The notes under the pieces: generated by a model
Seen by the model: the letters and a program-made list of their open reading frames with translations, nothing else
Database searches by the model: none
Told to the model about the DNA's origin: nothing
Made by a program: the position numbers and the translations under genes
Shown here: in pieces, positions 1 to 60,090 of the stretch
Layout of the letters: the number at the start of each line of letters is the position of its first letter
How positions within the stretch are numbered: the first letter of the stretch is position 1
NCBI GenBank assembly: GCA_002840245.1
Contig: PHAA01000022.1
Span: 1-60,090 of the forward strand
Direction: 5' to 3'
DNA: 60,090 nucleotides
DNA from: Firmicutes bacterium HGW-Firmicutes-15
GTDB taxonomy: Bacteria > Bacillota > Syntrophomonadia > Syntrophomonadales > Syntrophomonadaceae

Positions 1-70
1 ATCCTGAGGATCAGCGAAGGATCTTTCCCCTAAGCGTGGGGAAGATTCTTCACTTCGTTCAGAATGACAA
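1..70. repeat. Interspersed intergenic repeat at window edge
   Basis: Read on the minus strand, this stretch has the form GTCATTCTGAACGAAGTGAA, then GAATCT, and later AGATCCTTCGCT and GATCCTCAGGAT. Short palindromic intergenic elements of this GAACGAAGTGAAGAATCT type are scattered through many Clostridia and related genomes. The copy may be cut by the window start. It does not look coding. It lies about 160 bases upstream of the first gene. No second copy was found in this window, so its repeated nature rests on family knowledge. Confidence 0.55.
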
Positions 71-233
71 CTCTTATGTCGCAGTATCCATTAACTGCGT
101 AACAAAATTTATAACTTAAACGGGCAGAAGCAGGAAAAACTAATGTCTGAAGCTAATTAGAACAAGGAGTGCAGGACGGACATTGGAATGCATCTCCACA
201 GCTGAGGATAGTAAAATTATAAAGGGGTTCTGT

Positions 234-977
234 ATGGAGAAACGAGAAAATGCCGACATACTAGGGTGTCGGGTGGATTTGCTTACGGCTGAGGAGGCTA
301 TCTCCGGAATTAAATCTATAATTGACCGGGGGCAACCTGCGCATATTATCACCCTGAATGCTGAGATAGTCTACCAGGCTCAATCCAGCCAGGATTTAAG
401 AACGATTATCAATAGTGCTGATCTGATAACGCCTGATGGAATTGGAATTGTTTGGGCGGGAAGAAAGCTAGGTTTTAATATCAGGGAGAGAGTCACCGGG
501 ATTGACCTGTTCTATCGGCTTTGCCAGGAAGCACCTGTAGAGCAGTGGAAAATATACCTGTTGGGATCCGCGCCGGGTGTGGCTGATGCTGCAGCGAGTA
601 AGCTTGCCATAACTTACCCGGGGTTACAAATCTGCGGAACCCACCATGGCTATTTTGGTGAGGAAGATATGCCGGCGATGGTACAAGAAATTAGGGAACT
701 TGCTCCCCACATCCTTTTTGTAGCTTTAGGCGCACCCAAACAAGAAACGTGGATAAAAAAGTATAAAGAGCAGCTGGGAGTTCCGGCATGCATTGGGGTG
801 GGAGGTAGTTTGGATGTGATAGCGGGCTACAAAAAGCGTGCCCCGGGCTGGATGATAAAAATTAATATGGAATGGCTTTATAGATTGTTGGCAGAACCCA
901 GCCGTTTTAAACGGCAACTAGTTTTGCCCAAATTTGTGACCCTGATTCTTAAAAACAAGCATAAGAGGAGGATTTAG
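234..977 (+). CDS. WecG/TagA/CpsF family glycosyltransferase
   Basis: This is a cytosolic or membrane-associated glycosyltransferase that moves an N-acetyl amino sugar (typically ManNAc or ManNAcA) onto a lipid-linked acceptor for wall teichoic acid or surface polysaccharide. The N-terminus ENADILGCRVDLLTAEEAI is the family's typical opening. The central LITPDGIGIVWAGR and the C-terminal VALGAPKQETWI and GVGGSLDVIAGYKKRAPGW segments are family signatures. I chose ATG at 234 because AAAGGGG sits 7 bases upstream. A TTG at 183 in the same frame, with AAGGAG 13 bases upstream, would add 17 residues not typical of the family. The stop directly abuts the next start, so the two genes are almost certainly co-translated. 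The acceptor is unknown. Confidence 0.9.
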   Translation: MEKRENADILGCRVDLLTAEEAISGIKSIIDRGQPAHIITLNAEIVYQAQSSQDLRTIINSADLITPDGIGIVWAGRKLGFNIRERVTGIDLFYRLCQEAPVEQWKIYLLGSAPGVADAAASKLAITYPGLQICGTHHGYFGEEDMPAMVQEIRELAPHILFVALGAPKQETWIKKYKEQLGVPACIGVGGSLDVIAGYKKRAPGWMIKINMEWLYRLLAEPSRFKRQLVLPKFVTLILKNKHKRRI

Positions 978-3107
978 GTGGATAAGGATAAGATTTTTGC
1001 ACTGGATATTGGAACCAGAAAAATAATAGGATTGGTAATGCAAAAGACGTCTTTGGGTTATGAAGTACTGGATTCAGAAATGATTGAGCACAGCACCCGA
1101 GCCATGCTGGACGGGCAGATACATGACGTGCAGGCGGTGGCGGCGACCATTCTAGATATAAAAAATGCTCTGGAAGAACGGCTGGGCATGAACCTAGATG
1201 CGGCGGCGGTTGCAGCGGCAGGAAGGGCTCTAAAAACCTCTCGGGGCACAGCAGAAAAGCTTCGCAGCTTCATAAGCGAGATTAGCGGGGAAGAAGTGAG
1301 GGCCTTGGAGATCGAGGCCGTACAGGAAGCTCAATATTTACTGGCTCGTGAAGAAATGGGTGCAAATGAAGCAAATTATTTCTGTGCGGGTTACAGTGTC
1401 ATTGCTTACCGCTTGGAAAACCAACCCATAGGCAACCTAGTAGGGCAAGTAGGGAACCGGACGACGGTTGAAGTAGTCGCCACCTTTTTACCCCGGGTAG
1501 TAGTAGACAGCCTGTTTTCCTCATTGAAAAAGGCTGGGTTAGAGGTTTACAGCATGACCCTGGAGCCTATAGCCGCCCTTTCAGTGGTTATTCCTCCTAA
1601 TATGCGTTTATTGAATTTGGCTCTGGTTGATATAGGAGCAGGCACCTCTGATATTGCCGTGGTCAAAAACGGTAATATCTTTGCGTATGCAATGGTTCCC
1701 AGTGGTGGTGACAAATTAAGTGAACATATTGCTGCCGAGTATCTTTTGGATTTTAACAGTGCTGAAAAGCTGAAATGCCAACTGAACGCCCAGGAGCAGC
1801 TACATTTTCAGGATATACTAGGGAATCAGATCGATAAGGATATTCAGGAAATTAAGGATGTACTGGAACCGGTAGTTCGAGATTTGAGCTCGGAGATTGC
1901 TAGGAACATTCTGGAACTGAACGGTAAGCCCACTGATGCCGTTCTCTGTGTAGGAGGCGGAAGTTTGACCCCGGACTTGGTAAGTCAACTGGCAGATGCT
2001 TTATCAATTCCTCGAAACCGAGTAGGAATTAGGACACGAGAAAGCTTTAAGCACATTGGGGGGGAGTTTGTTTCACTAGATGGTCCTCAGGGAGTTACTC
2101 CCCTAGGGATTGCTTTTAATTCTTTTGATAAACCGCCGGTACCCTTCATTCAGGTAATTGTAAACGAGCGGGAAGTAGCGCTATGGAATTTAGGGGAGAT
2201 TGATGTTGCTAGTTCTTTGCTTAGTTCAGGCATATCCTTAAACAATGTCTTTGGCAAACCAGGGATGGGCAAGACTCTAGAAATTAATGGTTATCTTAAG
2301 GTGTTTAAAGGGGAAATGGGAACGGCTCCGATCATTCGTATAAACGGTAAAGAGGCTGCATTGGATACTCCGGTCAGAAACGGGGATCATATTGATTTTA
2401 AGAAGGGTGAAGATGGTAAAGATGCAATCGTAAACCTTCACAGTATTAATCCCGGTGCCAACGGATATGTATATATAAATGGTGAAAAGCTGGAACTTAG
2501 TCCTCTCGTTACAGTTAACGGGGAAGACTGGGACCTAGATGAAGAAATACCTGATCGGGCTAAGGTGGCAATAGAAAGACTAAATCGACTGCAGGACATA
2601 ATGGCTAGAGCCGGTATAGCCGAGCATCTCCTGGTGGAGAAAACCTATAATTATTATCTCAATGAGCAGCCACTGATATTGAAATGGAATCCAGTTAAGG
2701 CCACAGTTGATGGACGGGAAATCCCGCTCAGCGAAGCGGTTAATTTTGGCTCTTACATAGAATACAAAATGGAGCGGGAGAGACCGAGGATCAGTGATGT
2801 AATTAAATTAGCATCGGAGATTACGGAGTGTCTGGTTACCATTAATGGAGAAAAGGCTACCCTAAAGGGGAAAAAGAATACGGTAAGAAGAAATGGCTAT
2901 CCAGTAAGCATTGAAGAAGAATTATTCAATGGCTCTAGAATAAGTGTGGATAAAGAGGATGCCAGCATAATTTTGAGCGATGTCTTCCAGGTGGTAGATA
3001 TAAAACCTTCCACGAGCGGAAAGCTTACAATGAAGGTAAATGGCAAAGAGGCAGGTTATACTACCCCTATTGCCAATAACAGCGTAATCGAACTTAAATG
3101 GGAGTAA
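978..3107 (+). CDS. FtsA-like actin-family protein with long C-terminal extension
   Basis: Residues 1 to about 390 form an FtsA/PilM-type actin-fold ATPase. FALDIGTRKIIGLV is the phosphate-1 loop, LVDIGAGTSDIAVV the phosphate-2 loop and LCVGGGSLTPDLV the adenosine motif. Such proteins usually assemble at the membrane in division or envelope machinery. At 709 residues it is far longer than typical FtsA (about 420). The remaining 320 residues hold repeated short elements such as IRINGKEAALDTPVRNGD, VYINGEKLEL, VTINGEKATL and MKVNGKEAGYTTPI, which look like several small beta-rich (beta-grasp-like) modules. The start is GTG with AGAGGAGGA just upstream. It abuts the glycosyltransferase, suggesting a role in envelope synthesis or division. 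No FtsZ gene is near, so it is probably not the main FtsA. The function is inferred. Confidence 0.8.
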   Translation: MDKDKIFALDIGTRKIIGLVMQKTSLGYEVLDSEMIEHSTRAMLDGQIHDVQAVAATILDIKNALEERLGMNLDAAAVAAAGRALKTSRGTAEKLRSFISEISGEEVRALEIEAVQEAQYLLAREEMGANEANYFCAGYSVIAYRLENQPIGNLVGQVGNRTTVEVVATFLPRVVVDSLFSSLKKAGLEVYSMTLEPIAALSVVIPPNMRLLNLALVDIGAGTSDIAVVKNGNIFAYAMVPSGGDKLSEHIAAEYLLDFNSAEKLKCQLNAQEQLHFQDILGNQIDKDIQEIKDVLEPVVRDLSSEIARNILELNGKPTDAVLCVGGGSLTPDLVSQLADALSIPRNRVGIRTRESFKHIGGEFVSLDGPQGVTPLGIAFNSFDKPPVPFIQVIVNEREVALWNLGEIDVASSLLSSGISLNNVFGKPGMGKTLEINGYLKVFKGEMGTAPIIRINGKEAALDTPVRNGDHIDFKKGEDGKDAIVNLHSINPGANGYVYINGEKLELSPLVTVNGEDWDLDEEIPDRAKVAIERLNRLQDIMARAGIAEHLLVEKTYNYYLNEQPLILKWNPVKATVDGREIPLSEAVNFGSYIEYKMERERPRISDVIKLASEITECLVTINGEKATLKGKKNTVRRNGYPVSIEEELFNGSRISVDKEDASIILSDVFQVVDIKPSTSGKLTMKVNGKEAGYTTPIANNSVIELKWE

Positions 3108-3133
3108 GGGTCACATTTATTCCGCGATAAGCC

Positions 3134-3235
3134 CTAAGCCTAAGCTGTCCCTCCCATTTAATAGGCTTAGATGATTATAGGAACGGCAAAAACAATAACT
3201 TATCGCTTTTAAGCGAATATTTTTCCGCCGTTCCT
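3134..3235. terminator. Hairpins between convergent genes
   Basis: Two perfect inverted repeats lie between the convergent FtsA-like and PhaC-like genes. CTAAGCCTA at 3134-3142 pairs with TAGGCTTAG at 3162-3170. AGGAACGGC at 3179-3187 pairs with GCCGTTCCT at 3227-3235, with CGCTTTTAAGCG nested inside. The U-tracts are weak, so this is a likely but not textbook bidirectional terminator. Confidence 0.4.
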
Positions 3236-3246
3236 TGGTAAGAAAA

Positions 3247-4383
3247 CTAATTGGCCAGTTTGAGCACTTCGTTTACCCTGGTCCAGTCTTCCCTCAGGGA
3301 TTCGGTGCCCATAAGGGTTCCTATATGGCCACCTTCGGTTAGAATTTCTACTACATCATGAGGAGCAGTCCCGACTAGGTTTTTGAGCGCAAATTGTTGA
3401 GGCGGGGGCGTGATATGGTCTTTCTTACCGGCCATAAGGATAACTGGACAGGTAATATTACGGAAGTCAACCGCACGTCCATCTAACTTGAAGCTACCTG
3501 GTTTGGTAAAGTTATTGGCTTTAAATATATTTTTTATAGCATCTAGGTAGAAACGACCTGGTAAATTATGTACGCACTCATACCAGTTCTCAAAAAGAAT
3601 AAAGCGCTTCAGTCCTTCTTCATCCTCATTTTTTATCATATTCCACAAGTTACTGAACTTCTTAATATAGTGTTCCTCAGGTTGCATGCTTTTGAACCCA
3701 GAAACCATGTATTTGCCCTGCATAAGGCCGTTGCCGGTGGCCACCAGGAATTCAAAAATTGGCATTGGCATTTGCGCCATATCGATAATCTGCGAGGGCG
3801 CGGCTTTTACATCAATAGGTGCGGCTGCCGATACCAGCGTAGAGATTTTATCCGGAAAAAGAGAGGTATACAAGGTTGCTTGCCAGCCTCCCTGGCATTG
3901 ACCTACGATGTGAATTTTAAATATGTCCGTTCTTTCCCGTATGATATCAACTGCCTCATCGGTTAATCGAATATAATCATCTATGCCTAAATTACGGTAT
4001 TCGAGCGTGGCCGATAACCACTCGGTAACATACACATCGTAACCATAGCGATGGAATACGCGAACCAAGCTCTGGGATGGTGAATAGTCGGCAAGTACGG
4101 AGTGATGACCTGCCTGGGGTGGGAGTATGAGAACCGGTCGCTTAGCCTTGGTATCCTTTTTGTTGGGAAAATGACGCAGGCGTAGGGTCTGGTGTTCATA
4201 AATAACATTATTGGGGGTGGACCATTCTACATGCGGCTCCTGTAGGGCCGTCAAAATATCTGTGTATCTCTTGGCAAGGGGATAATCCTTGAACAAGGGA
4301 TTGACCTCATGCAGATATTCCAATCCTTTTTCCAGGTAACTCTTGGATTCCTCGTAACCAATCAGGGATTCCAGTATATTCAT
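3247..4383 (-). CDS. PhaC-like polyhydroxyalkanoate synthase / alpha-beta hydrolase
   Basis: This alpha/beta-hydrolase of the PhaC family would polymerise 3-hydroxyacyl-CoA into polyhydroxyalkanoate, or act on a related acyl-CoA. The nucleophile elbow reads GQCQGG, with Cys in place of the usual Ser, as in PHA synthases. MAGKKDHITPP supplies the catalytic Asp and EGGHIGTLMG the His, completing a Cys-Asp-His triad. VLILPPQAGHHS is the oxyanion-region strand. At 378 residues it is close to the short class III PhaC (about 355) rather than class I (about 590). The start has AGGAGGAG upstream. It follows the acyl-CoA synthetase gene on the same strand by 70 bases, so the ligase could supply its substrate. 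No PhaE partner or PhaR is visible. A PHA depolymerase with a Cys nucleophile is the main alternative. Confidence 0.75.
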   Translation of the reverse strand: MNILESLIGYEESKSYLEKGLEYLHEVNPLFKDYPLAKRYTDILTALQEPHVEWSTPNNVIYEHQTLRLRHFPNKKDTKAKRPVLILPPQAGHHSVLADYSPSQSLVRVFHRYGYDVYVTEWLSATLEYRNLGIDDYIRLTDEAVDIIRERTDIFKIHIVGQCQGGWQATLYTSLFPDKISTLVSAAAPIDVKAAPSQIIDMAQMPMPIFEFLVATGNGLMQGKYMVSGFKSMQPEEHYIKKFSNLWNMIKNEDEEGLKRFILFENWYECVHNLPGRFYLDAIKNIFKANNFTKPGSFKLDGRAVDFRNITCPVILMAGKKDHITPPPQQFALKNLVGTAPHDVVEILTEGGHIGTLMGTESLREDWTRVNEVLKLAN

Positions 4384-4453
4384 ATATAACTCCTCCTAAA
4401 AAGTCTTAGGGTATCTGTAAGCCGCTGAATATGGAAACATTATGCGGCCTTAT

Positions 4454-6226
4454 CTAGAGCCGAATTTGTTCGTTCAATAGCAGGCGGTATATTTCAGGGG
4501 TTAATGGAACATACTGATCTTTCTGGGGATCTAAAAAATATATAGGGTTACTGATTTTGCCGGGGTCAAATCCTTCTTGCTGGAGTTGCTTGTTTAGTTG
4601 TTTAAGGTTTTCGGTCGTATCCAGTTCTTCACAAATGCGAATGAATATTGGACGAGCATGTGGTGGCATCCTCTTATTAATATGAGCGATTAGTTTCTGC
4701 CAGTCAAGCTGTTCATCTTCCATCAGTTTCACAGCTGCCATGCCGCAACGTCCTTCCATACCTGGCATCCTAACGCCATACACAGTACAATCCTCAATAC
4801 CACCAAAAAATTTATTGATCACGTCAGCGACCTGATTAGAAGAGACTGTTCGACTCTTCCAGCGATAGGTGTCCCCTAAACGATCAACGAAGGAAATATA
4901 TTCATTTATATGCAGCTTTACCAGATCTCCGCTGTTAAAATACAGATCTCCTTCCTGGAATACATTTTTCAGGAGTCGTGCATCAGAAGCCTCAGGTTCA
5001 TTAAGATAGCCCATAAAGACATTAAGCTCATTTATTTCGCCGATCAATATACCTGCCTCACCAGGAGTACATTTAATCGCTCGTCCATATTCATCAAATA
5101 CCATTTCATCGGATAGAGGATCGTACCTAACTACTTCACCTTGGTGCATACCTGCCAGGGTGAGGTTTCCGCACATATTGAGAATTTCTTCATGATTAAT
5201 ATAGGTTCCCACCCCTTCGGTAGTTCCGTAGTGTTCAAAGATGTGTTTGAGTCCGAAGCGCTGGCGGAAAGGTTCTATTAATCTCCCCCACATCCCATTG
5301 CAGATCATATTTTCCAACGGGTTATCAGCATCGTCGGGTCTTTCGGGTTGACTGTAGATATAACGAGCCATTTCGCCTACAGATACAAAATAATTAGCCT
5401 GGTACTTGCGAATATCGTCCCAGAAGATATGTACCGAAAATTTGCGTTTTAATACCATAGTGCTTCCCGAGATGATCATGCTGGAAAAGCATACATTAAA
5501 AGCACTATTGTAAAACAGCGGCAGGCACATATATTGCACCGTAGCTTTGTCAAAATGGGCTAACATTACATACTGATTTCCCATTTTGAGCCATCTTCTT
5601 TGGGTGATGGCAGTAGCTTTGCGCCAGCCGGTATTTCCGGCCGTATATAGATAAACCAGGATATCCTCAGTAGTTATCTGTCCAGTAGTCTCCGGATTGG
5701 AGTCCAATGCATTTTTAAGTAGTGCATTAATATTTTCCGTTCCGGGAGGCAGTTCGATATCCATATCCTCCGTTTCGATAAAGATCCGGGCCGGGGCTTT
5801 GAGACGAATTCGTTCATCAATAGTGCTAAAGATATCCAACAACTCATGCCCGACAATAACTGCGCGAGCTTCACACATATTAATGCCGTCGGCTAAAACC
5901 TCGCCGCGGACACCAATATTAATGAGTGATGAAATTACCCCCAGTTTGCTTAAACCAATGATAGCCATCAAGTATTCGGGCCGATTTTCCATCATTAGGG
6001 CTACAACATCACCCTTCTTAAAGCCTTGTTCGGAGAAGAAGTTGGCGTAACGGTTGGACAGTAGATTGAGCTGCTTATACGTAATGATACGCTCTCCATC
6101 GATTACTGCTGGATGCTCAGGCTGTGCACTAGCTTGTTTCTCAAGTTCAGCCCCCAGGGACATTTTCTGCACCTGCTTCAGGCTTTGGACTGTCTCTAAA
6201 TAGCTTTCTTTGCCCGTTTCGATCAT
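4454..6226 (-). CDS. FATP/VLACS-like fatty-acyl-CoA synthetase
   Basis: This is an AMP-forming acyl-CoA ligase of the very-long-chain/FATP branch, activating a fatty acid with ATP and CoA. The family landmarks are an N-terminal EKQASAQPEHPAVI segment, FEHYGTTEG (A5), FNSGDLVKL followed by FVDRLGDTYRWKS (FATP-type A7/A8), and a C-terminal LDTTENLKQLNKQL segment retaining the catalytic Lys. The P-loop reads YTAGNTGWRKA where YTSGTTGLPKA is usual, and RWKSRTVSS replaces the common RWKGENVST. These are real departures that could change activity. ATG at 6226 is preferred: AAGGGG lies 8 bases upstream and would overlap the alternative GTG at 6235. The PhaC-like gene follows on the same strand, suggesting a storage-polymer or fatty-acid-activation pair. 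Confidence 0.85.
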   Translation of the reverse strand: MIETGKESYLETVQSLKQVQKMSLGAELEKQASAQPEHPAVIDGERIITYKQLNLLSNRYANFFSEQGFKKGDVVALMMENRPEYLMAIIGLSKLGVISSLINIGVRGEVLADGINMCEARAVIVGHELLDIFSTIDERIRLKAPARIFIETEDMDIELPPGTENINALLKNALDSNPETTGQITTEDILVYLYTAGNTGWRKATAITQRRWLKMGNQYVMLAHFDKATVQYMCLPLFYNSAFNVCFSSMIISGSTMVLKRKFSVHIFWDDIRKYQANYFVSVGEMARYIYSQPERPDDADNPLENMICNGMWGRLIEPFRQRFGLKHIFEHYGTTEGVGTYINHEEILNMCGNLTLAGMHQGEVVRYDPLSDEMVFDEYGRAIKCTPGEAGILIGEINELNVFMGYLNEPEASDARLLKNVFQEGDLYFNSGDLVKLHINEYISFVDRLGDTYRWKSRTVSSNQVADVINKFFGGIEDCTVYGVRMPGMEGRCGMAAVKLMEDEQLDWQKLIAHINKRMPPHARPIFIRICEELDTTENLKQLNKQLQQEGFDPGKISNPIYFLDPQKDQYVPLTPEIYRLLLNEQIRL

Positions 6227-6531
6227 TAAATACACCCCTTAAATACACATATTAAACTAGGTTTGTGCTTCTAAATAATATTACTTAACTGAAGAAAAGC
6301 GGAAAATTCGAAAATAACTGCTATTTCCATTAATTCGCTATAATAATTCATTGTTCCTGCAAATATTTCTAATTATGATAAATTTTTATTGCTTTATAGG
6401 TATACTGCTATCATTTCGAGGGAGGCTCATTATTAGCATCTATTTATTGGATACTTTTACACACCATACTAGGACAATATGTTGATAGTTAACATTAGTC
6501 AAAATGGCAATAAATATGACGGATTTATCTG

Positions 6532-6561
6532 TTGCATAATTAACTTGCTCAAGGGTACAAT
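6532..6561 (+). promoter_or_regulatory. Sigma-A-type promoter of the ctsR operon
   Basis: TTGCAT at 6532-6537 and TACAAT at 6556-6561 are separated by 18 bases. Transcription would start near 6568, just before the CtsR box. The rest of the 6227-6600 gap is AT-rich divergent promoter space; I see no other gene in it. Confidence 0.65.
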
Positions 6562-6570
6562 GTTATTAAA

Positions 6571-6587
6571 GGTCAAATAAGGTCAAA
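6571..6587 (+). promoter_or_regulatory. CtsR box (operator)
   Basis: The sequence GGTCAAATAAGGTCAAA is an exact match to the tandem heptamer recognised by CtsR (GGTCAAA, three bases, GGTCAAA). It begins a few bases after the predicted transcription start and ends 13 bases before the ctsR start codon. Bound CtsR would therefore block both initiation and elongation, giving autorepression of ctsR-mcsA-mcsB-clpC that is relieved by heat or protein stress. Confidence 0.93.
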
Positions 6588-6600
6588 GAAGGAACAGGGT

Positions 6601-7029
6601 ATGAATAAGAGTATAGCTGACCGGATAGAACAGTATATAAAGGTTCTAATAGCCAGGAGTACGGATAGGCAGATTGAAATACAGCGGGCTGAACTGGCGG
6701 AGACTTTTTCCTGCGTGCCATCTCAGGTCACCTACGTCTTACGCACCAGGTTCACGGAAAAAGACGGCTATTATAAGGAAAGCCGGAGAGGAGGGCGGGG
6801 GTATGTGCGGATCACCGAACTTCAGCAGGAATGTGGGGGATTACTTGGCAGCAACAAGCTAATTCAATTTATCAATCAACTTAGCACGGAAAAATTATTA
6901 AACGAGCGGGAAACGGCAATGATTAAACATATAATTATCAACGCCGGCAATGATCTGCCCCTAGAATATAGGATCCGGGTCAATGAAGGTATTGCTGTTG
7001 CCCTGCGGCAGTTTTTGGAGATTAATTGA
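6601..7029 (+). CDS. ctsR: Transcriptional repressor CtsR
   Basis: CtsR represses class III heat-shock genes by binding tandem GGTCAAA heptads as a dimer. The winged-helix N-terminus is clear: SIADRIEQYIKVLI, then FSCVPSQVTYVLRTRF (recognition helix) and ESRRGGRGYVRI, the glycine-rich wing that senses heat. The C-terminal half is the dimerisation and McsA/McsB-responsive domain. At 142 residues it is slightly shorter than the B. subtilis protein (about 154). The ATG at 6601 follows GAAGGA and the perfect CtsR box immediately upstream, so autoregulation is visible in the sequence. It is the first gene of the mcsA-mcsB-clpC operon. Confidence 0.96.
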   Translation: MNKSIADRIEQYIKVLIARSTDRQIEIQRAELAETFSCVPSQVTYVLRTRFTEKDGYYKESRRGGRGYVRITELQQECGGLLGSNKLIQFINQLSTEKLLNERETAMIKHIIINAGNDLPLEYRIRVNEGIAVALRQFLEIN

Positions 7030-7062
7030 CGGCCCTCTGGATAGAGATAAGGAGGAAACAGG

Positions 7063-7572
7063 ATGTATTGTGAAGAATGTAAAAAAAATCCAGCAACTGT
7101 TCACTTAACCCAGGTATTCAACGGTCAAAAAATGGAGAGTCATCTCTGTGAAGAATGCGCCTCTCAAAAAAGTGGATTCATGTTTGATCCGGCCAATAAG
7201 TTTTCCATTCCTAATTTGCTGGGCAGCATGTTCGGCTCCAACTATAGCGTACAGGGCATGCCTGCCATGGCCCTGCATAGCACTTGTCCCAATTGCGGCA
7301 TGAGGTTTATGGATATTAAACAGGTGGGTAAGTTAGGTTGTAGCGAATGTTATAAGGCATATAATCAGGAACTGGAAGCTCCCTTGCGCAGAATCCATGG
7401 TAACAGCCAGCACCTTGGCAAGATACCGGTCCGAGGGGGGGAAAAGGTATTGGTTAGAAAACAGATTGAAGTATTTAAAAACCAACTCCAAGAAGCGGTA
7501 AGAGCTGAAGAATATGAAAAGGCTGCTGAGATTAGGGACATGGTAAAGGAAATGGAAAGCAAACTGCTATAA
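7063..7572 (+). CDS. mcsA: McsA, activator of protein-arginine kinase McsB
   Basis: McsA is a zinc-binding adaptor that activates the arginine kinase McsB. The N-terminus MYCEECKKNPATVHL with LCEEC gives the first CxxC pair set. CPNCGMRFMDIKQVGKLGC followed by SEC gives the second. The C-terminal EEYEKAAEIRDMVKEME is a UVR motif, shared with UvrB/UvrC and ClpC and used for contacts with partners. At 169 residues it is close to family size. AAGGAGG lies upstream of ATG at 7063, and only 13 bases separate it from mcsB, so the two are likely translated together, as expected for a stoichiometric complex. Confidence 0.94.
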   Translation: MYCEECKKNPATVHLTQVFNGQKMESHLCEECASQKSGFMFDPANKFSIPNLLGSMFGSNYSVQGMPAMALHSTCPNCGMRFMDIKQVGKLGCSECYKAYNQELEAPLRRIHGNSQHLGKIPVRGGEKVLVRKQIEVFKNQLQEAVRAEEYEKAAEIRDMVKEMESKLL

Positions 7573-7585
7573 GGGGGTATGCAAA

Positions 7586-8656
7586 GTGAGCATAACGGAT
7601 GTGCTTAACAGCAGTTATATAAAGTGGATGGATACGCAAGCGGGCGACCGGGATATTGTGGTTAGCAGCCGGGTACGCTTGGCGCGGAATCTAAATAAGA
7701 TACCTTTCCCGCATTTATTAGATCAGGTCAATGGTGAGAGCTGCGTGCAGCAAATTAGAGATGCGTGGCAAAAGGCTCCCGGACCAATCCTAGCGGCTAT
7801 GGATATGATTAGCTTTGACCAGTTGCCGGCTTTGGATCGACAGATTCTAGCTGAAAAGCATCTCAGCAGCCCTTTGCATGCAGATTCCAACTCAATCTTT
7901 CGGGCTATACTGGTGAATGACGAGGGTTCCTTATCCGCCATGGTAAATGAGGAAGACCACCTGCGCATTCAAAGCCTCCTGCCTGGATTGCAGTTGGGAG
8001 AATGTTATTCACGGGTGCAGGATTTAGACGACGAATTCGAGCAAAATTTGGACTATGCTTTCGATGAAAATCGCGGCTATCTAACCTCCTGTCCTACCAA
8101 TGTGGGTACTGGCATGCGTGCATCAGTTATGATGCATTTACCAGCCATTCAGATGACTGGGCAGTTGAATCATATATTGCAGAATATTGGCCAATTAGGA
8201 CTGGTGGTTCGGGGACTGTATGGGGAAGGCAGTGAAGCGGTAGGAAATTTTTTTCAGATTTCTAACCAGATTACTCTGGGGCAAACAGAAGAGGATATTT
8301 ATAATTACCTGCAGACCATAACTGAACAGATTGTGGAACAGGAAAGGCTATTACGGGAAAGGTTACAAACGGATATGAAATACCAGTTGGAGGATAAGAT
8401 TGGAAGGGCTTACGGAATCTTGAGCAATGCTAGGGTAATCAGCTCGGATGAAGCTCTAACTCTATTTTCAGATGTACGACTGGGGGTGGATATAGGAATT
8501 TTAAAGGGGATTAGCATCTTTTCACTCAATGAACTGATGGTTGCTGTAAGGCCTGCCCACCTGCAAAAGCGAACCGGGCAGGATATGGATGCAATAGAAC
8601 GCGATATTAAAAGAGCCGAAGTTATTAAGGAAAAATTAGGGGCTGTCAGGGAATAA
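7586..8656 (+). CDS. mcsB: Protein-arginine kinase McsB
   Basis: McsB uses ATP to phosphorylate arginine residues on proteins, CtsR included, tagging them for ClpCP degradation. It belongs to the ATP:guanido phosphotransferase family. IVVSSRVRLARNLNKIPFP is the nucleotide-binding SSRVRLARN signature, and YLTSCPTNVGTGMRASVMMH carries the catalytic Cys region and NVGTG loop. RGLYGEGSEAVGNFFQISNQ is another family hallmark. The 356 residues match the usual length. GTG at 7586 has AAGGGGGT 7 bases upstream. It sits between mcsA and clpC, completing the tagging and degradation module under CtsR control. Confidence 0.95.
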   Translation: MSITDVLNSSYIKWMDTQAGDRDIVVSSRVRLARNLNKIPFPHLLDQVNGESCVQQIRDAWQKAPGPILAAMDMISFDQLPALDRQILAEKHLSSPLHADSNSIFRAILVNDEGSLSAMVNEEDHLRIQSLLPGLQLGECYSRVQDLDDEFEQNLDYAFDENRGYLTSCPTNVGTGMRASVMMHLPAIQMTGQLNHILQNIGQLGLVVRGLYGEGSEAVGNFFQISNQITLGQTEEDIYNYLQTITEQIVEQERLLRERLQTDMKYQLEDKIGRAYGILSNARVISSDEALTLFSDVRLGVDIGILKGISIFSLNELMVAVRPAHLQKRTGQDMDAIERDIKRAEVIKEKLGAVRE

Positions 8657-8721
8657 ACGGTTTATTTCTTAAAAGTCCTTTTACCACGGTGCATTAATCC
8701 AGTTGATAGAGGAGGCAGTTT

Positions 8722-11223
8722 ATGATGTTTAGAAAGTTTACTCAGCGGGCTAGGAACACAGTTATCCATGCGCAGGAGGAAGCCAAGGAGCTTGGCCATC
8801 CAGCCATTGGTACAGAACATATCTTATTAGGCCTTTTAAAGGAAGGCGAAGGGGTAGGCGCCCGAGCCTTGATAAACTTAGGGATTGATCTGGACAATGT
8901 TAGGGAAGAAGTGAAGCGCTTTATTGGTGAGAATAAAGCCTATACCGAGGGGGCGGCGGGGGATTTACCCATCACCCCTCGGGCTAAAAAGGTTTTTAAC
9001 CTAGCTTTTGATGAAGCTCGCCTTCAGGGAGTTAATTATGTCGGTACGGAGCACCTGCTACTGGCTTTGTTGCGTGAAGAAGAGGGCCTGGCCAGTCAGG
9101 TACTCCTGTCCATGGGAGTAAAACTAGACGATCTGCGTGGTCAGGTTATGCTTCTCCTGGGGGGTGAAGCATCCGGCATGAAGAATCCCGATACTCCCAT
9201 TGAACCAGCTAACAATACCTTTGGGCACAGCCAGAAAGGTAGGAAAGCCCGGAGTAAAACGCCCACCCTGGATGCCTATAGCCGCGACCTAACTAAAGAC
9301 GCTGGAGAAGGTAGGCTGGATCCGGTTATAGGTCGTGAGGAGGAGATTGAAAGGGTAGTGCAAATCTTGTCCCGCCGAACTAAAAACAACCCGGTTTTGA
9401 TAGGAGACCCTGGCGTGGGGAAAACAGCGATAGTTGAGGGATTAGCCCATATTATTTTTGAGAATAAGGTGCCGGAAACCCTAAGCCATAAGCGGGTTAT
9501 TGCTTTGGATCTGTCTTCTATGATTGCGGGCACCAAGTATCGGGGTGAATTTGAAGATCGGCTGACCAAGATTGTTAATGAAATTAAAACGGCCGGAGAT
9601 GTCATTATTTTTATAGATGAATTGCATACCCTGGTAGGGGCAGGAGCAGCGGAAGGAGCTATCGATGCAGCAAATATCTTAAAGCCTTCGCTGGCGCGAG
9701 GAGATTTCCAGTGCGTGGGGGCTACTACCCTTAACGAATACCGTAAATATATTGAGAAAGATGCGGCTCTGGAAAGAAGATTTCAACCCATACTGGTGAA
9801 TGAGCCCAGCGTAGAAGAGAGCATTGAGATACTAAAAGGGTTACGAGATCGCTACGAGGCACATCACGGGGTGAAAATAAGCGATGAAGCCATCGAGGCG
9901 GCCGCACGGCTTTCCACTCGGTATATTACTGATCGTTTTTTGCCCGATAAGGCAATTGATTTAATTGATGAAGCGGCTTCGAGGGTTCGTCTGGCAAACT
10001 ATGTACTGCCGGCAGATGTCAAGGAGCTGGAAGCCAAATTGCTGGAGATAAGTAAGGAAAAAGAAGAGGCCATTAATGCTCAGGAATACGAAAAGGCGGC
10101 CCAGTTGCGGGATGAGGAACAGAAACTTAAAGACGAAATTGACAGCCAGCGTAAGGAATGGCTGAGTAAGCGGAGTGTGCACGCGGGATCAGTAGGCCCA
10201 GAAGAAATTGCTGTGGTTATTTCGAAATGGACAGGTGTCCCAGTTAGCAAATTAGCATTAGAAGAAGGGGAGCGACTTCTCCACCTGGAAGAGGTTTTGC
10301 ATAATCGAGTAATAGGCCAGCATGAGGCGGTTAAATCAGTTGCCCGGGCAGTACGTAGAGCTAGGGCTGGATTGAAAAATCCCAAACGGCCTATCGGTTC
10401 TTTTGTTTTCTTGGGCCCCACCGGGGTGGGCAAAACAGAGCTAGCCCGGGCGCTGGCGGAAGCTATGTTTGCCAGCGAAGATGCAGTTATCCGCTTAGAT
10501 ATGTCGGAATATATGGAAAAACATGCGGTATCCAGGATGATGGGTTCCCCGCCCGGTTATGTGGGTTATGACGAGGGCGGCCAATTGACCGAGAAGGTTA
10601 GGAGAAAACCTTATTCGGTCATTCTCCTGGATGAGATAGAAAAAGCCCATCCCGATGTCTATAATATTCTCCTGCAGGTTTTAGAAGATGGGCGGATGAC
10701 TGATGGGCAGGGAAGAACCATTGATTTTAGAAATACGATTATTATCATGACTTCTAATGTCGGAGCTGATACCCTCTTTAAAAATAAGACCCTAGGTTTC
10801 AAGCGGGTGGCTGACGAAGCAGAAGACTATATTCAAATGAAGGAACGGGTCATGGAGCAGATGAAGCATACTTTCCGTCCCGAATTCTTAAATCGAATCG
10901 ATGAACTCATTGTCTTTCAGAGCCTTACCGAAGACGAATTGAAACAAATAATCGACCTTTTGATTAAAGACCTGAGCCAGCGGATTACCGACAATGGCTA
11001 TAATATGGAAATTAGTGATTCTGCCCGGGCATTGATTATGAAGGAAGGCTACGACCCTGCTTACGGGGCTCGTCCGCTAAAGAGGGCTATTCAAAAGTTG
11101 GTGGAGGATACCGTGTCTGAAGAGATATTGAAGAAGACAGTAGTTCCTGGAGAAACCATACTGGTAGACGCAGAAGAGGGTAAAATTGTGGTTCGTAAGC
11201 GCCGAGGGGTTGTTGGGGAATAA
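8722..11223 (+). CDS. clpC: ATP-dependent Clp protease ATP-binding subunit ClpC
   Basis: ClpC is a hexameric AAA+ unfoldase that feeds substrates, including phosphoarginine-tagged proteins, to ClpP. Two Clp N-terminal repeats occupy roughly residues 1-145 ([26 protein letters not shown] twice). AAA module 1 has Walker [14 protein letters not shown] near residue 225. A UVR motif, [16 protein letters not shown], lies in the middle domain and is used for adaptor binding. AAA module 2 has [11 protein letters not shown] near residue 570, then [14 protein letters not shown] (Walker B). The C-terminal domain follows [10 protein letters not shown] and [10 protein letters not shown]. At 833 residues it is full length. 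ATG at 8722 follows AGAGGAGG. It is the last core gene of the CtsR operon; radA follows after 52 bases. Confidence 0.96.
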
Positions 11224-11275
11224 ATTGAGCAGGAGTAACAGATTCGTATTATAATAATGTTAATGAGGGAAAATT

Positions 11276-12640
11276 ATGGGTAAAATTATTACTAGGTTTG
11301 TATGTAAGGATTGCGGATATGAAGCGGGGAAATGGTTAGGTAGATGTCCGGGTTGTGGTAATTGGAACAGCCTGTTGGAGGAAAGCGGCCCGAAAGCGCC
11401 GCCTACCCACCGCAAACGCAGGGCGGAAGCGGTAGCTCTGTGTGACATTCCCAATAACAAGCTGTATCGTTTTCCCAGCGGGATGGGGGAACTGGATCGG
11501 GTATTAGGTGGAGGCATCGTTCCTGGTTCACTGGTTTTACTAGGAGGAGATCCAGGAATTGGTAAATCCACCTTGCTTTTGCAGGTAGCCCACTTTGTAG
11601 CTGAAAATGGCAAAAAGGTACTGTACCTGTCTGGGGAAGAGTCGGCAGGACAAATCCGCCTCAGGTCCTTGCGGCTAGGCATTAACAGTGCCTCTATTTA
11701 CTTTCTAAATGAGCAAAACATAGACCTATTGGGCACCTACTTGAAGGAGTTAGAGCCTGATTTCATTATTATAGATTCCATTCAAACCGTGTATTCGGAG
11801 AATCTTTCTTCCATTCCTGGTAGTGTATCTCAATTAAGGGAATGTACCGCCAAAATTATGGAGATGGCCAAAAAGAGCGAGAAAGTATTTTTCCTGGTAG
11901 GGCATGTTACCAAGGACGGGGCTTTAGCTGGTCCAAAAGTTCTGGAACATATGGTAGATGTGGTAATTTACTTTGAAGGGGAAAAGAATTTTTCTTTCAG
12001 GCTGTTGCGGGGTGTTAAGAACCGCTTTGGCTCCACTGATGAGATCGGCTTGCTGGAGATGAGTGCTTCTGGTTTGAGCGAAGTATTGGATCCCTCGTTG
12101 GTTTTCTTGAGTGCCAAAGACCCAACGGTTTGCGGAAGCGCGGTGGTGGCTAGTTTTGAGGGCAGCCGTCCCCTGCTGATAGAGATGCAGGCCTTGGTTT
12201 CATCTGCTGGGCCTGGCTATGCGCGTAGGATGGCTTCGGGCATTGACCAAAATCGTCTGGCTCTAATTATTGCAGTTTTGGAAAAGAAGCGGGGGTTTAA
12301 ACTTTCCGCTTATGATGTTTATCTTAAGGTAACCGGCGGGGTGTTCCTGAAAGATCCCTGTGTCGATTTAGGTATAGCTGCAGCTATTCTTTCCAGTTAC
12401 CGGGAGAGACCGCTGCCGGTGGACATGGTATTTCTTGGAGAATTGGGGCTTTCCGGAGAAATAAGGCCAGTGCCATTTCTGGATGCTCGCCTGAAAGAAG
12501 TGGAGAAAATGGGTTTCAAAAGGGCCGTAATTCCTTCAGGGACGAATCTGGGTGGGCGTAATCAGGGTGGATTGGAAATACTAGAGGTTAGAAACCTGGA
12601 TGATTTTATAGAAACTGTTATGGAGGGATCGTGTTGGTAG
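11276..12640 (+). CDS. radA: DNA repair protein RadA
   Basis: RadA (Sms) is a RecA-like ATPase that drives branch migration of recombination intermediates. It opens with a four-Cys zinc finger (C10, C13, C24, C27). Walker A GGDPGIGKST lies at about residues 90-99, the RadA-specific LLRGVKNRFGSTDEIG motif (KNRFG) is near 245, and a Lon-protease-like C-terminal domain (VYLKVTGGVFLKDPCVDLGI) runs from about 340 to the end. The 454 residues match the family. It follows clpC in the conserved Firmicutes order, and its last 10 bases overlap the disA start, indicating translational coupling. Confidence 0.96.
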   Translation: MGKIITRFVCKDCGYEAGKWLGRCPGCGNWNSLLEESGPKAPPTHRKRRAEAVALCDIPNNKLYRFPSGMGELDRVLGGGIVPGSLVLLGGDPGIGKSTLLLQVAHFVAENGKKVLYLSGEESAGQIRLRSLRLGINSASIYFLNEQNIDLLGTYLKELEPDFIIIDSIQTVYSENLSSIPGSVSQLRECTAKIMEMAKKSEKVFFLVGHVTKDGALAGPKVLEHMVDVVIYFEGEKNFSFRLLRGVKNRFGSTDEIGLLEMSASGLSEVLDPSLVFLSAKDPTVCGSAVVASFEGSRPLLIEMQALVSSAGPGYARRMASGIDQNRLALIIAVLEKKRGFKLSAYDVYLKVTGGVFLKDPCVDLGIAAAILSSYRERPLPVDMVFLGELGLSGEIRPVPFLDARLKEVEKMGFKRAVIPSGTNLGGRNQGGLEILEVRNLDDFIETVMEGSCW

Positions 12641-13707
12641 AAGATATTTACCGGTCAAATTTTCGTAAGCACTTAAAAATGCTGGCTCCGGGTACGGTCT
12701 TTCGCTTGGGGATTGAAAATGTGCTGCAGGCGAATACCGGAGGATTGATTGTAGTAGGGGATTCCCCAGAGCTTATGAATATCGTAAGCGGAGGGTTCCA
12801 AATTGACTGCGAATTTACTCCGGCGCGCTTATATGAACTTGCCAAGATGGACGGTGCTATTATTACTAACAATGATGCTTCCAGGATTTTGATTGCGAAT
12901 GCCCAGTTGGATCCCAACCCTAGACTTCCTTCCCAGGAAACTGGTATTCGTCACCGGACGGCGGAACGGGTGGCTCAGCAAACTGAAGAATTGGTAGTAG
13001 CGATATCACAGCGCCGTCAAGTGGTGACTCTCTATCAGGGCAACATAAGTTTTCGCCTGCGAGATATTGCTTCTATACTGGTGAAAGCCAATCAGGCTTT
13101 GCAGACCCTAGAAAAATATCGGAACGTCTTTTTAAGGGAGTTACAGCACTTAGGAGGATTGGAATTCGAAGACCTGGTAACGGTGGTAGAGGTATGCGAA
13201 GTCCTCCGGCGCTGTATTAAGGTTTTGAACATAGCTGGGGAAATAGAGAATTACATAAGTGAATTGGGGAATGAAGGACGCTTGGTTAAAATGCAATTGG
13301 AAGAATTGGTGGCCAACGTGGAGGAAGAGACTACCCTGATAATAAAAGATTATTCCAATAATAAGGAAAAGACATCTGCTGAGATATTACAGGTCATGTT
13401 GCGTGCTTTTGAGGAAGAAGTATCTGATTCAGTATTTTTGTTAAAGATATTAGTTCTGGGTACTGCCACCAGTCATTTGGAGCAGCCTGTAGCACCGCGC
13501 GGCTACCGAATGCTGAATAAGATTCCGCGCATACCTACGGCCATTATTGAAAACCTGGTGGAGCGTTTTTCTTTGCTTAACCATGTCATGCGAGCCAGTA
13601 TTGAAGAACTGGATGACGTGGAAGGTATCGGTGAGGTACGAGCTCGATCCATAAAAAACGGCCTAAAGAGGATGCGCGAGCAGCTTATATTGGAATATAT
13701 GGTATAA
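12631..13707 (+). CDS. disA: Diadenylate cyclase DisA
   Basis: DisA makes cyclic di-AMP from two ATP and pauses synthesis at branched DNA, reporting DNA integrity. The N-terminal DAC domain contains LIVVGDSPEL, the DGA motif (residues 74-76, MDGAIITN) and RHRTAERV (RHR at 107-109), all catalytic or nucleotide-binding signatures. A helical linker follows. The C-terminal helix-hairpin-helix DNA-binding domain reads SIEELDDVEGIGEVRARSI. At 358 residues it is full length. The GTG start lies inside the end of radA behind GGAGGG. The product may modulate the potassium/proton antiporter-like protein at 24321-26315, whose RCK_C-type domains are a known class of c-di-AMP target; that link is inference. 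Confidence 0.96.
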   Translation: MLVEDIYRSNFRKHLKMLAPGTVFRLGIENVLQANTGGLIVVGDSPELMNIVSGGFQIDCEFTPARLYELAKMDGAIITNNDASRILIANAQLDPNPRLPSQETGIRHRTAERVAQQTEELVVAISQRRQVVTLYQGNISFRLRDIASILVKANQALQTLEKYRNVFLRELQHLGGLEFEDLVTVVEVCEVLRRCIKVLNIAGEIENYISELGNEGRLVKMQLEELVANVEEETTLIIKDYSNNKEKTSAEILQVMLRAFEEEVSDSVFLLKILVLGTATSHLEQPVAPRGYRMLNKIPRIPTAIIENLVERFSLLNHVMRASIEELDDVEGIGEVRARSIKNGLKRMREQLILEYMV

Positions 13708-13710
13708 AAA

Positions 13711-13732
13711 AACCGCCTTCAGGCGGTTTTTC
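13711..13732 (+). terminator. Rho-independent terminator after disA
   Basis: The perfect 7-bp stem AACCGCC (13711-13717) and GGCGGTT (13722-13728), with loop TTCA, is followed by TTTT and preceded by an A-run. It lies 3 bases after the disA stop and should end the ctsR-to-disA transcription unit. The A-run also lets it act for the convergent gene at 13770. Confidence 0.9.
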
Positions 13733-13769
13733 ATTTATGCATTTATAATATTTTTTAGGTGATACGCAA

Positions 13770-14168
13770 TTAAGTCATATTAAAAAAGCCTAGTGCCTGT
13801 GACTTCTTATGTTCCTTAATAAAAACATCATAAAGATTTATATCCAGCACATTGCATAGAGCCGCTGTATAAAAAAGCAATTTTCCCAATTCGCCCATCA
13901 CCACTTCATCACAATGTGAACACAGGTCACCACGCAAATGGCTATCCAGACAGGTTTTTAATTCGGCTACTGATTCTATATGATCAGGTATTTCAATTTT
14001 TTCAGCTTGAATAGAAACGCAACCGCAATCAGTTACTGATTTAATAACAGCCCGGTTTACTCGACATGCAGATTCTGAGAGTTTGCTTAAGACATCTACG
14101 ACACTGTGATGCCGTATTAAGAGGTCGCCTACCGTGTTTTGAAACTCATCGCAAATTAAATCTTTCAT
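13770..14168 (-). CDS. Small conserved cytosolic protein beside disA
   Basis: The 132 residues show no signal peptide or membrane segment. The protein is rich in Cys (C6, C35, C48, C50, C73, C82, C85, C104 approximately), including CGC and a CSHC pair that could bind metal. The C-terminal EVVMGELGKLLFYTAALCNV resembles the E-x-G-x-LLF helix of MazG-type pyrophosphohydrolases, but the remaining MazG residues are not convincing, so I do not assign that function. Proteins opening with MKDLICDEFQNTV and placed next to disA are, as I recall, recurrent in Clostridia. GGAGG lies 11 bases before the ATG. It converges on disA across a shared terminator. Confidence 0.75.
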   Translation of the reverse strand: MKDLICDEFQNTVGDLLIRHHSVVDVLSKLSESACRVNRAVIKSVTDCGCVSIQAEKIEIPDHIESVAELKTCLDSHLRGDLCSHCDEVVMGELGKLLFYTAALCNVLDINLYDVFIKEHKKSQALGFFNMT

Positions 14169-14385
14169 AAAGAGGTTAACTCCTCCCGCCCACCATTTCC
14201 ATAATTATAGCCTTGTATCGGATACGTTGTCAATTCTGTCTGTAAAATATTTACTTCCAAATTTATATCATTTTGATAAATAACAATACATTGATAATAA
14301 AATATTTTACCATTTTTACTAAATAATTAGTTTTATTGTATAATAATTGCTTTTTGCTAGAAAAATAAATAGTGGAGGTGATCAT

Positions 14386-15501
14386 ATGTATAGTAATTCT
14401 ATTTCCAAGCCAATATTGTATCTTGCATTTATCTTTGGCTTATGGGCCAGCTTGGCGGTCAAATTCTACCTGGCTTTGACTCTTGGTTGGCAACTGGCGG
14501 CAGGGGTGGGAGTTGGCCTGCTATTTTATATCTGTTCATACTACCTGTGGCGAGTAGCACAAAAAGGGAGGAAAGGCTTTAATCGCTGGCTGGATAATAT
14601 GGACATAGAAACACTTATGGGTGGAACGGCGGGTTTAATTCTGGGTGTTATCGTGGGTTACTTGAGCAGTTACCCCCTGTCCATGATTCGTGGACCAGGC
14701 GTCTATCTAACGTTTCTCAGCTTCATATTGTGTTGTTCCTTGGGGTTGATAATAGGCAGCCGCAGAGCGCTCGATGTCTGGAAGCTATTTCCTTCCAGTC
14801 ATCCTAATAAAGAGGTAAGTGAAGAGGATTTAACGGGAAATTATAAGGTTCTGGATACCAGCGCGATTATTGATGGACGCATTTATGACGTATGTCAGAG
14901 CAATTTTCTGGAAGGCCTCTTGATAGTGCCGGTTTTTGTTATTGAAGAACTGCAGCACATTGCGGATTCTTCCGATAATTTGAGACGTAACAAAGGTCGA
15001 CGAGGTTTAGAGCTATTATCTAAAATGCAAAAAAATCCGGATGTAAAAATAGATATCATTGAAGGAAATATCCCGGAAGAAAAAGAAGTTGATCTAAAAT
15101 TGATACGACTATGTAAACAAATCGGAGCAAGCATCATTACCAATGACTATAATTTAAATAAGGTAGCTGAATTACAGGGAATAAAGGTCTTGAACATAAA
15201 CGAGCTGACCAATGCAGTAAAGGTAGTTGTTTATCCGGGTGAAACCATGTATATTAATATACTAAAAGAAGGTAAAGAACCTGGACAAGGGGTAGGCTAC
15301 CTGGAAGATGGAACCATGGTAGTGGTTGAGGATGCTCAGGATGAATTGGGGAATAACCTGGAAGTACTAGTAACCAGTGTCTTCCAGACCGCGGCCGGAA
15401 GAATGATTTTTAGTCGCAGGCTAAAGGAAGAAAGCAACTTGGGCATAGGAAAGCCTAACTTAAAAGGTGTACCGATACAAGAGGTGAATATGTATGGTTA
15501 A
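14386..15501 (+). CDS. PIN/TRAM domain membrane protein (YacL-like)
   Basis: Residues 1-140 contain four or five hydrophobic helices (for example ILYLAFIFGLWASLAVKF and MGGTAGLILGVIVGYLSS). A PIN nuclease domain follows, with acidic residues in KVLDTSAIIDGRIYDV, PVFVIEELQHIADSSD and IITNDYNLNKVAEL. A C-terminal TRAM RNA-binding domain spans VYPGETMYINILKEGKEP to the end. This is the YacL architecture, found after disA in Bacillus; the target RNA is not known. I place the start at ATG 14386 because GGAGGTGATC, close to a perfect anti-16S match, ends 3 bases upstream. An upstream TTG at 14347 in frame has no such support. It overlaps ispD by 8 bases. Confidence 0.9.
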   Translation: MYSNSISKPILYLAFIFGLWASLAVKFYLALTLGWQLAAGVGVGLLFYICSYYLWRVAQKGRKGFNRWLDNMDIETLMGGTAGLILGVIVGYLSSYPLSMIRGPGVYLTFLSFILCCSLGLIIGSRRALDVWKLFPSSHPNKEVSEEDLTGNYKVLDTSAIIDGRIYDVCQSNFLEGLLIVPVFVIEELQHIADSSDNLRRNKGRRGLELLSKMQKNPDVKIDIIEGNIPEEKEVDLKLIRLCKQIGASIITNDYNLNKVAELQGIKVLNINELTNAVKVVVYPGETMYINILKEGKEPGQGVGYLEDGTMVVVEDAQDELGNNLEVLVTSVFQTAAGRMIFSRRLKEESNLGIGKPNLKGVPIQEVNMYG

Positions 15502-16183
15502 CAACCTTAGGGTTGTTATTGCTGCGGCTGGAAGAGGAAGCCGTATGGAGAGTAGTACCAATAAACAGTATATGCTTTTGAATTCACGACCGGTCTTAGC
15601 TTACTCGTTGGAATTTTTTGAGAAGTTAGATGTGGTGGACGAGATAGTAGTAGTAACTGGTGAAAAAGAACTAGACTACTGCGAGCGTGAGATTATTAAA
15701 CCTTTCAAATATAATAAAGTGTCTGCTGTTATCCCCGGAGGGAAGGAACGGCAGGACTCAGTATGGGCTGGTTTGCGAAAACTGGGTGCCGATACGGAAT
15801 TTGTGGCTGTGCATGATGGTGCTCGGCCACTTTTGTCGTCCGCAGTTCTCTATCGTCTGTTAGAGGAAGCTCGTGAGTGGGGTGCTGCTATACCGGGAAT
15901 TGCCAGCAAGGATACACTCAAGGCAGTGGATAGGGATGATTTCGTCCGTCAGACCTTGGACCGAACCATTGTTTATGCCATACAGACCCCGCAGGTTTTC
16001 AAGTATGAGGAATTAATGTCAGCCTACCAGCAGGCGTATGAAGAGAATTTCCGCGGTACTGATGATGCTTCTCTCTTTGAACACTTTATTGGGCGGGTCA
16101 AGTTAGTCGAGGGGGATTATGATAATATTAAAATAACTACCCCAGGGGATATGTTAATAGCCGAAGCTTTGCTGAGAGGATAG
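15494..16183 (+). CDS. ispD: 2-C-methyl-D-erythritol 4-phosphate cytidylyltransferase
   Basis: IspD couples CTP to methylerythritol phosphate in the non-mevalonate isoprenoid pathway. The nucleotide-binding N-terminus reads VVIAAAGRGSRMESSTNKQY (Gly-rich loop with catalytic Arg and Lys). VAVHDGARPLL and the later FRGTDDASLFE are family motifs, and the GDYDNIKITTPGD ending is typical. The 229 residues match the family. Its ATG lies within the end of the PIN/TRAM gene, with GAGGTG 7 bases upstream. IspF, the next-but-one enzyme in the pathway, is encoded at 17110; in Bacillus the two genes are adjacent, so the unknown gene at 16399 is an insertion between them. Confidence 0.95.
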   Translation: MVNNLRVVIAAAGRGSRMESSTNKQYMLLNSRPVLAYSLEFFEKLDVVDEIVVVTGEKELDYCEREIIKPFKYNKVSAVIPGGKERQDSVWAGLRKLGADTEFVAVHDGARPLLSSAVLYRLLEEAREWGAAIPGIASKDTLKAVDRDDFVRQTLDRTIVYAIQTPQVFKYEELMSAYQQAYEENFRGTDDASLFEHFIGRVKLVEGDYDNIKITTPGDMLIAEALLRG

Positions 16184-16280
16184 TACCCTACCCAGAGCTT
16201 TTACTTAATCATGTTTTAGGCAATAACCTGATTCCAGCGCTGGTTTGCTTTACTTACCTATTGAACCATGAAAGAATATA

Positions 16281-16314
16281 TTTGCCCAAATAATGTAAAT
16301 ATTATTTGGGCAAA
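16281..16314. repeat. Perfect 14-bp inverted repeat
   Basis: TTTGCCCAAATAAT (16281-16294), loop GTAAAT, ATTATTTGGGCAAA (16301-16314) form an uninterrupted 14-bp stem about 100 bases after ispD. There is no T-run on the plus strand, so it is either a weak terminator or an operator for the next gene. Confidence 0.7.
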
Positions 16315-16398
16315 TTACGATATATAGACTAGTAACTACCAATAGCCTAAAAATGAGATTCTTTATAGGAGAATCGTGTATGTGGGGAGGTAAAAGAT

Positions 16399-16878
16399 AT
16401 ACAAGTATATGGGACCAAGTTTCAAACAACAGTCTATTCAAAACCTACTAGGAAAACTAGCATTCAGAATAACGGCAATAATTTTGCTATGACACTTAAT
16501 AAAACGGATAAGGTCAGTAAAGGGGATGAATCTGTTAGTATATGGGAGGAACTGGGCAAAAAATACGATGTTCGCAATGCCACTTTTGATGAAATTTGTG
16601 ATATATCCACAAAATTGTATTCGGCGGGACAAATATCTTTAGGGGATCACTTAATGCTGACTTTTGATTGGAAAAGGGCAGCTGATGAGTTAAGGAAAAC
16701 GTATCCTGAGACAGTGGCAGATTTGAATTTGACCCCAGCTGATGGGAATGGACGAAGAGATTGGATCGCGGAGTTTGAGGCAAGAACCGTTCGAGATTTT
16801 CATGCCGATAATACTAAGGGTTATATCCAAAACCAAAAACTTACCCAAATTCTTGGCCGGATAGAAAACTCAAAGTAA
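16399..16878 (+). CDS. Hypothetical protein with possible ATA start
   Basis: I do not recognise this protein. The frame is open from 16369. The first ATG is at 16489 (MTLNKTDKVSKGDESVSIWE) and has no ribosome binding site. By contrast, GGGGAGG at 16384-16390 sits 8 bases before an in-frame ATA at 16399, which would give IQVYGTKFQTTVYSKPTR before the ATG residue. No ATG, GTG or TTG exists in frame between the upstream stop and 16489. The body is soluble, about 130-160 residues, with EELGKKYDVRNATFDEICDI and DHLMLTFDWKRAADELRKTY, and reads like real protein. It lies between ispD and ispF. Gene reality is likely; the start is unresolved (ATA 16399 or ATG 16489). Confidence 0.55.
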   Translation: MQVYGTKFQTTVYSKPTRKTSIQNNGNNFAMTLNKTDKVSKGDESVSIWEELGKKYDVRNATFDEICDISTKLYSAGQISLGDHLMLTFDWKRAADELRKTYPETVADLNLTPADGNGRRDWIAEFEARTVRDFHADNTKGYIQNQKLTQILGRIENSK

Positions 16879-16926
16879 TTGTACGATATTCTGTTGAGAG
16901 TATTAAAACCACTTTACAAACACACT

Positions 16927-16966
16927 TGAGTAGCAATTGTTCACTATACTGGGTGACTGCTACTCA
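16927..16966. repeat. Long imperfect hairpin before ispF
   Basis: TGAGTAGCA (16927-16935) pairs perfectly with TGCTACTCA (16958-16966), and GTTCAC / GGTGAC inside extend the stem. It lies about 50 bases after the hypothetical gene and may end its transcript. No T-run follows directly, though TTTTTT occurs about 16 bases downstream. Confidence 0.5.
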
Positions 16967-17109
16967 TCTTATATCTTGTGCCTTTTTTAGTAATGATTTA
17001 ATATTATCATCTTTATAGTATAACTGATAGTATCAGGTAAATGCTGATGTCGCCTACCTATAACGATAACAATTCTATAGAATGTAGAGATAATTGGAGG
17101 TAAGGATAA

Positions 17110-17583
17110 TTGCGTATTGGGACTGGATATGATGTGCATCGACTAGTAGAGGGTCGAAAAATGGTTTTGGGGGGAGTAGAAATACCCTTTGAGAAAGGGC
17201 TGTTAGGTCATTCTGATGCGGATGTCCTACTGCATGCAATTTGCGATGCTCTTCTGGGTGCGGCCGCTCTGGGAGATATAGGCCAGCACTTCCCGGATAC
17301 TGCTAGTGAGTATAAGAACATTGACAGCCTGATTCTGCTGTGCAAAGTGGGGCAGTTATTGCAGGAGCAGGGCTTTTTAATTGTTAACATAGACAGCACC
17401 ATTGTTGCTGAGAGGCCTAAACTGGCTTCCTATATTCCTGCTATGGCTGCTAATATCGCCGAAACCCTAGGGATAGGAATGAATCAGGTTGGAGTAAAGG
17501 CTACCACAACGGAAGGCCTGGGATTTGAAGGTAGGGGCGAAGGAATATCAGCTCAGGCGGTAGCGTTAATAGAAAACAAATAA
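17110..17583 (+). CDS. ispF: 2-C-methyl-D-erythritol 2,4-cyclodiphosphate synthase
   Basis: IspF cyclises CDP-methylerythritol 2-phosphate to the cyclodiphosphate in the MEP isoprenoid pathway. It is a trimeric zinc enzyme. [12 protein letters not shown] carries the metal-ligand Asp and His (DVH), [19 protein letters not shown] supplies the remaining His and the substrate loop, and [20 protein letters not shown] is the C-terminal signature. The 157 residues match the family. The start is TTG, with GGAGGTAA 6 bases upstream. The stop codon lies in a run of TAAA-rich sequence containing a 12-base direct repeat (ACAAATAAATAA twice). Confidence 0.95.
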
Positions 17584-17660
17584 ATAAACAAATAAATAAA
17601 AATACTATTTACTCCCTGAAAGAGGCAGACTAAATAAAAAATCAGGGGGTAAATTTTTTT

Positions 17661-18557
17661 ATGCGCAGAATAACGCTTGTCTTAATGGTGCTGGCGATCT
17701 TGATGACAACGTGGATTTATCGAGAACAGGTGGCTAGTACTGGTGCCGTAGTAAAGAGTGGTGAGGCAGTTATTAGTCTTGGGCAGGATTTGACCGAAGA
17801 CCAGAAAAGCCAGGTAGTGAGTTATTTTGAGACCAAGACTGATCTGGCGAAGGTGCGCTATGTCAGTGTTAGCAATCAGGAAGAGAGAAGATACCTGGAG
17901 GGCAAAATTGCCGAGAGCTTAATTGGAACTCGGGCCATTTCCTGTGCGCTGGTTACAGGTTCAGCCAAAGGCCAGGGGATTGATGTTCAAACTCACAATA
18001 TTAACGGGGTTACACCATTCATGTATGCTAATGCTGCTAATACTGCCGGAATTGAAGATGTGCAGATTTTTGTAGAGGCACCTTTTGAGGTTTCAGGCAC
18101 AGCAGCCTTAACCGGAATTATTAAAGCTTTTGAACTGGCTAGTGGGAAAGCTTTAAATGAAACTGCCAAAGATATTGCCAACCAGGAGCTAGCCGAATCA
18201 TCCAAACTGGGAGAGAAGATCGGGCAGGATAATGCCGGCAAAATCATTTATGAAGTCAAAAAACAAGTAGTGCAGAAGAAGATTGCCGATCCTGCCCTGA
18301 TAAGGCAAATCATCGTGCAGGTTAGCGCTGATCTGAATATTTCACTGGCGGAAGATGATGTAAACCGTATTGTAGGCCTGATGCAAAACCTTAACAAGGT
18401 GAACATTAATATATCCCAACTGAATGAACAGTTAGATAAGCTGCAAAAAGGGATAGAGGATGTCCGCACCCAGACCGATCAGGCTCAGGGCTTTTTTCAG
18501 AAGCTGGTAAAGTTCATAAGGAATCTCTTTCAGGGTTTAACGGGTGCTATTTCTTGA
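17661..18557 (+). CDS. DUF1002 family exported protein (YpuA-like)
   Basis: This protein is predicted to be exported: residues 1-20 (MRRITLVLMVLAILMTTWIY) form a signal peptide or membrane anchor. The body reads VISLGQDLTEDQKSQVVSYF, GIDVQTHNINGVTPFMYANA and GIEDVQIFVEAPFEVSGTAA, which are hallmarks of DUF1002 (B. subtilis YpuA). That family has no defined function. The C-terminal 60 residues are heptad-rich (INISQLNEQLDKLQKGIEDV) and probably coiled coil. The ribosome binding site GGGGG lies in the 3' arm of a small inverted repeat (CCCTGA 17614-17619 / TCAGGG 17642-17647), so translation could be structure-sensitive. It lies after ispF and before the glycoside hydrolase gene. Confidence 0.85.
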   Translation: MRRITLVLMVLAILMTTWIYREQVASTGAVVKSGEAVISLGQDLTEDQKSQVVSYFETKTDLAKVRYVSVSNQEERRYLEGKIAESLIGTRAISCALVTGSAKGQGIDVQTHNINGVTPFMYANAANTAGIEDVQIFVEAPFEVSGTAALTGIIKAFELASGKALNETAKDIANQELAESSKLGEKIGQDNAGKIIYEVKKQVVQKKIADPALIRQIIVQVSADLNISLAEDDVNRIVGLMQNLNKVNINISQLNEQLDKLQKGIEDVRTQTDQAQGFFQKLVKFIRNLFQGLTGAIS

Positions 18558-18607
18558 GATATAGAAACAATTAAATACCTAAGACCAAGCTTGATGGGGA
18601 AGATGAT

Positions 18608-19840
18608 ATGAGCTATAACCAATATTTCCAAACGGGCATCAATTATTGGCCGATACATAAGGCCATGTACTGGTGGAAGCATTTCGAAGCCCGAGAAGTG
18701 GAAGAGGATTTCCAGAGACTAGCCCATTATAATTTTGGATTAGTGAGAATTTTTTTAAGCTGGGAAGATTTTCAACCCGCACCAGATAAAATATCAACGA
18801 CTGCTGTCGATCATTTAAAAAAGACGGCTGACATCGCTGCCTCAAGTGGTCTGAAGCTGATGCCTACATTCTTCTGTGGGCATATGAGCGGAATAAACTG
18901 GATGCCCACCTGGATGTTAGCACCCGGCAAAGGTGGGCGCCGTTTCCCCGTTTACAGTAATAACCAAGTGCGCTGGGCCTGTATACGCAACTGTTATACA
19001 GACCAAAAGGTAATAGAAGCTCAACGTTTGCAAACCCAAGCCATCGTCACAGCGCTGAAGGGTCATGAAGCCATCTTTGCCTATGATCTGGGGAATGAAT
19101 CTTCTAACTGGGTTATCCCGCCACAACGTAATGTTGCCCAGAAATGGCTCGAAATGATGACTTCTCAAATTAAAAACGACAGTGGTGGAGTTATGGTAAC
19201 CCTGGGTATGCACGCCGAAGATCTGGAGGAAGACCGTCAGCTATGGCCCCAGGATGCAGCCCAGTACTGTGATTTCTTATGTATGCACGGCTATCCCTGC
19301 TACCTCAAGTGGGTAGATGACCCTATTGATCCAGACCTAGTGCCGTTTTTAGGGATTATTACTGCCTGGTTAGGGCAGAAAAAGGTTCTTTTCCAAGAAT
19401 TTGGAGTTCCCACTCATTCCGTTCTGCCTCCAACTCTATCCGCAGACTATGAGAGCTTTTGCCTCTGCCCATTATGGGCAGAGGATGAGGCCGCCACTTA
19501 CTATAATAAGGTATTACAAAGTTTGGGAGCAGCAGGAATGATGGGCGCAATGGCTTGGTGCTACGCTGATTATGCCCCATCGCTGTGGGATAAGCCTCCG
19601 ATGGATAATATTCTTCATGAACGCCATTTTGGTATGTTTCGCCATGATGGAAGTGCAAAACCTGCAGTAGAAATATTCCGCCAATATGAAAATTTACCCG
19701 CGAATAATAAACTTGATCAGATTCAAGTAAAGTACCCTTGGCTTATTGAAAAAGACCGCGACAAATTTTACCAGCATCCCAGGAATAATCTGTCCAGACT
19801 TTACCAAAGATATAAGGAGTGGCTGTATGCTCACCAATAA
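18608..19840 (+). CDS. GH5-like cellulase-family glycoside hydrolase
   Basis: The fold is that of a TIM-barrel glycoside hydrolase of the clan-A (GH5-like) type. FAYDLGNESSNW has the Asn-Glu pair at about N163-E164 (acid/base), and VLFQEFGVPT has Glu at about 264 (nucleophile). GINYWP, FGLVRIFLSWEDFQP and LCMHGYPCY match other conserved barrel strands. At 410 residues with no signal peptide it should act inside the cell, which is unusual for a cellulase-like enzyme. The glycosyltransferase gene starts 20 bases later, so the two probably build or trim the same glycan. The substrate cannot be read from sequence. The GH5 assignment is by motif, not by alignment. Confidence 0.78.
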   Translation: MSYNQYFQTGINYWPIHKAMYWWKHFEAREVEEDFQRLAHYNFGLVRIFLSWEDFQPAPDKISTTAVDHLKKTADIAASSGLKLMPTFFCGHMSGINWMPTWMLAPGKGGRRFPVYSNNQVRWACIRNCYTDQKVIEAQRLQTQAIVTALKGHEAIFAYDLGNESSNWVIPPQRNVAQKWLEMMTSQIKNDSGGVMVTLGMHAEDLEEDRQLWPQDAAQYCDFLCMHGYPCYLKWVDDPIDPDLVPFLGIITAWLGQKKVLFQEFGVPTHSVLPPTLSADYESFCLCPLWAEDEAATYYNKVLQSLGAAGMMGAMAWCYADYAPSLWDKPPMDNILHERHFGMFRHDGSAKPAVEIFRQYENLPANNKLDQIQVKYPWLIEKDRDKFYQHPRNNLSRLYQRYKEWLYAHQ

Positions 19841-19860
19841 GGTTGTGGAGGATTTAGATC

Positions 19861-20880
19861 GTGAAAATTGCACTTTTATCACCAATTGCTTGGCGAACCC
19901 CTCCTCGGCATTATGGACCATGGGAGACCATCGTGTCTCTATTGGCTGAGGGTCTAGTCAAGCAGGGGATGGAGGTTACTCTGTTCGCCACCGGCGATTC
20001 GCAGACTAGCGCTCATTTGGACTATGTATGCCAAGGGCCCTACGAAGAAAACAGGGATATGGATGCCAAGGTATGGGAGTGTTTACATATCGCCCATCTA
20101 TTCGAGCAAGCTGACCAGTTTGACATAATCCATAATAACTATGACTTTCTGCCGCTTTCTTATAGCCGCTTGGTAAAAACGCCAGTTGTAACGACTATCC
20201 ATGGTTTTTCTAATCCGAAGATATTACCCGTCTATCAGGCCTATAACCGGGATAATTATTATGTTTCCATCAGTAACTCCGACCGCAGTCCGGATTTGAA
20301 CTATCTAACCACCGTTTACCATGGGATAGATATGGACCTGTTTAGCCTGAACAAAAAGCCGGGGGAATATCTGCTTTATTTCGGGCGGATACATCCGGAC
20401 AAAGGAGCCTATGAGGCTATACAGATTGCCCGGAGGTTTGGCATGAAGCTGCTAATGGCCGGCATCATTCAAGACGAAGCATATTTTCATGCCCAGGTTG
20501 CTCCCTATATAGACGATATAAATATTATCTATGTTGGCTCCGTTGGACCAGCTAGGCGAAATGAACTCTTGCAAGGAGCTTATGCACTGTTGCATCCGAT
20601 TTATTTCAATGAACCCTTTGGCCTTAGCGTTGTAGAATCGATGGCTTGCGGCACTCCCGTAATAACGTTTAATAGAGGCTCCATGCCGGAAGTTATAAAT
20701 GAAGGGCAGACCGGATTTCTGGTTAATAACATTGATGAGGCGGTAGACAAGCTTAAAGTAATACCTGCTTTGGATCGCAGTGAATGTCGAAGGTGGGTCC
20801 ATGAGCGTTTTAGTAAGGAGCGTATGGTTGCGGATTACATATCCGTTTACGATGATATTCTGCAGCAAACCAAGTTTTAA
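19861..20880 (+). CDS. Family 4 glycosyltransferase
   Basis: This GT-B fold retaining glycosyltransferase would transfer a sugar from a nucleotide-sugar donor. KIALLSPIAWRTPPRHYGPW is the N-terminal acceptor-domain strand and glycine-containing loop, with EVTLFATGDS, and LLYFGRIHPDKGAYEAIQIA opens the donor domain. FNEPFGLSVVESMACGTPVI is the EX7E donor-binding signature (two Glu 8 apart). The length of 339 residues is typical of GT4. The start is GTG at 19861, 20 bases after the GH5-like gene, and the two are probably one operon inserted between ispF and gltX. Substrate unknown. Confidence 0.85.
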   Translation: MKIALLSPIAWRTPPRHYGPWETIVSLLAEGLVKQGMEVTLFATGDSQTSAHLDYVCQGPYEENRDMDAKVWECLHIAHLFEQADQFDIIHNNYDFLPLSYSRLVKTPVVTTIHGFSNPKILPVYQAYNRDNYYVSISNSDRSPDLNYLTTVYHGIDMDLFSLNKKPGEYLLYFGRIHPDKGAYEAIQIARRFGMKLLMAGIIQDEAYFHAQVAPYIDDINIIYVGSVGPARRNELLQGAYALLHPIYFNEPFGLSVVESMACGTPVITFNRGSMPEVINEGQTGFLVNNIDEAVDKLKVIPALDRSECRRWVHERFSKERMVADYISVYDDILQQTKF

Positions 20881-20904
20881 TGGATGTTTTCCATTGGGGA
20901 TTAC

Positions 20905-20934
20905 TTGATACCCTACATCCAGAGGTGCTATAAT
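20905..20934 (+). promoter_or_regulatory. Promoter of gltX
   Basis: TTGATA at 20905-20910 and a perfect TATAAT at 20929-20934 are 18 bases apart. The start would be near 20941, leaving a very short leader before the gltX ATG at 20961. Confidence 0.65.
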
Positions 20935-20960
20935 TACCCAGTAAAAGAGGAGGGGAAAAA

Positions 20961-22406
20961 ATGAAGAAATGCAAGGTTAGATTCGCGCCAAGCCCTACGG
21001 GTCCCTTACATATTGGTGGAGCTCGGTCAGCCCTGTTTAACTACCTGTTTGCGAGCCATCAGAATGGGGAGATGGTGATGCGAATAGAAGACACCGATTT
21101 GGAGCGTTCCCGACGTGAGTATGAAGATGAAATAATTGAATCCCTCCAATGGCTTGGGATAAAATGGGGCGAGGGGGTTGCTCAGGGGGGAGAAAACGGG
21201 CCCTACCGGCAGACCGAACGTTTGGAAATATACCGTCAGTACGTTCAAGAACTGCTAGACAAAGGAATGGCTTATTATTGTTTCTGCACCCAGGAAGAGT
21301 TGGAAATGGAGCGTCAGGAACAGTTGGCCAATGGAAATATGCAGCGTTATTCAGGGAAATGCAGCGACTTGAGCGACCAGGAGATTGAGGAGCGCATAGA
21401 GGCGGGGATTAAACCTAGCATCCGCTTTCGGGTTCCGCAGAATCAAATTTATGTGGTAGATGACTTGGTACGGGGTAGGGTTAGCTTTGAAAGTGACAAT
21501 AGCGGAGATTTTATAATTGCCAAATCGGATGGTATACCCGTATATAACTTTGCGGTGGTCATAGATGATGTTTTAATGGGGATAAGCCACGTAATTAGGG
21601 CAGAGGAGCATTTATCCAATACCCCCAGGCAGATTATGCTTTATGAAGCTTTAAATTTTGCTCGACCGGAGTTTGCTCATATTTCTTTGATACTAGGCAG
21701 TGACCGGCAGAAGATGAGCAAACGCCATGGCGCTACGTCCTTGGTGCAATATCGGGAAATGGGCTACTTGCCCGAAGCGCTCTTCAATTTCCTGGCGCTG
21801 TTGGGTTGGTCACCGCAAGGGGAAGAAGAGATACTCAGCCCGGAGGAGATCATAAAGGGCTTTACCCTGGATAGGGTGGCGAAGAGCCCAGCGGTGTTCG
21901 ATCTAGATAAGCTAAACTGGGTTAACCAGCAGTACCTGAAGAAAAAGTCAAACGGAGAGCTGGCGGAGATGTTAAAGCCATACCTAAGTGAATCGGAATA
22001 TGCCGATGATATCAAAAGGCTAAATGACTTCCAATATGGTCTTCTGGTGGAAGCGGTTAGAGATCACCTAGTATGCTTGTCTGATGTAACCCGGCATATG
22101 GATGTTTTCTTCCGGGAAGCTGTTTATGAGGAGGAAGCTTTGCGAGCATTGGAGGAGGAGGGAGTAATGACAGTCCTGCAAGGATTTCGGGATGAGCTGC
22201 CCCAGTTTTCAGAGCCTGTAGAAGCAAAGGAATTTATTAAAGCTATGGTAAAGAAGCTCAAATTGAAACCTAAAAACGTTTACATGCCCTTGCGCAGTGC
22301 CTTAAGTGGACAAACCCACGGACCGGAACTGCCCTTTCTTATATTAATATGGGGTCGGGAAGAGTGTCTGCGACGTATTGATAACGCCATTGCTAGAATA
22401 AGATAA
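20961..22406 (+). CDS. gltX: Glutamyl-tRNA synthetase
   Basis: This class I aminoacyl-tRNA synthetase charges tRNA-Glu (and probably tRNA-Gln before amidation, as usual in Firmicutes). [20 protein letters not shown] holds the HIGH-type signature, [10 protein letters not shown] binds glutamate, and [17 protein letters not shown] is the KMSKS loop. [13 protein letters not shown] lies in the connecting peptide. The C-terminal anticodon-binding region is complete at 481 residues. AGAGGAGGGG precedes the ATG and it has its own promoter. It keeps the ispF-gltX-cysE order of Bacillus, except that two transporter genes separate it from cysE. Confidence 0.95.
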
Positions 22407-22441
22407 TTGTGAGTCCCTAAGTTATGTGCTAAAATATAACA

Positions 22442-22590
22442 AATAATATATACTTAACGGTCAAAGTAATTTTGGCGAAAGCCTTGATTGCGCGATTGAT
22501 GTATCTAAGTCCTTAATGATACCGCAGTCATGAGAAATCGGCTTACTGGGGTGGGTAGTCTTTTATCAGACTGCCCACTTTTAACTTTTT
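22442..22590 (+). ncRNA. Candidate small RNA with own promoter and terminator
   Basis: TTGTGA (22407-22412) and TAAAAT (22430-22435) are 17 bases apart, giving a start near 22442. The transcript would contain a GNRA hairpin (GGC-GAAA-GCC) and end at a strong terminator: GTGGGTAGTC (22551-22560), 8-base loop, GACTGCCCAC (22569-22578), then TTTT and TTTTTT. It does not match riboswitch consensus sequences that I know. It could instead be simply the gltX 3' end. Confidence 0.35.
22551..22590 (+). terminator. Rho-independent terminator
   Basis: A 10-bp stem, GTGGGTAGTC / GACTGCCCAC with a single G-T pair, is followed by two T-runs. It lies about 145 bases downstream of gltX and ends either gltX or the candidate small RNA. 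Confidence 0.85.
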
Positions 22591-22627
22591 TGGCGGTACT
22601 TGGGGAAATAATATAGGACAGGATGAA

Positions 22628-22732
22628 TTGAACCTGGCTTTTCGGCACTTATGGAAAGAAAAATATGGCATAGGAGACGACCAGCTAATTATATTTTTGT
22701 GTATAGGTGAGATCCCCAAAACGTTATTTTAG
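22628..22732 (+). other. Possible 34-residue ORF or gene remnant
   Basis: TTG at 22628 opens MNLAFRHLWKEKYGIGDD, continuing QLIIFLCIGEIPKTLF to TAG. The frame is open from 22559 and the composition looks protein-like, but there is no good ribosome binding site and I recognise no family. It may be the tail of a decayed gene in the 350-base gap between gltX and the transporter. Confidence 0.2.
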
Positions 22733-22756
22733 TAATATTTAAGAGGTGAATGAAGG

Positions 22757-24025
22757 ATGCATTATTGGCTGTCAATAGCAATATTCTTGGTGGTATATAT
22801 CCTTATTATGAGTGAAAAAATTCACCGAACTATTGTTTCTATATTAGGAGCTGCCCTTATCATTGCCCTAGGCGTAGTGACCCAAAAACAAGCTTTTGCC
22901 CACATCGATTTTAACACCATTGGTCTCCTCATAGGCATGATGATAATTGTAGGTATTACCAGGCATAGTGGGCTTTTCGAGTACTTGGCAATAAAGTCTG
23001 CCAAGCTGGCTGGTGGTAAACCTTTAGCCATTATGGCCACCCTGGCTCTGGTCACGGCCTTAGCCTCAGCATTACTTGACAATGTTACCACCGTACTCCT
23101 AATCGTACCCGTTACCTATGCGATTACTGACCGCTTGAATGTTTCACCCATCCCATTTTTGTTCACAGAAATTATTGCTTCCAATATAGGTGGGACTGCA
23201 ACGCTTATAGGCGATCCACCTAATATAATGATTGGAAGCGCAACCGGACTAGGGTTCATGGATTTCCTGGCCAATTTGGCCTTTCCTGCAATAGTAATAT
23301 TATTAATTACCATTGCTATAATGGTATTTTACTATCGAAAACAGCTTGATACCACGGATGACTGTATTCAAAGCCTTCTTGAACTAAATGAGAAGGAATT
23401 TATTAAGGACTGGCGTTTACTTAAACAGTCTCTAACGGTCTTGGGCTTTACAATTGTAGGCTTCCTATTGCACCAAACGCTTCACCTGGAATCAGCCACT
23501 ATAGCTCTGTTAGGAGCAGGGTTATTAATGTTAATAACTAATGAGAATCCGGAAGAGGTTTTATTAAATGTAGAATGGCCCACCATCTTTTTCTTCGCCG
23601 GATTATTTGTATTGGTAGGAGGGCTGGTGGAAACCGGAGTTATTGAACAAATAGCCAAGAAGGCATTATTGATTACAGATGGAAATTTGATGCAAACAGG
23701 ACTTCTGGTACTATGGCTATCGGCAATAGCATCTGCTTTTGTTGATAATATCCCGTTCGTAGCTACTATGATTCCGTTATTACAAACGATGGGAGAGCTT
23801 TCCAACCTGCCGATGGAACCTACCTGGTGGGCATTGGCGTTAGGAGCATGTCTGGGTGGCAACGGAACCCTTATAGGAGCTTCCGCTAATGTAATAGTAG
23901 CTGGAATAGCGGAGAGGCACGGGACTCCCATTGGATTCATAAGTTTTCTAAAAGTGGGTTTTCCTTTAATGCTGGTATCTATAGTATTATCAACGGTTTA
24001 TCTATATTTGTTCTTTTGGATATAA
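22757..24025 (+). CDS. ArsB/NhaD-type ion transporter
   Basis: This polytopic membrane protein of the ion transporter superfamily has about 11-12 hydrophobic helices. The paired re-entrant motifs are present: ALLDNVTTVLLIVPVTYA with NIGGTATLIGDPPNIMIGSA in the first half, and AFVDNIPFVATMIPLL with GGNGTLIGASANVIVAGIA in the second half. That is the pattern of ArsB/NhaD/citrate-type permeases (Na+/H+ antiport, arsenite or dicarboxylate transport). No ars genes are nearby, so sodium/proton exchange or anion transport is more likely than arsenite efflux. GAGGTG is 8 bases before the ATG. The potassium antiporter-like gene follows 295 bases later on the same strand. Confidence 0.85.
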   Translation: MHYWLSIAIFLVVYILIMSEKIHRTIVSILGAALIIALGVVTQKQAFAHIDFNTIGLLIGMMIIVGITRHSGLFEYLAIKSAKLAGGKPLAIMATLALVTALASALLDNVTTVLLIVPVTYAITDRLNVSPIPFLFTEIIASNIGGTATLIGDPPNIMIGSATGLGFMDFLANLAFPAIVILLITIAIMVFYYRKQLDTTDDCIQSLLELNEKEFIKDWRLLKQSLTVLGFTIVGFLLHQTLHLESATIALLGAGLLMLITNENPEEVLLNVEWPTIFFFAGLFVLVGGLVETGVIEQIAKKALLITDGNLMQTGLLVLWLSAIASAFVDNIPFVATMIPLLQTMGELSNLPMEPTWWALALGACLGGNGTLIGASANVIVAGIAERHGTPIGFISFLKVGFPLMLVSIVLSTVYLYLFFWI

Positions 24026-24320
24026 TTGAAGAGATAACCGATTGATAGATTCCTTGGCTTCCAACGATGGGCCCTCTTTCCCATGTTTCCAGCCAATACT
24101 TGCCCGCAGTAATTTGGCATACAAAATAAATATAAGCTATAATTATAGATGTGAGCGAATATTGTATCATGTATACAAGTGCCCCTAGTGAAAGCAGGAT
24201 GCCGAAGAGATCTATAAGAAAATGAATTATATAAGGTGAATTAACCTGCTATGGGGGGGTAATACTTTTGGGGTACTATCCCTTTATTTATGAGAAACCT
24301 CTACTTGAAGGAGGTGCAAT

Positions 24321-26315
24321 ATGTACATCCCTCTGTTAAAAGACATTGTAATGATATTTAGTCTGGCTATCATCGTCATTTACATATGCCATAAAATGAG
24401 AATTCCAAGTGTAGTAGGGCTGCTGATAACCGGGGTACTAGCCGGGCCGAATGGATTTGGGCTGGTTAAAGGTGTTCAAAACGTAGAAGTAATGGCTGAA
24501 CTAGGGATCATCCTGTTGCTTTTTACCATAGGCATTGAGTTCTCCTTGGGGAGGCTTTTGCAAATAAGAAAAAGTGTCCTGCTGGGTGGTACATTGCAGG
24601 TACTATTGACTACCTTGGCAACTATGCTAATCATGGTAAAAATGGGGCAACCCTTGGGCGAATCAGTATTTATTGGCTTCCTGATTTCTCTTAGCAGTAC
24701 AGCCATCGTGTTGAAAATTATCCAGGATCGGTCGGAGATTGATACCCCCTATGGCCGGAGTACCCTGGGAATACTGATATTTCAGGATATTATAATCATA
24801 CCGATGATGTTATTTACCCCCATTTTAGCCAATACCACCGGCGGCCTGGGGGAGTCTCCTTTACTTCTTTTAGCCAAGGTGATCGCGGTCCTGGTGATGT
24901 TGTTTGTCAGTGCCAAATGGGTGGCACCATTTCTGCTATATCAGATTGCTCGCCAGCGAAGCCGGGAACTTTTTCTTATAAGCACCGTGACTATGTGTCT
25001 GGCGGTTGCCTGGTTTACTTCCAGTATAGGGCTTTCAGTTTCTTTAGGGGCTTTTCTGGCTGGACTAATAATATCGGAATCAGAATACAGTCACCAGGCA
25101 TTAGGAAACATTTTGCCTTTTCGGGATGTATTCACTAGTATTTTCTTTGTATCCATAGGCATGCTACTAAACGTAGGAGTTTTTTTACAAGCTCCGTTTA
25201 CAGTTACCATGGTTACATTAGGAGTCCTGCTAGCCAAGACTGTTATTGGCGGTCTAGCAGTTCTTGCCCTCGGGTTCCCGATTAGAACTGCCATTTTGAC
25301 AGGTCTGGCCTTGAGCCAAGTAGGAGAATTCTCGTTCATCTTGTCTAGATTTGGAATACAGCATCATTTACTCAGCGATGAATTCAATCAAGTATTTATG
25401 GCAGTATCCGTTTTAACGATGGCATTAACACCTTTTATCATCGTTTTAGGCCCACGTATCGCCGATTTGTTTCTAAACCTGCCTCTACCCCAAAAGATAA
25501 TAACCGGGGTTAAGCCAAGTATTGAAATGAAGGAAGAGCCCATTGGTGACCACTTGGTCATTATAGGATTCGGCGTCAATGGTAAAAACCTGGCCAGAGC
25601 TGCTTCAGCATCCGGCATAAAGTATGTGATTATTGAGAATAATCCTGATCTGGTAAGGCAAGAAAAGCAGAAGGGTGAGCCTATATTTTATGGAGATGCC
25701 ACTCAGTTAGAGGTTCTTCGCCATTCTAATTTGAGAGCAGCAAGAGTTGTGGTAATCGCAATTTCAGATCCGGCAGCGACTGTAAGGATAACTGATTTAA
25801 TCCGCAAGATCAACGCAGAGGTTCATATTATTGTAAGAACCCGTTATATCCAAGAAATTCAACCCTTATATAAAGTCGGGGCCAACGATGTTATACCAGA
25901 GGAATTCGAAACATCGGTGGAAATTTTTGCCTTGGTACTTAAGAAATATCTGGTGCCCAAAGTGGATATAGAAAAATTCATCTCAGAAGTGAGGTTCGAT
26001 GGGTATGAAATGCTCCGCAGCCTTTCCAAGAGATCCCCAACTCTTCAAGATATCAAGCTTCATCATCACGATGCTGACATTGTTAATATCCTCGTAGAAG
26101 AAGGATCTAGTGTAGCGGGCAAGACTCTGGCTCAAAGTGATTTGAGAAGTAAATATGGAGTATCAATTCTGCTAATACAGCGTGGCTCAGAGACTATAGT
26201 AAACCCTGGCAGTGAGACCCGGCTAGAACCTGATGACCAAGCAGTGGTTTTTGGTACACCTGCTATTATTACCGACATATCAACTCTGTTTAATAAATTG
26301 GATGAGGAGTGTTAG
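24321..26315 (+). CDS. KefB-type monovalent cation/proton antiporter with RCK domains
   Basis: Residues 1-385 are a CPA2 antiporter membrane domain with about 12 helices (GIEFSLGRLLQI, FLISLSSTAIVLKIIQDRSE and LSQVGEFSFIL are family signatures). Residues 410-530 are a TrkA-N (RCK_N) Rossmann domain opening LVIIGFGVNGKNLARAA, which binds NAD(H) or nucleotides. Residues about 575-664 are a TrkA-C (RCK_C) domain (VAGKTLAQSDLRSKYGVSIL). Potassium or sodium exchange for protons is expected, gated by the cytosolic domains. RCK_C domains in Firmicutes antiporters are known cyclic-di-AMP targets, and disA is in this window, so regulation by that nucleotide is plausible but inferred. GGAGGTG precedes the ATG. 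Confidence 0.88.
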   Translation: MYIPLLKDIVMIFSLAIIVIYICHKMRIPSVVGLLITGVLAGPNGFGLVKGVQNVEVMAELGIILLLFTIGIEFSLGRLLQIRKSVLLGGTLQVLLTTLATMLIMVKMGQPLGESVFIGFLISLSSTAIVLKIIQDRSEIDTPYGRSTLGILIFQDIIIIPMMLFTPILANTTGGLGESPLLLLAKVIAVLVMLFVSAKWVAPFLLYQIARQRSRELFLISTVTMCLAVAWFTSSIGLSVSLGAFLAGLIISESEYSHQALGNILPFRDVFTSIFFVSIGMLLNVGVFLQAPFTVTMVTLGVLLAKTVIGGLAVLALGFPIRTAILTGLALSQVGEFSFILSRFGIQHHLLSDEFNQVFMAVSVLTMALTPFIIVLGPRIADLFLNLPLPQKIITGVKPSIEMKEEPIGDHLVIIGFGVNGKNLARAASASGIKYVIIENNPDLVRQEKQKGEPIFYGDATQLEVLRHSNLRAARVVVIAISDPAATVRITDLIRKINAEVHIIVRTRYIQEIQPLYKVGANDVIPEEFETSVEIFALVLKKYLVPKVDIEKFISEVRFDGYEMLRSLSKRSPTLQDIKLHHHDADIVNILVEEGSSVAGKTLAQSDLRSKYGVSILLIQRGSETIVNPGSETRLEPDDQAVVFGTPAIITDISTLFNKLDEEC

Positions 26316-26316
26316 T

Positions 26317-26472
26317 ATGAACCCGATTTTTTTATCTGCACTTTCGGTCTTTTTGAGAAAGGCTAAATGTCCAAAATGTCAGAGAGATCAATTGTTAACC
26401 CATAGGATTAAGCAAGAGGGTTTTCGTTGTAAATTCTGTGGCAATATAATCTTGCCGCCTAAAAAATCCTAA
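26317..26472 (+). CDS. Small zinc ribbon protein (51 aa)
   Basis: ATG at 26317 has GAGGAG 7 bases upstream and lies 1 base after the antiporter stop. The product has a short hydrophobic N-terminus (MNPIFLSALSVFLRK) followed by a zinc ribbon with two CxxC pairs (CPKCQRD and CKFCGN), 51 residues in all. The tight spacing implies co-translation with the antiporter. The function is unknown; a metal-binding or regulatory accessory is possible. An upstream in-frame start would run into the antiporter gene and is not credible. Confidence 0.7.
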   Translation: MNPIFLSALSVFLRKAKCPKCQRDQLLTHRIKQEGFRCKFCGNIILPPKKS

Positions 26473-26554
26473 AAGGCCAGGGATGATTTGGGCTTTATAA
26501 TGCAAAAAGTGTAAATTTGTTTGGCTATAATTGCAAGTGATAAACTATTGAAAG

Positions 26555-26584
26555 TTGACATAAGTATTAATTCCTGCATATAAT
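26555..26584 (+). promoter_or_regulatory. Promoter of the cysE-cysS operon
   Basis: TTGACA at 26555-26560 and TATAAT at 26579-26584 are perfect hexamers 18 bases apart. The start would be near 26591, about 60 bases before the T-box. Confidence 0.85.
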
Positions 26585-26647
26585 TTATATTACTAATAAA
26601 GATAAGGAATTAGGTTAAGCTAATTCTGACAACAATTAATAATATTC

Positions 26648-26903
26648 TAAAATGCTAAGAATGGGAAAAGTAAGCGTCGATCGCTGCCAGAGAGAGAGGG
26701 TCACCGGCTGAGAGCCCTTTTACAGTACGAATTCGCTGAAAATGCACCCAGGAGCAGGTATGCCGAAATAGTAGTAGGTATACCCGGTAAAAGCCGTTAT
26801 CTTAATTAAAAGCGGGGTGCTTATGGCACTCAAGCAGGGTGGAACCGCGGAAGTAAAAAACCTTTCGTCTCTGAAGATAGAGATGGAAGGTTTTATTTTT
26901 TGG
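26648..26903 (+). promoter_or_regulatory. T-box leader, cysteine-specific
   Basis: The T-box sequence AGGGTGGAACCGCG is at 26836-26849. The AG-box-like AGAGAGAGGGTC follows the first stem, and the specifier loop region GAAAATGCACC offers TGC (26743-26745), a Cys codon. The terminator stem ACCTTTCGTCTCT pairs with AGAGATGGAAGGT (with one mismatch) and ends in TTTTATTTTTT around 26903. Uncharged tRNA-Cys should stabilise the antiterminator and switch on cysE-cysS. The rest of the 26473-26940 gap contains only the promoter. Confidence 0.92.
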
Positions 26904-26940
26904 GGGGAAATAATGTAGTTAAAGCAAAGGAGGAATAAAC

Positions 26941-27654
26941 ATGTTTGAGACTCTTAAGAGAGAGATACAAGTAGTCTTTGAACGAGATCCGGCGGCACGC
27001 AGCGTAGCGGAAGTTATCTTCTGCTATCCAGGATTTCATGCCATAATATACCATAAGCTGGCCCATTTCCTATATAAGAAGGAGAGGTTTTTCCTGGCCC
27101 GTTTAGTTTCCCATTTCAGCCGTTTCATGACCGGGATAGAAATTCATCCCGGTGCCACTATTGGCAAAGGTTTTTTTATAGACCATGGCAGCGGAATTGT
27201 AATAGGTGAGACTACCGAGATAGGCGACAATGTTACCCTCTACCAGGGAGTGACCCTGGGGGGATCAGGTAAAGAAAAAGGAAAACGTCACCCCACCATT
27301 GGAAATAATGTTACCATAAGCGCTGGAGCCAAAGTCTTAGGGTCTTTTACCGTAGGTGACCATGCCAAAATAGGAGGGGGCTCGGTGGTTATAAAGACTG
27401 TGCCTCCGGGATGTACGGTAATCGGAGTGCCTGGCCGCATTGTAGCGCGGGACGGTGCTAAGGTAGAACAACAGGATACTGAGGTGGATCTGGATCATAA
27501 TGTATTGCCTGATCCGGTTGCCGACATGTTGTCAGCCATGCAGTTCAAGATCGATGAATTGGAAAAAAAGCTGGAATCATTGCAAAAGGAGGGTTTCGAA
27601 GATGAAAGTATACAACACCCTGAATGGCAGAAAAGAAGAGCTGGTAACTCTTGA
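26941..27654 (+). CDS. cysE: Serine O-acetyltransferase
   Basis: CysE transfers acetyl from acetyl-CoA to serine, the first step to cysteine. After a helical N-terminus ([20 protein letters not shown]), the left-handed beta-helix of hexapeptide repeats runs from [20 protein letters not shown] through [14 protein letters not shown] to [20 protein letters not shown]. His in IDHG is catalytic. At 237 residues it has a somewhat extended C-terminal tail with a coiled-coil stretch ([18 protein letters not shown]) that overlaps the next gene. AAAGGAGG precedes the ATG. It is the first gene behind the cysteine T-box. Confidence 0.94.
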
Positions 27655-29203
27655 GCCCAATAAGGTAAATATGTATGTGTGTGGCCCTACCACCTATAAC
27701 TATATCCATTTAGGCAATGCCCGCCCCTTGGTAGTGTTTGATACGGTTAGGCGCTACTTGGCCTTCCGGGGTTATCAGGTGCACTATGTGCAGAATTTTA
27801 CCGATGTGGATGACAAAATTATTAACCGTGCCCGTGAAGAGGGTGATGATCCGATAAAACTAGCTGAGCGCTATATCAAAGAGTATTTCATAGATGCTGA
27901 TGCCTTGGGAATAGCCCGGGCCGATGTACACCCCCGGGTTAGTCAGCACATTGAGGAAATAATATCAGCCATTGCCAAGCTGGTGGAAAAGGGCTTTGCT
28001 TATGAAGTAGATGGGGACATATATTACCGGGTAAAAGCTTTTACTGGTTATGGTAAACTCTCAGGCCGCTCCTTGGATGATATGCTGGCTGGAGCCAGGG
28101 TGGAAGTGGATGAACGCAAAGAAGAACCCGTGGATTTTGCATTATGGAAAAAGGCCAAAGCAGGAGAGCCATCATGGGAAAGTCCTTGGGGCTTAGGACG
28201 ACCGGGATGGCACATCGAGTGTTCGGTCATGTCCATGAAATACCTGGGAGAGACCATTGATATTCATGGCGGGGGAGCAGACCTGATATTCCCCCATCAT
28301 GAGAATGAAATCGCTCAGGCTGAAGCTTATACCGGTAAACCTTTCGTCAAATACTGGATGCACAACGGCTTTATCACCGTTAACAGTGAAAAAATGTCCA
28401 AGTCTCTGGGGAATTTCTTTATTCTCAGGGATATACTGGCGAAGTATCCTCATGATGTGGTTCGTTTCTATTTAATAGCCACTCATTACCGAAGCCCGCT
28501 GGATTTTGATGATGGCAAGCTGGAAGAAGCTCGGAAGGCTCTGGGCAGGCTTAAGACAACTATGAACCTCGCCGCCGAATTCCTGGCTAATGAAAAAAGT
28601 GACGGCGTAGATTTACACTTACCGGAGATTCAGAGTGATTTTCTAAAGCGGGTGACAGAAATGCAGGGCAAGTTCATCGAGGCTATGGACGATGATTTTA
28701 ATACCGCCAAAGCATCGGGGTACCTTTTTGAAATGTCCCACATCATCAATAGCTTCATTGCTAACGCTGATTCCCAAAACAGTCAGGATCGGGACTCGTT
28801 GCAGCAAGCCTTGCAGGTATTTAACGAATTAGGCACGGTTTTGGGTATATTTATAAGTCAAGAGGAAGATAAAGGACAGGCTGTAGACGCATTACTCGAG
28901 CTATTGCTGGAAATGAGAACCTTGGCCCGACAGGAAAAAGATTATGCCTTGGCTGATTCCTTTCGGGAGGTATTGAACCGGTTGGAGGTAAAAGTGGAAG
29001 ATAATCCTACTGGCAGCCGTTTCCGCTATGAGACAGCACCTGCAGTAGATGAGCTGATGGCTTTTATGATTAAGCTGCGTCAGGATTTTAAGGCGAAAAA
29101 GGAATACGCGCGGGCTGACCTGTTAAGAGACAAGCTTAAAGATATAGGGATTATACTGGAAGATACCAGAGAAGGAGCCAGGTGGAAATTTGCTGACGCA
29201 TGA
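27602..29203 (+). CDS. cysS: Cysteinyl-tRNA synthetase
   Basis: This class I synthetase charges tRNA-Cys. The start at ATG 27602 gives [20 protein letters not shown], the family's normal opening, with AAGGAGGG 8 bases upstream. A longer reading frame to 27500 is only read-through of the cysE region. [20 protein letters not shown] contains the zinc-binding Cys and the HIGH motif, [18 protein letters not shown] adds the second zinc site, and [12 protein letters not shown] is KMSKS. The gene overlaps cysE by 53 bases. At 533 residues it exceeds the usual 465 or so because the C-terminal region carries two similar [10 protein letters not shown] / [10 protein letters not shown] helices. Confidence 0.95.
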
Positions 29204-29585
29204 GCCCTGGGATGAAAACAGTTTGCTCGAGCTCTCGCCACTGGTGCTGGCCTATATTGGCGATGCCGTCTTTGAACTGCTAGTTCGAACTAATACTATA
29301 TCTGCAGGCCATCGCCGCATGAAGGACATTCACTTGGAAACTGTTCAAATGGTTAAGGCCGAGAAACAGGCCCGCATAATCCGGCAGATCATTGATGAGT
29401 TGAGTGAAGAAGAACAGGATATAGTCAGGAGGGGCCGTAACACCCGGAGTAACCCTCCCAAAAACGCAGATATGCAGGAGTATCGGATGAGCACCGGCTT
29501 TGAAGCTTTGTTGGGGTATCTCTATTTGAAGGGGAAGAAACAGCGCCTGCTGTACCTAGTCAACCAGGCGCTAGAGGTTGAATAG
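29190..29585 (+). CDS. mrnC: Mini-ribonuclease 3
   Basis: MrnC is an RNase III catalytic domain without the dsRNA-binding domain; it matures the ends of 23S rRNA. LVLAYIGDAVFELLVR is the catalytic helix with the acidic pair, and STGFEALLGYLYLKGKKQRL holds the second catalytic Glu. RRGRNTRSNPPKNADMQEYR is a MrnC-specific segment. The start is TTG at 29190, overlapping cysS by 14 bases, with AAGGAG 12 bases upstream. The 131 residues match the family. In Bacillus rlmB follows directly; here about 28 kb of other genes intervene. Confidence 0.93.
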   Translation: MLTHEPWDENSLLELSPLVLAYIGDAVFELLVRTNTISAGHRRMKDIHLETVQMVKAEKQARIIRQIIDELSEEEQDIVRRGRNTRSNPPKNADMQEYRMSTGFEALLGYLYLKGKKQRLLYLVNQALEVE

Positions 29586-29664
29586 ACCACCATATTAACG
29601 AGCACTAACGGAGGTCCGAATTCCCCAACGTTGATTAAGACAGAGAGGAGCAAGAGGGACAAAT

Positions 29665-29739
29665 ATGAACTTATATCAAAAAATACTTCTAGTCTTTATT
29701 TTAATAGCAGTAATTAGGATATTTTTAAGATTCCGATGA
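29665..29739 (+). CDS. Possible 24-residue hydrophobic peptide
   Basis: ATG at 29665 with GAGGG 6 bases upstream encodes MNLYQKILLVFILIAVIRIF followed by LRFR, a single membrane-spanning helix with a basic tail. This is the layout of small membrane proteins or type I toxin-like peptides. Nothing else supports it, and chance is possible in AT-rich sequence. Confidence 0.3.
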   Translation: MNLYQKILLVFILIAVIRIFLRFR

Positions 29740-29744
29740 AGGGC

Positions 29745-29776
29745 GTTGTTGTGCCTAACCCTGAGCACAAGGCAAC
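29745..29776. terminator. Hairpin between convergent genes
   Basis: TTGTGC (29749-29754) pairs with GCACAA (29765-29770), and GTTG / CAAC extend the stem past a 2-base bulge. It sits between the mrnC side and the convergent membrane protein gene ending at 29787. There is no strong T-run. Confidence 0.4.
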
Positions 29777-29786
29777 AGGAAATCTG

Positions 29787-30326
29787 TTAATTTTCTGCTT
29801 TGTCACTATTATTATTGAAGAACGGTTTGGTAGCTGCCGAATACAATTTTGGGGTAAAAAGGTTTTTTGCAACCGTGACTAATTCGCCTTCTTGCCACTT
29901 CTGGAAAACATAGAGCAAAGTGAAATGGCCCAAATTTAGTAACAAGACCTGAGTGCTGGTAATACCAACAAGAGCATATATACCTCTGTTAGGGAACATG
30001 TTCCCAAGTAGATAGAAAGCAAATCCGATATCCAGGATTATATTTGTAATTACATAAATCCAAAAACGGCCATTAGTAAACTTGAAAATCCACAAAGTCA
30101 GGACAGGAATTAAACCATAAAAATAAGGAAGCATCTCATAAAGGGGAAAAGCCGTTTCTCGAACAACCCAAAAACCTAAACCAATGCCTGTATCATGGAT
30201 AATTGTCGTAATTACTATGGCAAGTAACGCAACTGGCATGTAGCGTTTTATCTCTTCCCTTTTCATAAAAAACAACGTTAACCAGGGTGCAATAAAGATA
30301 GACCATGAAAATACTTGGTTCGTCAT
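29787..30326 (-). CDS. Small polytopic membrane protein (CBO0543-like)
   Basis: The 179 residues form about five hydrophobic helices (VFSWSIFIAPWLTLFFM, MPVALLAIVITTIIHDTGIG, YVITNIILDIGFAFYLLG and others), ending in a soluble tail. The helix order with IHDTGIGLGFW resembles the CBO0543 family of uncharacterised Clostridia/Bacilli membrane proteins; that is by recollection. CGGAGG lies upstream of the ATG. It stands alone on the minus strand at the start of the accessory block. The 299-base gap up to 30625 is AT-rich promoter space with no gene that I can see. Confidence 0.7.
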   Translation of the reverse strand: MTNQVFSWSIFIAPWLTLFFMKREEIKRYMPVALLAIVITTIIHDTGIGLGFWVVRETAFPLYEMLPYFYGLIPVLTLWIFKFTNGRFWIYVITNIILDIGFAFYLLGNMFPNRGIYALVGITSTQVLLLNLGHFTLLYVFQKWQEGELVTVAKNLFTPKLYSAATKPFFNNNSDKAEN

Positions 30327-30624
30327 AGCAAGCCTCCGTTACATCTGCTTTTGAGATTAGAATGCGCTAACAATTCGTTTTTAATTCACATCAATTCCAG
30401 TAACATGGGGTTGAATAAAATTGCATCTTGAGCACTACGGAAACTGGTTGTCTAATTATTTAAATGTTTTGGAAACTACCTATCTCCCCCCGCCTTCACC
30501 ATACAAATCACAACCACTTTGATAGTTAGTTCAATGGGGTCATCATATATGAATTTCGAAAGGGAATACGATATAATAAGAAATCAAAGGGCAGAATGAG
30601 AGCAGTTTGAGGGGGAATTCATTT

Positions 30625-31053
30625 ATGAATGGCTTTTTTACAAGGTTCAACAGGTTTGCCGTACTAGGGCTATCCCGTAATCCTAAATCTTTCAGTCGCC
30701 AAGCGTGTGCCTTACTGAAATCTGAGGGATATGAAATATATCCGGTTAACCCCAATACGGATGTTATCGATGATCAAACATGTTATAATTCCGTAGAATC
30801 ACTGCCTGAAGTACAGGCCGCTATCTTCTTTACTACACCTAGGGTTACCGAGACACTACTTCCTGTATGCAAAGACAAGGGTATTATTGAAGTCTGGTTT
30901 CAGCAAGGCTCAGCAGATAATGCAGTAATCAAGGCGGCTGATGATCTTGGGATGACCTATAAGAAGTCGTGTGTTTTCCTGCATCAACCCAATGCTGGAT
31001 TTCCTCATAATTTTCACCGGTTAATGGTAAGAATTTTGGGGATTGATAAATAG
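30625..31053 (+). CDS. CoA-binding domain protein
   Basis: This small Rossmann-fold protein of the CoA_binding_2 type is 142 residues from ATG 30625. FAVLGLSRNPKSFSRQACAL is the nucleotide-binding loop, GYEIYPVNPNTDVIDDQTCY the second strand, and VWFQQGSADNAVIKAADDLG the typical helix. Family members bind CoA or a nucleotide; the role is unknown. GAGGGGG sits 9 bases before ATG 30625, so I reject the TTG at 30607. It has its own terminator downstream at 31117. Confidence 0.82.
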   Translation: MNGFFTRFNRFAVLGLSRNPKSFSRQACALLKSEGYEIYPVNPNTDVIDDQTCYNSVESLPEVQAAIFFTTPRVTETLLPVCKDKGIIEVWFQQGSADNAVIKAADDLGMTYKKSCVFLHQPNAGFPHNFHRLMVRILGIDK

Positions 31054-31116
31054 CATCTATTTTTATGCGATTGGTCGGGAGTAGCTTAAGCGAGAAATGA
31101 AAAAGGAGATACATAT

Positions 31117-31136
31117 GACCCGCAAGGGTCTTTTTT
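31117..31136 (+). terminator. Rho-independent terminator (GACCC family, copy 1)
   Basis: GACCC-GCAA-GGGTC followed by TTTTTT. The same hairpin recurs at 34081 and 34995. It probably ends the CoA-binding gene. A 33-codon frame beginning inside it is treated as chance. Confidence 0.8.
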
Positions 31137-31292
31137 CTTGGGGACTTCAATATTGTTCGAGGTGGACAAAGCTGAAAAGAGGGTTAGCCTGGAGAAAATT
31201 ATTAATAAAGGCCTAAAACCATAACGTAATACTGTACAGTTATGCGTAGATAATATATACTTATCAAAATCGAAAAAAGTAAGGTGTATCTT

Positions 31293-31760
31293 GTGAGAGA
31301 GTTAAAGGATTACAAGATTGGAGATCTAGCTAAATTAGCAGGGGTTAGCAAACGAACCATCGATTACTATACTAATTTGGGTCTCCTCAAGCCTATCCGT
31401 TTGGATAACAACTACAGATACTTTTCGGGGGAAAGCCTGGTGAAACTTAATCTGATCCGGGAAATGAAAAACAGCCGGTTTACCCTGGAGGAGATTAAAG
31501 AACATTTAGACTTGATATATGATAACAGCGAAAACGTTAATAAGGTAGAAGGAGAAACCAAAGCTTTCTCCACAGGTTCAATCAAAGATCACTTGAGCCA
31601 TATGCAAAGCCAATTATTATTACTTCAACCTATAGTAAATACCGTCGACCAAAATAGTGTGGAGCATACAACTGTTATAACCAAGCAGTTTCTTTTTGAA
31701 AGCTTGGTTTTCATCCAGGAGCTAATGGTTTTGATTAAAGAATTAGGACATGTATTATAA
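31293..31760 (+). CDS. MerR family transcriptional regulator
   Basis: The N-terminal 70 residues form the MerR winged helix: YKIGDLAKLAGVSKRTIDYY, TNLGLLKPIRLDNNYRYFSG and LNLIREMKNSRFTLEEIKEH. A helical linker follows, then a short C-terminus (LFESLVFIQELMVLIKELGH) without Cys or a TipAS domain, so the inducer is not obvious. GTG 31293 is preferred over GTG 31284 because AAGG lies 8 bases before it. A 10-base palindrome, ACTGTACAGT (31231-31240), upstream could be an operator. It precedes the zinc-ribbon/kinase pair on the same strand and may control it. Confidence 0.85.
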   Translation: MRELKDYKIGDLAKLAGVSKRTIDYYTNLGLLKPIRLDNNYRYFSGESLVKLNLIREMKNSRFTLEEIKEHLDLIYDNSENVNKVEGETKAFSTGSIKDHLSHMQSQLLLLQPIVNTVDQNSVEHTTVITKQFLFESLVFIQELMVLIKELGHVL

Positions 31761-31834
31761 AAACAACACATAAAAAAGTCAGGCTAACTAAAAGTTGGGA
31801 AGTAATGAGTACAAATTTGAGGAGGGAAAACAAG

Positions 31835-32122
31835 ATGAATTGTCCAAATTGTCAGAAGCAAATAGAACCCGGCTTTAAGCTCTGTCCCTATTGCGGAACA
31901 GAGACCAATATAAGCACCGGTTGCCCATCCTGTAAAAAAGAGGTGAAGCCCGACTGGATGCTCTGCCCCTATTGTGGAACAACCCTGTCCCAAAGAGGTT
32001 TTCAGCAACATATCCCAAAACCTTTCTCCCCTCCAGTTTATGAGAAAGGTCATGGACATCACGGAGGAAGTTCAGGGAAGCATCGTAAAAAGGGATTTTT
32101 GGGAGGATTCTTCTCCTCTTGA
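31835..32122 (+). CDS. Double zinc ribbon protein
   Basis: Two zinc ribbons occupy residues 1-50: CPNCQKQIEPGFKLCPYCG and CPSCKKEVKPDWMLCPYCG, each with two CxxC pairs. A low-complexity His/Gly/Ser linker (KGHGHHGGSSGKHRKKG) and the ending GFLGGFFSS follow. ATG 31835 has GAGGAGGG 8 bases upstream, a better start than ATG 31805. The stop TGA at 32120 is followed in the same frame by a complete protein-kinase N-lobe with no usual start codon, so the two could be one product interrupted by TGA or two coupled genes. Such ribbons typically mediate protein or nucleic-acid contacts. Confidence 0.78.
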   Translation: MNCPNCQKQIEPGFKLCPYCGTETNISTGCPSCKKEVKPDWMLCPYCGTTLSQRGFQQHIPKPFSPPVYEKGHGHHGGSSGKHRKKGFLGGFFSS

Positions 32123-32137
32123 GAGGATAATTTATCT

Positions 32138-32941
32138 ATAGGCGAATATGCAGTTGATGCATATTGGGGAAAGGGAAGCTTTGGATCAGTTTTCCGAGCA
32201 TGGCGTAACGGCAAGGTTTTTGCATTAAAGGTTTTTAATAAGCGAGATGAGAATGAAGAGCTGACCTTGGCAAGATTTCAACTAGAAGCCGAGATACTAA
32301 GAAGTATAAAGAGCGTGAGGGTACCGACGTTTATTGAAGCATTTTCCATGGGGGAAAAGCACATTATCGTTCAGGAGTTAATCGAAGGCAGCCCACTAAG
32401 CAACTTTATCGCTAACGCCTACCGCTTTGACGAGAGAAAGGTAAAAATAATTATTGCTCAACTCCTTATCATCCTTCAAGACCTGCATAATCCTGAACAT
32501 ATGGAGAATGCTATAGTCCACCGAGATTTAAGGCTGTCCAACCTGCTGATAAAAAATGGTGATGTTTATCTGATCGATTTCGGATTTGCACGATATCTTA
32601 ATCCTAAATCGGGTATTGTCTTACCAGACCCTGAAGTCAGCTATGATAGGGAGGAAACTAAACAGCCTGTTGAGCCAGCAATCCGGAGAAATCCGGGAGT
32701 ATACACCTACAGGCTGCTGCGTAGAGAAATATCTCCCCGAAGTGATCTATTTGGCGTTGGGGTGGTGGCCATTGATCTTTTTACTAACTGGGTGGAGGAT
32801 GAAGCCTTGTTTACACAACCATGGGAAAAGGTCTTACCAATATCCAGCCAATTCATTGGGTTTCTACAAAGGCTGTTAAGCAGAGATAATCACGGATTCA
32901 GTAGTGTCAGTGAGGCTCTGAATGAACTGAAAAATATCTAG
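32138..32941 (+). CDS. Serine/threonine protein kinase without normal start codon
   Basis: The translated frame gives a full eukaryotic-type kinase. The Gly-rich loop is WGKGSFGSVF, the ATP-binding Lys lies in VFALKVFNKR, the helix-C Glu in FQLEAEILRSI, the catalytic loop is VHRDLRLSNLLI (HRD) and LIDFGFARYL contains DFG. The frame is open back to the TGA that ends the zinc ribbon gene (32120-32122). No ATG, GTG or TTG occurs in it before a TTG at 32267, which would cut off the whole ATP-binding lobe. An ATA at 32138 lies exactly where a kinase would begin (GEYAVDAYW) and has GAGAGG about 11 bases upstream. Options are ATA initiation, TGA read-through from the zinc ribbon gene, or a recent start-codon or nonsense mutation. 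About 267 residues. Confidence 0.65.
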   Translation: MGEYAVDAYWGKGSFGSVFRAWRNGKVFALKVFNKRDENEELTLARFQLEAEILRSIKSVRVPTFIEAFSMGEKHIIVQELIEGSPLSNFIANAYRFDERKVKIIIAQLLIILQDLHNPEHMENAIVHRDLRLSNLLIKNGDVYLIDFGFARYLNPKSGIVLPDPEVSYDREETKQPVEPAIRRNPGVYTYRLLRREISPRSDLFGVGVVAIDLFTNWVEDEALFTQPWEKVLPISSQFIGFLQRLLSRDNHGFSSVSEALNELKNI

Positions 32942-33073
32942 TGACCCTCCCCAAGAGATTCATAAGATGCCGTTTAAATGATAAAATGCAAGTGTGTGTA
33001 TTACACGCTAGAAACAGCAGTTTAAATAGGCAGGGGATTTCTCCAGCCCGGGTTAGGATAGTATATTAAGATT

Positions 33074-33979
33074 GTGGGGAAGGTGTGGCGTCTATTGGAA
33101 ACTATGGATAGGAAGGCGAAGGTGGCCTTATTATCAGTCTGTTCCAACACGGCTTTGATCATTTTGAAGACAATTGCTGGAATAATGAGTGGTTCAGTGA
33201 GCATTCTCTCTGAAGCTATTCATTCTAGTATGGATTTAATTGCTTCTATAGTTGCGTTTTTATCTGTAAGAATGTCATCACAGCCAGCTGATGAAGAACA
33301 CCCTTATGGACACGGAAAAATCGAGAATATTTCTGGTCTGGTTGAGGGATTGTTGATATTTGTAGCGGCATTTTTGATTATAAAAGAAGCTGTGCATAAG
33401 ATTAGCCAGCCTTCGGCTATTGATCAAGCTGCCATAGCCATAGGTGTAATGTTAATATCTGCGTTGGTAAATACTATCGTATCCAGGATTCTATATAAAG
33501 TAGCAAAAGAAGAGGATTCATTAGCCCTTGAAGCGGATGCACTTCACCTCAAAACGGACGTTTACACATCACTGGGTGTAGGAATTGGGATTCTGTTGAT
33601 TAAACTTACAGGAAACAATGTCCTTGACCCTGTAGTGGCCATTCTGGTTGCTTTATTAATTATTAAGGAGTCATGGAATCTATGCAGTAATGCGTTTAAG
33701 CCCCTACTAGATAATAGGCTTTCTGATCAGGAAGAGGAAATGATTCGGGAGGCTATCAGAAAATACAATGGCATAATTATCGATTTCCACGAGCTGCGCA
33801 CGAGGAAATCAGGCAATATGAAATATGTTGATTTTGATTTAATAGTAGATAAGGATATTTCGGTTGAGGAATCTCACGCTCTAAGCACGAAGATAGTGAG
33901 AGATTTGGAAGCAATCTTAAGTAATGTCAACGTGAGCATTTATGTAAAACCAGGTAACATGCCAAACCCGGCAGAATAG
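33074..33979 (+). CDS. Cation diffusion facilitator family transporter
   Basis: This dimeric proton-coupled exporter of Zn2+, Mn2+, Fe2+ or similar has about six helices in residues 10-205. Metal ligands are visible as EAIHSSMDLIAS (H..D in helix 2) and ADALHLKTDVYTS (H..D in helix 5). EEHPYGHGKIENIS is the conserved helix 2-3 loop. The C-terminal cytosolic domain (residues 210-300) carries FHELRTRKSGNMKYVDFDLI and ESHALSTKIVRDLE. Length 301 is typical. The start is unclear: GTG 33074 is reported, and ATG 33104 (MDRKAKVALL) is equally possible. The substrate metal cannot be told; the ferritin-like gene downstream hints at iron or manganese, which is inference. Confidence 0.9.
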   Translation: MGKVWRLLETMDRKAKVALLSVCSNTALIILKTIAGIMSGSVSILSEAIHSSMDLIASIVAFLSVRMSSQPADEEHPYGHGKIENISGLVEGLLIFVAAFLIIKEAVHKISQPSAIDQAAIAIGVMLISALVNTIVSRILYKVAKEEDSLALEADALHLKTDVYTSLGVGIGILLIKLTGNNVLDPVVAILVALLIIKESWNLCSNAFKPLLDNRLSDQEEEMIREAIRKYNGIIIDFHELRTRKSGNMKYVDFDLIVDKDISVEESHALSTKIVRDLEAILSNVNVSIYVKPGNMPNPAE

Positions 33980-34080
33980 CTTATAAAGAACAAAACCGAA
34001 TGATTCAGGTATACAAAGCCCTTTTGAAGACTAAATGACGCATCCAGCTCCCACCAGTTTAATAGCAAGTATTAGCCGAG

Positions 34081-34103
34081 AAAAGACCCGCAAGGGTCTT
34101 TTT
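34081..34103 (+). terminator. Rho-independent terminator (GACCC family, copy 2)
   Basis: AAAAGACCC-GCAA-GGGTCTTTT, with one further T, lies about 100 bases after the cation transporter gene. Its core is identical to the copies at 31117 and 34995. Confidence 0.85.
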
Positions 34104-34249
34104 CTATTTTCATTGCTAGACAAAGTCTTATAATAACGGAGGTTTATCAGGAATTCCTGGTGGCTGTCACGTAATACAAATATGCTACATACAATAACTT
34201 GTAACCAGGAAAATTTGTCAAATAAAGAGATTTAAGGAAAGGGGGTTAT

Positions 34250-34660
34250 ATGATGGCTAGCCAGAAACTACTTGATTTAATTATCGAGGCTATGAAAGAT
34301 GAAAGACATGACAGGAAAAAGTATAAATTAATGATGGAAATGACCAAAAGTGATTTAGTTCGTAACCAAATACGATTTGCCTATATCGACGAGGGTATAC
34401 ACTATAAAATGTTCAGACAAATTTATTTTGAATTAACCGGAAAATGGATTGATGTTGTTAGACCTCCAGTAAAACTTGCCCCAACCCTAATAGGCAATGT
34501 TAAAACCAGTATTGATGGAGAGTTGGCGGCAGTGGAGATGTACAGAGAAATTCGTTCCATGCTTACCTTAAGATCTCAGAGAGATAGGTTGTTTCGAATT
34601 ATTACTGACGAACAGGAGCATGCCACACGATTTGTATATGTATATTCCATATTGAAATAG
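34250..34660 (+). CDS. Ferritin-like (rubrerythrin-type) protein
   Basis: The 136-residue all-helical protein has the di-iron pattern of ferritin-like proteins: Glu in LIIEAMKDERHDRKKY, the ExxH motif in YIDEGIHYKMF, Glu in DGELAAVEMYREI, and the second ExxH-type motif in TDEQEHATRF. It lacks the rubredoxin tail of rubrerythrin. Peroxide or iron handling in the cytosol is the likely role. GGGGG precedes ATG 34250. A decayed relative lies just downstream (34791-34980). Confidence 0.75.
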   Translation: MMASQKLLDLIIEAMKDERHDRKKYKLMMEMTKSDLVRNQIRFAYIDEGIHYKMFRQIYFELTGKWIDVVRPPVKLAPTLIGNVKTSIDGELAAVEMYREIRSMLTLRSQRDRLFRIITDEQEHATRFVYVYSILK

Positions 34661-34790
34661 CATATAAATGGTCGACCTTTATATCCCGATCGATTATTGA
34701 TCAACGGAGGCAAAATAATCATGTGTTCTAGCAAGAAAAATGATTTAAAAACGTTGAGGATTGCTGCGGCTCGGTAAATTAAAGGAGCTT

Positions 34791-34980
34791 ATCATTACTT
34801 TATTTCCAGAAGTTAAACGTGTATTTATTGAAGCAATGGATCATGAAAAAGGTGACCTGACCGACTTTAACCAGATGTTGTTTGCACTATTGGCTGTATA
34901 AGCAAATAACTCAGAAAAACGAGATTCGTAATCAACAGGTTGATTTTAACACGGTACGGTATGCATCCACCAAATATATA
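34791..34980 (+). pseudogene. Decayed ferritin-like gene fragment
   Basis: One frame reads FPEVKRVFIEAMDHEKGDLT and then stops at TAA near 34899. The neighbouring frame continues LYKQITQKNEIRNQQVDF. Together these parallel LIIEAMKDERHDRKKY and MTKSDLVRNQIRF of the intact gene at 34250, so this is a frameshifted, start-less relative. A short frame from ATG 34720 with CGGAGG upstream (18 codons) may be its broken front end. The rest of the 34661-35271 gap holds only the third GACCC terminator. Confidence 0.6.
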
Positions 34981-34994
34981 TCGAGGATTTTTCA

Positions 34995-35020
34995 AAAAAA
35001 GACCCGCAAGGGTCTTTTTT
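34995..35020 (+). terminator. Rho-independent terminator (GACCC family, copy 3)
   Basis: AAAAAAGACCC-GCAA-GGGTCTTTTTT is a perfect 11-bp stem with a T-tail, following the ferritin-like remnant. Confidence 0.9.
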
Positions 35021-35271
35021 ATTAGAGGTTTTAACGAGGGCTGGTAACCGGGGGCAGGTCAGCACTGATTTTTGTAAAGTAAAACTAGCAGTGATCAGGG
35101 TAAGAAGTTGAAAGAGAAATAGACATGTCGATTGCAGTATAATGAAGAAGTTGGGTGCTGGACCAAAAAGGGTTTAAAAGAAAAAGCACATTATTTACCT
35201 TAACGTGTTCTGTCAATAGTGGGTCGAATTATGGGTGGTATTGTAAAAAAAGTTGAAGTAGGTGTTATCAA

Positions 35272-36405
35272 TTGGGATTTTGGTCTATAGCGCTATTCAT
35301 ATTGATTGGAATTATCTTTTATGTAGGCTGGCGTGGTCAGCAGGCTTTTAGCAACTTTATTCCGTCCGGCTATGGTAAAATCTACTGGGCTGTATTCTTA
35401 CTAATTGCATCCTCATTTATACTTGTTGAGAGATTAGAATCTGGGAGCGGGTCTTTTTTCAGTGAGGGTTTGAAATGGGTCGGAGCTTATTCAGTTGCTT
35501 TTCTTTTTTATGCCTTTTTAATTTTAGTAGTCATAGATATATTAATCTTACTTGATCGTTGGCGGGGGTTTATTCCGCAGGTTATCAAGAAATCACCGGC
35601 TAATATTGGGATAACCGTAATCTGTTTGCTGGTGGGGCTGCTTGTCTACGGGACATGGAATGCCTGGAATCCAGTTTTTAGTCATTATGAGATAAACATC
35701 TCCAAAAATACGAATGGCCCCCAAAGCCTGCATGCAATAATGATTTCCGATTTACACTTGGGCACAATCGTAAACAATGAGCGGTTAACGGAGGTCGTCA
35801 ATCAAATAAACCAGCAGGAACCTGACCTAGTTTTCCTGGTGGGTGATGTTATCGATGAGGATATTGCCCCCTTTTTGGAGCATAATATGACGTTAACACT
35901 CAGTGGACTAAGGCCAAGACTGGGAACCTATATGGTTTTGGGTAATCATGACGGTCACGGCAAAGAGGTGGTTCCATATCTTGAGGCGGCTGGCGTGACC
36001 GTTCTCAATGACCAATACGCGCTAATCGATAGCAGCTTCTACCTGATCGGTCGAGGTAATCGGGGTCACCAAAATACAAATGCATCACGACTTGAATTAG
36101 ACGATCTCATGGCTGGAGTTGATAAAAAACTCCCCATAGTATTACTCGATCATAACCCGTCGGACCTTGAAGAAGCCAGAGTTAATGGTGTTGATGTACA
36201 GCTATCTGGTCATACCCACCAAGGGCAAATGTTTCCTAACAATCTAATCACAGGCTCAATGTATGAACTAGATTGGGGTTACCTGCGTAAAGATACTTTA
36301 CAGGTCGTTGTCTCCACCGGGTTTGGTACATGGGGCCCGCCAATAAGAATTGGCAACACTCCCGAGGTAGTTGATTTAACAATAAATTTTAACTTACCTA
36401 GGTGA
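35272..36405 (+). CDS. Membrane-anchored metallophosphoesterase
   Basis: Residues 1-130 contain about four hydrophobic helices (WSIALFILIGIIFYVGW, IYWAVFLLIASSFILV and others). The calcineurin-type phosphoesterase domain follows: MISDLHLGTIV (DxH), LVFLVGDVIDED (GDxxD), VLGNHDGHG (GNHD), LLDHNP and QLSGHTHQGQMFPNN (GHxH), completing the two-metal site. It resembles YkuE/UDP-diacylglucosamine-type hydrolases; the substrate is unknown. The start is TTG 35272 with AGGTG 7 bases upstream. Its last 12 bases overlap the convergent gene that ends at 36394. Confidence 0.88.
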   Translation: MGFWSIALFILIGIIFYVGWRGQQAFSNFIPSGYGKIYWAVFLLIASSFILVERLESGSGSFFSEGLKWVGAYSVAFLFYAFLILVVIDILILLDRWRGFIPQVIKKSPANIGITVICLLVGLLVYGTWNAWNPVFSHYEINISKNTNGPQSLHAIMISDLHLGTIVNNERLTEVVNQINQQEPDLVFLVGDVIDEDIAPFLEHNMTLTLSGLRPRLGTYMVLGNHDGHGKEVVPYLEAAGVTVLNDQYALIDSSFYLIGRGNRGHQNTNASRLELDDLMAGVDKKLPIVLLDHNPSDLEEARVNGVDVQLSGHTHQGQMFPNNLITGSMYELDWGYLRKDTLQVVVSTGFGTWGPPIRIGNTPEVVDLTINFNLPR

Positions 36406-36720
36406 AATTGAACCGTGTGTCTCGAAATCACGTGCTCTTTCATCCCTCTCTGACGGGAGGTATAAAGGCATTAGTAATACAGATATACTTAGTACTCCAA
36501 AAACAAATGCAGCGATAATTCGAGATCTAGATTCTGGGATGAACTGCCGATACAAAACCTTTATCTGTTTCCAATGCCAAATAATGTGCAAAGTCACTAA
36601 AGATACTAAAATAAGTCCCAATGCGCCATGCAACTCGGCATTTGCGCTTACTGGCATTGCCATCATTAATAGAAATAAAATGGCATCAAGAATAAAATTA
36701 TTTCTTACTTCCTTTTTCAA
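36394..36720 (-). CDS. DUF4405-like small membrane protein
   Basis: The 108 residues have three hydrophobic helices: FILDAILFLLMMAMPVSA, LHGALGLILVSLVTLHIIWH and IIAAFVFGVLSISVLLMPLY. His residues in LHGALG and LHIIWHWKQIK match the cytochrome-b-like DUF4405 fold, where paired His could bind heme. The start is TTG 36720 with GGAGAG about 10 bases upstream. It converges on the metallophosphoesterase gene. No partner redox gene is adjacent. Confidence 0.72.
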   Translation of the reverse strand: MKKEVRNNFILDAILFLLMMAMPVSANAELHGALGLILVSLVTLHIIWHWKQIKVLYRQFIPESRSRIIAAFVFGVLSISVLLMPLYLPSERDERARDFETHGSISPR

Positions 36721-36842
36721 ATTCTTTACTCTCTCCTTTGTTTATTGTATTTATAAAAGTATAAATGGAAAGTATAAACAAAATATAAAGTATGGATAAA
36801 TATTTACTAAATAAAGTAAGTAAAATTCTTGGGATAATCGAG

Positions 36843-36873
36843 ATCACCCCTGGTATCTATAACCAGGGGTGAT
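36843..36873. terminator. Perfect 12-bp hairpin downstream of the RDD gene
   Basis: ATCACCCCTGGT (36843-36854) and ACCAGGGGTGAT (36862-36873) flank a 7-base loop. It lies about 85 bases past the 3' end of the minus-strand RDD gene and is the likely end of the sppA-RDD transcript, though no T-run follows. Confidence 0.55.
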
Positions 36874-36956
36874 ACAAGCATAACAAATATTAAGTTGGTC
36901 TTCAGTCCGAAATTTCCTAACGATTACTTTTATACAAGTTGCAGGACACCATTAAC

Positions 36957-37499
36957 TTATGTTACCTGACCAGTTTCAATCAAAATGCAATGAGAATCGC
37001 CCATGGGATTTTCATAAACCACCCAGGTATCACTCAAGAAGTCATGCGCGCAACGCTTTTCAGCATTGAACCAACATACCATATAACCCAGGTAAAGGCC
37101 CATGATTTGGGATAGGCTTCGGGCTACCAATTCACGGAAAATTACTGTAATCCAGCTTAGTGGTTCTCCACTGCGTTGAACGACCTTAATACCCACGATC
37201 ATTTTGCCCAGAGTCTGCTGGAAGTAACGAGTCATAAGTATGAAATAAGCAGCACCGGTAAGCCCTAAGAATAATATATTTGTATGCAAAACTTGATATA
37301 GGAAGGATGGCTGGGTTGCGATGGGCAATAATGAGCCCCATATGATTGCATTTAAGCCGGCTATGACCATTAGGTCTATCAAAAATGCCAACAGACGTAT
37401 CCAGAAACCAGCCGCCCTATACTTGGTTAGCTTAGTTTCGTCAGGTGGGGCAACAGCGGGTTCCTGCTCAGGGGTCATATTTTCACCATATCCGGTCAT
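36957..37499 (-). CDS. RDD family membrane protein
   Basis: The RDD domain has the usual three helices: YRAAGFWIRLLAFLIDLMVI (with the namesake Arg and Asp), NILFLGLTGAAYFILMTRYF and the region after QQTLGKMIVGIKVVQRSGEP, which is the conserved TLGK motif. The C-terminus includes HDFLSDTWVVYE, also typical. ATG 37499 is chosen because GAGGAGG lies 9 bases upstream; the longer start at 37523 would overlap sppA and has no site. The gene follows sppA directly on the minus strand. RDD proteins are often encoded with membrane proteases; some transport Na+ or H+. A partial copy lies at 49628-49702. Confidence 0.85.
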   Translation of the reverse strand: MTGYGENMTPEQEPAVAPPDETKLTKYRAAGFWIRLLAFLIDLMVIAGLNAIIWGSLLPIATQPSFLYQVLHTNILFLGLTGAAYFILMTRYFQQTLGKMIVGIKVVQRSGEPLSWITVIFRELVARSLSQIMGLYLGYMVCWFNAEKRCAHDFLSDTWVVYENPMGDSHCILIETGQVT

Positions 37500-37512
37500 G
37501 ATATTATCCTCC

Positions 37513-38511
37513 TCAGTTAGCAATATACATAATTTGGGGCGAAAGCGCTTGATCTACTTGCTGCTTCAATCCCAGCAGATCAAAAGCCGGTGCATTCATG
37601 GATGTAAACCAGCTCAGGAGATCAGGACCCGGATTTTCAAATAGCAAGACCTGAGGATCAGTGATATTAGCCAGTTCGGCGGTGCCAGAAATAGCCTGAT
37701 CCAGGTTGCCCAGTTCGTCTACCAACCCTAGGTTTTTGGCTTGGGTTCCTGAATAAACTCGTCCGTCTGCCAACTGCAAGACCTGGTTCCGATCCATCTT
37801 CCTACCCTTCGCGACTATATCCACAAAATAACCATAGCTTTCGTTTACCAGGCTTTGGGCAATAGCTTTTTCCTGGTCATTTAATGGCCGCATAGGGTTC
37901 AAAAGGTCCTTTTGGGCACCGCTTTTGAAGGTTACATCCTTAACGCCTATTTTATCAGCCAACTCTTGGTAATTATAGGTTCTGATGATAACCCCAATCG
38001 AGCCTGTAAGGGTGTTGCGGTTTGCGTATATCTTATCGGCAGCCATGGACACATAATATCCGCCGGAAGCAGCTTCCTGGCTCATATATACTACCAAAGG
38101 TTTTTTGTATTTGGCCTTCAACTCTAAAATCCGGTTATAGATCTCATCGCTTTCGTAAACACCGCCGCCAGGTGAATTAACCTGCATGATTACCCCTTTT
38201 ATATCTTCCCGGGAAAAAGCAGCCTCTAGCTGTTTGAGAAATACCTGATGATTATAACCGCTGCTGACGGTGGGACTATTAGCAGGTGTTTCCGTTATCT
38301 CCCCTTCGAGCTTAACTAAAGCTAAGATTTTACCTTTTCCTTCTCGGTAGATTTGGGTAGTCCACGACTGTTTATTTTCTATCCGATTTAAATATGATAG
38401 ATAACTAGAGGTGCCTGTAGATTCAATCTGTTTAACTTTTGTGGAGCTGACTGCCCACACTACCAACAAAACTGTAAATATGGCCAGTGCCCACCATCTT
38501 TTCTTGTTCAT
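37513..38511 (-). CDS. sppA: Signal peptide peptidase SppA
   Basis: This membrane-anchored serine protease of the S49 family degrades cleaved signal peptides. The N-terminal anchor is RWWALAIFTVLLVVWAVS. The domain carries IKGVIMQVNSPGGGVYESDE, YMSQEAASGGYYVSMAADKI (nucleophile Ser in ASGGYY) and TGSIGVIIRTYN. The general-base Lys is expected among residues 190-210 (KSGAQKDLLNP). RVYSGTQAKNLGLVDELGNL is a late family motif. Length 332 matches single-domain Gram-positive SppA. AAGGAG precedes the ATG. It is followed by the RDD gene, a common association. Confidence 0.92.
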   Translation of the reverse strand: MNKKRWWALAIFTVLLVVWAVSSTKVKQIESTGTSSYLSYLNRIENKQSWTTQIYREGKGKILALVKLEGEITETPANSPTVSSGYNHQVFLKQLEAAFSREDIKGVIMQVNSPGGGVYESDEIYNRILELKAKYKKPLVVYMSQEAASGGYYVSMAADKIYANRNTLTGSIGVIIRTYNYQELADKIGVKDVTFKSGAQKDLLNPMRPLNDQEKAIAQSLVNESYGYFVDIVAKGRKMDRNQVLQLADGRVYSGTQAKNLGLVDELGNLDQAISGTAELANITDPQVLLFENPGPDLLSWFTSMNAPAFDLLGLKQQVDQALSPQIMYIAN

Positions 38512-38555
38512 AGCAACGACTCCTTATTATAAATAATTCAGACTTTGATTCCGTC

Positions 38556-38807
38556 CTATTTCATTGCATCAAAAAACTTGCGCAGCTCCTCCTTCTTATC
38601 ATCATTCAAATAATGCCATCTTATTCCCTGTATAGTTCCCTCTAATGTGCAAAGAGTACTGAAACAAGTATCATGTTCAATAATTTTAACTCTAATAAAG
38701 GCATCTTTGCTACCCGTATGCTTCAATTGTTCAGAATTGTCTATTCCAGCCTCAATCAAGCGCTTTTCCAGCACTGTACCGATATTGGGCATTTTGCTTA
38801 GCTTCAT
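38556..38807 (-). CDS. TfoX C-terminal-domain protein
   Basis: The 83 residues match the stand-alone TfoX C-terminal domain (helix-hairpin-helix-like): LSKMPNIGTVLEKRLIEAGI, DNSEQLKHTGSKDAFIRVK and LCTLEGTIQGIRWHYLNDDK. In Proteobacteria TfoX regulates competence; in Firmicutes these short forms are uncharacterised. TAGGAG sits upstream of the ATG. It lies upstream of sppA on the same strand but 44 bases away. Confidence 0.82.
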   Translation of the reverse strand: MKLSKMPNIGTVLEKRLIEAGIDNSEQLKHTGSKDAFIRVKIIEHDTCFSTLCTLEGTIQGIRWHYLNDDKKEELRKFFDAMK

Positions 38808-38933
38808 CAGATCACTCCTATCTCACCAATTAAACGCGAAAATGGATGTAGCTTGGCATACTCCCTAAAATCGACTCAAAACAATATAAACAGCTGCTAG
38901 GCATATTTATTTCAATTTATTTCCTTCATCAGT

Positions 38934-40160
38934 TTAGGAAGAATGCATGATGTTTTCACAGTTAGTACGCAGGCGGTTTATAAAATTGAACAATTGTGCT
39001 TGCTCTTCTCGGGAAAAACCCTTTAGAATACCCTGTTCTGTTTCTTCGACAATAGGCCACAGCTGTCCCAATAATTGCTCACCTAAGCTGGTCAACTGAA
39101 TTGTTTCATGGTTATTTGCAGAATAGCAAATATATCCCTGCTTTAAGAGAGGGGTAATCAATTCCTGAAATTCGTTACCAAAATGAGCAGTGTCCTTCCA
39201 GGCCTGTTCTACGGTCATAAGCTCGTCACATTTTAGAACCATCATTAATATAATTTGGGTACTATTGAAAGAGGTTAACCGGCTAAGTTCCTTATCAAGA
39301 GCCAATTGAATGCATTTACCTGTAACATTAATTTCTCGGCCCAGCGTTTTGCGAATATGATTAACCAACATTGAGATTACCACCTTTAGTTTTAACTCAT
39401 ATATACTAATTCCTGCGGCTACGCCTGCATTCAAGGATTCCACCCCTCGGTTCATGGGAATCCTAATCGTGATATCAGCCTCAGACATAAGCTCATTAGA
39501 TATTCCTTCAGTTTCGTTGCCGATAACCAGCGCAACTGGCTTGCTCTGAAGTTTGACCAGCGACTGCAGCTCGGGTGCATGAGGGCTGGTAGCCACGATT
39601 TGATATCCGCGGTGCTTCAGATTTTTAGCCACCTCAAGGCCGGATGAAAACTTTTTGTGATTTACTCTAAATACGGTTCCGCGTGAGGCATCGATAGCCT
39701 TTTTATAGAACAGATCTAAATCATAACTGGTGGATAAGACCTCGTTTATACCGAAAGCAGAACAGGTTCGGATAATGGTGCCGATATTTCCATGATCTTT
39801 GAGTCCATCCAATACGAGTACGAAATCGCCAACTTCGTTTGATTGGATAGGTGAATTGATGACACCTACTCCCACAAAAGGTATAAGATAGTTAGTGTCT
39901 GAAATTTTCTTCAATATTCCCTCTGATGCTGCGATACACTTAACATCCTTTTCATGTAAGTGATCCAGGAAAGATTGATCCGGGCACTTGATATTATAGA
40001 AAACTCTATCTACTAGTATATGATTGTCAAAAGCCCAGCCAATTACCTGCTGACCTTCCAGTAAACACCTTCCATGTTTTCGTCTGCCAACAGAGGTCGA
40101 TAGTTCCCGTGCCTGTACCACACGCGCATCCTTTATTGATGTTACCTGTTCGAGTTCCAC
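38934..40160 (-). CDS. SpoU/TrmH-family RNA methyltransferase fused to MarR-like domain
   Basis: Residues 1 to about 260 are a SPOUT 2'-O-ribose methyltransferase: an N-terminal substrate-binding domain (HGRCLLEGQQVIGWAFD), motif 1 DHGNIGTIIRTCSAFGINEV, motif 2 PVALVIGNETEGISNELM and motif 3 RIPMNRGVESLNAGVAAGIS. Residues 262-408 are a separate helical domain resembling MarR: FNSTQIILMMVLKCDELMTV, LITPLLKQGYICYSANNHET with LTSLGEQLLGQLWPIVEETE, and GFSREEQAQLFNFINRLRTN, which matches the MarR dimerisation helices. The start is GTG behind GGAGG. It lies directly downstream of an efflux pump and a MarR gene on the same strand, so ribosome protection against an antibiotic is a reasonable inference. 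Confidence 0.82.
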   Translation of the reverse strand: MELEQVTSIKDARVVQARELSTSVGRRKHGRCLLEGQQVIGWAFDNHILVDRVFYNIKCPDQSFLDHLHEKDVKCIAASEGILKKISDTNYLIPFVGVGVINSPIQSNEVGDFVLVLDGLKDHGNIGTIIRTCSAFGINEVLSTSYDLDLFYKKAIDASRGTVFRVNHKKFSSGLEVAKNLKHRGYQIVATSPHAPELQSLVKLQSKPVALVIGNETEGISNELMSEADITIRIPMNRGVESLNAGVAAGISIYELKLKVVISMLVNHIRKTLGREINVTGKCIQLALDKELSRLTSFNSTQIILMMVLKCDELMTVEQAWKDTAHFGNEFQELITPLLKQGYICYSANNHETIQLTSLGEQLLGQLWPIVEETEQGILKGFSREEQAQLFNFINRLRTNCENIMHSS

Positions 40161-40314
40161 AAACCTACTACCTCCAATGTATCCTTCAAGCTAATACAAA
40201 ATTTCTATATTACTAGGTGCCAAACTTGCCCGCATTGTCACCTTTTACCAATAGTATAATTCTATTCTATATTATATACACAAGCTTTGGTGGAAAAAAC
40301 GAAGTCTATTCAAA

Positions 40315-41898
40315 CTAATCTGAGGTGGCTGGAATTGTGGGTGAGGAACTGCTAATCTTTTTAGAGCCCAGAGTTTCGGCCGGCTTCTTTTTCAAAAATA
40401 CTCCGAGGATTAAAGCCAGTGCACATAATACTGTTGCGACAATAAAACAATCCGAAATGGCATTGATCATTGACTGCTTGGCAATATATTGAGTGATAAC
40501 CCCAATGCCCAGGACTTGCCCAGTCTGAGCTCCCAGTCCGTTATTGACGGCGATCTGCGTAAAGTAGGAATTAATCGCGGATAGGTCGGGACTGTTCAAG
40601 TTTATCGATTGGGCCATTATGCCATAGTGGAATGCCTGCCGGTTTTGCATAAAAGCCGTAAACATAGCTATTCCAAAGGATACGGCTACCTGGCGCGAAA
40701 CGTTGCCCAGAGATGACGCCAAACCGACAGATGCTACAGGTACCGCATTCATGCCGGTGGTTGTTACCGGCATCATAGCCAGGCCTATTCCTACGGCCCT
40801 AAATGCCAACCAGGCAGAAATCACCCAAAACGGAGTTAGCCCGTTGATGTCGTGCATCATATAAGTGGTCCAGGTAGCCAGAGCAATACCTCCAATAATT
40901 AGACTCCTACCGCCACTTTTATCAAATATTCTGCCGCTGATAGGCATCATTAGTCCCATAACCAGTGCTCCCGGAAAAAGGATTAACCCAGTATGCATGG
41001 CAGTCTGGCCCAGTACATTCTGCAATAGAATAGGAAGGAAAAAAGTAGCCCCAAAAATGCCAATGAATAGTATGGAACCTACCAGGGTAGAGAGTGCGAA
41101 GGTAAAGTTCTTAAACAACCTGAAGTCCAATACCGGTGATGGATGACGCAATTCATGCCAAACTAAGAGGATCATAGCAATGATCCCTACCAGCAAGAGA
41201 ATGACAATTTCCGGTGATCCCCAACCCAATTTATTACCCTCGCTCATTGCGTATAGCAGGCAAAATAAACCGATGGCAGACAGCAGTATGCCTATTCTAT
41301 CAAAGTTAGCGATCGATTTTAAAGGAGTCTCTTTCAACAATACCATAGCCAACCCTATAGCTAGGAGGGCTACCGGTATATTAGCGTAGAAAACCACGCG
41401 CCAGTTAGTTACTTCGATAATGTAGCCGCCTAGAGTTGGTCCGATGGTTGGCGCAGCCATTGCGGCGATTCCCCAGACTCCAAGAACCAGTCCAATTTTG
41501 GATCGGGGTGCGGTCATATATATTAAGGCCATACCTATTGGCTGCATAAGTCCCCCACCTAGAGCCTGTAAAATGCGTCCGGCAATGAGAGGTCCAAGAT
41601 TCCAGGATATTCCACAGAACAAGGAACCCAGAACGAATAAACCCAGAGCCATGATATATACTTTTCTATATCCGAAGACATCGCCCAGGTATCCGGCGGT
41701 TGCCATAACGATTCCGGTAGTTAGCATGTAGCTGGTAATTACCCATTGGATAGCATCAACGGAGACGCCGAAGACTGACATCATTTTGGGCAGGGCGACA
41801 TTGATGATGCTGCCGTTGAGACCTGCCATAAATGTTCCGGTGATAACCACTAATATGGCAGACCACTCGATACGTTCCTCTAAATCCAGTGACTTCAT
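40315..41898 (-). CDS. DHA2 family (EmrB/QacA) multidrug efflux transporter
   Basis: This 527-residue major facilitator has about 14 membrane helices. Signatures are MAGLNGSIINVALPKMMSVF in helix 1, WVITSYMLTTGIVMATAGYL, GDVFGYRKVYIMAL (motif A), ILQALGGGLMQPIGMALIYM and GVWGIAAMAAPTIGPTLGGY (motif C of drug antiporters). Proton-driven export of drugs or lipophilic compounds is expected. GGAGGATA precedes the ATG. The MarR gene is 80 bases upstream on the same strand and the methyltransferase-MarR fusion is 154 bases downstream; together they look like one resistance-type unit. Confidence 0.93.
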   Translation of the reverse strand: MKSLDLEERIEWSAILVVITGTFMAGLNGSIINVALPKMMSVFGVSVDAIQWVITSYMLTTGIVMATAGYLGDVFGYRKVYIMALGLFVLGSLFCGISWNLGPLIAGRILQALGGGLMQPIGMALIYMTAPRSKIGLVLGVWGIAAMAAPTIGPTLGGYIIEVTNWRVVFYANIPVALLAIGLAMVLLKETPLKSIANFDRIGILLSAIGLFCLLYAMSEGNKLGWGSPEIVILLLVGIIAMILLVWHELRHPSPVLDFRLFKNFTFALSTLVGSILFIGIFGATFFLPILLQNVLGQTAMHTGLILFPGALVMGLMMPISGRIFDKSGGRSLIIGGIALATWTTYMMHDINGLTPFWVISAWLAFRAVGIGLAMMPVTTTGMNAVPVASVGLASSLGNVSRQVAVSFGIAMFTAFMQNRQAFHYGIMAQSINLNSPDLSAINSYFTQIAVNNGLGAQTGQVLGIGVITQYIAKQSMINAISDCFIVATVLCALALILGVFLKKKPAETLGSKKISSSSPTIPATSD

Positions 41899-41978
41899 CA
41901 GTATCCTCCAAAATATTAATTTGCTTAAGATGGTAACTGCTGAGAAGTGATTGGCAAGCGCATACTTCTCTAACCTGC

Positions 41979-42425
41979 TTATTTAAGATGAATACTGGAC
42001 TTAATAACTATATCCAATTCATCTAAGGCGGAAATGATCCGTATGGCTTTTTCCGGTTCTATATCATCGGCAATATCAGCTAGGAGACCGGCTCGGATAC
42101 TCTGAACTTCTTTTCTTTCTAAAAACTCTGAAGAAATAGATAGCCTGACTGTCCGCCGGTTTTCATGGGGGATCTCTCTAACGACAATGCCCTGGTTTAC
42201 TAGCTGGTCAACTATTCGTGAAACTGAACTTTTTGGCAAATCAAGTCGCTTGCTCAGGTCGGTCAACGATGAGTTCTCATGGCGATAAAGGTCAAATAGT
42301 ACGATGACCTGCGAAAATGTAATCCCAATGGCCTGAGTATGATGCTGAAAATTTAGTTTGATATTTCCTTGAATTGATCTTAAAAGGGTCATAATCTGGC
42401 GGGCATAATCCAGTGAATTCTGCAT
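41979..42425 (-). CDS. MarR family transcriptional regulator
   Basis: The 148-residue winged-helix protein has the MarR layout: dimer helix AIGITFSQVIVLFDLYRHEN, DNA-binding helices SLTDLSKRLDLPKSSVSRIV and DQLVNQGIVVREIPHENRRT with the wing (RRTVRLSIS), and a C-terminal helix. AAGGAG lies upstream of the ATG. As the first gene before an EmrB-type pump it very likely represses that operon. An inverted repeat ATCATT-5-AATGAT (42462-42478) upstream could be its operator. The 42426-42759 gap holds this and the kinase leader. Confidence 0.9.
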   Translation of the reverse strand: MQNSLDYARQIMTLLRSIQGNIKLNFQHHTQAIGITFSQVIVLFDLYRHENSSLTDLSKRLDLPKSSVSRIVDQLVNQGIVVREIPHENRRTVRLSISSEFLERKEVQSIRAGLLADIADDIEPEKAIRIISALDELDIVIKSSIHLK

Positions 42426-42624
42426 AGGATACTCTCCTTGTTTTATAGTTGCTTATGGATAATCATTTCGTCAATGATCATGGTTCTCAGCAAATATAAA
42501 TAGTTGCTAATAGAACTGTTCCAATTGGAATCATATTATTATAGACGTCACAGCTTGTCAATAATTAGAATATCTTGGGATATGGAACCTATATATTCTA
42601 ATTATGGGAGGGTAGGATATCGAA

Positions 42625-42777
42625 ATGCTGTTCGCAGAAAAGGTCGAATAATTTGGTAAAAATTACAACATTACCGACAAAGAATAGCAATATTCCCAAA
42701 GGGAATATATTGGAAAGTGTCTAATGTTAAAATAAGCTGTTTTTTGAGGAGTGACTAAGATGGATTTTGTAAACAGA
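42625..42777 (+). repeat. Duplicated leader, copy 1
   Basis: About 150 bases upstream of and including the first codons of the first kinase are nearly the same as 46470-46622. Shared blocks include CGACAAAGAATAGCAA, ATTCCCAAAGGGAATATATT and GAGGAGTGAC before ATGGATTTTGTAAACA. The perfect palindrome ATATTCCC-AAA-GGGAATAT is at 42690-42708. Confidence 0.9.
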
Positions 42778-45700
42778 AATATTGAGGACCTTTTATCAGA
42801 AATTAAGGCTCTAGGTCAGAGCGTGGCTAAATTGAAAGCAAATCAACTGGGATATCAACGCAGCAAAGAAGCCTGGCTGAAAGACGATAAATGGTATAAA
42901 GCTACTTCCGAGAAACAACCTGAGCAATTCTGCAGCTTTTCATCGGAACTTATATTCACCTTTGTAAATGAAGCCTATAGTGGTCTTTTTGGCAAGAAGC
43001 CAGAAGAGTTAGTTGGCAAGAGTGTATTGGCGTTAGTTCCAGAGGAATATCATAATGACGTAAGAAACTTGGTATCTTCCTTAACCAGAGAGAGTCCAGT
43101 TATGAATGTGGAATATCCGTGGATTAGTCCTGATGGGACAGCTCATTGGCAGCAATGGATTGCTTGGGTTATATTCGATGGAAATGGGTGTTTAATTGAA
43201 TACCAAGCCACAGGAAGGGATATTACTGAACGTAAAGAGGCCGAGGAACAGATTTGCTATCGACTCAAGTTGGAAGAAGCTGCAGCCAGGGCTTCGAGGA
43301 TTCTAATTGACACCGGAGAGGCCAATATCGTAGAGATTCTCGCAATTTTAGGTGAGGCCGTTTCGGTTAACCGTACATACATACTTTGGTTTAGGGAAGA
43401 TGGTGTGACTTGTGATAATACCTATGAGTGGTGTGACCCGGAAACAGAGCCTCAGATAAATAATCTGCAAGGCTTGGATGGCAATTCATTTCCTTGGTCG
43501 ATGGACAAACTTAAGAAAGGCGAAAATGTAATTATTACGGATATAAATACGCTTCCTCCGGAAGCAGTTGCAGAAAAAGAAGGATTTCAAGCTCAGGGTA
43601 TATATTCACTGCTTATGGTTCCAATTAATATTACTAATTGGGGAATTCGTGGGTATATGGGCTTTGATGACACTAAGAGATGTCGGCAATGGAGAAGTGA
43701 GGACGTTCGATGCCTCAGTATGGTTGCTGAAATGCTGGGAGCATACTGGGAACGCAAAGAAGCTGAAAAGACTCTGCGGGAAAGTGAAGCCAAATTTCGC
43801 ACCCTAACCGATACTGCTCCTGCTCTGATATATATATGGTCACTATCCAATGCTGAGGGATCGCTTCTGTATATGAATTCTGCGTATCAATTAATGATTG
43901 GTTATAGCAAAGAACGTGCCTTAGAAATGAGTTGGCATGAGTTTATTCATCCCGACTCCCTAGACTTAATGAAAGAACGAAGTCTGACCCGTCTCCAGGG
44001 TGATATTGCTCCCAGACGTTATGCAGCCAAGTATTTAACCGCAAACGGAGAGGGGCGCTGGGGAGATTTTTCAGCCAACTTTATTGAATGGGAAGGCAAA
44101 CCGGCTGTAATGGGAATAATCTATGACATTACCGAGCGTAAACAGATGGAAGAGGAACTGAGGCAAGCGCGCGATGAATTAGAAATAAGAGTTAAAGAAC
44201 GTACCGCAGAACTAAGCATAGTAAACGAAAAACTGCAGAGGGAAATCGCGGCCCACAAAGAGGCGGAACAAGAGCTAATCCTTAGCGAGGCCCGTTACCG
44301 GGCCATTATTGAGGATCAAACCGATATGGTCGTACGGGCTCTACCCGATACTACCATTACTTATGCAAATGAAGCCTACTGCCGTTTTTATGGAAAAAAC
44401 CATGTAAATATAATCGGTACTACTGCGAAGCAGTTAATTTATGAAGAGGACCTGAAGAGATTCATGGAGATAGTAAAATCACGAAGTCCAGAAGAACCGT
44501 ATGCAGTTATTACACTACGAACGATTAGGGCTGATGGAAACTATTGCTGGCAGGAGTGGCATGGACAAGCTATTTATAAAAATCAGTCTATAGTTGAATA
44601 CCAAGCAGTTGGGCGTGATATTACCGAACGTAAAAAAGCCGAAGAAGCGTTAAAACAAAGCGAGGCCAACTTTAAAACGCTAGCCGATACCTCCCCCGCC
44701 TTGATCTTTGTTTTCAATGAAGACCGATTGTTATATATGAATTCTACAGCCAAAATTGTAACCGCTTGTAGTGATGAGGATATGATAAATATGAATCCCT
44801 GGGACTTAGTGCATCCTGACTTCAGGGACCCTCTGCGCCAGGCTGGTATAGCTCGGAGAAAAGGTGAAATGGTACCGCCCTATGAAGCCAGGCTGATAGG
44901 CAAGAATGGATCTGAAATATGGGGATATCTATCGGCTGATATCATAGATTATGAAGGAAAGGAAGCTATTCTAGGAGTAGTTATTGATATTAGCGAACGC
45001 AAGAAAATGGAAGAGGACCTCCTACAAGCTACCAAACTGGAATCACTGGGTATTTTGGCCGGAGGCATTGCCCATGATTTTAATAATATCCTTACCGTAA
45101 TCAGTGGAAATATTTCATTGGCTAAAATGATTATGGAGGCAGAAAACGATATATCAGAGCTTTTGAGCGAAGTGGAAAAGGCCGCTTTCCAGGCCCGGGA
45201 TCTGACGCAACAATTACTCACTTTTTCTAAAGGCGGAGCCCCCATTAAAGAAACAGCTTCTATACAGGAGTTATTAATGGATTCAGCGAGTTTTGTTCTC
45301 AGGGGTTCCAATGTAAGCTGCAAATTTGCCATCTCGGATGATCTCTGGGCGGTTAGTATTGATAAAGGGCAAATCAGTCAGGTTGTTAATAATCTAATAA
45401 TTAATGCTGACCAGGCTATGCCTGAAGGCGGATCTATAGAATTATCAGCAGAAAATATTGTGGCTCCGACGACTCATTCTCTGCCAGTTGGTAATTATAT
45501 TAAGATATCCATTAAAGATCAGGGAATTGGAATATTGGAAAAACACCTGATAAAAGTTTTTGACCCATATTTTACAACTAAACAAAAGGGTCATGGACTA
45601 GGATTGGCTACCTGTTATTCTATAATAAAAAAACATGCTGGAGATATTAAAATTAGCTCCGAATTTGGAGTTGGGACCACCATTATTGTTTATCTGCCGG

Positions 45701-46161
45701 CCTGTCCGGAAGAGGTTGTAGTCAAAAAAGCCCCCTCCTCAAGAGCCTTATTAGGACAGGGGAAGATTCTTATAATGGATGACGAGGCGATAGTTAGAGA
45801 GACCCTGGGTAGGATGCTCAAGCATTTAGGTTATAATACCGTTTTTGCTTCGGATGGACAGGAAGCAATTGATTTGTATATAATTTCTCAAGAATTAGGC
45901 GAACCTTATGATGCGGTGATTATGGATTTAACTATTGCTGGAGGTATGGGCGGAAAAGAAGCGGTTAAGAGACTGTTGAGCATTGATTCCCAGGCCAAAG
46001 TACTGGTTTCCAGCGGTTATTCCAATGATCCGGTAATGGCTGATTTTAAAAAATATGGCTTTTGTGGAAGTATCCCTAAACCCTATGAAATCGCAGGGGT
46101 TAACCAAGTATTATATGAAGTCGTTGCTAATGACCAAAGAGATGTATCATTAGCCCTATAA
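42760..46161 (+). CDS. Hybrid sensor histidine kinase (PAS-GAF-PAS-PAS-PAS-HK-REC)
   Basis: The predicted order is PAS (about 30-155), GAF (165-330, with CDNTYEWCDPETEP), PAS (340-465), coiled coil (465-510), PAS (515-640), PAS (645-765), then the HisKA region with ESLGILAGGIAHDFNNILTV (phospho-His). The ATPase follows (NNLIINADQAMPEGG N-box, GHGLGLATCYSIIKKH G-box), and a C-terminal receiver opens KILIMDDEAIVRETLG with phospho-Asp in DAVIMDLTIAGG. There are no membrane helices, so it senses cytosolic signals. ATG 42760 has GAGGAG 8 bases upstream; GTG 42751 overlaps that site. No response regulator gene is adjacent. Length is 1133 residues. A shortened paralogue follows. Confidence 0.92.
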   Translation: MDFVNRNIEDLLSEIKALGQSVAKLKANQLGYQRSKEAWLKDDKWYKATSEKQPEQFCSFSSELIFTFVNEAYSGLFGKKPEELVGKSVLALVPEEYHNDVRNLVSSLTRESPVMNVEYPWISPDGTAHWQQWIAWVIFDGNGCLIEYQATGRDITERKEAEEQICYRLKLEEAAARASRILIDTGEANIVEILAILGEAVSVNRTYILWFREDGVTCDNTYEWCDPETEPQINNLQGLDGNSFPWSMDKLKKGENVIITDINTLPPEAVAEKEGFQAQGIYSLLMVPINITNWGIRGYMGFDDTKRCRQWRSEDVRCLSMVAEMLGAYWERKEAEKTLRESEAKFRTLTDTAPALIYIWSLSNAEGSLLYMNSAYQLMIGYSKERALEMSWHEFIHPDSLDLMKERSLTRLQGDIAPRRYAAKYLTANGEGRWGDFSANFIEWEGKPAVMGIIYDITERKQMEEELRQARDELEIRVKERTAELSIVNEKLQREIAAHKEAEQELILSEARYRAIIEDQTDMVVRALPDTTITYANEAYCRFYGKNHVNIIGTTAKQLIYEEDLKRFMEIVKSRSPEEPYAVITLRTIRADGNYCWQEWHGQAIYKNQSIVEYQAVGRDITERKKAEEALKQSEANFKTLADTSPALIFVFNEDRLLYMNSTAKIVTACSDEDMINMNPWDLVHPDFRDPLRQAGIARRKGEMVPPYEARLIGKNGSEIWGYLSADIIDYEGKEAILGVVIDISERKKMEEDLLQATKLESLGILAGGIAHDFNNILTVISGNISLAKMIMEAENDISELLSEVEKAAFQARDLTQQLLTFSKGGAPIKETASIQELLMDSASFVLRGSNVSCKFAISDDLWAVSIDKGQISQVVNNLIINADQAMPEGGSIELSAENIVAPTTHSLPVGNYIKISIKDQGIGILEKHLIKVFDPYFTTKQKGHGLGLATCYSIIKKHAGDIKISSEFGVGTTIIVYLPACPEEVVVKKAPSSRALLGQGKILIMDDEAIVRETLGRMLKHLGYNTVFASDGQEAIDLYIISQELGEPYDAVIMDLTIAGGMGGKEAVKRLLSIDSQAKVLVSSGYSNDPVMADFKKYGFCGSIPKPYEIAGVNQVLYEVVANDQRDVSLAL

Positions 46162-46469
46162 GGGTAGTTGAAGTATGTTTATTAACGATCAATAGCTTAG
46201 GGTCTGACCAAAGACCTTGATTTCTTCATAAGTAATCGTCTATCTACCTGTCTTCACGAATCTTCAGCAGACCCGTCTATCTTGATTCATCGCTCATAGC
46301 AGATTAGGGCATTTTTTTAATAGAAAAAACTCAGACAATTATCTGCGAATTTGTCACTAGATTCTCTTTGCTTATTTTAATGCTTGTAGTAATAAACACC
46401 TTTCCTTCTATAATTAATCCAGACTCACGAGGTGCATAGATAATGGATAGATGGCTCTGGGGCACTTGT

Positions 46470-46622
46470 ATGCTGATAGCAGAAAAGATCGAATAATTCT
46501 GGAAAAAATACAACATCACCGACAAAGAATAGCAAGATTCCCAAAGGGAATATATTGAAAGATGTCAAATGTTAGGTGAATGTACTTTTTGAGGAGTGAC
46601 AAAGATGGATTTTGTAAACATA
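46470..46622 (+). repeat. Duplicated leader, copy 2
   Basis: The second copy of the leader at 42625-42777 contains ATTCCCAAAGGGAAT at 46537-46551 and the same ribosome binding site and first codons. The 46162-46469 part before it is AT-rich, with no gene I can support. Confidence 0.9.
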
Positions 46623-49559
46623 ACTACGGAAGAACAGGATATCACCCAATGCAAAGAGGCTGAGGATGAGATTAATTATCGACTCAAATTAGAAGAAGCT
46701 ATAGCCAGGGCTTCGCGGATTCTAATTGACCCTGGTGAGGCTGACATTGGAGATATTCTCAGGATTTTAGGGGAGGCTGTTTCTACCAACCGAACTTATA
46801 TATTTTGCTTCCGAGAAGATGGTAGGACTTGTGATAATACCTATGAGTGGTGCGACCCGGAAACAGAACCGCTGATAAATAATCTGCAAGCTTGTGATGC
46901 TTATTCATATGCTTGGTCAATGGATAAATTAGTGAAAGGCGAAAATGTAATTATTACGGATATAAACACTCTTCCTCCTGAAGCGACTGCTGAAAAAAAA
47001 GGTTTTCAAGTCCAGGGTATATATTCATTGCTTATTGTTCCGATTAATTCGGCAAATGGGAAAATACAGGGGTATATGGGTTTTGATGATACTGAGAAAT
47101 GTCGGCAATGGAGAAGTGAGGATATTAGATGTCTAAGTATGGTTGCTGAAATGCTGGGAACTTACTGGGAACGCCAACAAATGGAAAAGGCATTGCGGGA
47201 AAGTGAAGCAAAATTTCGCACTCTGGCCGGTACTGCTCCTGCCCTTATCTATGTACAGTCTCAGTCTGTTGAAGATGGTCCGCTAATCTATTTTAATTCT
47301 GGGTATAAATCAATCATCGGTTATAGCAGTGAAGAGGCCTTAAATATGAGTTGGCGGGATTTTGTGCATCCTGATTACCAGGAATTAGCTCAACAAGGAA
47401 TTCAAGTACGACGGCAGAATGATTGTCATACTGTCCGTTATGAGGCCAAGTTTCTAACTAAAAGTGGCGAAGAACGCTGGGGAGATTTATCAGCCAGTTC
47501 AATTGAATGGGAGGGTAAACCAGCCATAATAGGAATAATTTATGACATTACCGAGCGTAAACAGATGGAGGAGGAACTGCGGCAAGCGCGCGATGAATTA
47601 GAAATGAGGGTTACAGAACGTATTGCAGAACTAAGCATAGTAAACGAAAAACTGCAGCAGGAAATCGTAGCCCACAAACAGGTGGAACAGGACTTGATGA
47701 TAAGCGAGGCGCGTTATCGGGCCATTATTGAGAATCAAACCGAATTGGTCATACGCGCGCTGCCAGATACTACTCTTACTTTCGTAAATGAAGCTTTAGT
47801 TAGATTTTTTGGTAAGCAACCGGAATATTTCATTGGCAATAGTCTATTGGCTAGCATGGTCAAAGAAGATCAATCGGGGGTTCTGGAGAAGTTAACAGCA
47901 CTGACTCCAGAAAATCCTGATACAGCTCATACCGTGCGAGTTGTCCAAAAAGGTGGAAGGATTAGCTGGCATGAGTGGACGTCCCGGGCGATATTTGATA
48001 ATCAACAAATCGTGGAATACCAAGCGGTGGGGCGTGATGTGACTAAACGTAAGAAAGCCGAAGAAGCATTAAAACGAAACGAGGCCAATTTTAAAAAGCT
48101 GGCTGAGACCTCTCCTGCATTGATCTACGTTTTTAAGGAAGATCATTTAGTATATGCTAATTCTAGAGCGAAATTAGTAATGGGTTATATTGACGATGAG
48201 ATTTGCCAATTAAATACTTGGGAGATAGTTCACCCTGATTACAGGGAATTTGTTCGTCATGCTAGTATAGCCCGGAGAAAAGGTGAACTGGTACCACCTT
48301 ATGAAATAAAGTTGATAGGAAAGCAGGGACAGCAAATATGGGGATACCTATCGGCTGATATCATTGACTATGAAGGACAGGATGCAAATCTAGGAGTAAT
48401 TATTGATATAACTGAACGCAAAAAACTGGAAGAGGATCTCCTGAAAGCCACCAAGTTGGAATCGCTGGGGATTTTGGCCGGAGGCATTGCCCATGACTTC
48501 AATAATATCCTTACCGTAATCAGTGGAAACATTTCGTTGGCTAAGATGATTATGGATTCAGAAAACGAAATATCTGAGCTTTTGAACGAAGTGGAAAAGG
48601 CTACATTTCAAGCCCGAGATCTGACTCAACAATTACTTACCTTTTCCAAAGGCGGAGCTCCCATTAAAGAAACAGCTTCTATCCAGGAGTTATTGTTGGA
48701 TTCAGCCAGTTTTGTTCTGAGGGGTTCCAATGTAAGTTGTACGTTTACTCTCCCGGATGATCTCTGGGCGGTTAATATTGATAAAGGGCAAATCAGCCAG
48801 GTTGTTAATAATCTTATAATTAATGCTGATCAGGCTATGCCCGAAGGTGGATTAATACAATTAGCCGCGGAAAATATATTGACTGTGACAACTGGACTTT
48901 CTCTGCCCGCAGGCAAATATGTTAAGATATCCATTAAAGACCAGGGCATGGGAATACCGGAAAAACATCTCGCTAAAGTTTTTGACCCATACTTCACTAC
49001 CAAACGAAAGGGTCATGGACTGGGATTGGCTACCTGTTATTCCATAATCAAAAAACACGCTGGAGATATCAGAATTCATTCCGAATTAGGAGTAGGGACC
49101 ACCATTATTATTTACCTGCCTGCCTGTCGGGAAAAGGCTGTAGTTAAAAAGGATTTACCACCAACAGCATTATTCGGACAGGGAAAGATTCTTATAATGG
49201 ATGATGAGGCAATCGTTAGAGAGACACTGGGAAGGATGCTCAGGCATTTAGGCTATAATACCGCTATTGCCTCGGATGGTCAGGAAGCAATTGAATTATA
49301 TCTAATAGCTCAAGAAATAGGTGAGCCTTATGATGCGGTGATTATGGATTTGACCATTGCTGGAGGCATGGGGGGAAAAGAAGCAGTTAAAAGACTGCGG
49401 CGAATTGATTCCCAGGCTAAAGTATTGGTTTCCAGCGGTTATTCTAATGATCCGGTAATGGCTGATTTTAAGAAATACGGCTTTTGCGGAATTATCCCCA
49501 AACCCTATGAAATAGCAGGGGTTAACCAGGCATTATATGAAGTGATTGCCAATAACTAG
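46605..49559 (+). CDS. Hybrid sensor histidine kinase, paralogue lacking first PAS
   Basis: This is a tandem duplicate of the preceding kinase. The first five residues (MDFVN) and everything from ITxxKEAE onward match, but the roughly 150-residue first PAS domain is missing. The remaining order is GAF, PAS, coiled coil, PAS, PAS, HisKA (GGIAHDFNNILTVISGN), ATPase (GHGLGLATCYSI) and receiver (KILIMDDEAIVRETLG, DAVIMDLTIAGGMGG). Catalytic motifs are intact, so it should be active. Sensor domains diverge more than the catalytic core. For example, PAS residues after YRAIIENQTELV differ widely, which suggests a new signal. Length is 984 residues from ATG 46605. The same ribosome binding site is used. 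Confidence 0.92.
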   Translation: MDFVNITTEEQDITQCKEAEDEINYRLKLEEAIARASRILIDPGEADIGDILRILGEAVSTNRTYIFCFREDGRTCDNTYEWCDPETEPLINNLQACDAYSYAWSMDKLVKGENVIITDINTLPPEATAEKKGFQVQGIYSLLIVPINSANGKIQGYMGFDDTEKCRQWRSEDIRCLSMVAEMLGTYWERQQMEKALRESEAKFRTLAGTAPALIYVQSQSVEDGPLIYFNSGYKSIIGYSSEEALNMSWRDFVHPDYQELAQQGIQVRRQNDCHTVRYEAKFLTKSGEERWGDLSASSIEWEGKPAIIGIIYDITERKQMEEELRQARDELEMRVTERIAELSIVNEKLQQEIVAHKQVEQDLMISEARYRAIIENQTELVIRALPDTTLTFVNEALVRFFGKQPEYFIGNSLLASMVKEDQSGVLEKLTALTPENPDTAHTVRVVQKGGRISWHEWTSRAIFDNQQIVEYQAVGRDVTKRKKAEEALKRNEANFKKLAETSPALIYVFKEDHLVYANSRAKLVMGYIDDEICQLNTWEIVHPDYREFVRHASIARRKGELVPPYEIKLIGKQGQQIWGYLSADIIDYEGQDANLGVIIDITERKKLEEDLLKATKLESLGILAGGIAHDFNNILTVISGNISLAKMIMDSENEISELLNEVEKATFQARDLTQQLLTFSKGGAPIKETASIQELLLDSASFVLRGSNVSCTFTLPDDLWAVNIDKGQISQVVNNLIINADQAMPEGGLIQLAAENILTVTTGLSLPAGKYVKISIKDQGMGIPEKHLAKVFDPYFTTKRKGHGLGLATCYSIIKKHAGDIRIHSELGVGTTIIIYLPACREKAVVKKDLPPTALFGQGKILIMDDEAIVRETLGRMLRHLGYNTAIASDGQEAIELYLIAQEIGEPYDAVIMDLTIAGGMGGKEAVKRLRRIDSQAKVLVSSGYSNDPVMADFKKYGFCGIIPKPYEIAGVNQALYEVIANN

Positions 49560-49627
49560 AGAAATTTATCACTAGTACGCTAGGGCTGAATAACTTAGGT
49601 CGGAACCCAAGCAATTAATACCAGAAG

Positions 49628-49702
49628 CTAAGCAGCACCGATAAGGCCTAAGAACAGAACATTAGTATGAAAAACTTGGTATAAGAAAGATAGTCGGGTT
49701 AC
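49628..49702 (-). pseudogene. Remnant of an RDD family gene
   Basis: The minus strand translates as VTRLSFLYQVFHTNVLFLGL then IGAA and a stop. This parallels PSFLYQVLHTNILFLGLTGA of the RDD gene at 36957-37499. Nucleotide similarity is also visible across this stretch and a little beyond (against about 37241-37325). Only a mid-gene fragment is left. The rest of the 49560-49825 gap shows no gene. Confidence 0.75.
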
Positions 49703-49825
49703 ATTAGGATAGGATGCAATATGTTTGACGTTTGTTAGGTAATTTATCATATATTTAGATTTGTACAAGCTTTTCTAGTCGAGGGGAAAAGTTTACAGTA
49801 CAATTAATATAAAGGTAAATTAATC

Positions 49826-51013
49826 ATGAAAATAATTGAAAATTATTATAAAAGCTCGTTAATATCACTATCAAAAGCGGATGAAGAAAAATTCTCTAGT
49901 CTAATAACTGGTGTTAATATACAGCGTTTAAGAATTATTGCATTATTAACAGTAGTGATTATGTTTAGTATGATTTTTTTTGATATGGCTTCAATAGGGG
50001 CGGTTCGTACAGATAATGCCATTAGCATTAGACCCTATTTTATTGCCATACGCGTAGCATTTATTATGGGAGCAATGATTTTCTTAATAGTCACTAAAAG
50101 CCTCGGACAGCATGAAGGGTTATTGAAAAGATATAAACTCTACATAGATGTATTTGTTCTTTTTAGCCTTACATTACTTTCAGTTCTAACCGGATTTGTT
50201 CAGGCTATAAGAGATGATATTAGTCCATATTTAATGGGACTATTCATTGTAACATCCTTCATCTACCTGGACCGCAGGAAAGTTGTGTTTATTTTTGGGG
50301 CAGCCCTGGTAACTATGGGGGTTGGAACATGGCTGGTACAGGAAGACAAGGGAGTATTCGGGTATAATATGCTAAATGCATGCATCATGACCTTGGTTGC
50401 TTGGATTGCTACTCATATTCTCTATGCTAACCGTGCACGGGAGTTCCTAAACCAACAGCTAATAGAAAAGCAAGCGTTGCAATTGGCTGAATCCAATGAG
50501 CAACTGGAAGAGCTTTCTTATAGGGATGCACTCACAAACTTGCCCAATCGGCGCTATTTCGATGAACATATTCAGCGGGAGTGGAACCGGGCAATTGATG
50601 AAGAAAAACCAATATCTTTGATATTTATTGATATTGATCATTTTAAGGAACTGAATGATACCTTTGGACACCAGGTTGGGGACGAATGCCTCAAGCTGAT
50701 TGGTTCATCTTTATGTTCGCAAACTGATATATCAGAAGCGGTTGTCGCTCGACTTGGGGGAGATGAATATGCAGTGCTCCTTCCCGACAAAGATATTAAG
50801 GCAGCTAAGGCGATTGCCAATCAAATGCTTCAGGCTGTGCAGGTATTAAATAATAGGTTAGCCGCTAAATACGGTGGGCAGATAAGTACTAGCATGGGTG
50901 TCGCTTGTAGGCAGCCCTTAGTGGAGGATTCCCCTTCAGTATTAATGCGGGAAGCAGACCTTGCTCTTTATAAAGCAAAGGATATGGGCCGAAACCAGGT
51001 GGCAGCTTTATGA
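49826..51013 (+). CDS. Membrane-bound diguanylate cyclase (GGDEF)
   Basis: It makes c-di-GMP from two GTP. Residues 35-210 contain about six hydrophobic helices (IIALLTVVIMFSMIFFDMA, FIAIRVAFIMGAMIFLIV and others), then a short coiled coil (NQQLIEKQALQLAESNEQLE). The GGDEF domain follows: YRDALTNLPNRRYFDEHI, FIDIDHFKELNDTFGHQVGD and RLGGDEYAVLLPD, with the signature as GGDEY, which is catalytically competent. The RxxD inhibitory site expected just before the signature is absent (DISEAVVA). AAGG lies upstream of ATG 49826. It follows the two hybrid kinases, which could feed the same signalling network. No EAL or PilZ gene is visible here. Confidence 0.92.
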   Translation: MKIIENYYKSSLISLSKADEEKFSSLITGVNIQRLRIIALLTVVIMFSMIFFDMASIGAVRTDNAISIRPYFIAIRVAFIMGAMIFLIVTKSLGQHEGLLKRYKLYIDVFVLFSLTLLSVLTGFVQAIRDDISPYLMGLFIVTSFIYLDRRKVVFIFGAALVTMGVGTWLVQEDKGVFGYNMLNACIMTLVAWIATHILYANRAREFLNQQLIEKQALQLAESNEQLEELSYRDALTNLPNRRYFDEHIQREWNRAIDEEKPISLIFIDIDHFKELNDTFGHQVGDECLKLIGSSLCSQTDISEAVVARLGGDEYAVLLPDKDIKAAKAIANQMLQAVQVLNNRLAAKYGGQISTSMGVACRQPLVEDSPSVLMREADLALYKAKDMGRNQVAAL

Positions 51014-51080
51014 AGGGAGAAAAGTGCTTATCCAAAACAAATTTAAAAAGAAGGCCATGAATGAAAGGTGAGGTACGATT

Positions 51081-51911
51081 ATGAGTAAAGCGGATATAAT
51101 ATTTATTGCCATGTGTAAGGATATTCTTGAAAACGGTATTTCTTCACAAGGTGAGAGTGTAAGGGCTAAGTGGGAGGACGGTGCTCCAGCTCATACTATT
51201 AAGAAGTTTGGGGTTATTAATAGATATGATCTTGCCGAAGAGTTTCCGATCCTTACCTTAAGACCAACCAACTTGAAGGCAGCCATTGATGAACTGCTGT
51301 GGATATGGCAGAAAAAATCCAATAATATTAAGGAGCTAAATAGTCATATTTGGGATAGTTGGGCTAATGAAGACGGTTCGATCGGAAAAGCATACGGCTA
51401 TCAGTTAGGTATTAAGCATAAGTACCCGGAGGGAGAATTTGATCAAGTCGATCGGGCCTTATATGATTTGAAGCATAATCCATATAGCAGAAGAATTATG
51501 GTCAATATGTATAATCACGATGATTTAAATGAGATGAACTTATATCCTTGCGCATATAGTATGACCTTCAATGTCACCGGCAGGAAACTTAATGCTATAC
51601 TCAATCAGCGGTCGCAAGACATTCTGGTTGCCAATAACTGGAACGTATGCCAGTATGCAATTTTAGTACACATGCTAGCCCAAGAAAGTAATCTTGAAGT
51701 AGGAGAATTAATTCATGTTATTGCCGATGCCCATATATACGATAGGCATATACCGTTAATTGCAGACCTTATTCAAAGGACTGCTTACCCGGCTCCAAAG
51801 TTGCTAATTAATCCCGATAAAAAGGATTTTTATGATTTTAAAGTAGAAGATTTTGCAGTAGAGGGATATGAAAGTGGAGCGCAAATAATAAATATTCCTG
51901 TGGCCATTTGA
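51081..51911 (+). CDS. thyA: Thymidylate synthase
   Basis: ThyA methylates dUMP to dTMP using methylene-tetrahydrofolate. The catalytic Cys is in NLYPCAYSMTFNVTGRKLNA (usual PPCH region; here PCAY), followed by NQRSQDILVANNWNVCQYAI, the substrate-binding QRSxD motif. LIHVIADAHIYDRHI is the late family motif with the key Asp-Ala-His. LRPTNLKAAIDELLWIWQKK is the N-terminal helix. Length 276. The PCAY replacement and several sequence differences mark a divergent branch common in Clostridia and Bacilli phages. It starts the thyA-folA pair with a 13-base gap to folA. Confidence 0.93.
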   Translation: MSKADIIFIAMCKDILENGISSQGESVRAKWEDGAPAHTIKKFGVINRYDLAEEFPILTLRPTNLKAAIDELLWIWQKKSNNIKELNSHIWDSWANEDGSIGKAYGYQLGIKHKYPEGEFDQVDRALYDLKHNPYSRRIMVNMYNHDDLNEMNLYPCAYSMTFNVTGRKLNAILNQRSQDILVANNWNVCQYAILVHMLAQESNLEVGELIHVIADAHIYDRHIPLIADLIQRTAYPAPKLLINPDKKDFYDFKVEDFAVEGYESGAQIINIPVAI

Positions 51912-51924
51912 AGGGGACGATAAC

Positions 51925-52425
51925 ATGAAAGCTATTGTGGCAGTTGATCTTAATTGGGGAATTGGTTGTAAGGGTAAGTTGCTGGAGAGAATTCCAGATG
52001 ACATGAAGTTCTTCAAGCAGAAAACCGTGGGCAAAATTGTATTAATGGGACGGGAGACATTTGTCTCATTGCCGGGAGGAGAGCCATTAAAGGATAGACT
52101 TAATATTGTGCTATGTGAAGATAAGCAATTCAGTGATAAAAAAATTACTGTTTGTAGTTCATTAAATGAACTCTTTGGCGAATTAAAAAAGTATCCAACT
52201 GATGAGGTGTTCGTAATAGGGGGGGAAATAGTATACGCAGAGCTACTGCCATATTGTTCCGAAGCTTATGTCACTAAGATTGAAAACATCTATGAAGCGG
52301 ATAAATATTTTGTTAATCTAGATGAAGATGAAAGATGGGAACTAATATCTACAGGCGAATCGAAAAGCTTTAATGGTATTCGTTACAGCTTAACAAAATA
52401 TAAAAATAATGTGCTTCAGAAATAG
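51925..52425 (+). CDS. folA: Dihydrofolate reductase
   Basis: DHFR regenerates tetrahydrofolate from the dihydrofolate that ThyA produces, using NADPH. MKAIVAVDLNWGIGCKGKLL is the N-terminal strand with the Trp of the Met20 loop. IPDDMKFFKQKTVGKIVLMG has the catalytic Asp and the NADPH contacts, and TDEVFVIGGEIVYAELLPY is the FxIGG motif. The length of 166 residues is standard. GAAGGGG lies upstream of the ATG, 13 bases after thyA. Confidence 0.94.
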   Translation: MKAIVAVDLNWGIGCKGKLLERIPDDMKFFKQKTVGKIVLMGRETFVSLPGGEPLKDRLNIVLCEDKQFSDKKITVCSSLNELFGELKKYPTDEVFVIGGEIVYAELLPYCSEAYVTKIENIYEADKYFVNLDEDERWELISTGESKSFNGIRYSLTKYKNNVLQK

Positions 52426-52480
52426 TTTTAAGCTTTAATTCACCTGCAATGTTAGTCCGCAAAATTCTCCTTAATAGGAT

Positions 52481-53695
52481 TTAAACAGGGTTAACATTAG
52501 CTATATCATAAGTATCGCGGGCGATAACTAGTTCCTCGTTGGTAGGAATGACGAAGATGCGCACTTTGGAATCATCAGCAGCCACGTCAACTTCCCTGCC
52601 CCGAACCTTGTTTTTATCTTTGTCAATTTTTATACCTAGGTAATCCATGTTTTCGCAGATCATCTCACGAATATTGACAGCATTTTCGCCCAAGCCGGCG
52701 GTGAAAACTATGCAATCACAGCCGTTGAGCGCTGCTATATAGGTTCCGATATAGCCTTTTACCCGGTTGACGTAGACCTGCAGCGTGAGTTGAGCGCGCG
52801 GGTTACCACCTTCAGCCGCCTCGCTGATGTCACGGAAGTCGTTGCTCACTCCCGACAACCCCAGAGCGCCTGTCTTATTATTTAAATAGCTGTTGATCTC
52901 AGTGGATCCCATGTTCAACTTTTCCATAAGGAAGATTACAATGTAGGGATCGATGTTACCGCAACGGGTTCCCATCACTAGGCCTTCCAATGGAGTATAT
53001 CCCATAGAGGTATCGACAACGCTTCCCCCGTTTACCGCAGCTGCGCTAGCGCCGTTCCCCAGATGCAGGGTAATAATTTTAGTGTCTTTTAGCGGTTTGT
53101 TAAGCATTGCTGCGGCGCGCTGAGTTACGTAGTAGTGAGATGTACCATGGAATCCATAGCGGCGAATCTTATACTTTTCATAGACCTCGTATGGAAGTGC
53201 GTACATATAGTTGGCCGGTTTCATGGTCTGATGGAAGGCGGTGTCGAATACGGCCACATGGGGCACGTTAGGCATTAAAGCTTGGCAGGCCTCGATTCCC
53301 ATCAGGTTGGGGGGATTGTGCAGCGGAGCTATGTTAAAGCAGTCGCGGATGGCCTGCTTGACTTCATCTGTGATGAGTACTGATCTGGAAAAATAATCTG
53401 CACCGTGGACTACTCGATGGCCCACTGCATTGATCTCCGATAGGTCTTTGATTACACCGTACTCTGCGTGGATTAATGTTTCTAAAACCAGCTTCATACC
53501 CACTGTATGATCAGGAAGGTCTTTTACAATAACAACGTCATCCGTTCCGTTGTTACGTTTGTGGGTAAGCACAGTCCCAAGAATACCTACTCGATCAACC
53601 AACCCTTGGGCAAGAACTCTTTCGTCAGTCATGTCGAAAACCTGATACTTAATAGAAGAACTTCCGCAGTTAACAACCAATACATTAAAACTCAT
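52481..53695 (-). CDS. ackA: Acetate kinase
   Basis: AckA makes ATP from acetyl-phosphate, the main substrate-level energy step in fatty-acid-oxidising syntrophs and acetogens. VLVVNCGSSSIKYQVFDM is the phosphate-1 motif, HRVVHGADYFSRSVLI the conserved His region, AVFDTAFHQTMKPANYMYAL the second family signature, and LHLGNGASAAAVNGGSVVDT the phosphate-2 loop. ARG/Glu-bearing TRCGNIDPYIV and FTAGLGENAVNIREMICENM follow. The 404 residues match. GAGAGGGTG precedes the ATG. No pta gene is in the window. padR lies upstream in the same orientation. Confidence 0.96.
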   Translation of the reverse strand: MSFNVLVVNCGSSSIKYQVFDMTDERVLAQGLVDRVGILGTVLTHKRNNGTDDVVIVKDLPDHTVGMKLVLETLIHAEYGVIKDLSEINAVGHRVVHGADYFSRSVLITDEVKQAIRDCFNIAPLHNPPNLMGIEACQALMPNVPHVAVFDTAFHQTMKPANYMYALPYEVYEKYKIRRYGFHGTSHYYVTQRAAAMLNKPLKDTKIITLHLGNGASAAAVNGGSVVDTSMGYTPLEGLVMGTRCGNIDPYIVIFLMEKLNMGSTEINSYLNNKTGALGLSGVSNDFRDISEAAEGGNPRAQLTLQVYVNRVKGYIGTYIAALNGCDCIVFTAGLGENAVNIREMICENMDYLGIKIDKDKNKVRGREVDVAADDSKVRIFVIPTNEELVIARDTYDIANVNPV

Positions 53696-53744
53696 TTAAA
53701 AACACCCTCTCTCGAAATATTATCCGTGGAATAGATGGCATGGG

Positions 53745-54308
53745 TCAAAGTTCCTGCTGTTGGTCTAAATCCTGCAAGTATTTGATGGTTTCTTCACACC
53801 AAGCAATTGTTGCATTGCAACTATGTCTTCCATAGCTGAGCACTGCCCACCAAAAGGGGGCTTCTTTCCTGTCCTTTAATCTGGTTTTCAGCATCTGTTC
53901 GATTATTTTGTGGTATTCCAGTATCTGCTGGTCGTTGTCCTTTTTCTTTTCAAGCTTTTCGATGAGGTTGGAGAGTGGAATATCAGCAGCGAAAAACATT
54001 TTAAGCAGCAACTCGGACCTGAACGAATAGGGCTCGACAGGAAGCAACAGCCAATCGTTAAGCTCAGCCCTTCCTTTTTCGGTTATGGAATAGACGTTTC
54101 TATAAGGTCTTCCTTCGTTATGTTCGGTCTTTTTAGTCACTAGCCCTTCAATTTCCATCTGCTTGAGGACCGGGTAAATGTGGCCGTAGTTTTCATTCCA
54201 GATGTGAGAAAGGTGATTATCGCAGAATTTCTTAATGTCGTATCCAGAACACGGCCTTAGTGTAAGTACCCCCAGTAATGCGAACTTGGTCTTGTTGGTT
54301 TTGGCCAT
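53745..54308 (-). CDS. PadR family transcriptional regulator
   Basis: The N-terminal winged helix is typical: FALLGVLTLRPCSGYDIKKF, HIWNENYGHIYPVLKQMEIE and GLVTKKTEHNEGRPYRNVYS with the wing. The C-terminal helical domain (FRSELLLKMFFAADIPLSNL onward, with a coiled coil) is the dimerisation and ligand part (187 residues). GAAGGAG precedes the ATG. A strong inverted repeat in its own promoter (54332-54358) suggests autorepression. It lies between ackA and the divergent TipA-like gene and may control either. Confidence 0.9.
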   Translation of the reverse strand: MAKTNKTKFALLGVLTLRPCSGYDIKKFCDNHLSHIWNENYGHIYPVLKQMEIEGLVTKKTEHNEGRPYRNVYSITEKGRAELNDWLLLPVEPYSFRSELLLKMFFAADIPLSNLIEKLEKKKDNDQQILEYHKIIEQMLKTRLKDRKEAPFWWAVLSYGRHSCNATIAWCEETIKYLQDLDQQQEL

Positions 54309-54331
54309 CTTGGGTAACTCCTTCCCAGTAT

Positions 54332-54358
54332 ATGATATATACCACAGATATATATCAT
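54332..54358. promoter_or_regulatory. PadR-type operator
   Basis: ATGATATATA (54332-54341) and its exact complement TATATATCAT (54349-54358) are separated by 7 bases, about 24 bases upstream of the padR start. Its size and AT-rich character fit a PadR dimer site for autoregulation. Confidence 0.65.
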
Positions 54359-54432
54359 AGTGTCATATAAAATTACAGATGTCCAGATATAAATAACACT
54401 TTTTGCCAGCGGAATATTTGTTGAATATTTTG

Positions 54433-54463
54433 TTGACCCTAACGTTACGTCATAGACTATGAT
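54433..54463 (+). promoter_or_regulatory. MerR-type promoter with 19-bp spacer
   Basis: TTGACC (54433-54438) and TATGAT (54458-54463) are 19 bases apart, the long spacer that MerR regulators correct by twisting. The spacer carries the palindrome TAACGTTA (54440-54447) within CCTAACGTTACGTCATAG, similar to TipA/Mta operators. The downstream gene is a TipA-like regulator, so autoactivation is expected. Confidence 0.8.
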
Positions 54464-54481
54464 AACAATGGAGGTGATGAG

Positions 54482-55249
54482 ATGCCCTACAAAGTTAAAG
54501 AAGTTGCCGATATGATAGGGGTAAGCGTACGTACCCTGCATCATTATGATAAAATCGGCCTTCTGAAACCTGAGTATATCAGCCCGGCCGGATATAGACT
54601 TTATACTGATAATGACCTGGAAAGACTACAGCAAATTCTATTCTTCAAGGAAATTGATTTTAACCTGCAGGAAATCAAGGATATTCTGGATAGTCCTGGA
54701 TTTGATAGAAAGCGAGCACTGACGGCTCATAAAGAATTGCTGATTGAAAAAAGGGTCCGACTTAATAAAATAATCAAATCGGTAGAAAATACCTTATATT
54801 CAATTGAAGGAGATATAGAAATGAATAAGAATGAAATGTTTGATGCTTTTGATATGTCGGAAATTAAGAAACACCAGGAGAAGTATGCAGAAGAAGCCAG
54901 GCAGAAGTATGGCGATACTGATCCATATAAAGAGAGTCAAAAGAAAACATCTAGGTATACCAAAGAGGATTGGGCCGTAATAATGGCCGAACAAGACGAA
55001 AACTATAAAAAGATTAGGTCTTTAATGGATAAAGGGCCAGCAGACCCTGAGGTTCAAAAAGCCATACGAGATAAGAGGCAGCATATTACAGACTACTATT
55101 ACAATTGTACACCTGAAATATTCCGAGGATTGGGAGAAATGTATGTTAATGACCCACGCTTTACCGCCAATATTGACAAATATGGGGTAGGTTTGGCAAA
55201 GTTCATGCAAGAAGCAATGCAAATCTACTGTGATAATTTAGAAAAATAA
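54482..55249 (+). CDS. TipA-like MerR family regulator
   Basis: Residues 1-110 are a MerR winged helix with dimer coiled coil (YKVKEVADMIGVSVRTLHHY, DKIGLLKPEYISPAGYRLYT). Residues 115-255 are a TipAS-type ligand-binding domain (EEARQKYGDTDPYKESQKKT, SRYTKEDWAVIMAEQDENYK, YYNCTPEIFRGLGEMYVNDP). TipAS domains in Streptomyces trap thiopeptides such as thiostrepton, and Mta uses the domain to switch on efflux. GGAGGTGATGAG precedes the ATG and a MerR-type promoter lies directly upstream. The convergent ABC genes end nearby, but no clear target operon faces the same way. Confidence 0.92.
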   Translation: MPYKVKEVADMIGVSVRTLHHYDKIGLLKPEYISPAGYRLYTDNDLERLQQILFFKEIDFNLQEIKDILDSPGFDRKRALTAHKELLIEKRVRLNKIIKSVENTLYSIEGDIEMNKNEMFDAFDMSEIKKHQEKYAEEARQKYGDTDPYKESQKKTSRYTKEDWAVIMAEQDENYKKIRSLMDKGPADPEVQKAIRDKRQHITDYYYNCTPEIFRGLGEMYVNDPRFTANIDKYGVGLAKFMQEAMQIYCDNLEK

Positions 55250-55287
55250 TATCCCTGGGGGTACAGATATTGTGCCCCCCTAACCGT

Positions 55288-56547
55288 TTATTGCCGATTC
55301 TGGTCATAGTTGAACAAAACTGAGACCCGGAGGCCTAAATAACGTGATATGGCAAGAGCCGAGATTAGAATTATTACTAGTCCCACCAATCCTTCCAACC
55401 AGGTACCGTTTCCAGCTATAGGAACTAAAACGAATAAAAGACACAATGGTATTAGAAGTAATCGAAATACTGTAGTAATACCGTGTTGTAAATCCTCCCA
55501 TCGAACCGGTAACATGCGCAAGAATATATCCTGGCTGTGTTCCTGCCACACCATTTGCATCATAAAGCCCAAAGCTGATAGGGCTCCAATCATAAAAACC
55601 AGTTTATACCAAAAGGGAACTGCTTCAACCAGTAAAAATCCCGCCAACAGATAGAATTGCCCACAGAGGAAGTAAAGACCACGTTTACGGAAAAAGTATT
55701 TGATAAAGAAGTAGGTATAGGTCGCTTTTTTATCAAAGGCTATTCCTAGACGGCTGCGACCCCACCAAGCCTTTCCTGCCTTTCCACTCACCTGTACCTG
55801 AGCTTGGTATCCTAGAAACATTCTCATCATACTCATATCATAGTTTTCTTCTGCTGCAGCCACCATGTCCCAATTATTAATTGGCAGCAGCTTTTTAATC
55901 AATATGAGCATAACTAACCATAGGCAGCCATTAAGGGCTAGGGATAGCTTGGCATCTTCGGGTTGAAGAACTGGTGCCAGCACAGTAAGCCATGACCAGA
56001 AAAAAGCCAGCGCCACCATCAGCTGAGCAGCTTTTAAAGTCCAGGAGGAAAGCCGATTGGCTAGGTGCCAGTTAATAATTAAAACCATTACCTTGATAGC
56101 CAGTACCCACAGGCTAAGCCAGAGCCAAGTATTAAGGTCAAATTGTTGAATATGGTGATAAAAGGGATAAGCAATAACTAAAACTATAATTATAGGTAGA
56201 GATTTTAATATAATACTAATAATCTGCCCGTAATTGACTATCTTCCTGAAATCGGATTTATGGTGATAGACAAAAATGAGATCGGCTCTGCTCATATAGG
56301 TGCGGGCGGGTCCCACCGCAACGCAAAGAGAGATTATTAACGGCCATAGAACTTGAAAACCTGGTGAATACCAAGCAGGCAGGCTTTGAATCAATTCGAG
56401 ATAGAAAGACCCGGCTAGAATTAATCCCGGGACAATAATATATAGGGAAACCCAGAAATCAATGATCAGCGATAATAGCTCTTTAATAATATGTAAGCGA
56501 TAGAACAAGCGCCGTTTTAATAGTGTTGTAATTAACATCTTATACAT
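55288..56547 (-). CDS. EcsB-like ABC transporter permease
   Basis: The 419-residue protein has about ten hydrophobic helices (LLSLIIDFWVSLYIIVPGLI, IISIILKSLPIIIVLVIAYP, LYFLCGQFYLLAGFLLVEAV and others). The pattern, with VGPARTYMSRADLIFVYHHK near residue 100, matches EcsB of B. subtilis, the membrane partner of EcsA. The EcsAB exporter affects protein secretion and regulated intramembrane proteolysis. Its start lies 2 bases after the ATPase gene stop, so they form one unit. Confidence 0.86.
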   Translation of the reverse strand: MYKMLITTLLKRRLFYRLHIIKELLSLIIDFWVSLYIIVPGLILAGSFYLELIQSLPAWYSPGFQVLWPLIISLCVAVGPARTYMSRADLIFVYHHKSDFRKIVNYGQIISIILKSLPIIIVLVIAYPFYHHIQQFDLNTWLWLSLWVLAIKVMVLIINWHLANRLSSWTLKAAQLMVALAFFWSWLTVLAPVLQPEDAKLSLALNGCLWLVMLILIKKLLPINNWDMVAAAEENYDMSMMRMFLGYQAQVQVSGKAGKAWWGRSRLGIAFDKKATYTYFFIKYFFRKRGLYFLCGQFYLLAGFLLVEAVPFWYKLVFMIGALSALGFMMQMVWQEHSQDIFLRMLPVRWEDLQHGITTVFRLLLIPLCLLFVLVPIAGNGTWLEGLVGLVIILISALAISRYLGLRVSVLFNYDQNRQ

Positions 56548-56549
56548 TA

Positions 56550-57341
56550 TTACCTTTTTATTAATTTGGTAAATATATCAAATAAGCTGGCGTTGGGAAG
56601 TTGGACCTGGGCCTGTAAATGCTGCAGGGTGCCATGGGCCACCATCTCACCATGATTTATCATGATTAGACGATCACATATTCGTTCTGCAATATCCAGG
56701 GCATGGGTGCTGAGTAATATCCCTGCTCCCCTGGCTTTCTCGCTGCTGAATCGATGCAACAGTTCACTAATTGCAAAGGGATCCAAGCCATTGAACGGCT
56801 CATCAACCAAATAAAGTGCAGGCTGAATAAGACAAGCACACAAGACCATAACCTTTTGTTTCATACCCTTGGAAAAACCACCGGGAAATGAATACTGATT
56901 ATCCATCATATCAAACTGTTTCAGCAGCATGCTGGCTTGTTGGTCAAAGACTATTTTCTCCATACCATGGGCCATGGCTACTATCTCTAAATGTTCCCAT
57001 AAGGTTAGCTCATCATATAAAGCAGGCAGCTCTGGTATATAGGTATAGCCGGAAGAGTAGTGAGGAGGAAGCTTTACCTGCCCCTTAAATCTTTCGATAA
57101 GACCCAATATGGCTTTAATGGTAGTTGACTTTCCGGCGCCGTTGGGGCCAATTAAACCTACTATTTCCCCTGGTTTGATATAAAAGGATAAATCACGCAC
57201 AGTAGGGGCGTCTTTTTTGTACCCTGCCCATAATTTATCGACCATTAATAGTAAATTAGAGTCAGGCCCCATCATTGGAAAAGTCTCTTTTTTACTATTC
57301 TCTGCTTCAGAAACCTTATTCGAATTAGACAGTTTATTCAT
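56550..57341 (-). CDS. EcsA-like ABC transporter ATP-binding protein
   Basis: ATPase with Walker A GLIGPNGAGKSTTIKAILG near residue 75, a Q-loop region YIPELPALYDELTLWEHLE, a signature that reads FSKGMKQKVMVLCAC (a variant of LSGGQ, as in EcsA), Walker B LYLVDEPFNGLD, and the H-loop ILLSTHALDIAERI. The roughly 35-residue extension before MVDKLWAGYKKDAP is unusual and lacks clear function. GAGGG lies upstream of the ATG. The permease gene follows directly. Confidence 0.9.
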   Translation of the reverse strand: MNKLSNSNKVSEAENSKKETFPMMGPDSNLLLMVDKLWAGYKKDAPTVRDLSFYIKPGEIVGLIGPNGAGKSTTIKAILGLIERFKGQVKLPPHYSSGYTYIPELPALYDELTLWEHLEIVAMAHGMEKIVFDQQASMLLKQFDMMDNQYSFPGGFSKGMKQKVMVLCACLIQPALYLVDEPFNGLDPFAISELLHRFSSEKARGAGILLSTHALDIAERICDRLIMINHGEMVAHGTLQHLQAQVQLPNASLFDIFTKLIKR

Positions 57342-57591
57342 TAGTTGACTAACCCTCTTTTTTAATATAAATACTCATTAGCTATTTAATGATATTATTT
57401 ATTTATAGTATCATTTTTTGGGATTATGTAAAAATGAGTTATAATCAAGTGCGATAGAATCTCAACTACACATACTAGGCTTGATGATAAATATATTAAT
57501 AATCCATACTACTAACAGATACCTGGGTTATGATAGACAGCAGCGTGATTTACTACGCTTGGCTATTTGACCATAAGAAAGGAAGAATTAA

Positions 57592-58326
57592 ATGCAAGAA
57601 AAATTAGCCGGGGTAAATAGCATTATGGAAGCCCTGCGAGGCAAACGTAAGGTGCACAAAATATATGTGCAGGAAGGGCGGACTGGAAAAAAGATTGATG
57701 AATTACTAAGGTTTGCTCAAAAAAAAGCCGTGTTTGTACAGTATGTAGAGAAGCAGCGCCTTGACGAGATGTATACTGTAAGTAACCATCAAGGTATTAT
57801 TGCCCAGGTAGACAGCTACGAGTATTCTGATGTGGATGAGATGCTGGAGAAGGCGGCAATGGCAGGTGAAGAACCTTTCCTGCTTATTCTGGATGGAATG
57901 GAAGACCCGCAGAATATGGGTTCTATTATACGTACAGCTGAATGTGCAGGGGTGCAAGGAGTTATTATCCCTCAGCATAACTCCTCGGAAATAACAGCAG
58001 CAGTGGCACGGGCTTCAGCCGGGGCGGTGGAACATATACTTGTCGCCAGAGAAACCAATCTGGTAAATTGTATAAAGCGTTTAAAGGATAAGGGATTATG
58101 GGTTATAGGTGCAGATATGGAAGGGACTAGCGACTATTTTAACTGCAAAATGCCTAGCCCTACCGTGCTAGTGATTGGCGGGGAAGGCCGGGGGATCAGG
58201 CGGCTGGTACGGGAGAACTGCGATTTATTAGTAAAAATACCCATGATGGGTTCGGTTCAGTCCCTGAACGCTTCAGTTGCTGCTGCTTTAGTTATGTATG
58301 AAGTACTTCGTCAGAGGAGAGATTAG
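57592..58326 (+). CDS. rlmB: 23S rRNA (guanosine-2'-O-)-methyltransferase RlmB
   Basis: This SPOUT-fold enzyme methylates the 2'-OH of a 23S rRNA P-loop guanosine. KLAGVNSIMEALRGKRKVHK is the substrate-binding domain opening. The catalytic domain has LILDGMEDPQNMGSIIRTAE (motif 1), SPTVLVIGGEGRGIRRLVRE (motif 2) and VKIPMMGSVQSLNASVAAAL (motif 3). The 244 residues match the family. AAAGGA is upstream of the ATG. In Bacillus it follows mrnC; here it lies on the far side of the accessory block and is followed by sigH without the usual yacP between. Confidence 0.93.
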   Translation: MQEKLAGVNSIMEALRGKRKVHKIYVQEGRTGKKIDELLRFAQKKAVFVQYVEKQRLDEMYTVSNHQGIIAQVDSYEYSDVDEMLEKAAMAGEEPFLLILDGMEDPQNMGSIIRTAECAGVQGVIIPQHNSSEITAAVARASAGAVEHILVARETNLVNCIKRLKDKGLWVIGADMEGTSDYFNCKMPSPTVLVIGGEGRGIRRLVRENCDLLVKIPMMGSVQSLNASVAAALVMYEVLRQRRD

Positions 58327-58447
58327 GAGCTATCACCCTTCACCCTACGGGTACTCCCGATGTTCCCGATGGTCACGTATTAAGGTTGCGGGTACCACTG
58401 GTGTTCGCTAGCGCTTACTAATGATGTTGCAAGGAATAAACAATATC

Positions 58448-58476
58448 TTGACGATTCCAGCTTCAGTAGCTATAAT
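58448..58476 (+). promoter_or_regulatory. Promoter of sigH
   Basis: TTGACG (58448-58453) and TATAAT (58471-58476) are 17 bases apart, giving a start near 58483 and a short leader before ATG 58518. The 58327-58447 stretch shows no gene. Confidence 0.8.
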
Positions 58477-58517
58477 AAACTAGTCTTATATTGCGATTAA
58501 ATAATGGAGGCGATTGA

Positions 58518-59171
58518 ATGCTTAGTTCTGTCGCTGCTAAAGAGTTCTATGTAACATACGCTGAGGTACCTGACGAGGAAACCGTAGAATTGGCTCAGCA
58601 AGGGGAACAATTTGCAGTAGAGTTTCTCGTCGATAAGTACAAGAATTTTGTCAGAGCTAAAGCACGGTCGTATTTTTTGATCGGGGCGGATCGCGAAGAT
58701 ATTATTCAAGAGGGTATGATTGGACTATTTAAAGCAATTCGCGATTTTCGGGTGGACAAGCTTACTTCATTCCGAGCTTTTGCCGAGCTTTGTATTACTC
58801 GGCAAATTATAACGGCAATTAAAACGGCTACCCGACAGAAACATATTCCTCTCAATTCTTATGTATCCCTGAACAAACCCATTTATGATGAAGAGTCAGA
58901 CCGTACCCTTATGGATATAATAACAACCCACAGAATTACTAATCCTGAAGAAATTATCATCAGTAGGGAAGAGTTTGTATTTATCGAGAAAAAAATGGGG
59001 GAAATACTGAGTTCGCTGGAATGGAAAGTCTTAATGTCCTATTTGGAAGGAAAGTCTTACCAGGAGATATCAGTGGATCTTAAGCGCCATGTTAAATCGA
59101 TAGATAATGCTCTGCAGAGAGTAAAAAGAAAACTGGAAAAATACCTGGAAGACCGAGAAGAAGGCAGGTAA
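58518..59171 (+). CDS. sigH: RNA polymerase sigma-H factor
   Basis: SigH is a sigma-70 family member that starts the sporulation and transition-state programme in Firmicutes. Region 2 contains EFLVDKYKNFVRAKARSYFL, ADREDIIQEGMIGLFKAIRD (core binding) and SFRAFAELCITRQIITAIKT (DNA melting). Region 4 contains LSSLEWKVLMSYLEGKSYQE and KRHVKSIDNALQRVKRKLEK (DNA-binding helix-turn-helix). The 217 residues match SigH. GGAGGCGA precedes the ATG. It has its own promoter and lies between rlmB and the tRNA cluster, as in other Firmicutes (before rpmG/secE/nusG, outside the window). This supports a spore-forming ancestry. Confidence 0.93.
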   Translation: MLSSVAAKEFYVTYAEVPDEETVELAQQGEQFAVEFLVDKYKNFVRAKARSYFLIGADREDIIQEGMIGLFKAIRDFRVDKLTSFRAFAELCITRQIITAIKTATRQKHIPLNSYVSLNKPIYDEESDRTLMDIITTHRITNPEEIIISREEFVFIEKKMGEILSSLEWKVLMSYLEGKSYQEISVDLKRHVKSIDNALQRVKRKLEKYLEDREEGR

Positions 59172-59232
59172 TGCGTTCGCGAGGTACGGATATGCAGCTA
59201 TCTTGCAATCCTTTGCTTATTGAAAGTTGTTC

Positions 59233-59261
59233 TTGACTTTGCCCAGCCAACGATATAAAAT
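59233..59261 (+). promoter_or_regulatory. Promoter of tRNA-Thr(TGT)
   Basis: TTGACT (59233-59238) and TAAAAT (59256-59261) are 17 bases apart; initiation near 59268 would give a very short 5' leader to the tRNA. Confidence 0.7.
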
Positions 59262-59273
59262 ATTATTTGCTAA

Positions 59274-59349
59274 GCCGAGCTAGCTCAGTTGGTAGAGCAG
59301 CTGATTTGTAATCAGCAGGTCGCGGGTTCAAGCCCTGTGCTCGGCTCCA
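59274..59349 (+). tRNA. tRNA-Thr (anticodon TGT)
   Basis: 76 bases ending in encoded CCA. The acceptor stem GCCGAGC pairs with GCTCGGC. The anticodon arm reads CTGAT-TTGTAA-TCAG, with TGT in the loop (reads ACA). The T-arm GCGGGTTCAAGCCCTGT is typical. Confidence 0.97.
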
Positions 59350-59529
59350 CTTAAAATACTACAAGTCATTATAAAGAGGGAGAAATTGTATTGTGATTTC
59401 TCCCTCTTATGTTGCCAATCTCATCCGATATTTCGGATCGGTTGAATCGTTTTGACTGGAGTCTGTATACGTTAGAATTATACGTTGTCATAATTATAAA
59501 ACAATGACTTAAAAACTTAATAGTTTAAC

Positions 59530-59559
59530 TTGACATTTGAACTTGAATGCCTATATAAT
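59530..59559 (+). promoter_or_regulatory. Promoter of the second tRNA group
   Basis: Perfect TTGACA (59530-59535) and TATAAT (59554-59559), spacer 18. The start would be near 59566, placing the tRNA remnant, tRNA-Tyr, tRNA-fMet, the hairpin array and tRNA-Thr(GGT) in one transcript. Confidence 0.85.
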
Positions 59560-59604
59560 ACTAATTGCTGACACGAGGGACAATGAGCAAAACACCTTAC
59601 TGAA

Positions 59605-59645
59605 AAATCAGCAGGTTGCAGGTTCAAGCCCTATGTTTGGCTCCC
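59605..59645 (+). pseudogene. 3' half of a decayed tRNA-Thr
   Basis: AATCAGCAGGTTGCAGGTTC and AAGCCCTATGTTTGGCTCCC match the 3' half of tRNA-Thr(TGT) (AATCAGCAGGTCGCGGGTTC then AAGCCCTGTGCTCGGCTCCA) with only a few changes. The 5' half is unrecognisable. It could be a decayed duplicate or a leftover attachment half-site of an excised element. Confidence 0.75.
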
Positions 59646-59655
59646 CTATAAACAT

Positions 59656-59740
59656 GGAGGGATACCCAAGTGGCTAAAGGGGGCAGACTGTAAATCTGTT
59701 AGCGACGCTTTCGAAGGTTCGAATCCTTCTCCCTCCACCA
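59656..59740 (+). tRNA. tRNA-Tyr (anticodon GTA)
   Basis: 85 bases with the long variable arm expected of tRNA-Tyr. Acceptor GGAGGGA pairs with TCCCTCC, anticodon arm AGACTGTAAATCT has GTA, and CCA is encoded after A73. Confidence 0.96.
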
Positions 59741-59747
59741 TTATTGA

Positions 59748-59823
<76 letters not shown>

Positions 59824-59836
59824 TAAAATTTTTTAT

Positions 59837-60006
59837 AATTCCCAAGGGGAATTATTTATAACCGGTGGTCCCCGCAGGGGGCAACCATAAACTTTCATTC
59901 CCAAAGGGAATTCAAATGAGTAGTCCTCTAAGAGGGCAACCATGATTGATTATTCCCGCAGGGAATTAAAATAAGTAGTCCCTTCAGGGGGCAACCATAA
60001 AAAACT
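59837..60006. repeat. Three-unit double-hairpin repeat array between tRNAs
   Basis: Three units of about 55-60 bases begin at 59837, 59897 and 59952. Each has a hairpin ATTCCC-AAG/AAA/GCA-GGGAATT and then a second one of the type GTCCC-GCA/TTCA-GGGGGC, ending GCAACCAT(A/G)A. The ending copies the 3' end of the preceding tRNA-fMet (GCAACCATAAA). It lies between tRNA-fMet and tRNA-Thr(GGT), likely in the same transcript. Confidence 0.88.
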
Positions 60007-60081
<75 letters not shown>

Positions 60082-60090
60082 CCTTGAAAG

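Follow-up and report, generated by a model that had tools for sequence, protein, structure and literature searches.

A conserved in-frame UGA joins a double zinc ribbon to a predicted Hanks-type kinase in a probable case of bacterial stop codon readthrough

The locus described here lies on the forward strand of contig PHAA01000022.1 from Firmicutes bacterium HGW-Firmicutes-15, within the 60,090-nucleotide stretch of DNA that was analyzed as a whole and is referred to as the window. An open reading frame for a double zinc ribbon protein (31835–32122) begins with ATG at 31835 and is terminated by TGA at 32120–32122. Its 95-residue product (31835–32119) is matched by the Pfam zinc ribbon families Zn_ribbon_3/DZR with E ~1e-12 and includes a His/Gly/Pro-rich linker as well as a basic tail, KHRKKGFLGGFFSS, that is conserved across 20 genomes. 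Past the TGA, the same frame begins with EDNLSIGEYAVDAYWGKGSFGSVF and remains open for 272 codons up to a TAG at 32939–32941, a length whose chance probability is approximately (61/64)^272, or roughly 2e-6. This downstream frame (32123–32941) encodes a Ser/Thr kinase displaying the elements GKGSFG, ALK, E151, HRDLRLSN, and DFG, an assignment drawn from translation, alignment, an AlphaFold2 kinase fold, and a Pfam Pkinase match over 32123–32938 (E = 7e-29). Eight codons (32123–32146) separate the UGA from the first conserved Tyr of the kinase; they contain no standard start and are conserved as protein. The earliest in-frame ATG, GTG, or TTG after the stop is the TTG at 32267; both the P-loop and the ATP-binding Lys precede it, and no working kinase would therefore be obtained from that start. 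ORF, translation, and Pfam data agree with the preliminary description, according to which the ribbon gene ends at TGA 32120 and its frame runs on into a kinase, and the reported lack of any ATG/GTG/TTG before 32267 in the kinase frame was confirmed in the window.

The window locus is neighbored by genes for a MerR-type regulator and a cation-efflux (CDF) transporter (31284–31760 and 33074–33979), a setting that may link the zinc ribbon to metals. These neighbors were not seen in the other orthologue flanks inspected, and by-eye inspection of the orthologue flanks revealed no conserved neighbor genes, the flanking genes differing between loci.

In the orthologue alignment, residues G112, G114, K132, E151, D231, N236, and D248 are invariant. 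Displaying a P-loop, the VAIK Lys, the C-helix Glu, the HRD Asp with its Asn, and the DFG Asp, the downstream domain is predicted to be a Hanks-type Ser/Thr kinase. AlphaFold2 yielded a confident kinase from approximately residue 101, an unstructured linker, and a low-confidence short helix (residues 88–93) in the basic tail; this domain layout places the UGA, which corresponds to residue 96 of the fusion, at a domain boundary. Structure searching retrieved eukaryotic and bacterial Hanks kinases only. The best NCBIfam match of the window kinase (32123–32938) is the antiphage MADS6 kinase NF047741, at 71 bits and confined to the kinase domain. Membership in the MADS6 family was rejected, given that the curated cut-off, 460 bits, is far above this score.

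When named genomes were scanned, Peptococcaceae bacterium BRH_c8a (L022) proved to carry an orthologue and Pelotomaculum sp. UBA1371 (L023) a C-terminal remnant; profile searches of several hundred genomes retrieved 18 more intact loci. Together with the window and L022, these constitute 20 orthologues (the window plus 19 further) in 20 genomes that belong to one phylum and represent 8 families and 4 classes; the 20 sequences are mutually related, and counts over them are not independent. The orthologues are ~40–52% identical in protein sequence to the window and are laid out alike, with a double zinc ribbon, a basic tail reading G(F/L)LGxxFSS (FS in one), the UGA, 7–8 codons, and an in-frame Hanks-type Ser/Thr kinase. 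The first conserved kinase Tyr is codon +9 after the UGA; four related genomes have it at +8. Searches elsewhere in the class to which the window belongs yielded no orthologue, and the kinase orthologue is absent from the searchable other species of its genus, where only a PrkC-like paralogue was observed. Decayed or fragmentary kinase copies are present in Pelotomaculum sp. UBA1371 (L023, 5000–5300) and in two other genomes (L059 and L078), and the ribbon–kinase gene seems to be often lost.

The internal stop is UGA in all 20 orthologues, where it occupies the same alignment column and the frame is kept across it. The terminator of the kinase itself varies (TAA in 9, TGA in 6, and TAG in 5 of the 20), and of 222 long open frames from the same loci, which were used as background, just 65 end in UGA. 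On the kinase tree, which is poorly resolved for the window, L036, L037, and L038 and from which no order of divergence is claimed, the internal stop changed 0 times among the 20 and once when the divergent locus L038 was added, the corresponding counts being 10 for the terminal stop, 8 for codon −1, and 5 for codon +1. An A is found directly 3′ of the internal UGA in 19 of the 20 orthologues versus 23 of the 65 background UGAs. The lack of a sense codon at the site throughout the 20 genomes points to a need for the short product or for a low ratio of the two products. Retention of the stop against both sense codons and other stops, with L038 as the exception, is the sequence pattern that programmed readthrough would be expected to leave.

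Selection was also evident directly past the stop. In comparisons confined to five groups of close relatives, pN/pS amounts to 0.168 for codons +1 to +5, 0.166 for codons +1 to +8, and 0.174 for kinase codons +9 to +30, with 0.229 for the last 12 codons upstream of the internal UGA. Differences within codons +1 to +8 are distributed over codon positions 1/2/3 as 17/10/58, and the two other frames of the same stretch give ratios of 2.2 and 1.6. Because purifying selection at the protein level acts on codons +1 to +5 as strongly as on the kinase, translation appears to continue directly from UGA+1, and two explanations offered in the preliminary description, initiation at an ATA codon and a recent mutation, are therefore rejected. 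No standard start codon occurs at +1 to +12 after the UGA in any of the 20 orthologues; four of them possess one at +13 or +14, and no near-cognate start is common to all 20 at any position. A conserved in-frame stop followed by an open frame without an independent start, together with selection immediately beyond that stop, argues for readthrough. The remaining explanation in that description, read-through of the TGA to give a short and a fused product, is supported by the UGA in 20/20 orthologues, the kept frame, and the selection from UGA+1. Relatives with ATG or GTG at the ATA codon, or lacking the TGA, were looked for and numbered 0 of the 20 orthologues, leaving read-through unrefuted.

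One competing explanation posits termination at the UGA and restart on a nearby non-AUG codon (ATA/ATT/ATC at +6), which would release a free kinase. An Ile codon is indeed present at +6 in 12 of 20 orthologues and a near-cognate codon at +11 in 11 of 20, SD-like purines follow the UGA in some orthologues (GAGAGGA in the window), and the more distant kinases L004, L039, and L040 use a real ATG overlapping a small ORF, as in termination–reinitiation. The codon at the ATA position, however, is ATA in the window only (ATA 1, ATT 4, ATC 7, CTC 2, CTT 1, TCA 1, and deletion 4; n = 20), with neither an Ile nor a near-cognate codon at +6 in 8 of the 20 and none universal at any position. In addition, the protein sequence encoded by the five codons preceding it is conserved, at a pN/pS equal to that of the kinase, and the reinitiating lineages retain an ATG in another frame. 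A shared frame and a UGA are not required for reinitiation, yet both are kept in 20/20, and we regard restart as unlikely. Alternatively, a nonsense mutation might have left the kinase as a dead remnant, or the UGA might be a sequencing error, as could be suspected from the absence or decay of the kinase in many relatives (fragments in L023, L059, and L078) and from the lack of an orthologue elsewhere in the window's class. The occurrence of the same UGA in 20 assemblies spanning 8 families, the invariant catalytic residues, and a pN/pS of ~0.17 past the stop render this explanation hardly credible, and the same conservation across families speaks against a recent mutation; decay or error is refuted for the family and could still hold in a single genome. 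Stop-hopping or bypassing was also rejected, as TCN invariably occupies codon −1, codon +1 is AAA, AAG, AGG, ACG, or GAG, and the take-off and landing codons therefore do not match. Frameshifting in the 20 was discarded on the basis of the identical frame on either side of the UGA.

Decoding of the UGA as selenocysteine by SelB and tRNA-Sec, whereby the ribbon–kinase would be a selenoprotein or a kinase under selenium control, is a serious rival because 19 of the 20 orthologue genomes encode SelB. Furthermore, tRNA-Sec was confirmed in orthologue genomes where tested, and the window displays a SECIS-like hairpin ~30 nt past the UGA with a folding energy of −11.6 kcal/mol, which was matched by 0 of 30 shuffles. 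This hairpin (32144–32170; AATATGC-AGTTGAT-GCATATT) meets the bacterial SECIS rules, and a hairpin in L068 shares its GUUGA loop, which most other orthologues lack. Against selenocysteine, SelB was found in 80 of 80 good genomes of the best-sampled class, and its presence is therefore uninformative. Genome G111 (L037) possesses no SelB over the cut-off and a tRNA-Ser as its best tRNA-Sec match, yet it keeps both the UGA and an intact kinase. The bSECIS rules (PMC13188914) were passed by 7 of 20 orthologues versus 9.6 expected from shuffles; the positive control, E. coli fdhF, passes, and a SECIS control sought near selB in the orthologue genomes was not found. RNAalifold detected no structure common to the orthologues, Cys replaces the UGA position in 0 of 20 orthologues, and the position falls in a linker devoid of a redox motif. 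We give selenocysteine very little credence here, and as a general mechanism it is unlikely.

Divergent relatives connect ribbon or leader and kinase differently. In L038 (1440–1510), the same ribbon and kinase are present, with UAA as the ribbon stop and the kinase in the −1 frame; a U8 run immediately precedes the stop, and a TTG follows it within a few bases. The L038 kinase could be produced by a −1 shift (candidate site GTTTTTTTTCC) or by TTG reinitiation, in what is a single genome. The distant kinases at L004:1244–1480, L039:1240–1480, and L040:1240–1480 follow a small basic His/Gly-rich ORF that lacks a zinc ribbon, is read in another frame, and terminates 7 nt beyond the kinase ATG. 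This arrangement of coupled overlapping genes is ordinary reinitiation. A small basic leader protein translated immediately ahead of the kinase thus recurs more widely in related ARRANGEMENTS (L038, L004, L039, and L040), and the in-frame UGA is the special solution of the 20-orthologue clade.

The interpretation favored by the sequence comparisons is that ribbon and kinase probably constitute one gene with an evolutionarily maintained leaky UGA, at which readthrough by a near-cognate tRNA would afford much ribbon protein and little ribbon–kinase fusion. The ribbon AUG is well placed, with a clear Shine-Dalgarno sequence in nearly all orthologues. Ribosomes would start at this AUG, and the majority would terminate at the UGA to release a double zinc ribbon protein of 90–108 residues. 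A minority would misread the UGA via a near-cognate tRNA, most likely tRNA-Trp with insertion of Trp, and go on in frame, yielding a zinc ribbon–linker–kinase fusion of about 350–390 residues. The stop would thereby hold kinase output at a small and constant proportion of that of the ribbon protein, and the kinase would arrive already joined to the ribbon and basic tail. That the decoder is a near-cognate tRNA, that Trp is the residue inserted, and that a low kinase-to-ribbon ratio is the purpose are our inferences. Stimulatory RNA 3′ of the stop is present in some readthrough cases and not in all, and is not strictly defining. No conserved structure (RNAalifold z near 0) and no Rfam match was found in the loci, the matches in the window being at chance level only; any control of efficiency would therefore reside in the short context or act in trans. 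UGA is the leakiest stop, and UGA followed by A is a leakier context in E. coli (PMC10959953). Natural UGA leakage reaches 6% in a B. subtilis prfB+ reporter (PMC7918605) and about 1–2% in E. coli, where it occurs with Trp (~2%) and is slightly higher before A (PMC8954436, PMC10959953). As a tentative and rather doubtful extension, the UGA may act as a regulatory sensor, with kinase output set by termination at the UGA through RF2 level, tRNA-Trp state, or ribosome accuracy.

Readthrough at a UGA followed by A, as observed here, gives rise to A1 from the Qβ coat gene. Moloney MuLV gag-pol, cited in PMC5009743, similarly employs a leaky stop to generate a short and an in-frame fused product. 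Unlike viral readthrough, the present case involves a bacterial chromosomal signaling kinase conserved across classes, and no pseudoknot or 3′ element was found. The bacterial cellular gene for RF2 (prfB) is also recoded at an in-frame UGA, with output coupled to termination efficiency, but through a programmed +1 frameshift, whereas the ribbon–kinase frame is unchanged; no organism is known to have swapped the RF2 frameshift for in-frame readthrough (PMC5009743). Purifying selection around the stop is likewise shared with in-frame stops of bacterial orthologues, which are mostly young, with 71% of pairs free of mismatches nearby and a higher dN/dS, and among which UGAs are usually short-lived (PMC7918605). 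In contrast, the ribbon–kinase UGA persists at ~40–52% protein identity with a pN/pS of ~0.17. Bacterial selenoproteins resemble the locus in that an internal UGA occurs where the organism possesses SelB and tRNA-Sec, but the ribbon–kinase lacks a SECIS signal, a Cys homologue, and a redox site, and is kept in a genome without a Sec system. Termination–reinitiation pairs (PMC6728339), such as L004, L039, and L040, also place a small basic ORF before a related kinase; in these pairs the ATG overlaps the stop in another frame, whereas the UGA family possesses neither a start nor a frame change.

No prior report of the ribbon–kinase locus was found in the open-access literature. Selected readthrough is well documented in viruses and animals, few long-conserved bacterial chromosomal cases are known, and the ribbon–kinase locus offers a clean test case for bacterial readthrough. 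Relatives with a start–stop overlap (L004), and perhaps a frameshift (L038), make it possible to compare naturally occurring means by which a protein ratio can be fixed. An annotation that ends at the UGA, or that calls the kinase a start-less pseudogene, would miss a signaling protein in an entire group of anaerobes. If the sensor reading is true, this kinase would be switched on by falling translation fidelity, and the locus would represent long-conserved regulatory stop codon readthrough in a bacterial chromosomal gene.

Follow-up and report, generated by a model that had tools for sequence, protein, structure and literature searches.

The locus examined here raises the question of what is done by a protein that joins an RNA methyltransferase to a MarR-like domain, and whether it belongs with the drug exporter encoded beside it. 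The window is the whole 60,090 bp stretch that was analysed (contig PHAA01000022.1 of Firmicutes bacterium HGW-Firmicutes-15). A sequence-only reading had described three minus-strand genes in it, a MarR regulator, an EmrB-type pump and a 408 amino acid ORF, and these were confirmed at the coordinates below.

38934..40160, minus strand: SPOUT 2′-O-methyltransferase/MarR-fold fusion of 408 amino acids (ORF with GTG start, stop included)
39891..40124, minus strand: MRM3-like substrate-binding domain of rRNA SPOUT enzymes, fusion residues 13-90 (PF22435, 26.7 bits, cut-off 27)
39399..39824, minus strand: SpoU_methylase catalytic domain, fusion residues 113-254 (PF00588, E 3e-37)
38937..39428, minus strand: MarR-fold domain, fusion residues 245-408 (AlphaFold, Foldseek, VIA-align, hhalign 98.8%, PDB profile search)
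39093..39131, minus strand: degenerate short wing, fusion residues 344-356 (alignment with eight MarR proteins; lacks Asp-Arg-Arg)
40315..41898, minus strand: EmrB/QacA-type DHA2 drug exporter (TIGR00711, 405 bits, cut-off 230)
41979..42425, minus strand: free-standing MarR regulator (PF12802/PF01047, 49/48 bits)

Domain architecture of the fusion

Analysis of the N-terminal part revealed it to be a SPOUT (SpoU/TrmH) protein with predicted RNA 2′-O-methyltransferase activity. The SpoU domain scored 128 bits with PF00588 (cut-off 29.7), and it had the catalytic Asn/Arg, the NE..G motif and the S-L-N motif that are conserved in SPOUT enzymes. An alignment of the 12 fused members identified in this study showed N125, R131, N215, E216, G219, E241, S242 and N244 to be invariant in all of them. 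The PF22435 match fell just below its cut-off in the window protein and reached E 2e-8 in the best relative. A Foldseek search returned RlmR, YsgA, MRM3, AviRb and NHR as fold neighbours, with a resemblance to 1ipa, RlmR and YsgA. The fusion did not reach the NCBIfam equivalog models for TsnR (68 bits, cut-off 425) or RlmB (114 bits, cut-off 160).

The C-terminal extension had been proposed to be a MarR domain, and four independent tests bore this out. An hhalign comparison of 10 relatives with eight true MarR proteins gave a probability of 98.8% (E 8e-17, 129 columns), and a PDB-sequence profile search produced 43 matches, nearly all of them to MarR, SlyA or MepR (best 6e-8). With an AlphaFold model built for the domain by itself (pLDDT 83), all of the top 50 Foldseek matches were MarR-family proteins, the best being E. 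coli MarR (E 6e-7), and VIA-align gave Z 15.0 against both C. difficile MarR and NadR. The profile check suggested for residues 262-408 was thus answered by the profile-profile and PDB searches; no Pfam MarR model was reached by these residues. A weak match to NDC10_II was below cut-off and was discarded. In the AlphaFold model a single helix (residues 245-292) closed the SPOUT part and at the same time served as helix 1 of the MarR part; it was followed by a-b-a-a-b-b-a-a, which completed the a1-a2-b1-a3-a4-b2-b3-a5-a6 winged helix of the MarR fold, with dimer helices 1, 5 and 6.

The degenerate DNA-reading head, and the adjoining efflux genes

Alignment with the eight MarR proteins showed that the DNA-reading head was shorter in the fused family (53-57 residues) than in MarR (59-60 residues), and that its net charge was 0 to -6 compared with -2 to +7. 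An intact wing, which had been one of the points to check, was not found: the wing was short and degenerate, and both the DRR motif and the S/T-x-x-R recognition pattern were lacking. The domain therefore did not have the intact wing, Asp-Arg-Arg and basic recognition helix of a DNA-binding MarR regulator. It has retained the dimer and ligand scaffold of MarR and has lost the DNA-reading head.

The free-standing MarR regulator is encoded 80 bp from the pump on the same strand and probably controls it. The fusion is separated from the pump by 154 bp. The MarR/EmrB pair was absent from the flanks read at the other fused loci (the contigs of L049, L051 and L056 were short), so that the gene neighbourhood was not conserved. 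The proposal that the pair and the fusion form a single unit was not supported, given this gap and the absence of the pair beside any other examinable fused locus. These observations also bear on whether the fusion is a bifunctional protein that still binds DNA and regulates the neighbouring efflux genes. Its MarR fold and its position next to those genes on the same strand would fit such a role, which we nevertheless regard as highly improbable, as the head is acidic and has lost its motifs, the efflux pair does not accompany the other copies, and a separate, intact MarR protein is present. Allosteric control, which had been suggested for the domain, was preferred over DNA regulation on account of the degenerate head and of a profile similarity to the C-terminal domain of the reductase of p-hydroxyphenylacetate 3-hydroxylase (HPAH).

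Distribution and linkage to polyketide clusters

A search for the same two-domain architecture revealed 11 other full-length, intact members, which aligned end to end with the window protein at 42-55% identity. As both domains were encoded by one ORF in each of these, a frameshift or assembly artefact, which the sequence-only reading had named as one of the results that would refute its claim, was ruled out. The hosts of the fused members were Bacillota, Halanaerobium, Orenia, Chloroflexota, KSB1 and Rickettsiales/Holosporales. Within its own genome and class the window fusion was the only copy, and it was missing from the other 62 genomes of the class. Together with the patchy distribution over phyla, this absence points to horizontal spread. 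The window genome also encoded two ordinary SPOUT paralogues, the retention of which suggests that the fusion is an accessory enzyme and not a replacement. The fusions and a copy from S. saccharolyticus formed one clade (support 100/100) in a tree with 31 other SPOUT proteins. The S. saccharolyticus copy nested inside the fused family and had no MarR domain. Only distant plain SPOUT proteins were found in phages, and viral contigs contained one distant match. A literature search for a MarR-SpoU fusion found none, which is not proof of absence.

In three genera a family gene adjoined an aryl-primed type II PKS cluster: on a Priestia plasmid (L048), in Orenia (L053 and L075) and on an S. saccharolyticus plasmid (L059). 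This linkage thus involved two fused copies and the relative without a MarR domain. The adjoining clusters were homologous gene by gene (KS, CLF, ACP, ligase and cyclase), with an aldolase and DHQS-II pair in place of the salicylate synthase in Orenia. KS was used as the cluster marker; a ferritin-like gene was dropped as a poor marker because the Orenia cluster does not contain it. Close KS relatives occurred in one of 399 Bacilli genomes, which makes it very unlikely that genes of the family came to adjoin this rare type of cluster in three genera by chance. Three of six such clusters (G550, A. kunkeei and L. gasseri) had no methyltransferase in the stretch read, and 10 of the 12 fused loci did not adjoin any cluster seen in this analysis; both counts were held against the explanation favoured below. 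The L. reuteri pks cluster was rejected as a model for that of L. gasseri owing to its different gene content. The window genome had no such cluster, its only match being a FabF-like KS (34% identity, E 3e-72, compared with 1e-150 for Orenia). If the fusion confers resistance, it would therefore be an acquired immunity gene in this genome.

A housekeeping or niche enzyme for rRNA or tRNA modification, similar to RlmB, YsgA or RlmR, could have accreted a regulatory domain, with its cluster linkage being incidental. Many copies do lie amid unrelated genes, including those in Rickettsiales/Holosporales MAGs, and the SPOUT part is similar to RlmR and YsgA. This was rejected as the main reading and we consider it unlikely: the distribution is too patchy, the class lacks the gene while ordinary paralogues are present, the RlmB and TsnR models score far under their cut-offs, and a cluster type this rare would have to be adjoined in three genera by accident.

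That the enzyme confers resistance had been proposed by analogy with known methyltransferases, and this part of the proposal gained independent support from the three homologues that flank PKS clusters. The salicylate synthase and salicyl-type priming match thermorubin (PMC11744666), an antibiotic that forms hydrogen bonds to the riboses of both A1913 and G1491 (PMC9938272), so that ribose methylation would be a chemically sensible block. The explanation that we tentatively prefer is that the fusion is a resistance rRNA 2′-O-methyltransferase directed against thermorubin-like polyketides, with the MarR-fold domain serving as a ligand-responsive allosteric module or shaping the dimer. As an accessory, horizontally spread enzyme, it would protect the ribosome from aryl-primed aromatic polyketides of this type. 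The SPOUT part would methylate a single ribose at the drug-binding site or close to it, possibly, by analogy, at the H69/h44 bridge B2a contacted by thermorubin. The MarR-fold dimer would not read DNA; most likely it would act as an allosteric module for a phenolic or polycyclic drug, or else shape the dimer for RNA binding.

The same resistance enzyme might use its MarR-fold domain for dimerisation or substrate recognition only, with no ligand sensing. MarR helix 1 runs on from the final helix of the SPOUT part and so extends the dimer, and the domain has been lost from the cluster-borne S. saccharolyticus relative, for whose function it would be dispensable. SPOUT enzymes form dimers without a MarR domain, however, and the whole domain is acidic (11 of the 12 members carry a net charge of -1 to -9), which argues against RNA contact. 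Moreover, the closest enzyme-fused MarR-like domain, that of the HPAH reductase, is a phenol-responsive regulator. We judge a purely structural role to be a less probable but serious alternative.

In Orenia an azaaromatic (yjdF) riboswitch, yjdF and the methyltransferase follow one another on one strand. The yjdF gene was present in five of the six PKS clusters; no riboswitch was found near the window fusion. A more specific and rather unlikely proposal is that the enzyme is drug-gated, the MarR-fold domain being a sensor of aromatic polyketides that activates the methyltransferase only when the antibiotic is present, with the same class of thermorubin-like, aryl-primed compounds acting as a natural ligand of the yjdF riboswitch and YjdF as a companion protector. 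The natural ligand of this riboswitch and the role of YjdF have been open since at least 2016 (PMC4793209), and the shared neighbourhoods suggest a ligand class for the one and a role for the other. Resistance to thermorubin 'has not been well studied' (PMC12417992), and the fusion points to a possible mechanism for it.

Comparison with known resistance and regulatory systems

Resistance by rRNA methyltransferases is usually always on or controlled at the level of expression; a sensor inside the enzyme, if real, would add a new layer of regulation. TsnR/NshR and AviRb are SPOUT resistance 2′-O-methyltransferases that target 23S A1067 and U2479 respectively, and their genes lie beside antibiotic biosynthesis genes. 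The fusion shares with them the SpoU/TrmH fold and the catalytic motifs, and AviRb and NHR were among its best structural matches. They lack a MarR domain, the fusion scores far below the TsnR cut-off given above, and the clusters of the fusion family are for aromatic polyketides, compared with thiopeptides and avilamycin. Among solved structures, the 23S rRNA 2′-O-methyltransferases of the YsgA, RlmR and MRM3 group have the folds closest to that of the fusion, with which they share the MRM3-like substrate-binding domain. They show approximately 25% identity to the fusion and have no C-terminal MarR domain, and the window genome encodes ordinary paralogues in addition to the fusion.

The family-bearing clusters resemble the thermorubin cluster of Laceyella sacchari in encoding salicylate synthase, CoA ligase, KS/CLF/ACP and cyclases; for Priestia, Orenia and S. 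saccharolyticus this likeness is one of gene content only. Salicylate- and phenol-responsive MarR/SlyA regulators share the whole fold with the fusion from helix 1 to helix 6 and differ in the DNA-reading head, which is degenerate in the fusion. The p-hydroxyphenylacetate 3-hydroxylase reductase C1 (5zc2), like the fusion, is an enzyme carrying a C-terminal MarR-like domain. The fusion-family profile matched 5zc2 colinearly (96 positions to 96 residues) and NF045919 matched 9-11 members. C1 is a flavin reductase, the catalytic domain of which is unrelated to SPOUT, and its MarR-like domain is autoinhibitory, with the inhibition relieved by the phenolic ligand.

Architecture and distribution of the fusion

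The three genes for a MarR regulator, a pump and the 408-amino acid fusion were found where the sequence-only reading had placed them in the window. Residues 113–254 of the fusion matched the SpoU methylase domain (E 3e-37) and residues 13–90 an MRM3-like substrate-binding region, the latter slightly below the cut-off. The remaining ~150 residues had no Pfam MarR match and showed just weak NCBIfam matches, to SlyA and HPAH-reductase. Every known NCBIfam equivalog model scored far under its cut-off with the SPOUT part, whose closest solved structures were RlmR, YsgA, MRM3, AviRb and NHR. As the window genome also encoded two ordinary SPOUT paralogues, the fusion is an extra gene. No known RNA element was found near it, and a small TfoX C-terminal-domain protein was encoded immediately downstream on the same strand.

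38934–40160, minus strand: SPOUT–MarR fusion
38556–38807, minus strand: TfoX C-terminal-domain protein

The fusion was absent from the genomes of 60 relatives and from the other genomes of the 63-genome class set, so at that stage a frameshift joining two genes could still have explained it. A search of the phylum revealed a second copy in genome G176, of equal ORF length and with a C-terminal part 42% identical, and tblastn against plasmids revealed a third in Priestia megaterium, the match spanning residues 3–408. A profile built from these three copies recovered nine further full-length copies from the genome collection, encoded by KSB1, Ornatilinea (Chloroflexota), Rickettsiaceae, Holosporaceae, Orenia (two), Anaeromonas, Halanaerobium and Paraliobacillus. 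All 12 members could be aligned over their whole length, and their catalytic residues were invariant. With the same architecture in 11 other full-length copies, the fusion is real and conserved rather than a frameshift artefact. It was rare (two of 398 genomes in its phylum, the window's own counted) and, judging from its patchy distribution, horizontally mobile.

A tree of 44 SPOUT sequences placed the fusions in one clade (100/100). Nested within it was a short relative encoded on a plasmid of Staphylococcus saccharolyticus, held by a branch that excluded the window, KSB1 and Ornatilinea copies (99/98). Because of this nesting the S. saccharolyticus copy has probably lost its MarR domain secondarily, although its long branch calls for caution. 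The copies carried by Rickettsiaceae and Holosporaceae contigs from metagenome-assembled genomes formed their own branch (100/100); an antibiotic-resistance enzyme is unexpected in these intracellular lineages. The Anaeromonas neighbourhood, which included an APH-type phosphotransferase with an AraC/Cass2 effector-binding regulator (L054, 12653–13435), was reminiscent of a resistance-rich region.

Polyketide clusters and yjdF

The Priestia plasmid fusion was flanked on one side by a cluster encoding KS, CLF, ACP, CoA ligase, methyltransferases and cupins, and on the other by yjdF. The S. saccharolyticus copy adjoined a homologous cluster that included a salicylate synthase, and one of the two Orenia copies shared a contig with a third (KS 55% identical to that of Priestia, E 1e-150). 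blastp showed these three clusters to be homologous gene by gene. Three more homologous clusters were found in the Bacilli genome G550, in Lactobacillus gasseri and in Apilactobacillus kunkeei, where the reading covered 25 of 33 kb. Close relatives of the cluster KS occurred in one of 399 Bacilli genomes (E 1e-110); as both these and the fusion are rare, three co-occurrences by chance are implausible. YjdF (PF11208, DUF2992) was encoded in five of the six clusters, and an azaaromatic (yjdF) riboswitch was detected directly upstream in three.

Clusters and yjdF genes (coordinates within each locus)
L075 8673–14310 and L053 300–9197: thermorubin-like cluster, Orenia metallireducens contig NZ_PVNB01000027.1
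L059 4213–16054: salicylate-synthase type II PKS cluster, 20-kb plasmid of the skin bacterium S. saccharolyticus
L048 9224–9760: YjdF, Priestia plasmid
L053 7406–7945: YjdF, Orenia
L080 3886–4431: YjdF, G550
L081 14651–15085: YjdF, A. kunkeei
L082 20182–20604: YjdF, L. gasseri

In Priestia and Orenia, Rfam placed the riboswitch immediately 5′ of yjdF, and the Orenia gene order was riboswitch, yjdF, fusion, with 55 bp between the last two. The G550 cluster encoded a chorismate-binding salicylate-synthase homologue and an exporter together with the riboswitch and yjdF; this DHA2-type exporter (L080, 2214–3839) shared 26% identity with the window pump. A free-standing MarR gene followed yjdF after 3 bp in the L. 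gasseri plasmid cluster (L082, 20608–21057) and may serve as regulator in place of the riboswitch. In the thermorubin-like cluster of Orenia, DeoC/LacD-type aldolase and DHQS-II genes took the place of the salicylate synthase. In grixazone biosynthesis this enzyme pair yields 3-amino-4-hydroxybenzoate, and the replacement suggests an aminohydroxybenzoate-type starter unit.

According to the literature, neither the natural ligand of the yjdF riboswitch nor the function of YjdF is known, and a toxic planar compound is suspected (PMC4793209). The presence of YjdF in five of six clusters, with the riboswitch upstream in three, points to thermorubin-like polyketides as natural ligands of the riboswitch and to a protective role of YjdF against them. 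This would bear on two questions, the ligand class and the role of YjdF, that the literature describes as open; our literature search found no paper connecting yjdF with these polyketides.

A proposed role in resistance

A salicylate-primed type II PKS is the chemistry of thermorubin (PMC11744666), which binds at bridge B2a and forms hydrogen bonds to the riboses of A1913 and G1491 (PMC9938272). Since the clusters resemble that of thermorubin in gene content and thermorubin contacts riboses, we propose that a 2′-O-methyl group on a contacted ribose, the exact nucleotide being inferred, could block these bonds. The weakest points are that the likeness of the clusters to that of thermorubin is one of gene content, that the methyltransferase was not found in the stretches read of three of the six clusters, and that one cluster-borne copy has probably lost the MarR domain. 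In the window genome neither yjdF nor such a cluster was found (best match, a FabF-like KS), so this genome would hold the fusion as an acquired immunity gene.

The sequence-only reading had joined the fusion to a matching exporter as a possible sensing-plus-resistance unit. Profile matches confirmed a genuine MarR and an EmrB-type exporter as neighbours in the window, but neither gene lay in the flanks read of the other fusion copies, so the pairing is at best a local arrangement. What stands of that unit is the fusion and, by its linkage to the clusters, a putative resistance role; the efflux part is not supported.

The C-terminal domain

Structure and sequence comparisons agreed on a MarR fold for the C-terminal part, despite the lack of a Pfam match. 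Both AlphaFold models, one of the full-length protein and one of the isolated domain, had the helix and strand order of MarR, and the best 50 Foldseek matches to the domain alone were all MarR-family (E. coli MarR, E 6e-7). VIA-align superposed it on NadR with 4-hydroxyphenylacetate (Z 15.0, rmsd 2.0, 132 residues) and on C. difficile MarR with salicylate (Z 14.6, rmsd 4.1, 135 residues). hhalign of the family domain with eight MarRs gave 98.8% (E 8e-17), and nearly all of 43 matches in a profile search of PDB sequences were MarR.

The wing is not intact. Aligned with eight MarR repressors, the reading head lacked 3–7 residues at the wing as well as the S/T-x-x-R pattern and the arginines of the DRR motif, and its net charge was 0 to -6 in the fusion domains compared to -2 to +7 in the repressors. 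The domain keeps the dimer and ligand scaffold and has lost the means of reading DNA. The closest enzyme-fused parallel is p-hydroxyphenylacetate 3-hydroxylase (HPAH) reductase: its model, NF045919, matched nine of ten fusion C-terminal domains, and the fusion-family profile matched its C-terminal domain (5zc2), with 96 profile positions aligned to 96 residues and no wing insertion. In the reductase this MarR-like module is autoinhibitory and the phenolic substrate lifts the inhibition; by analogy ligand sensing by the fused MarR domain is plausible and has a precedent.
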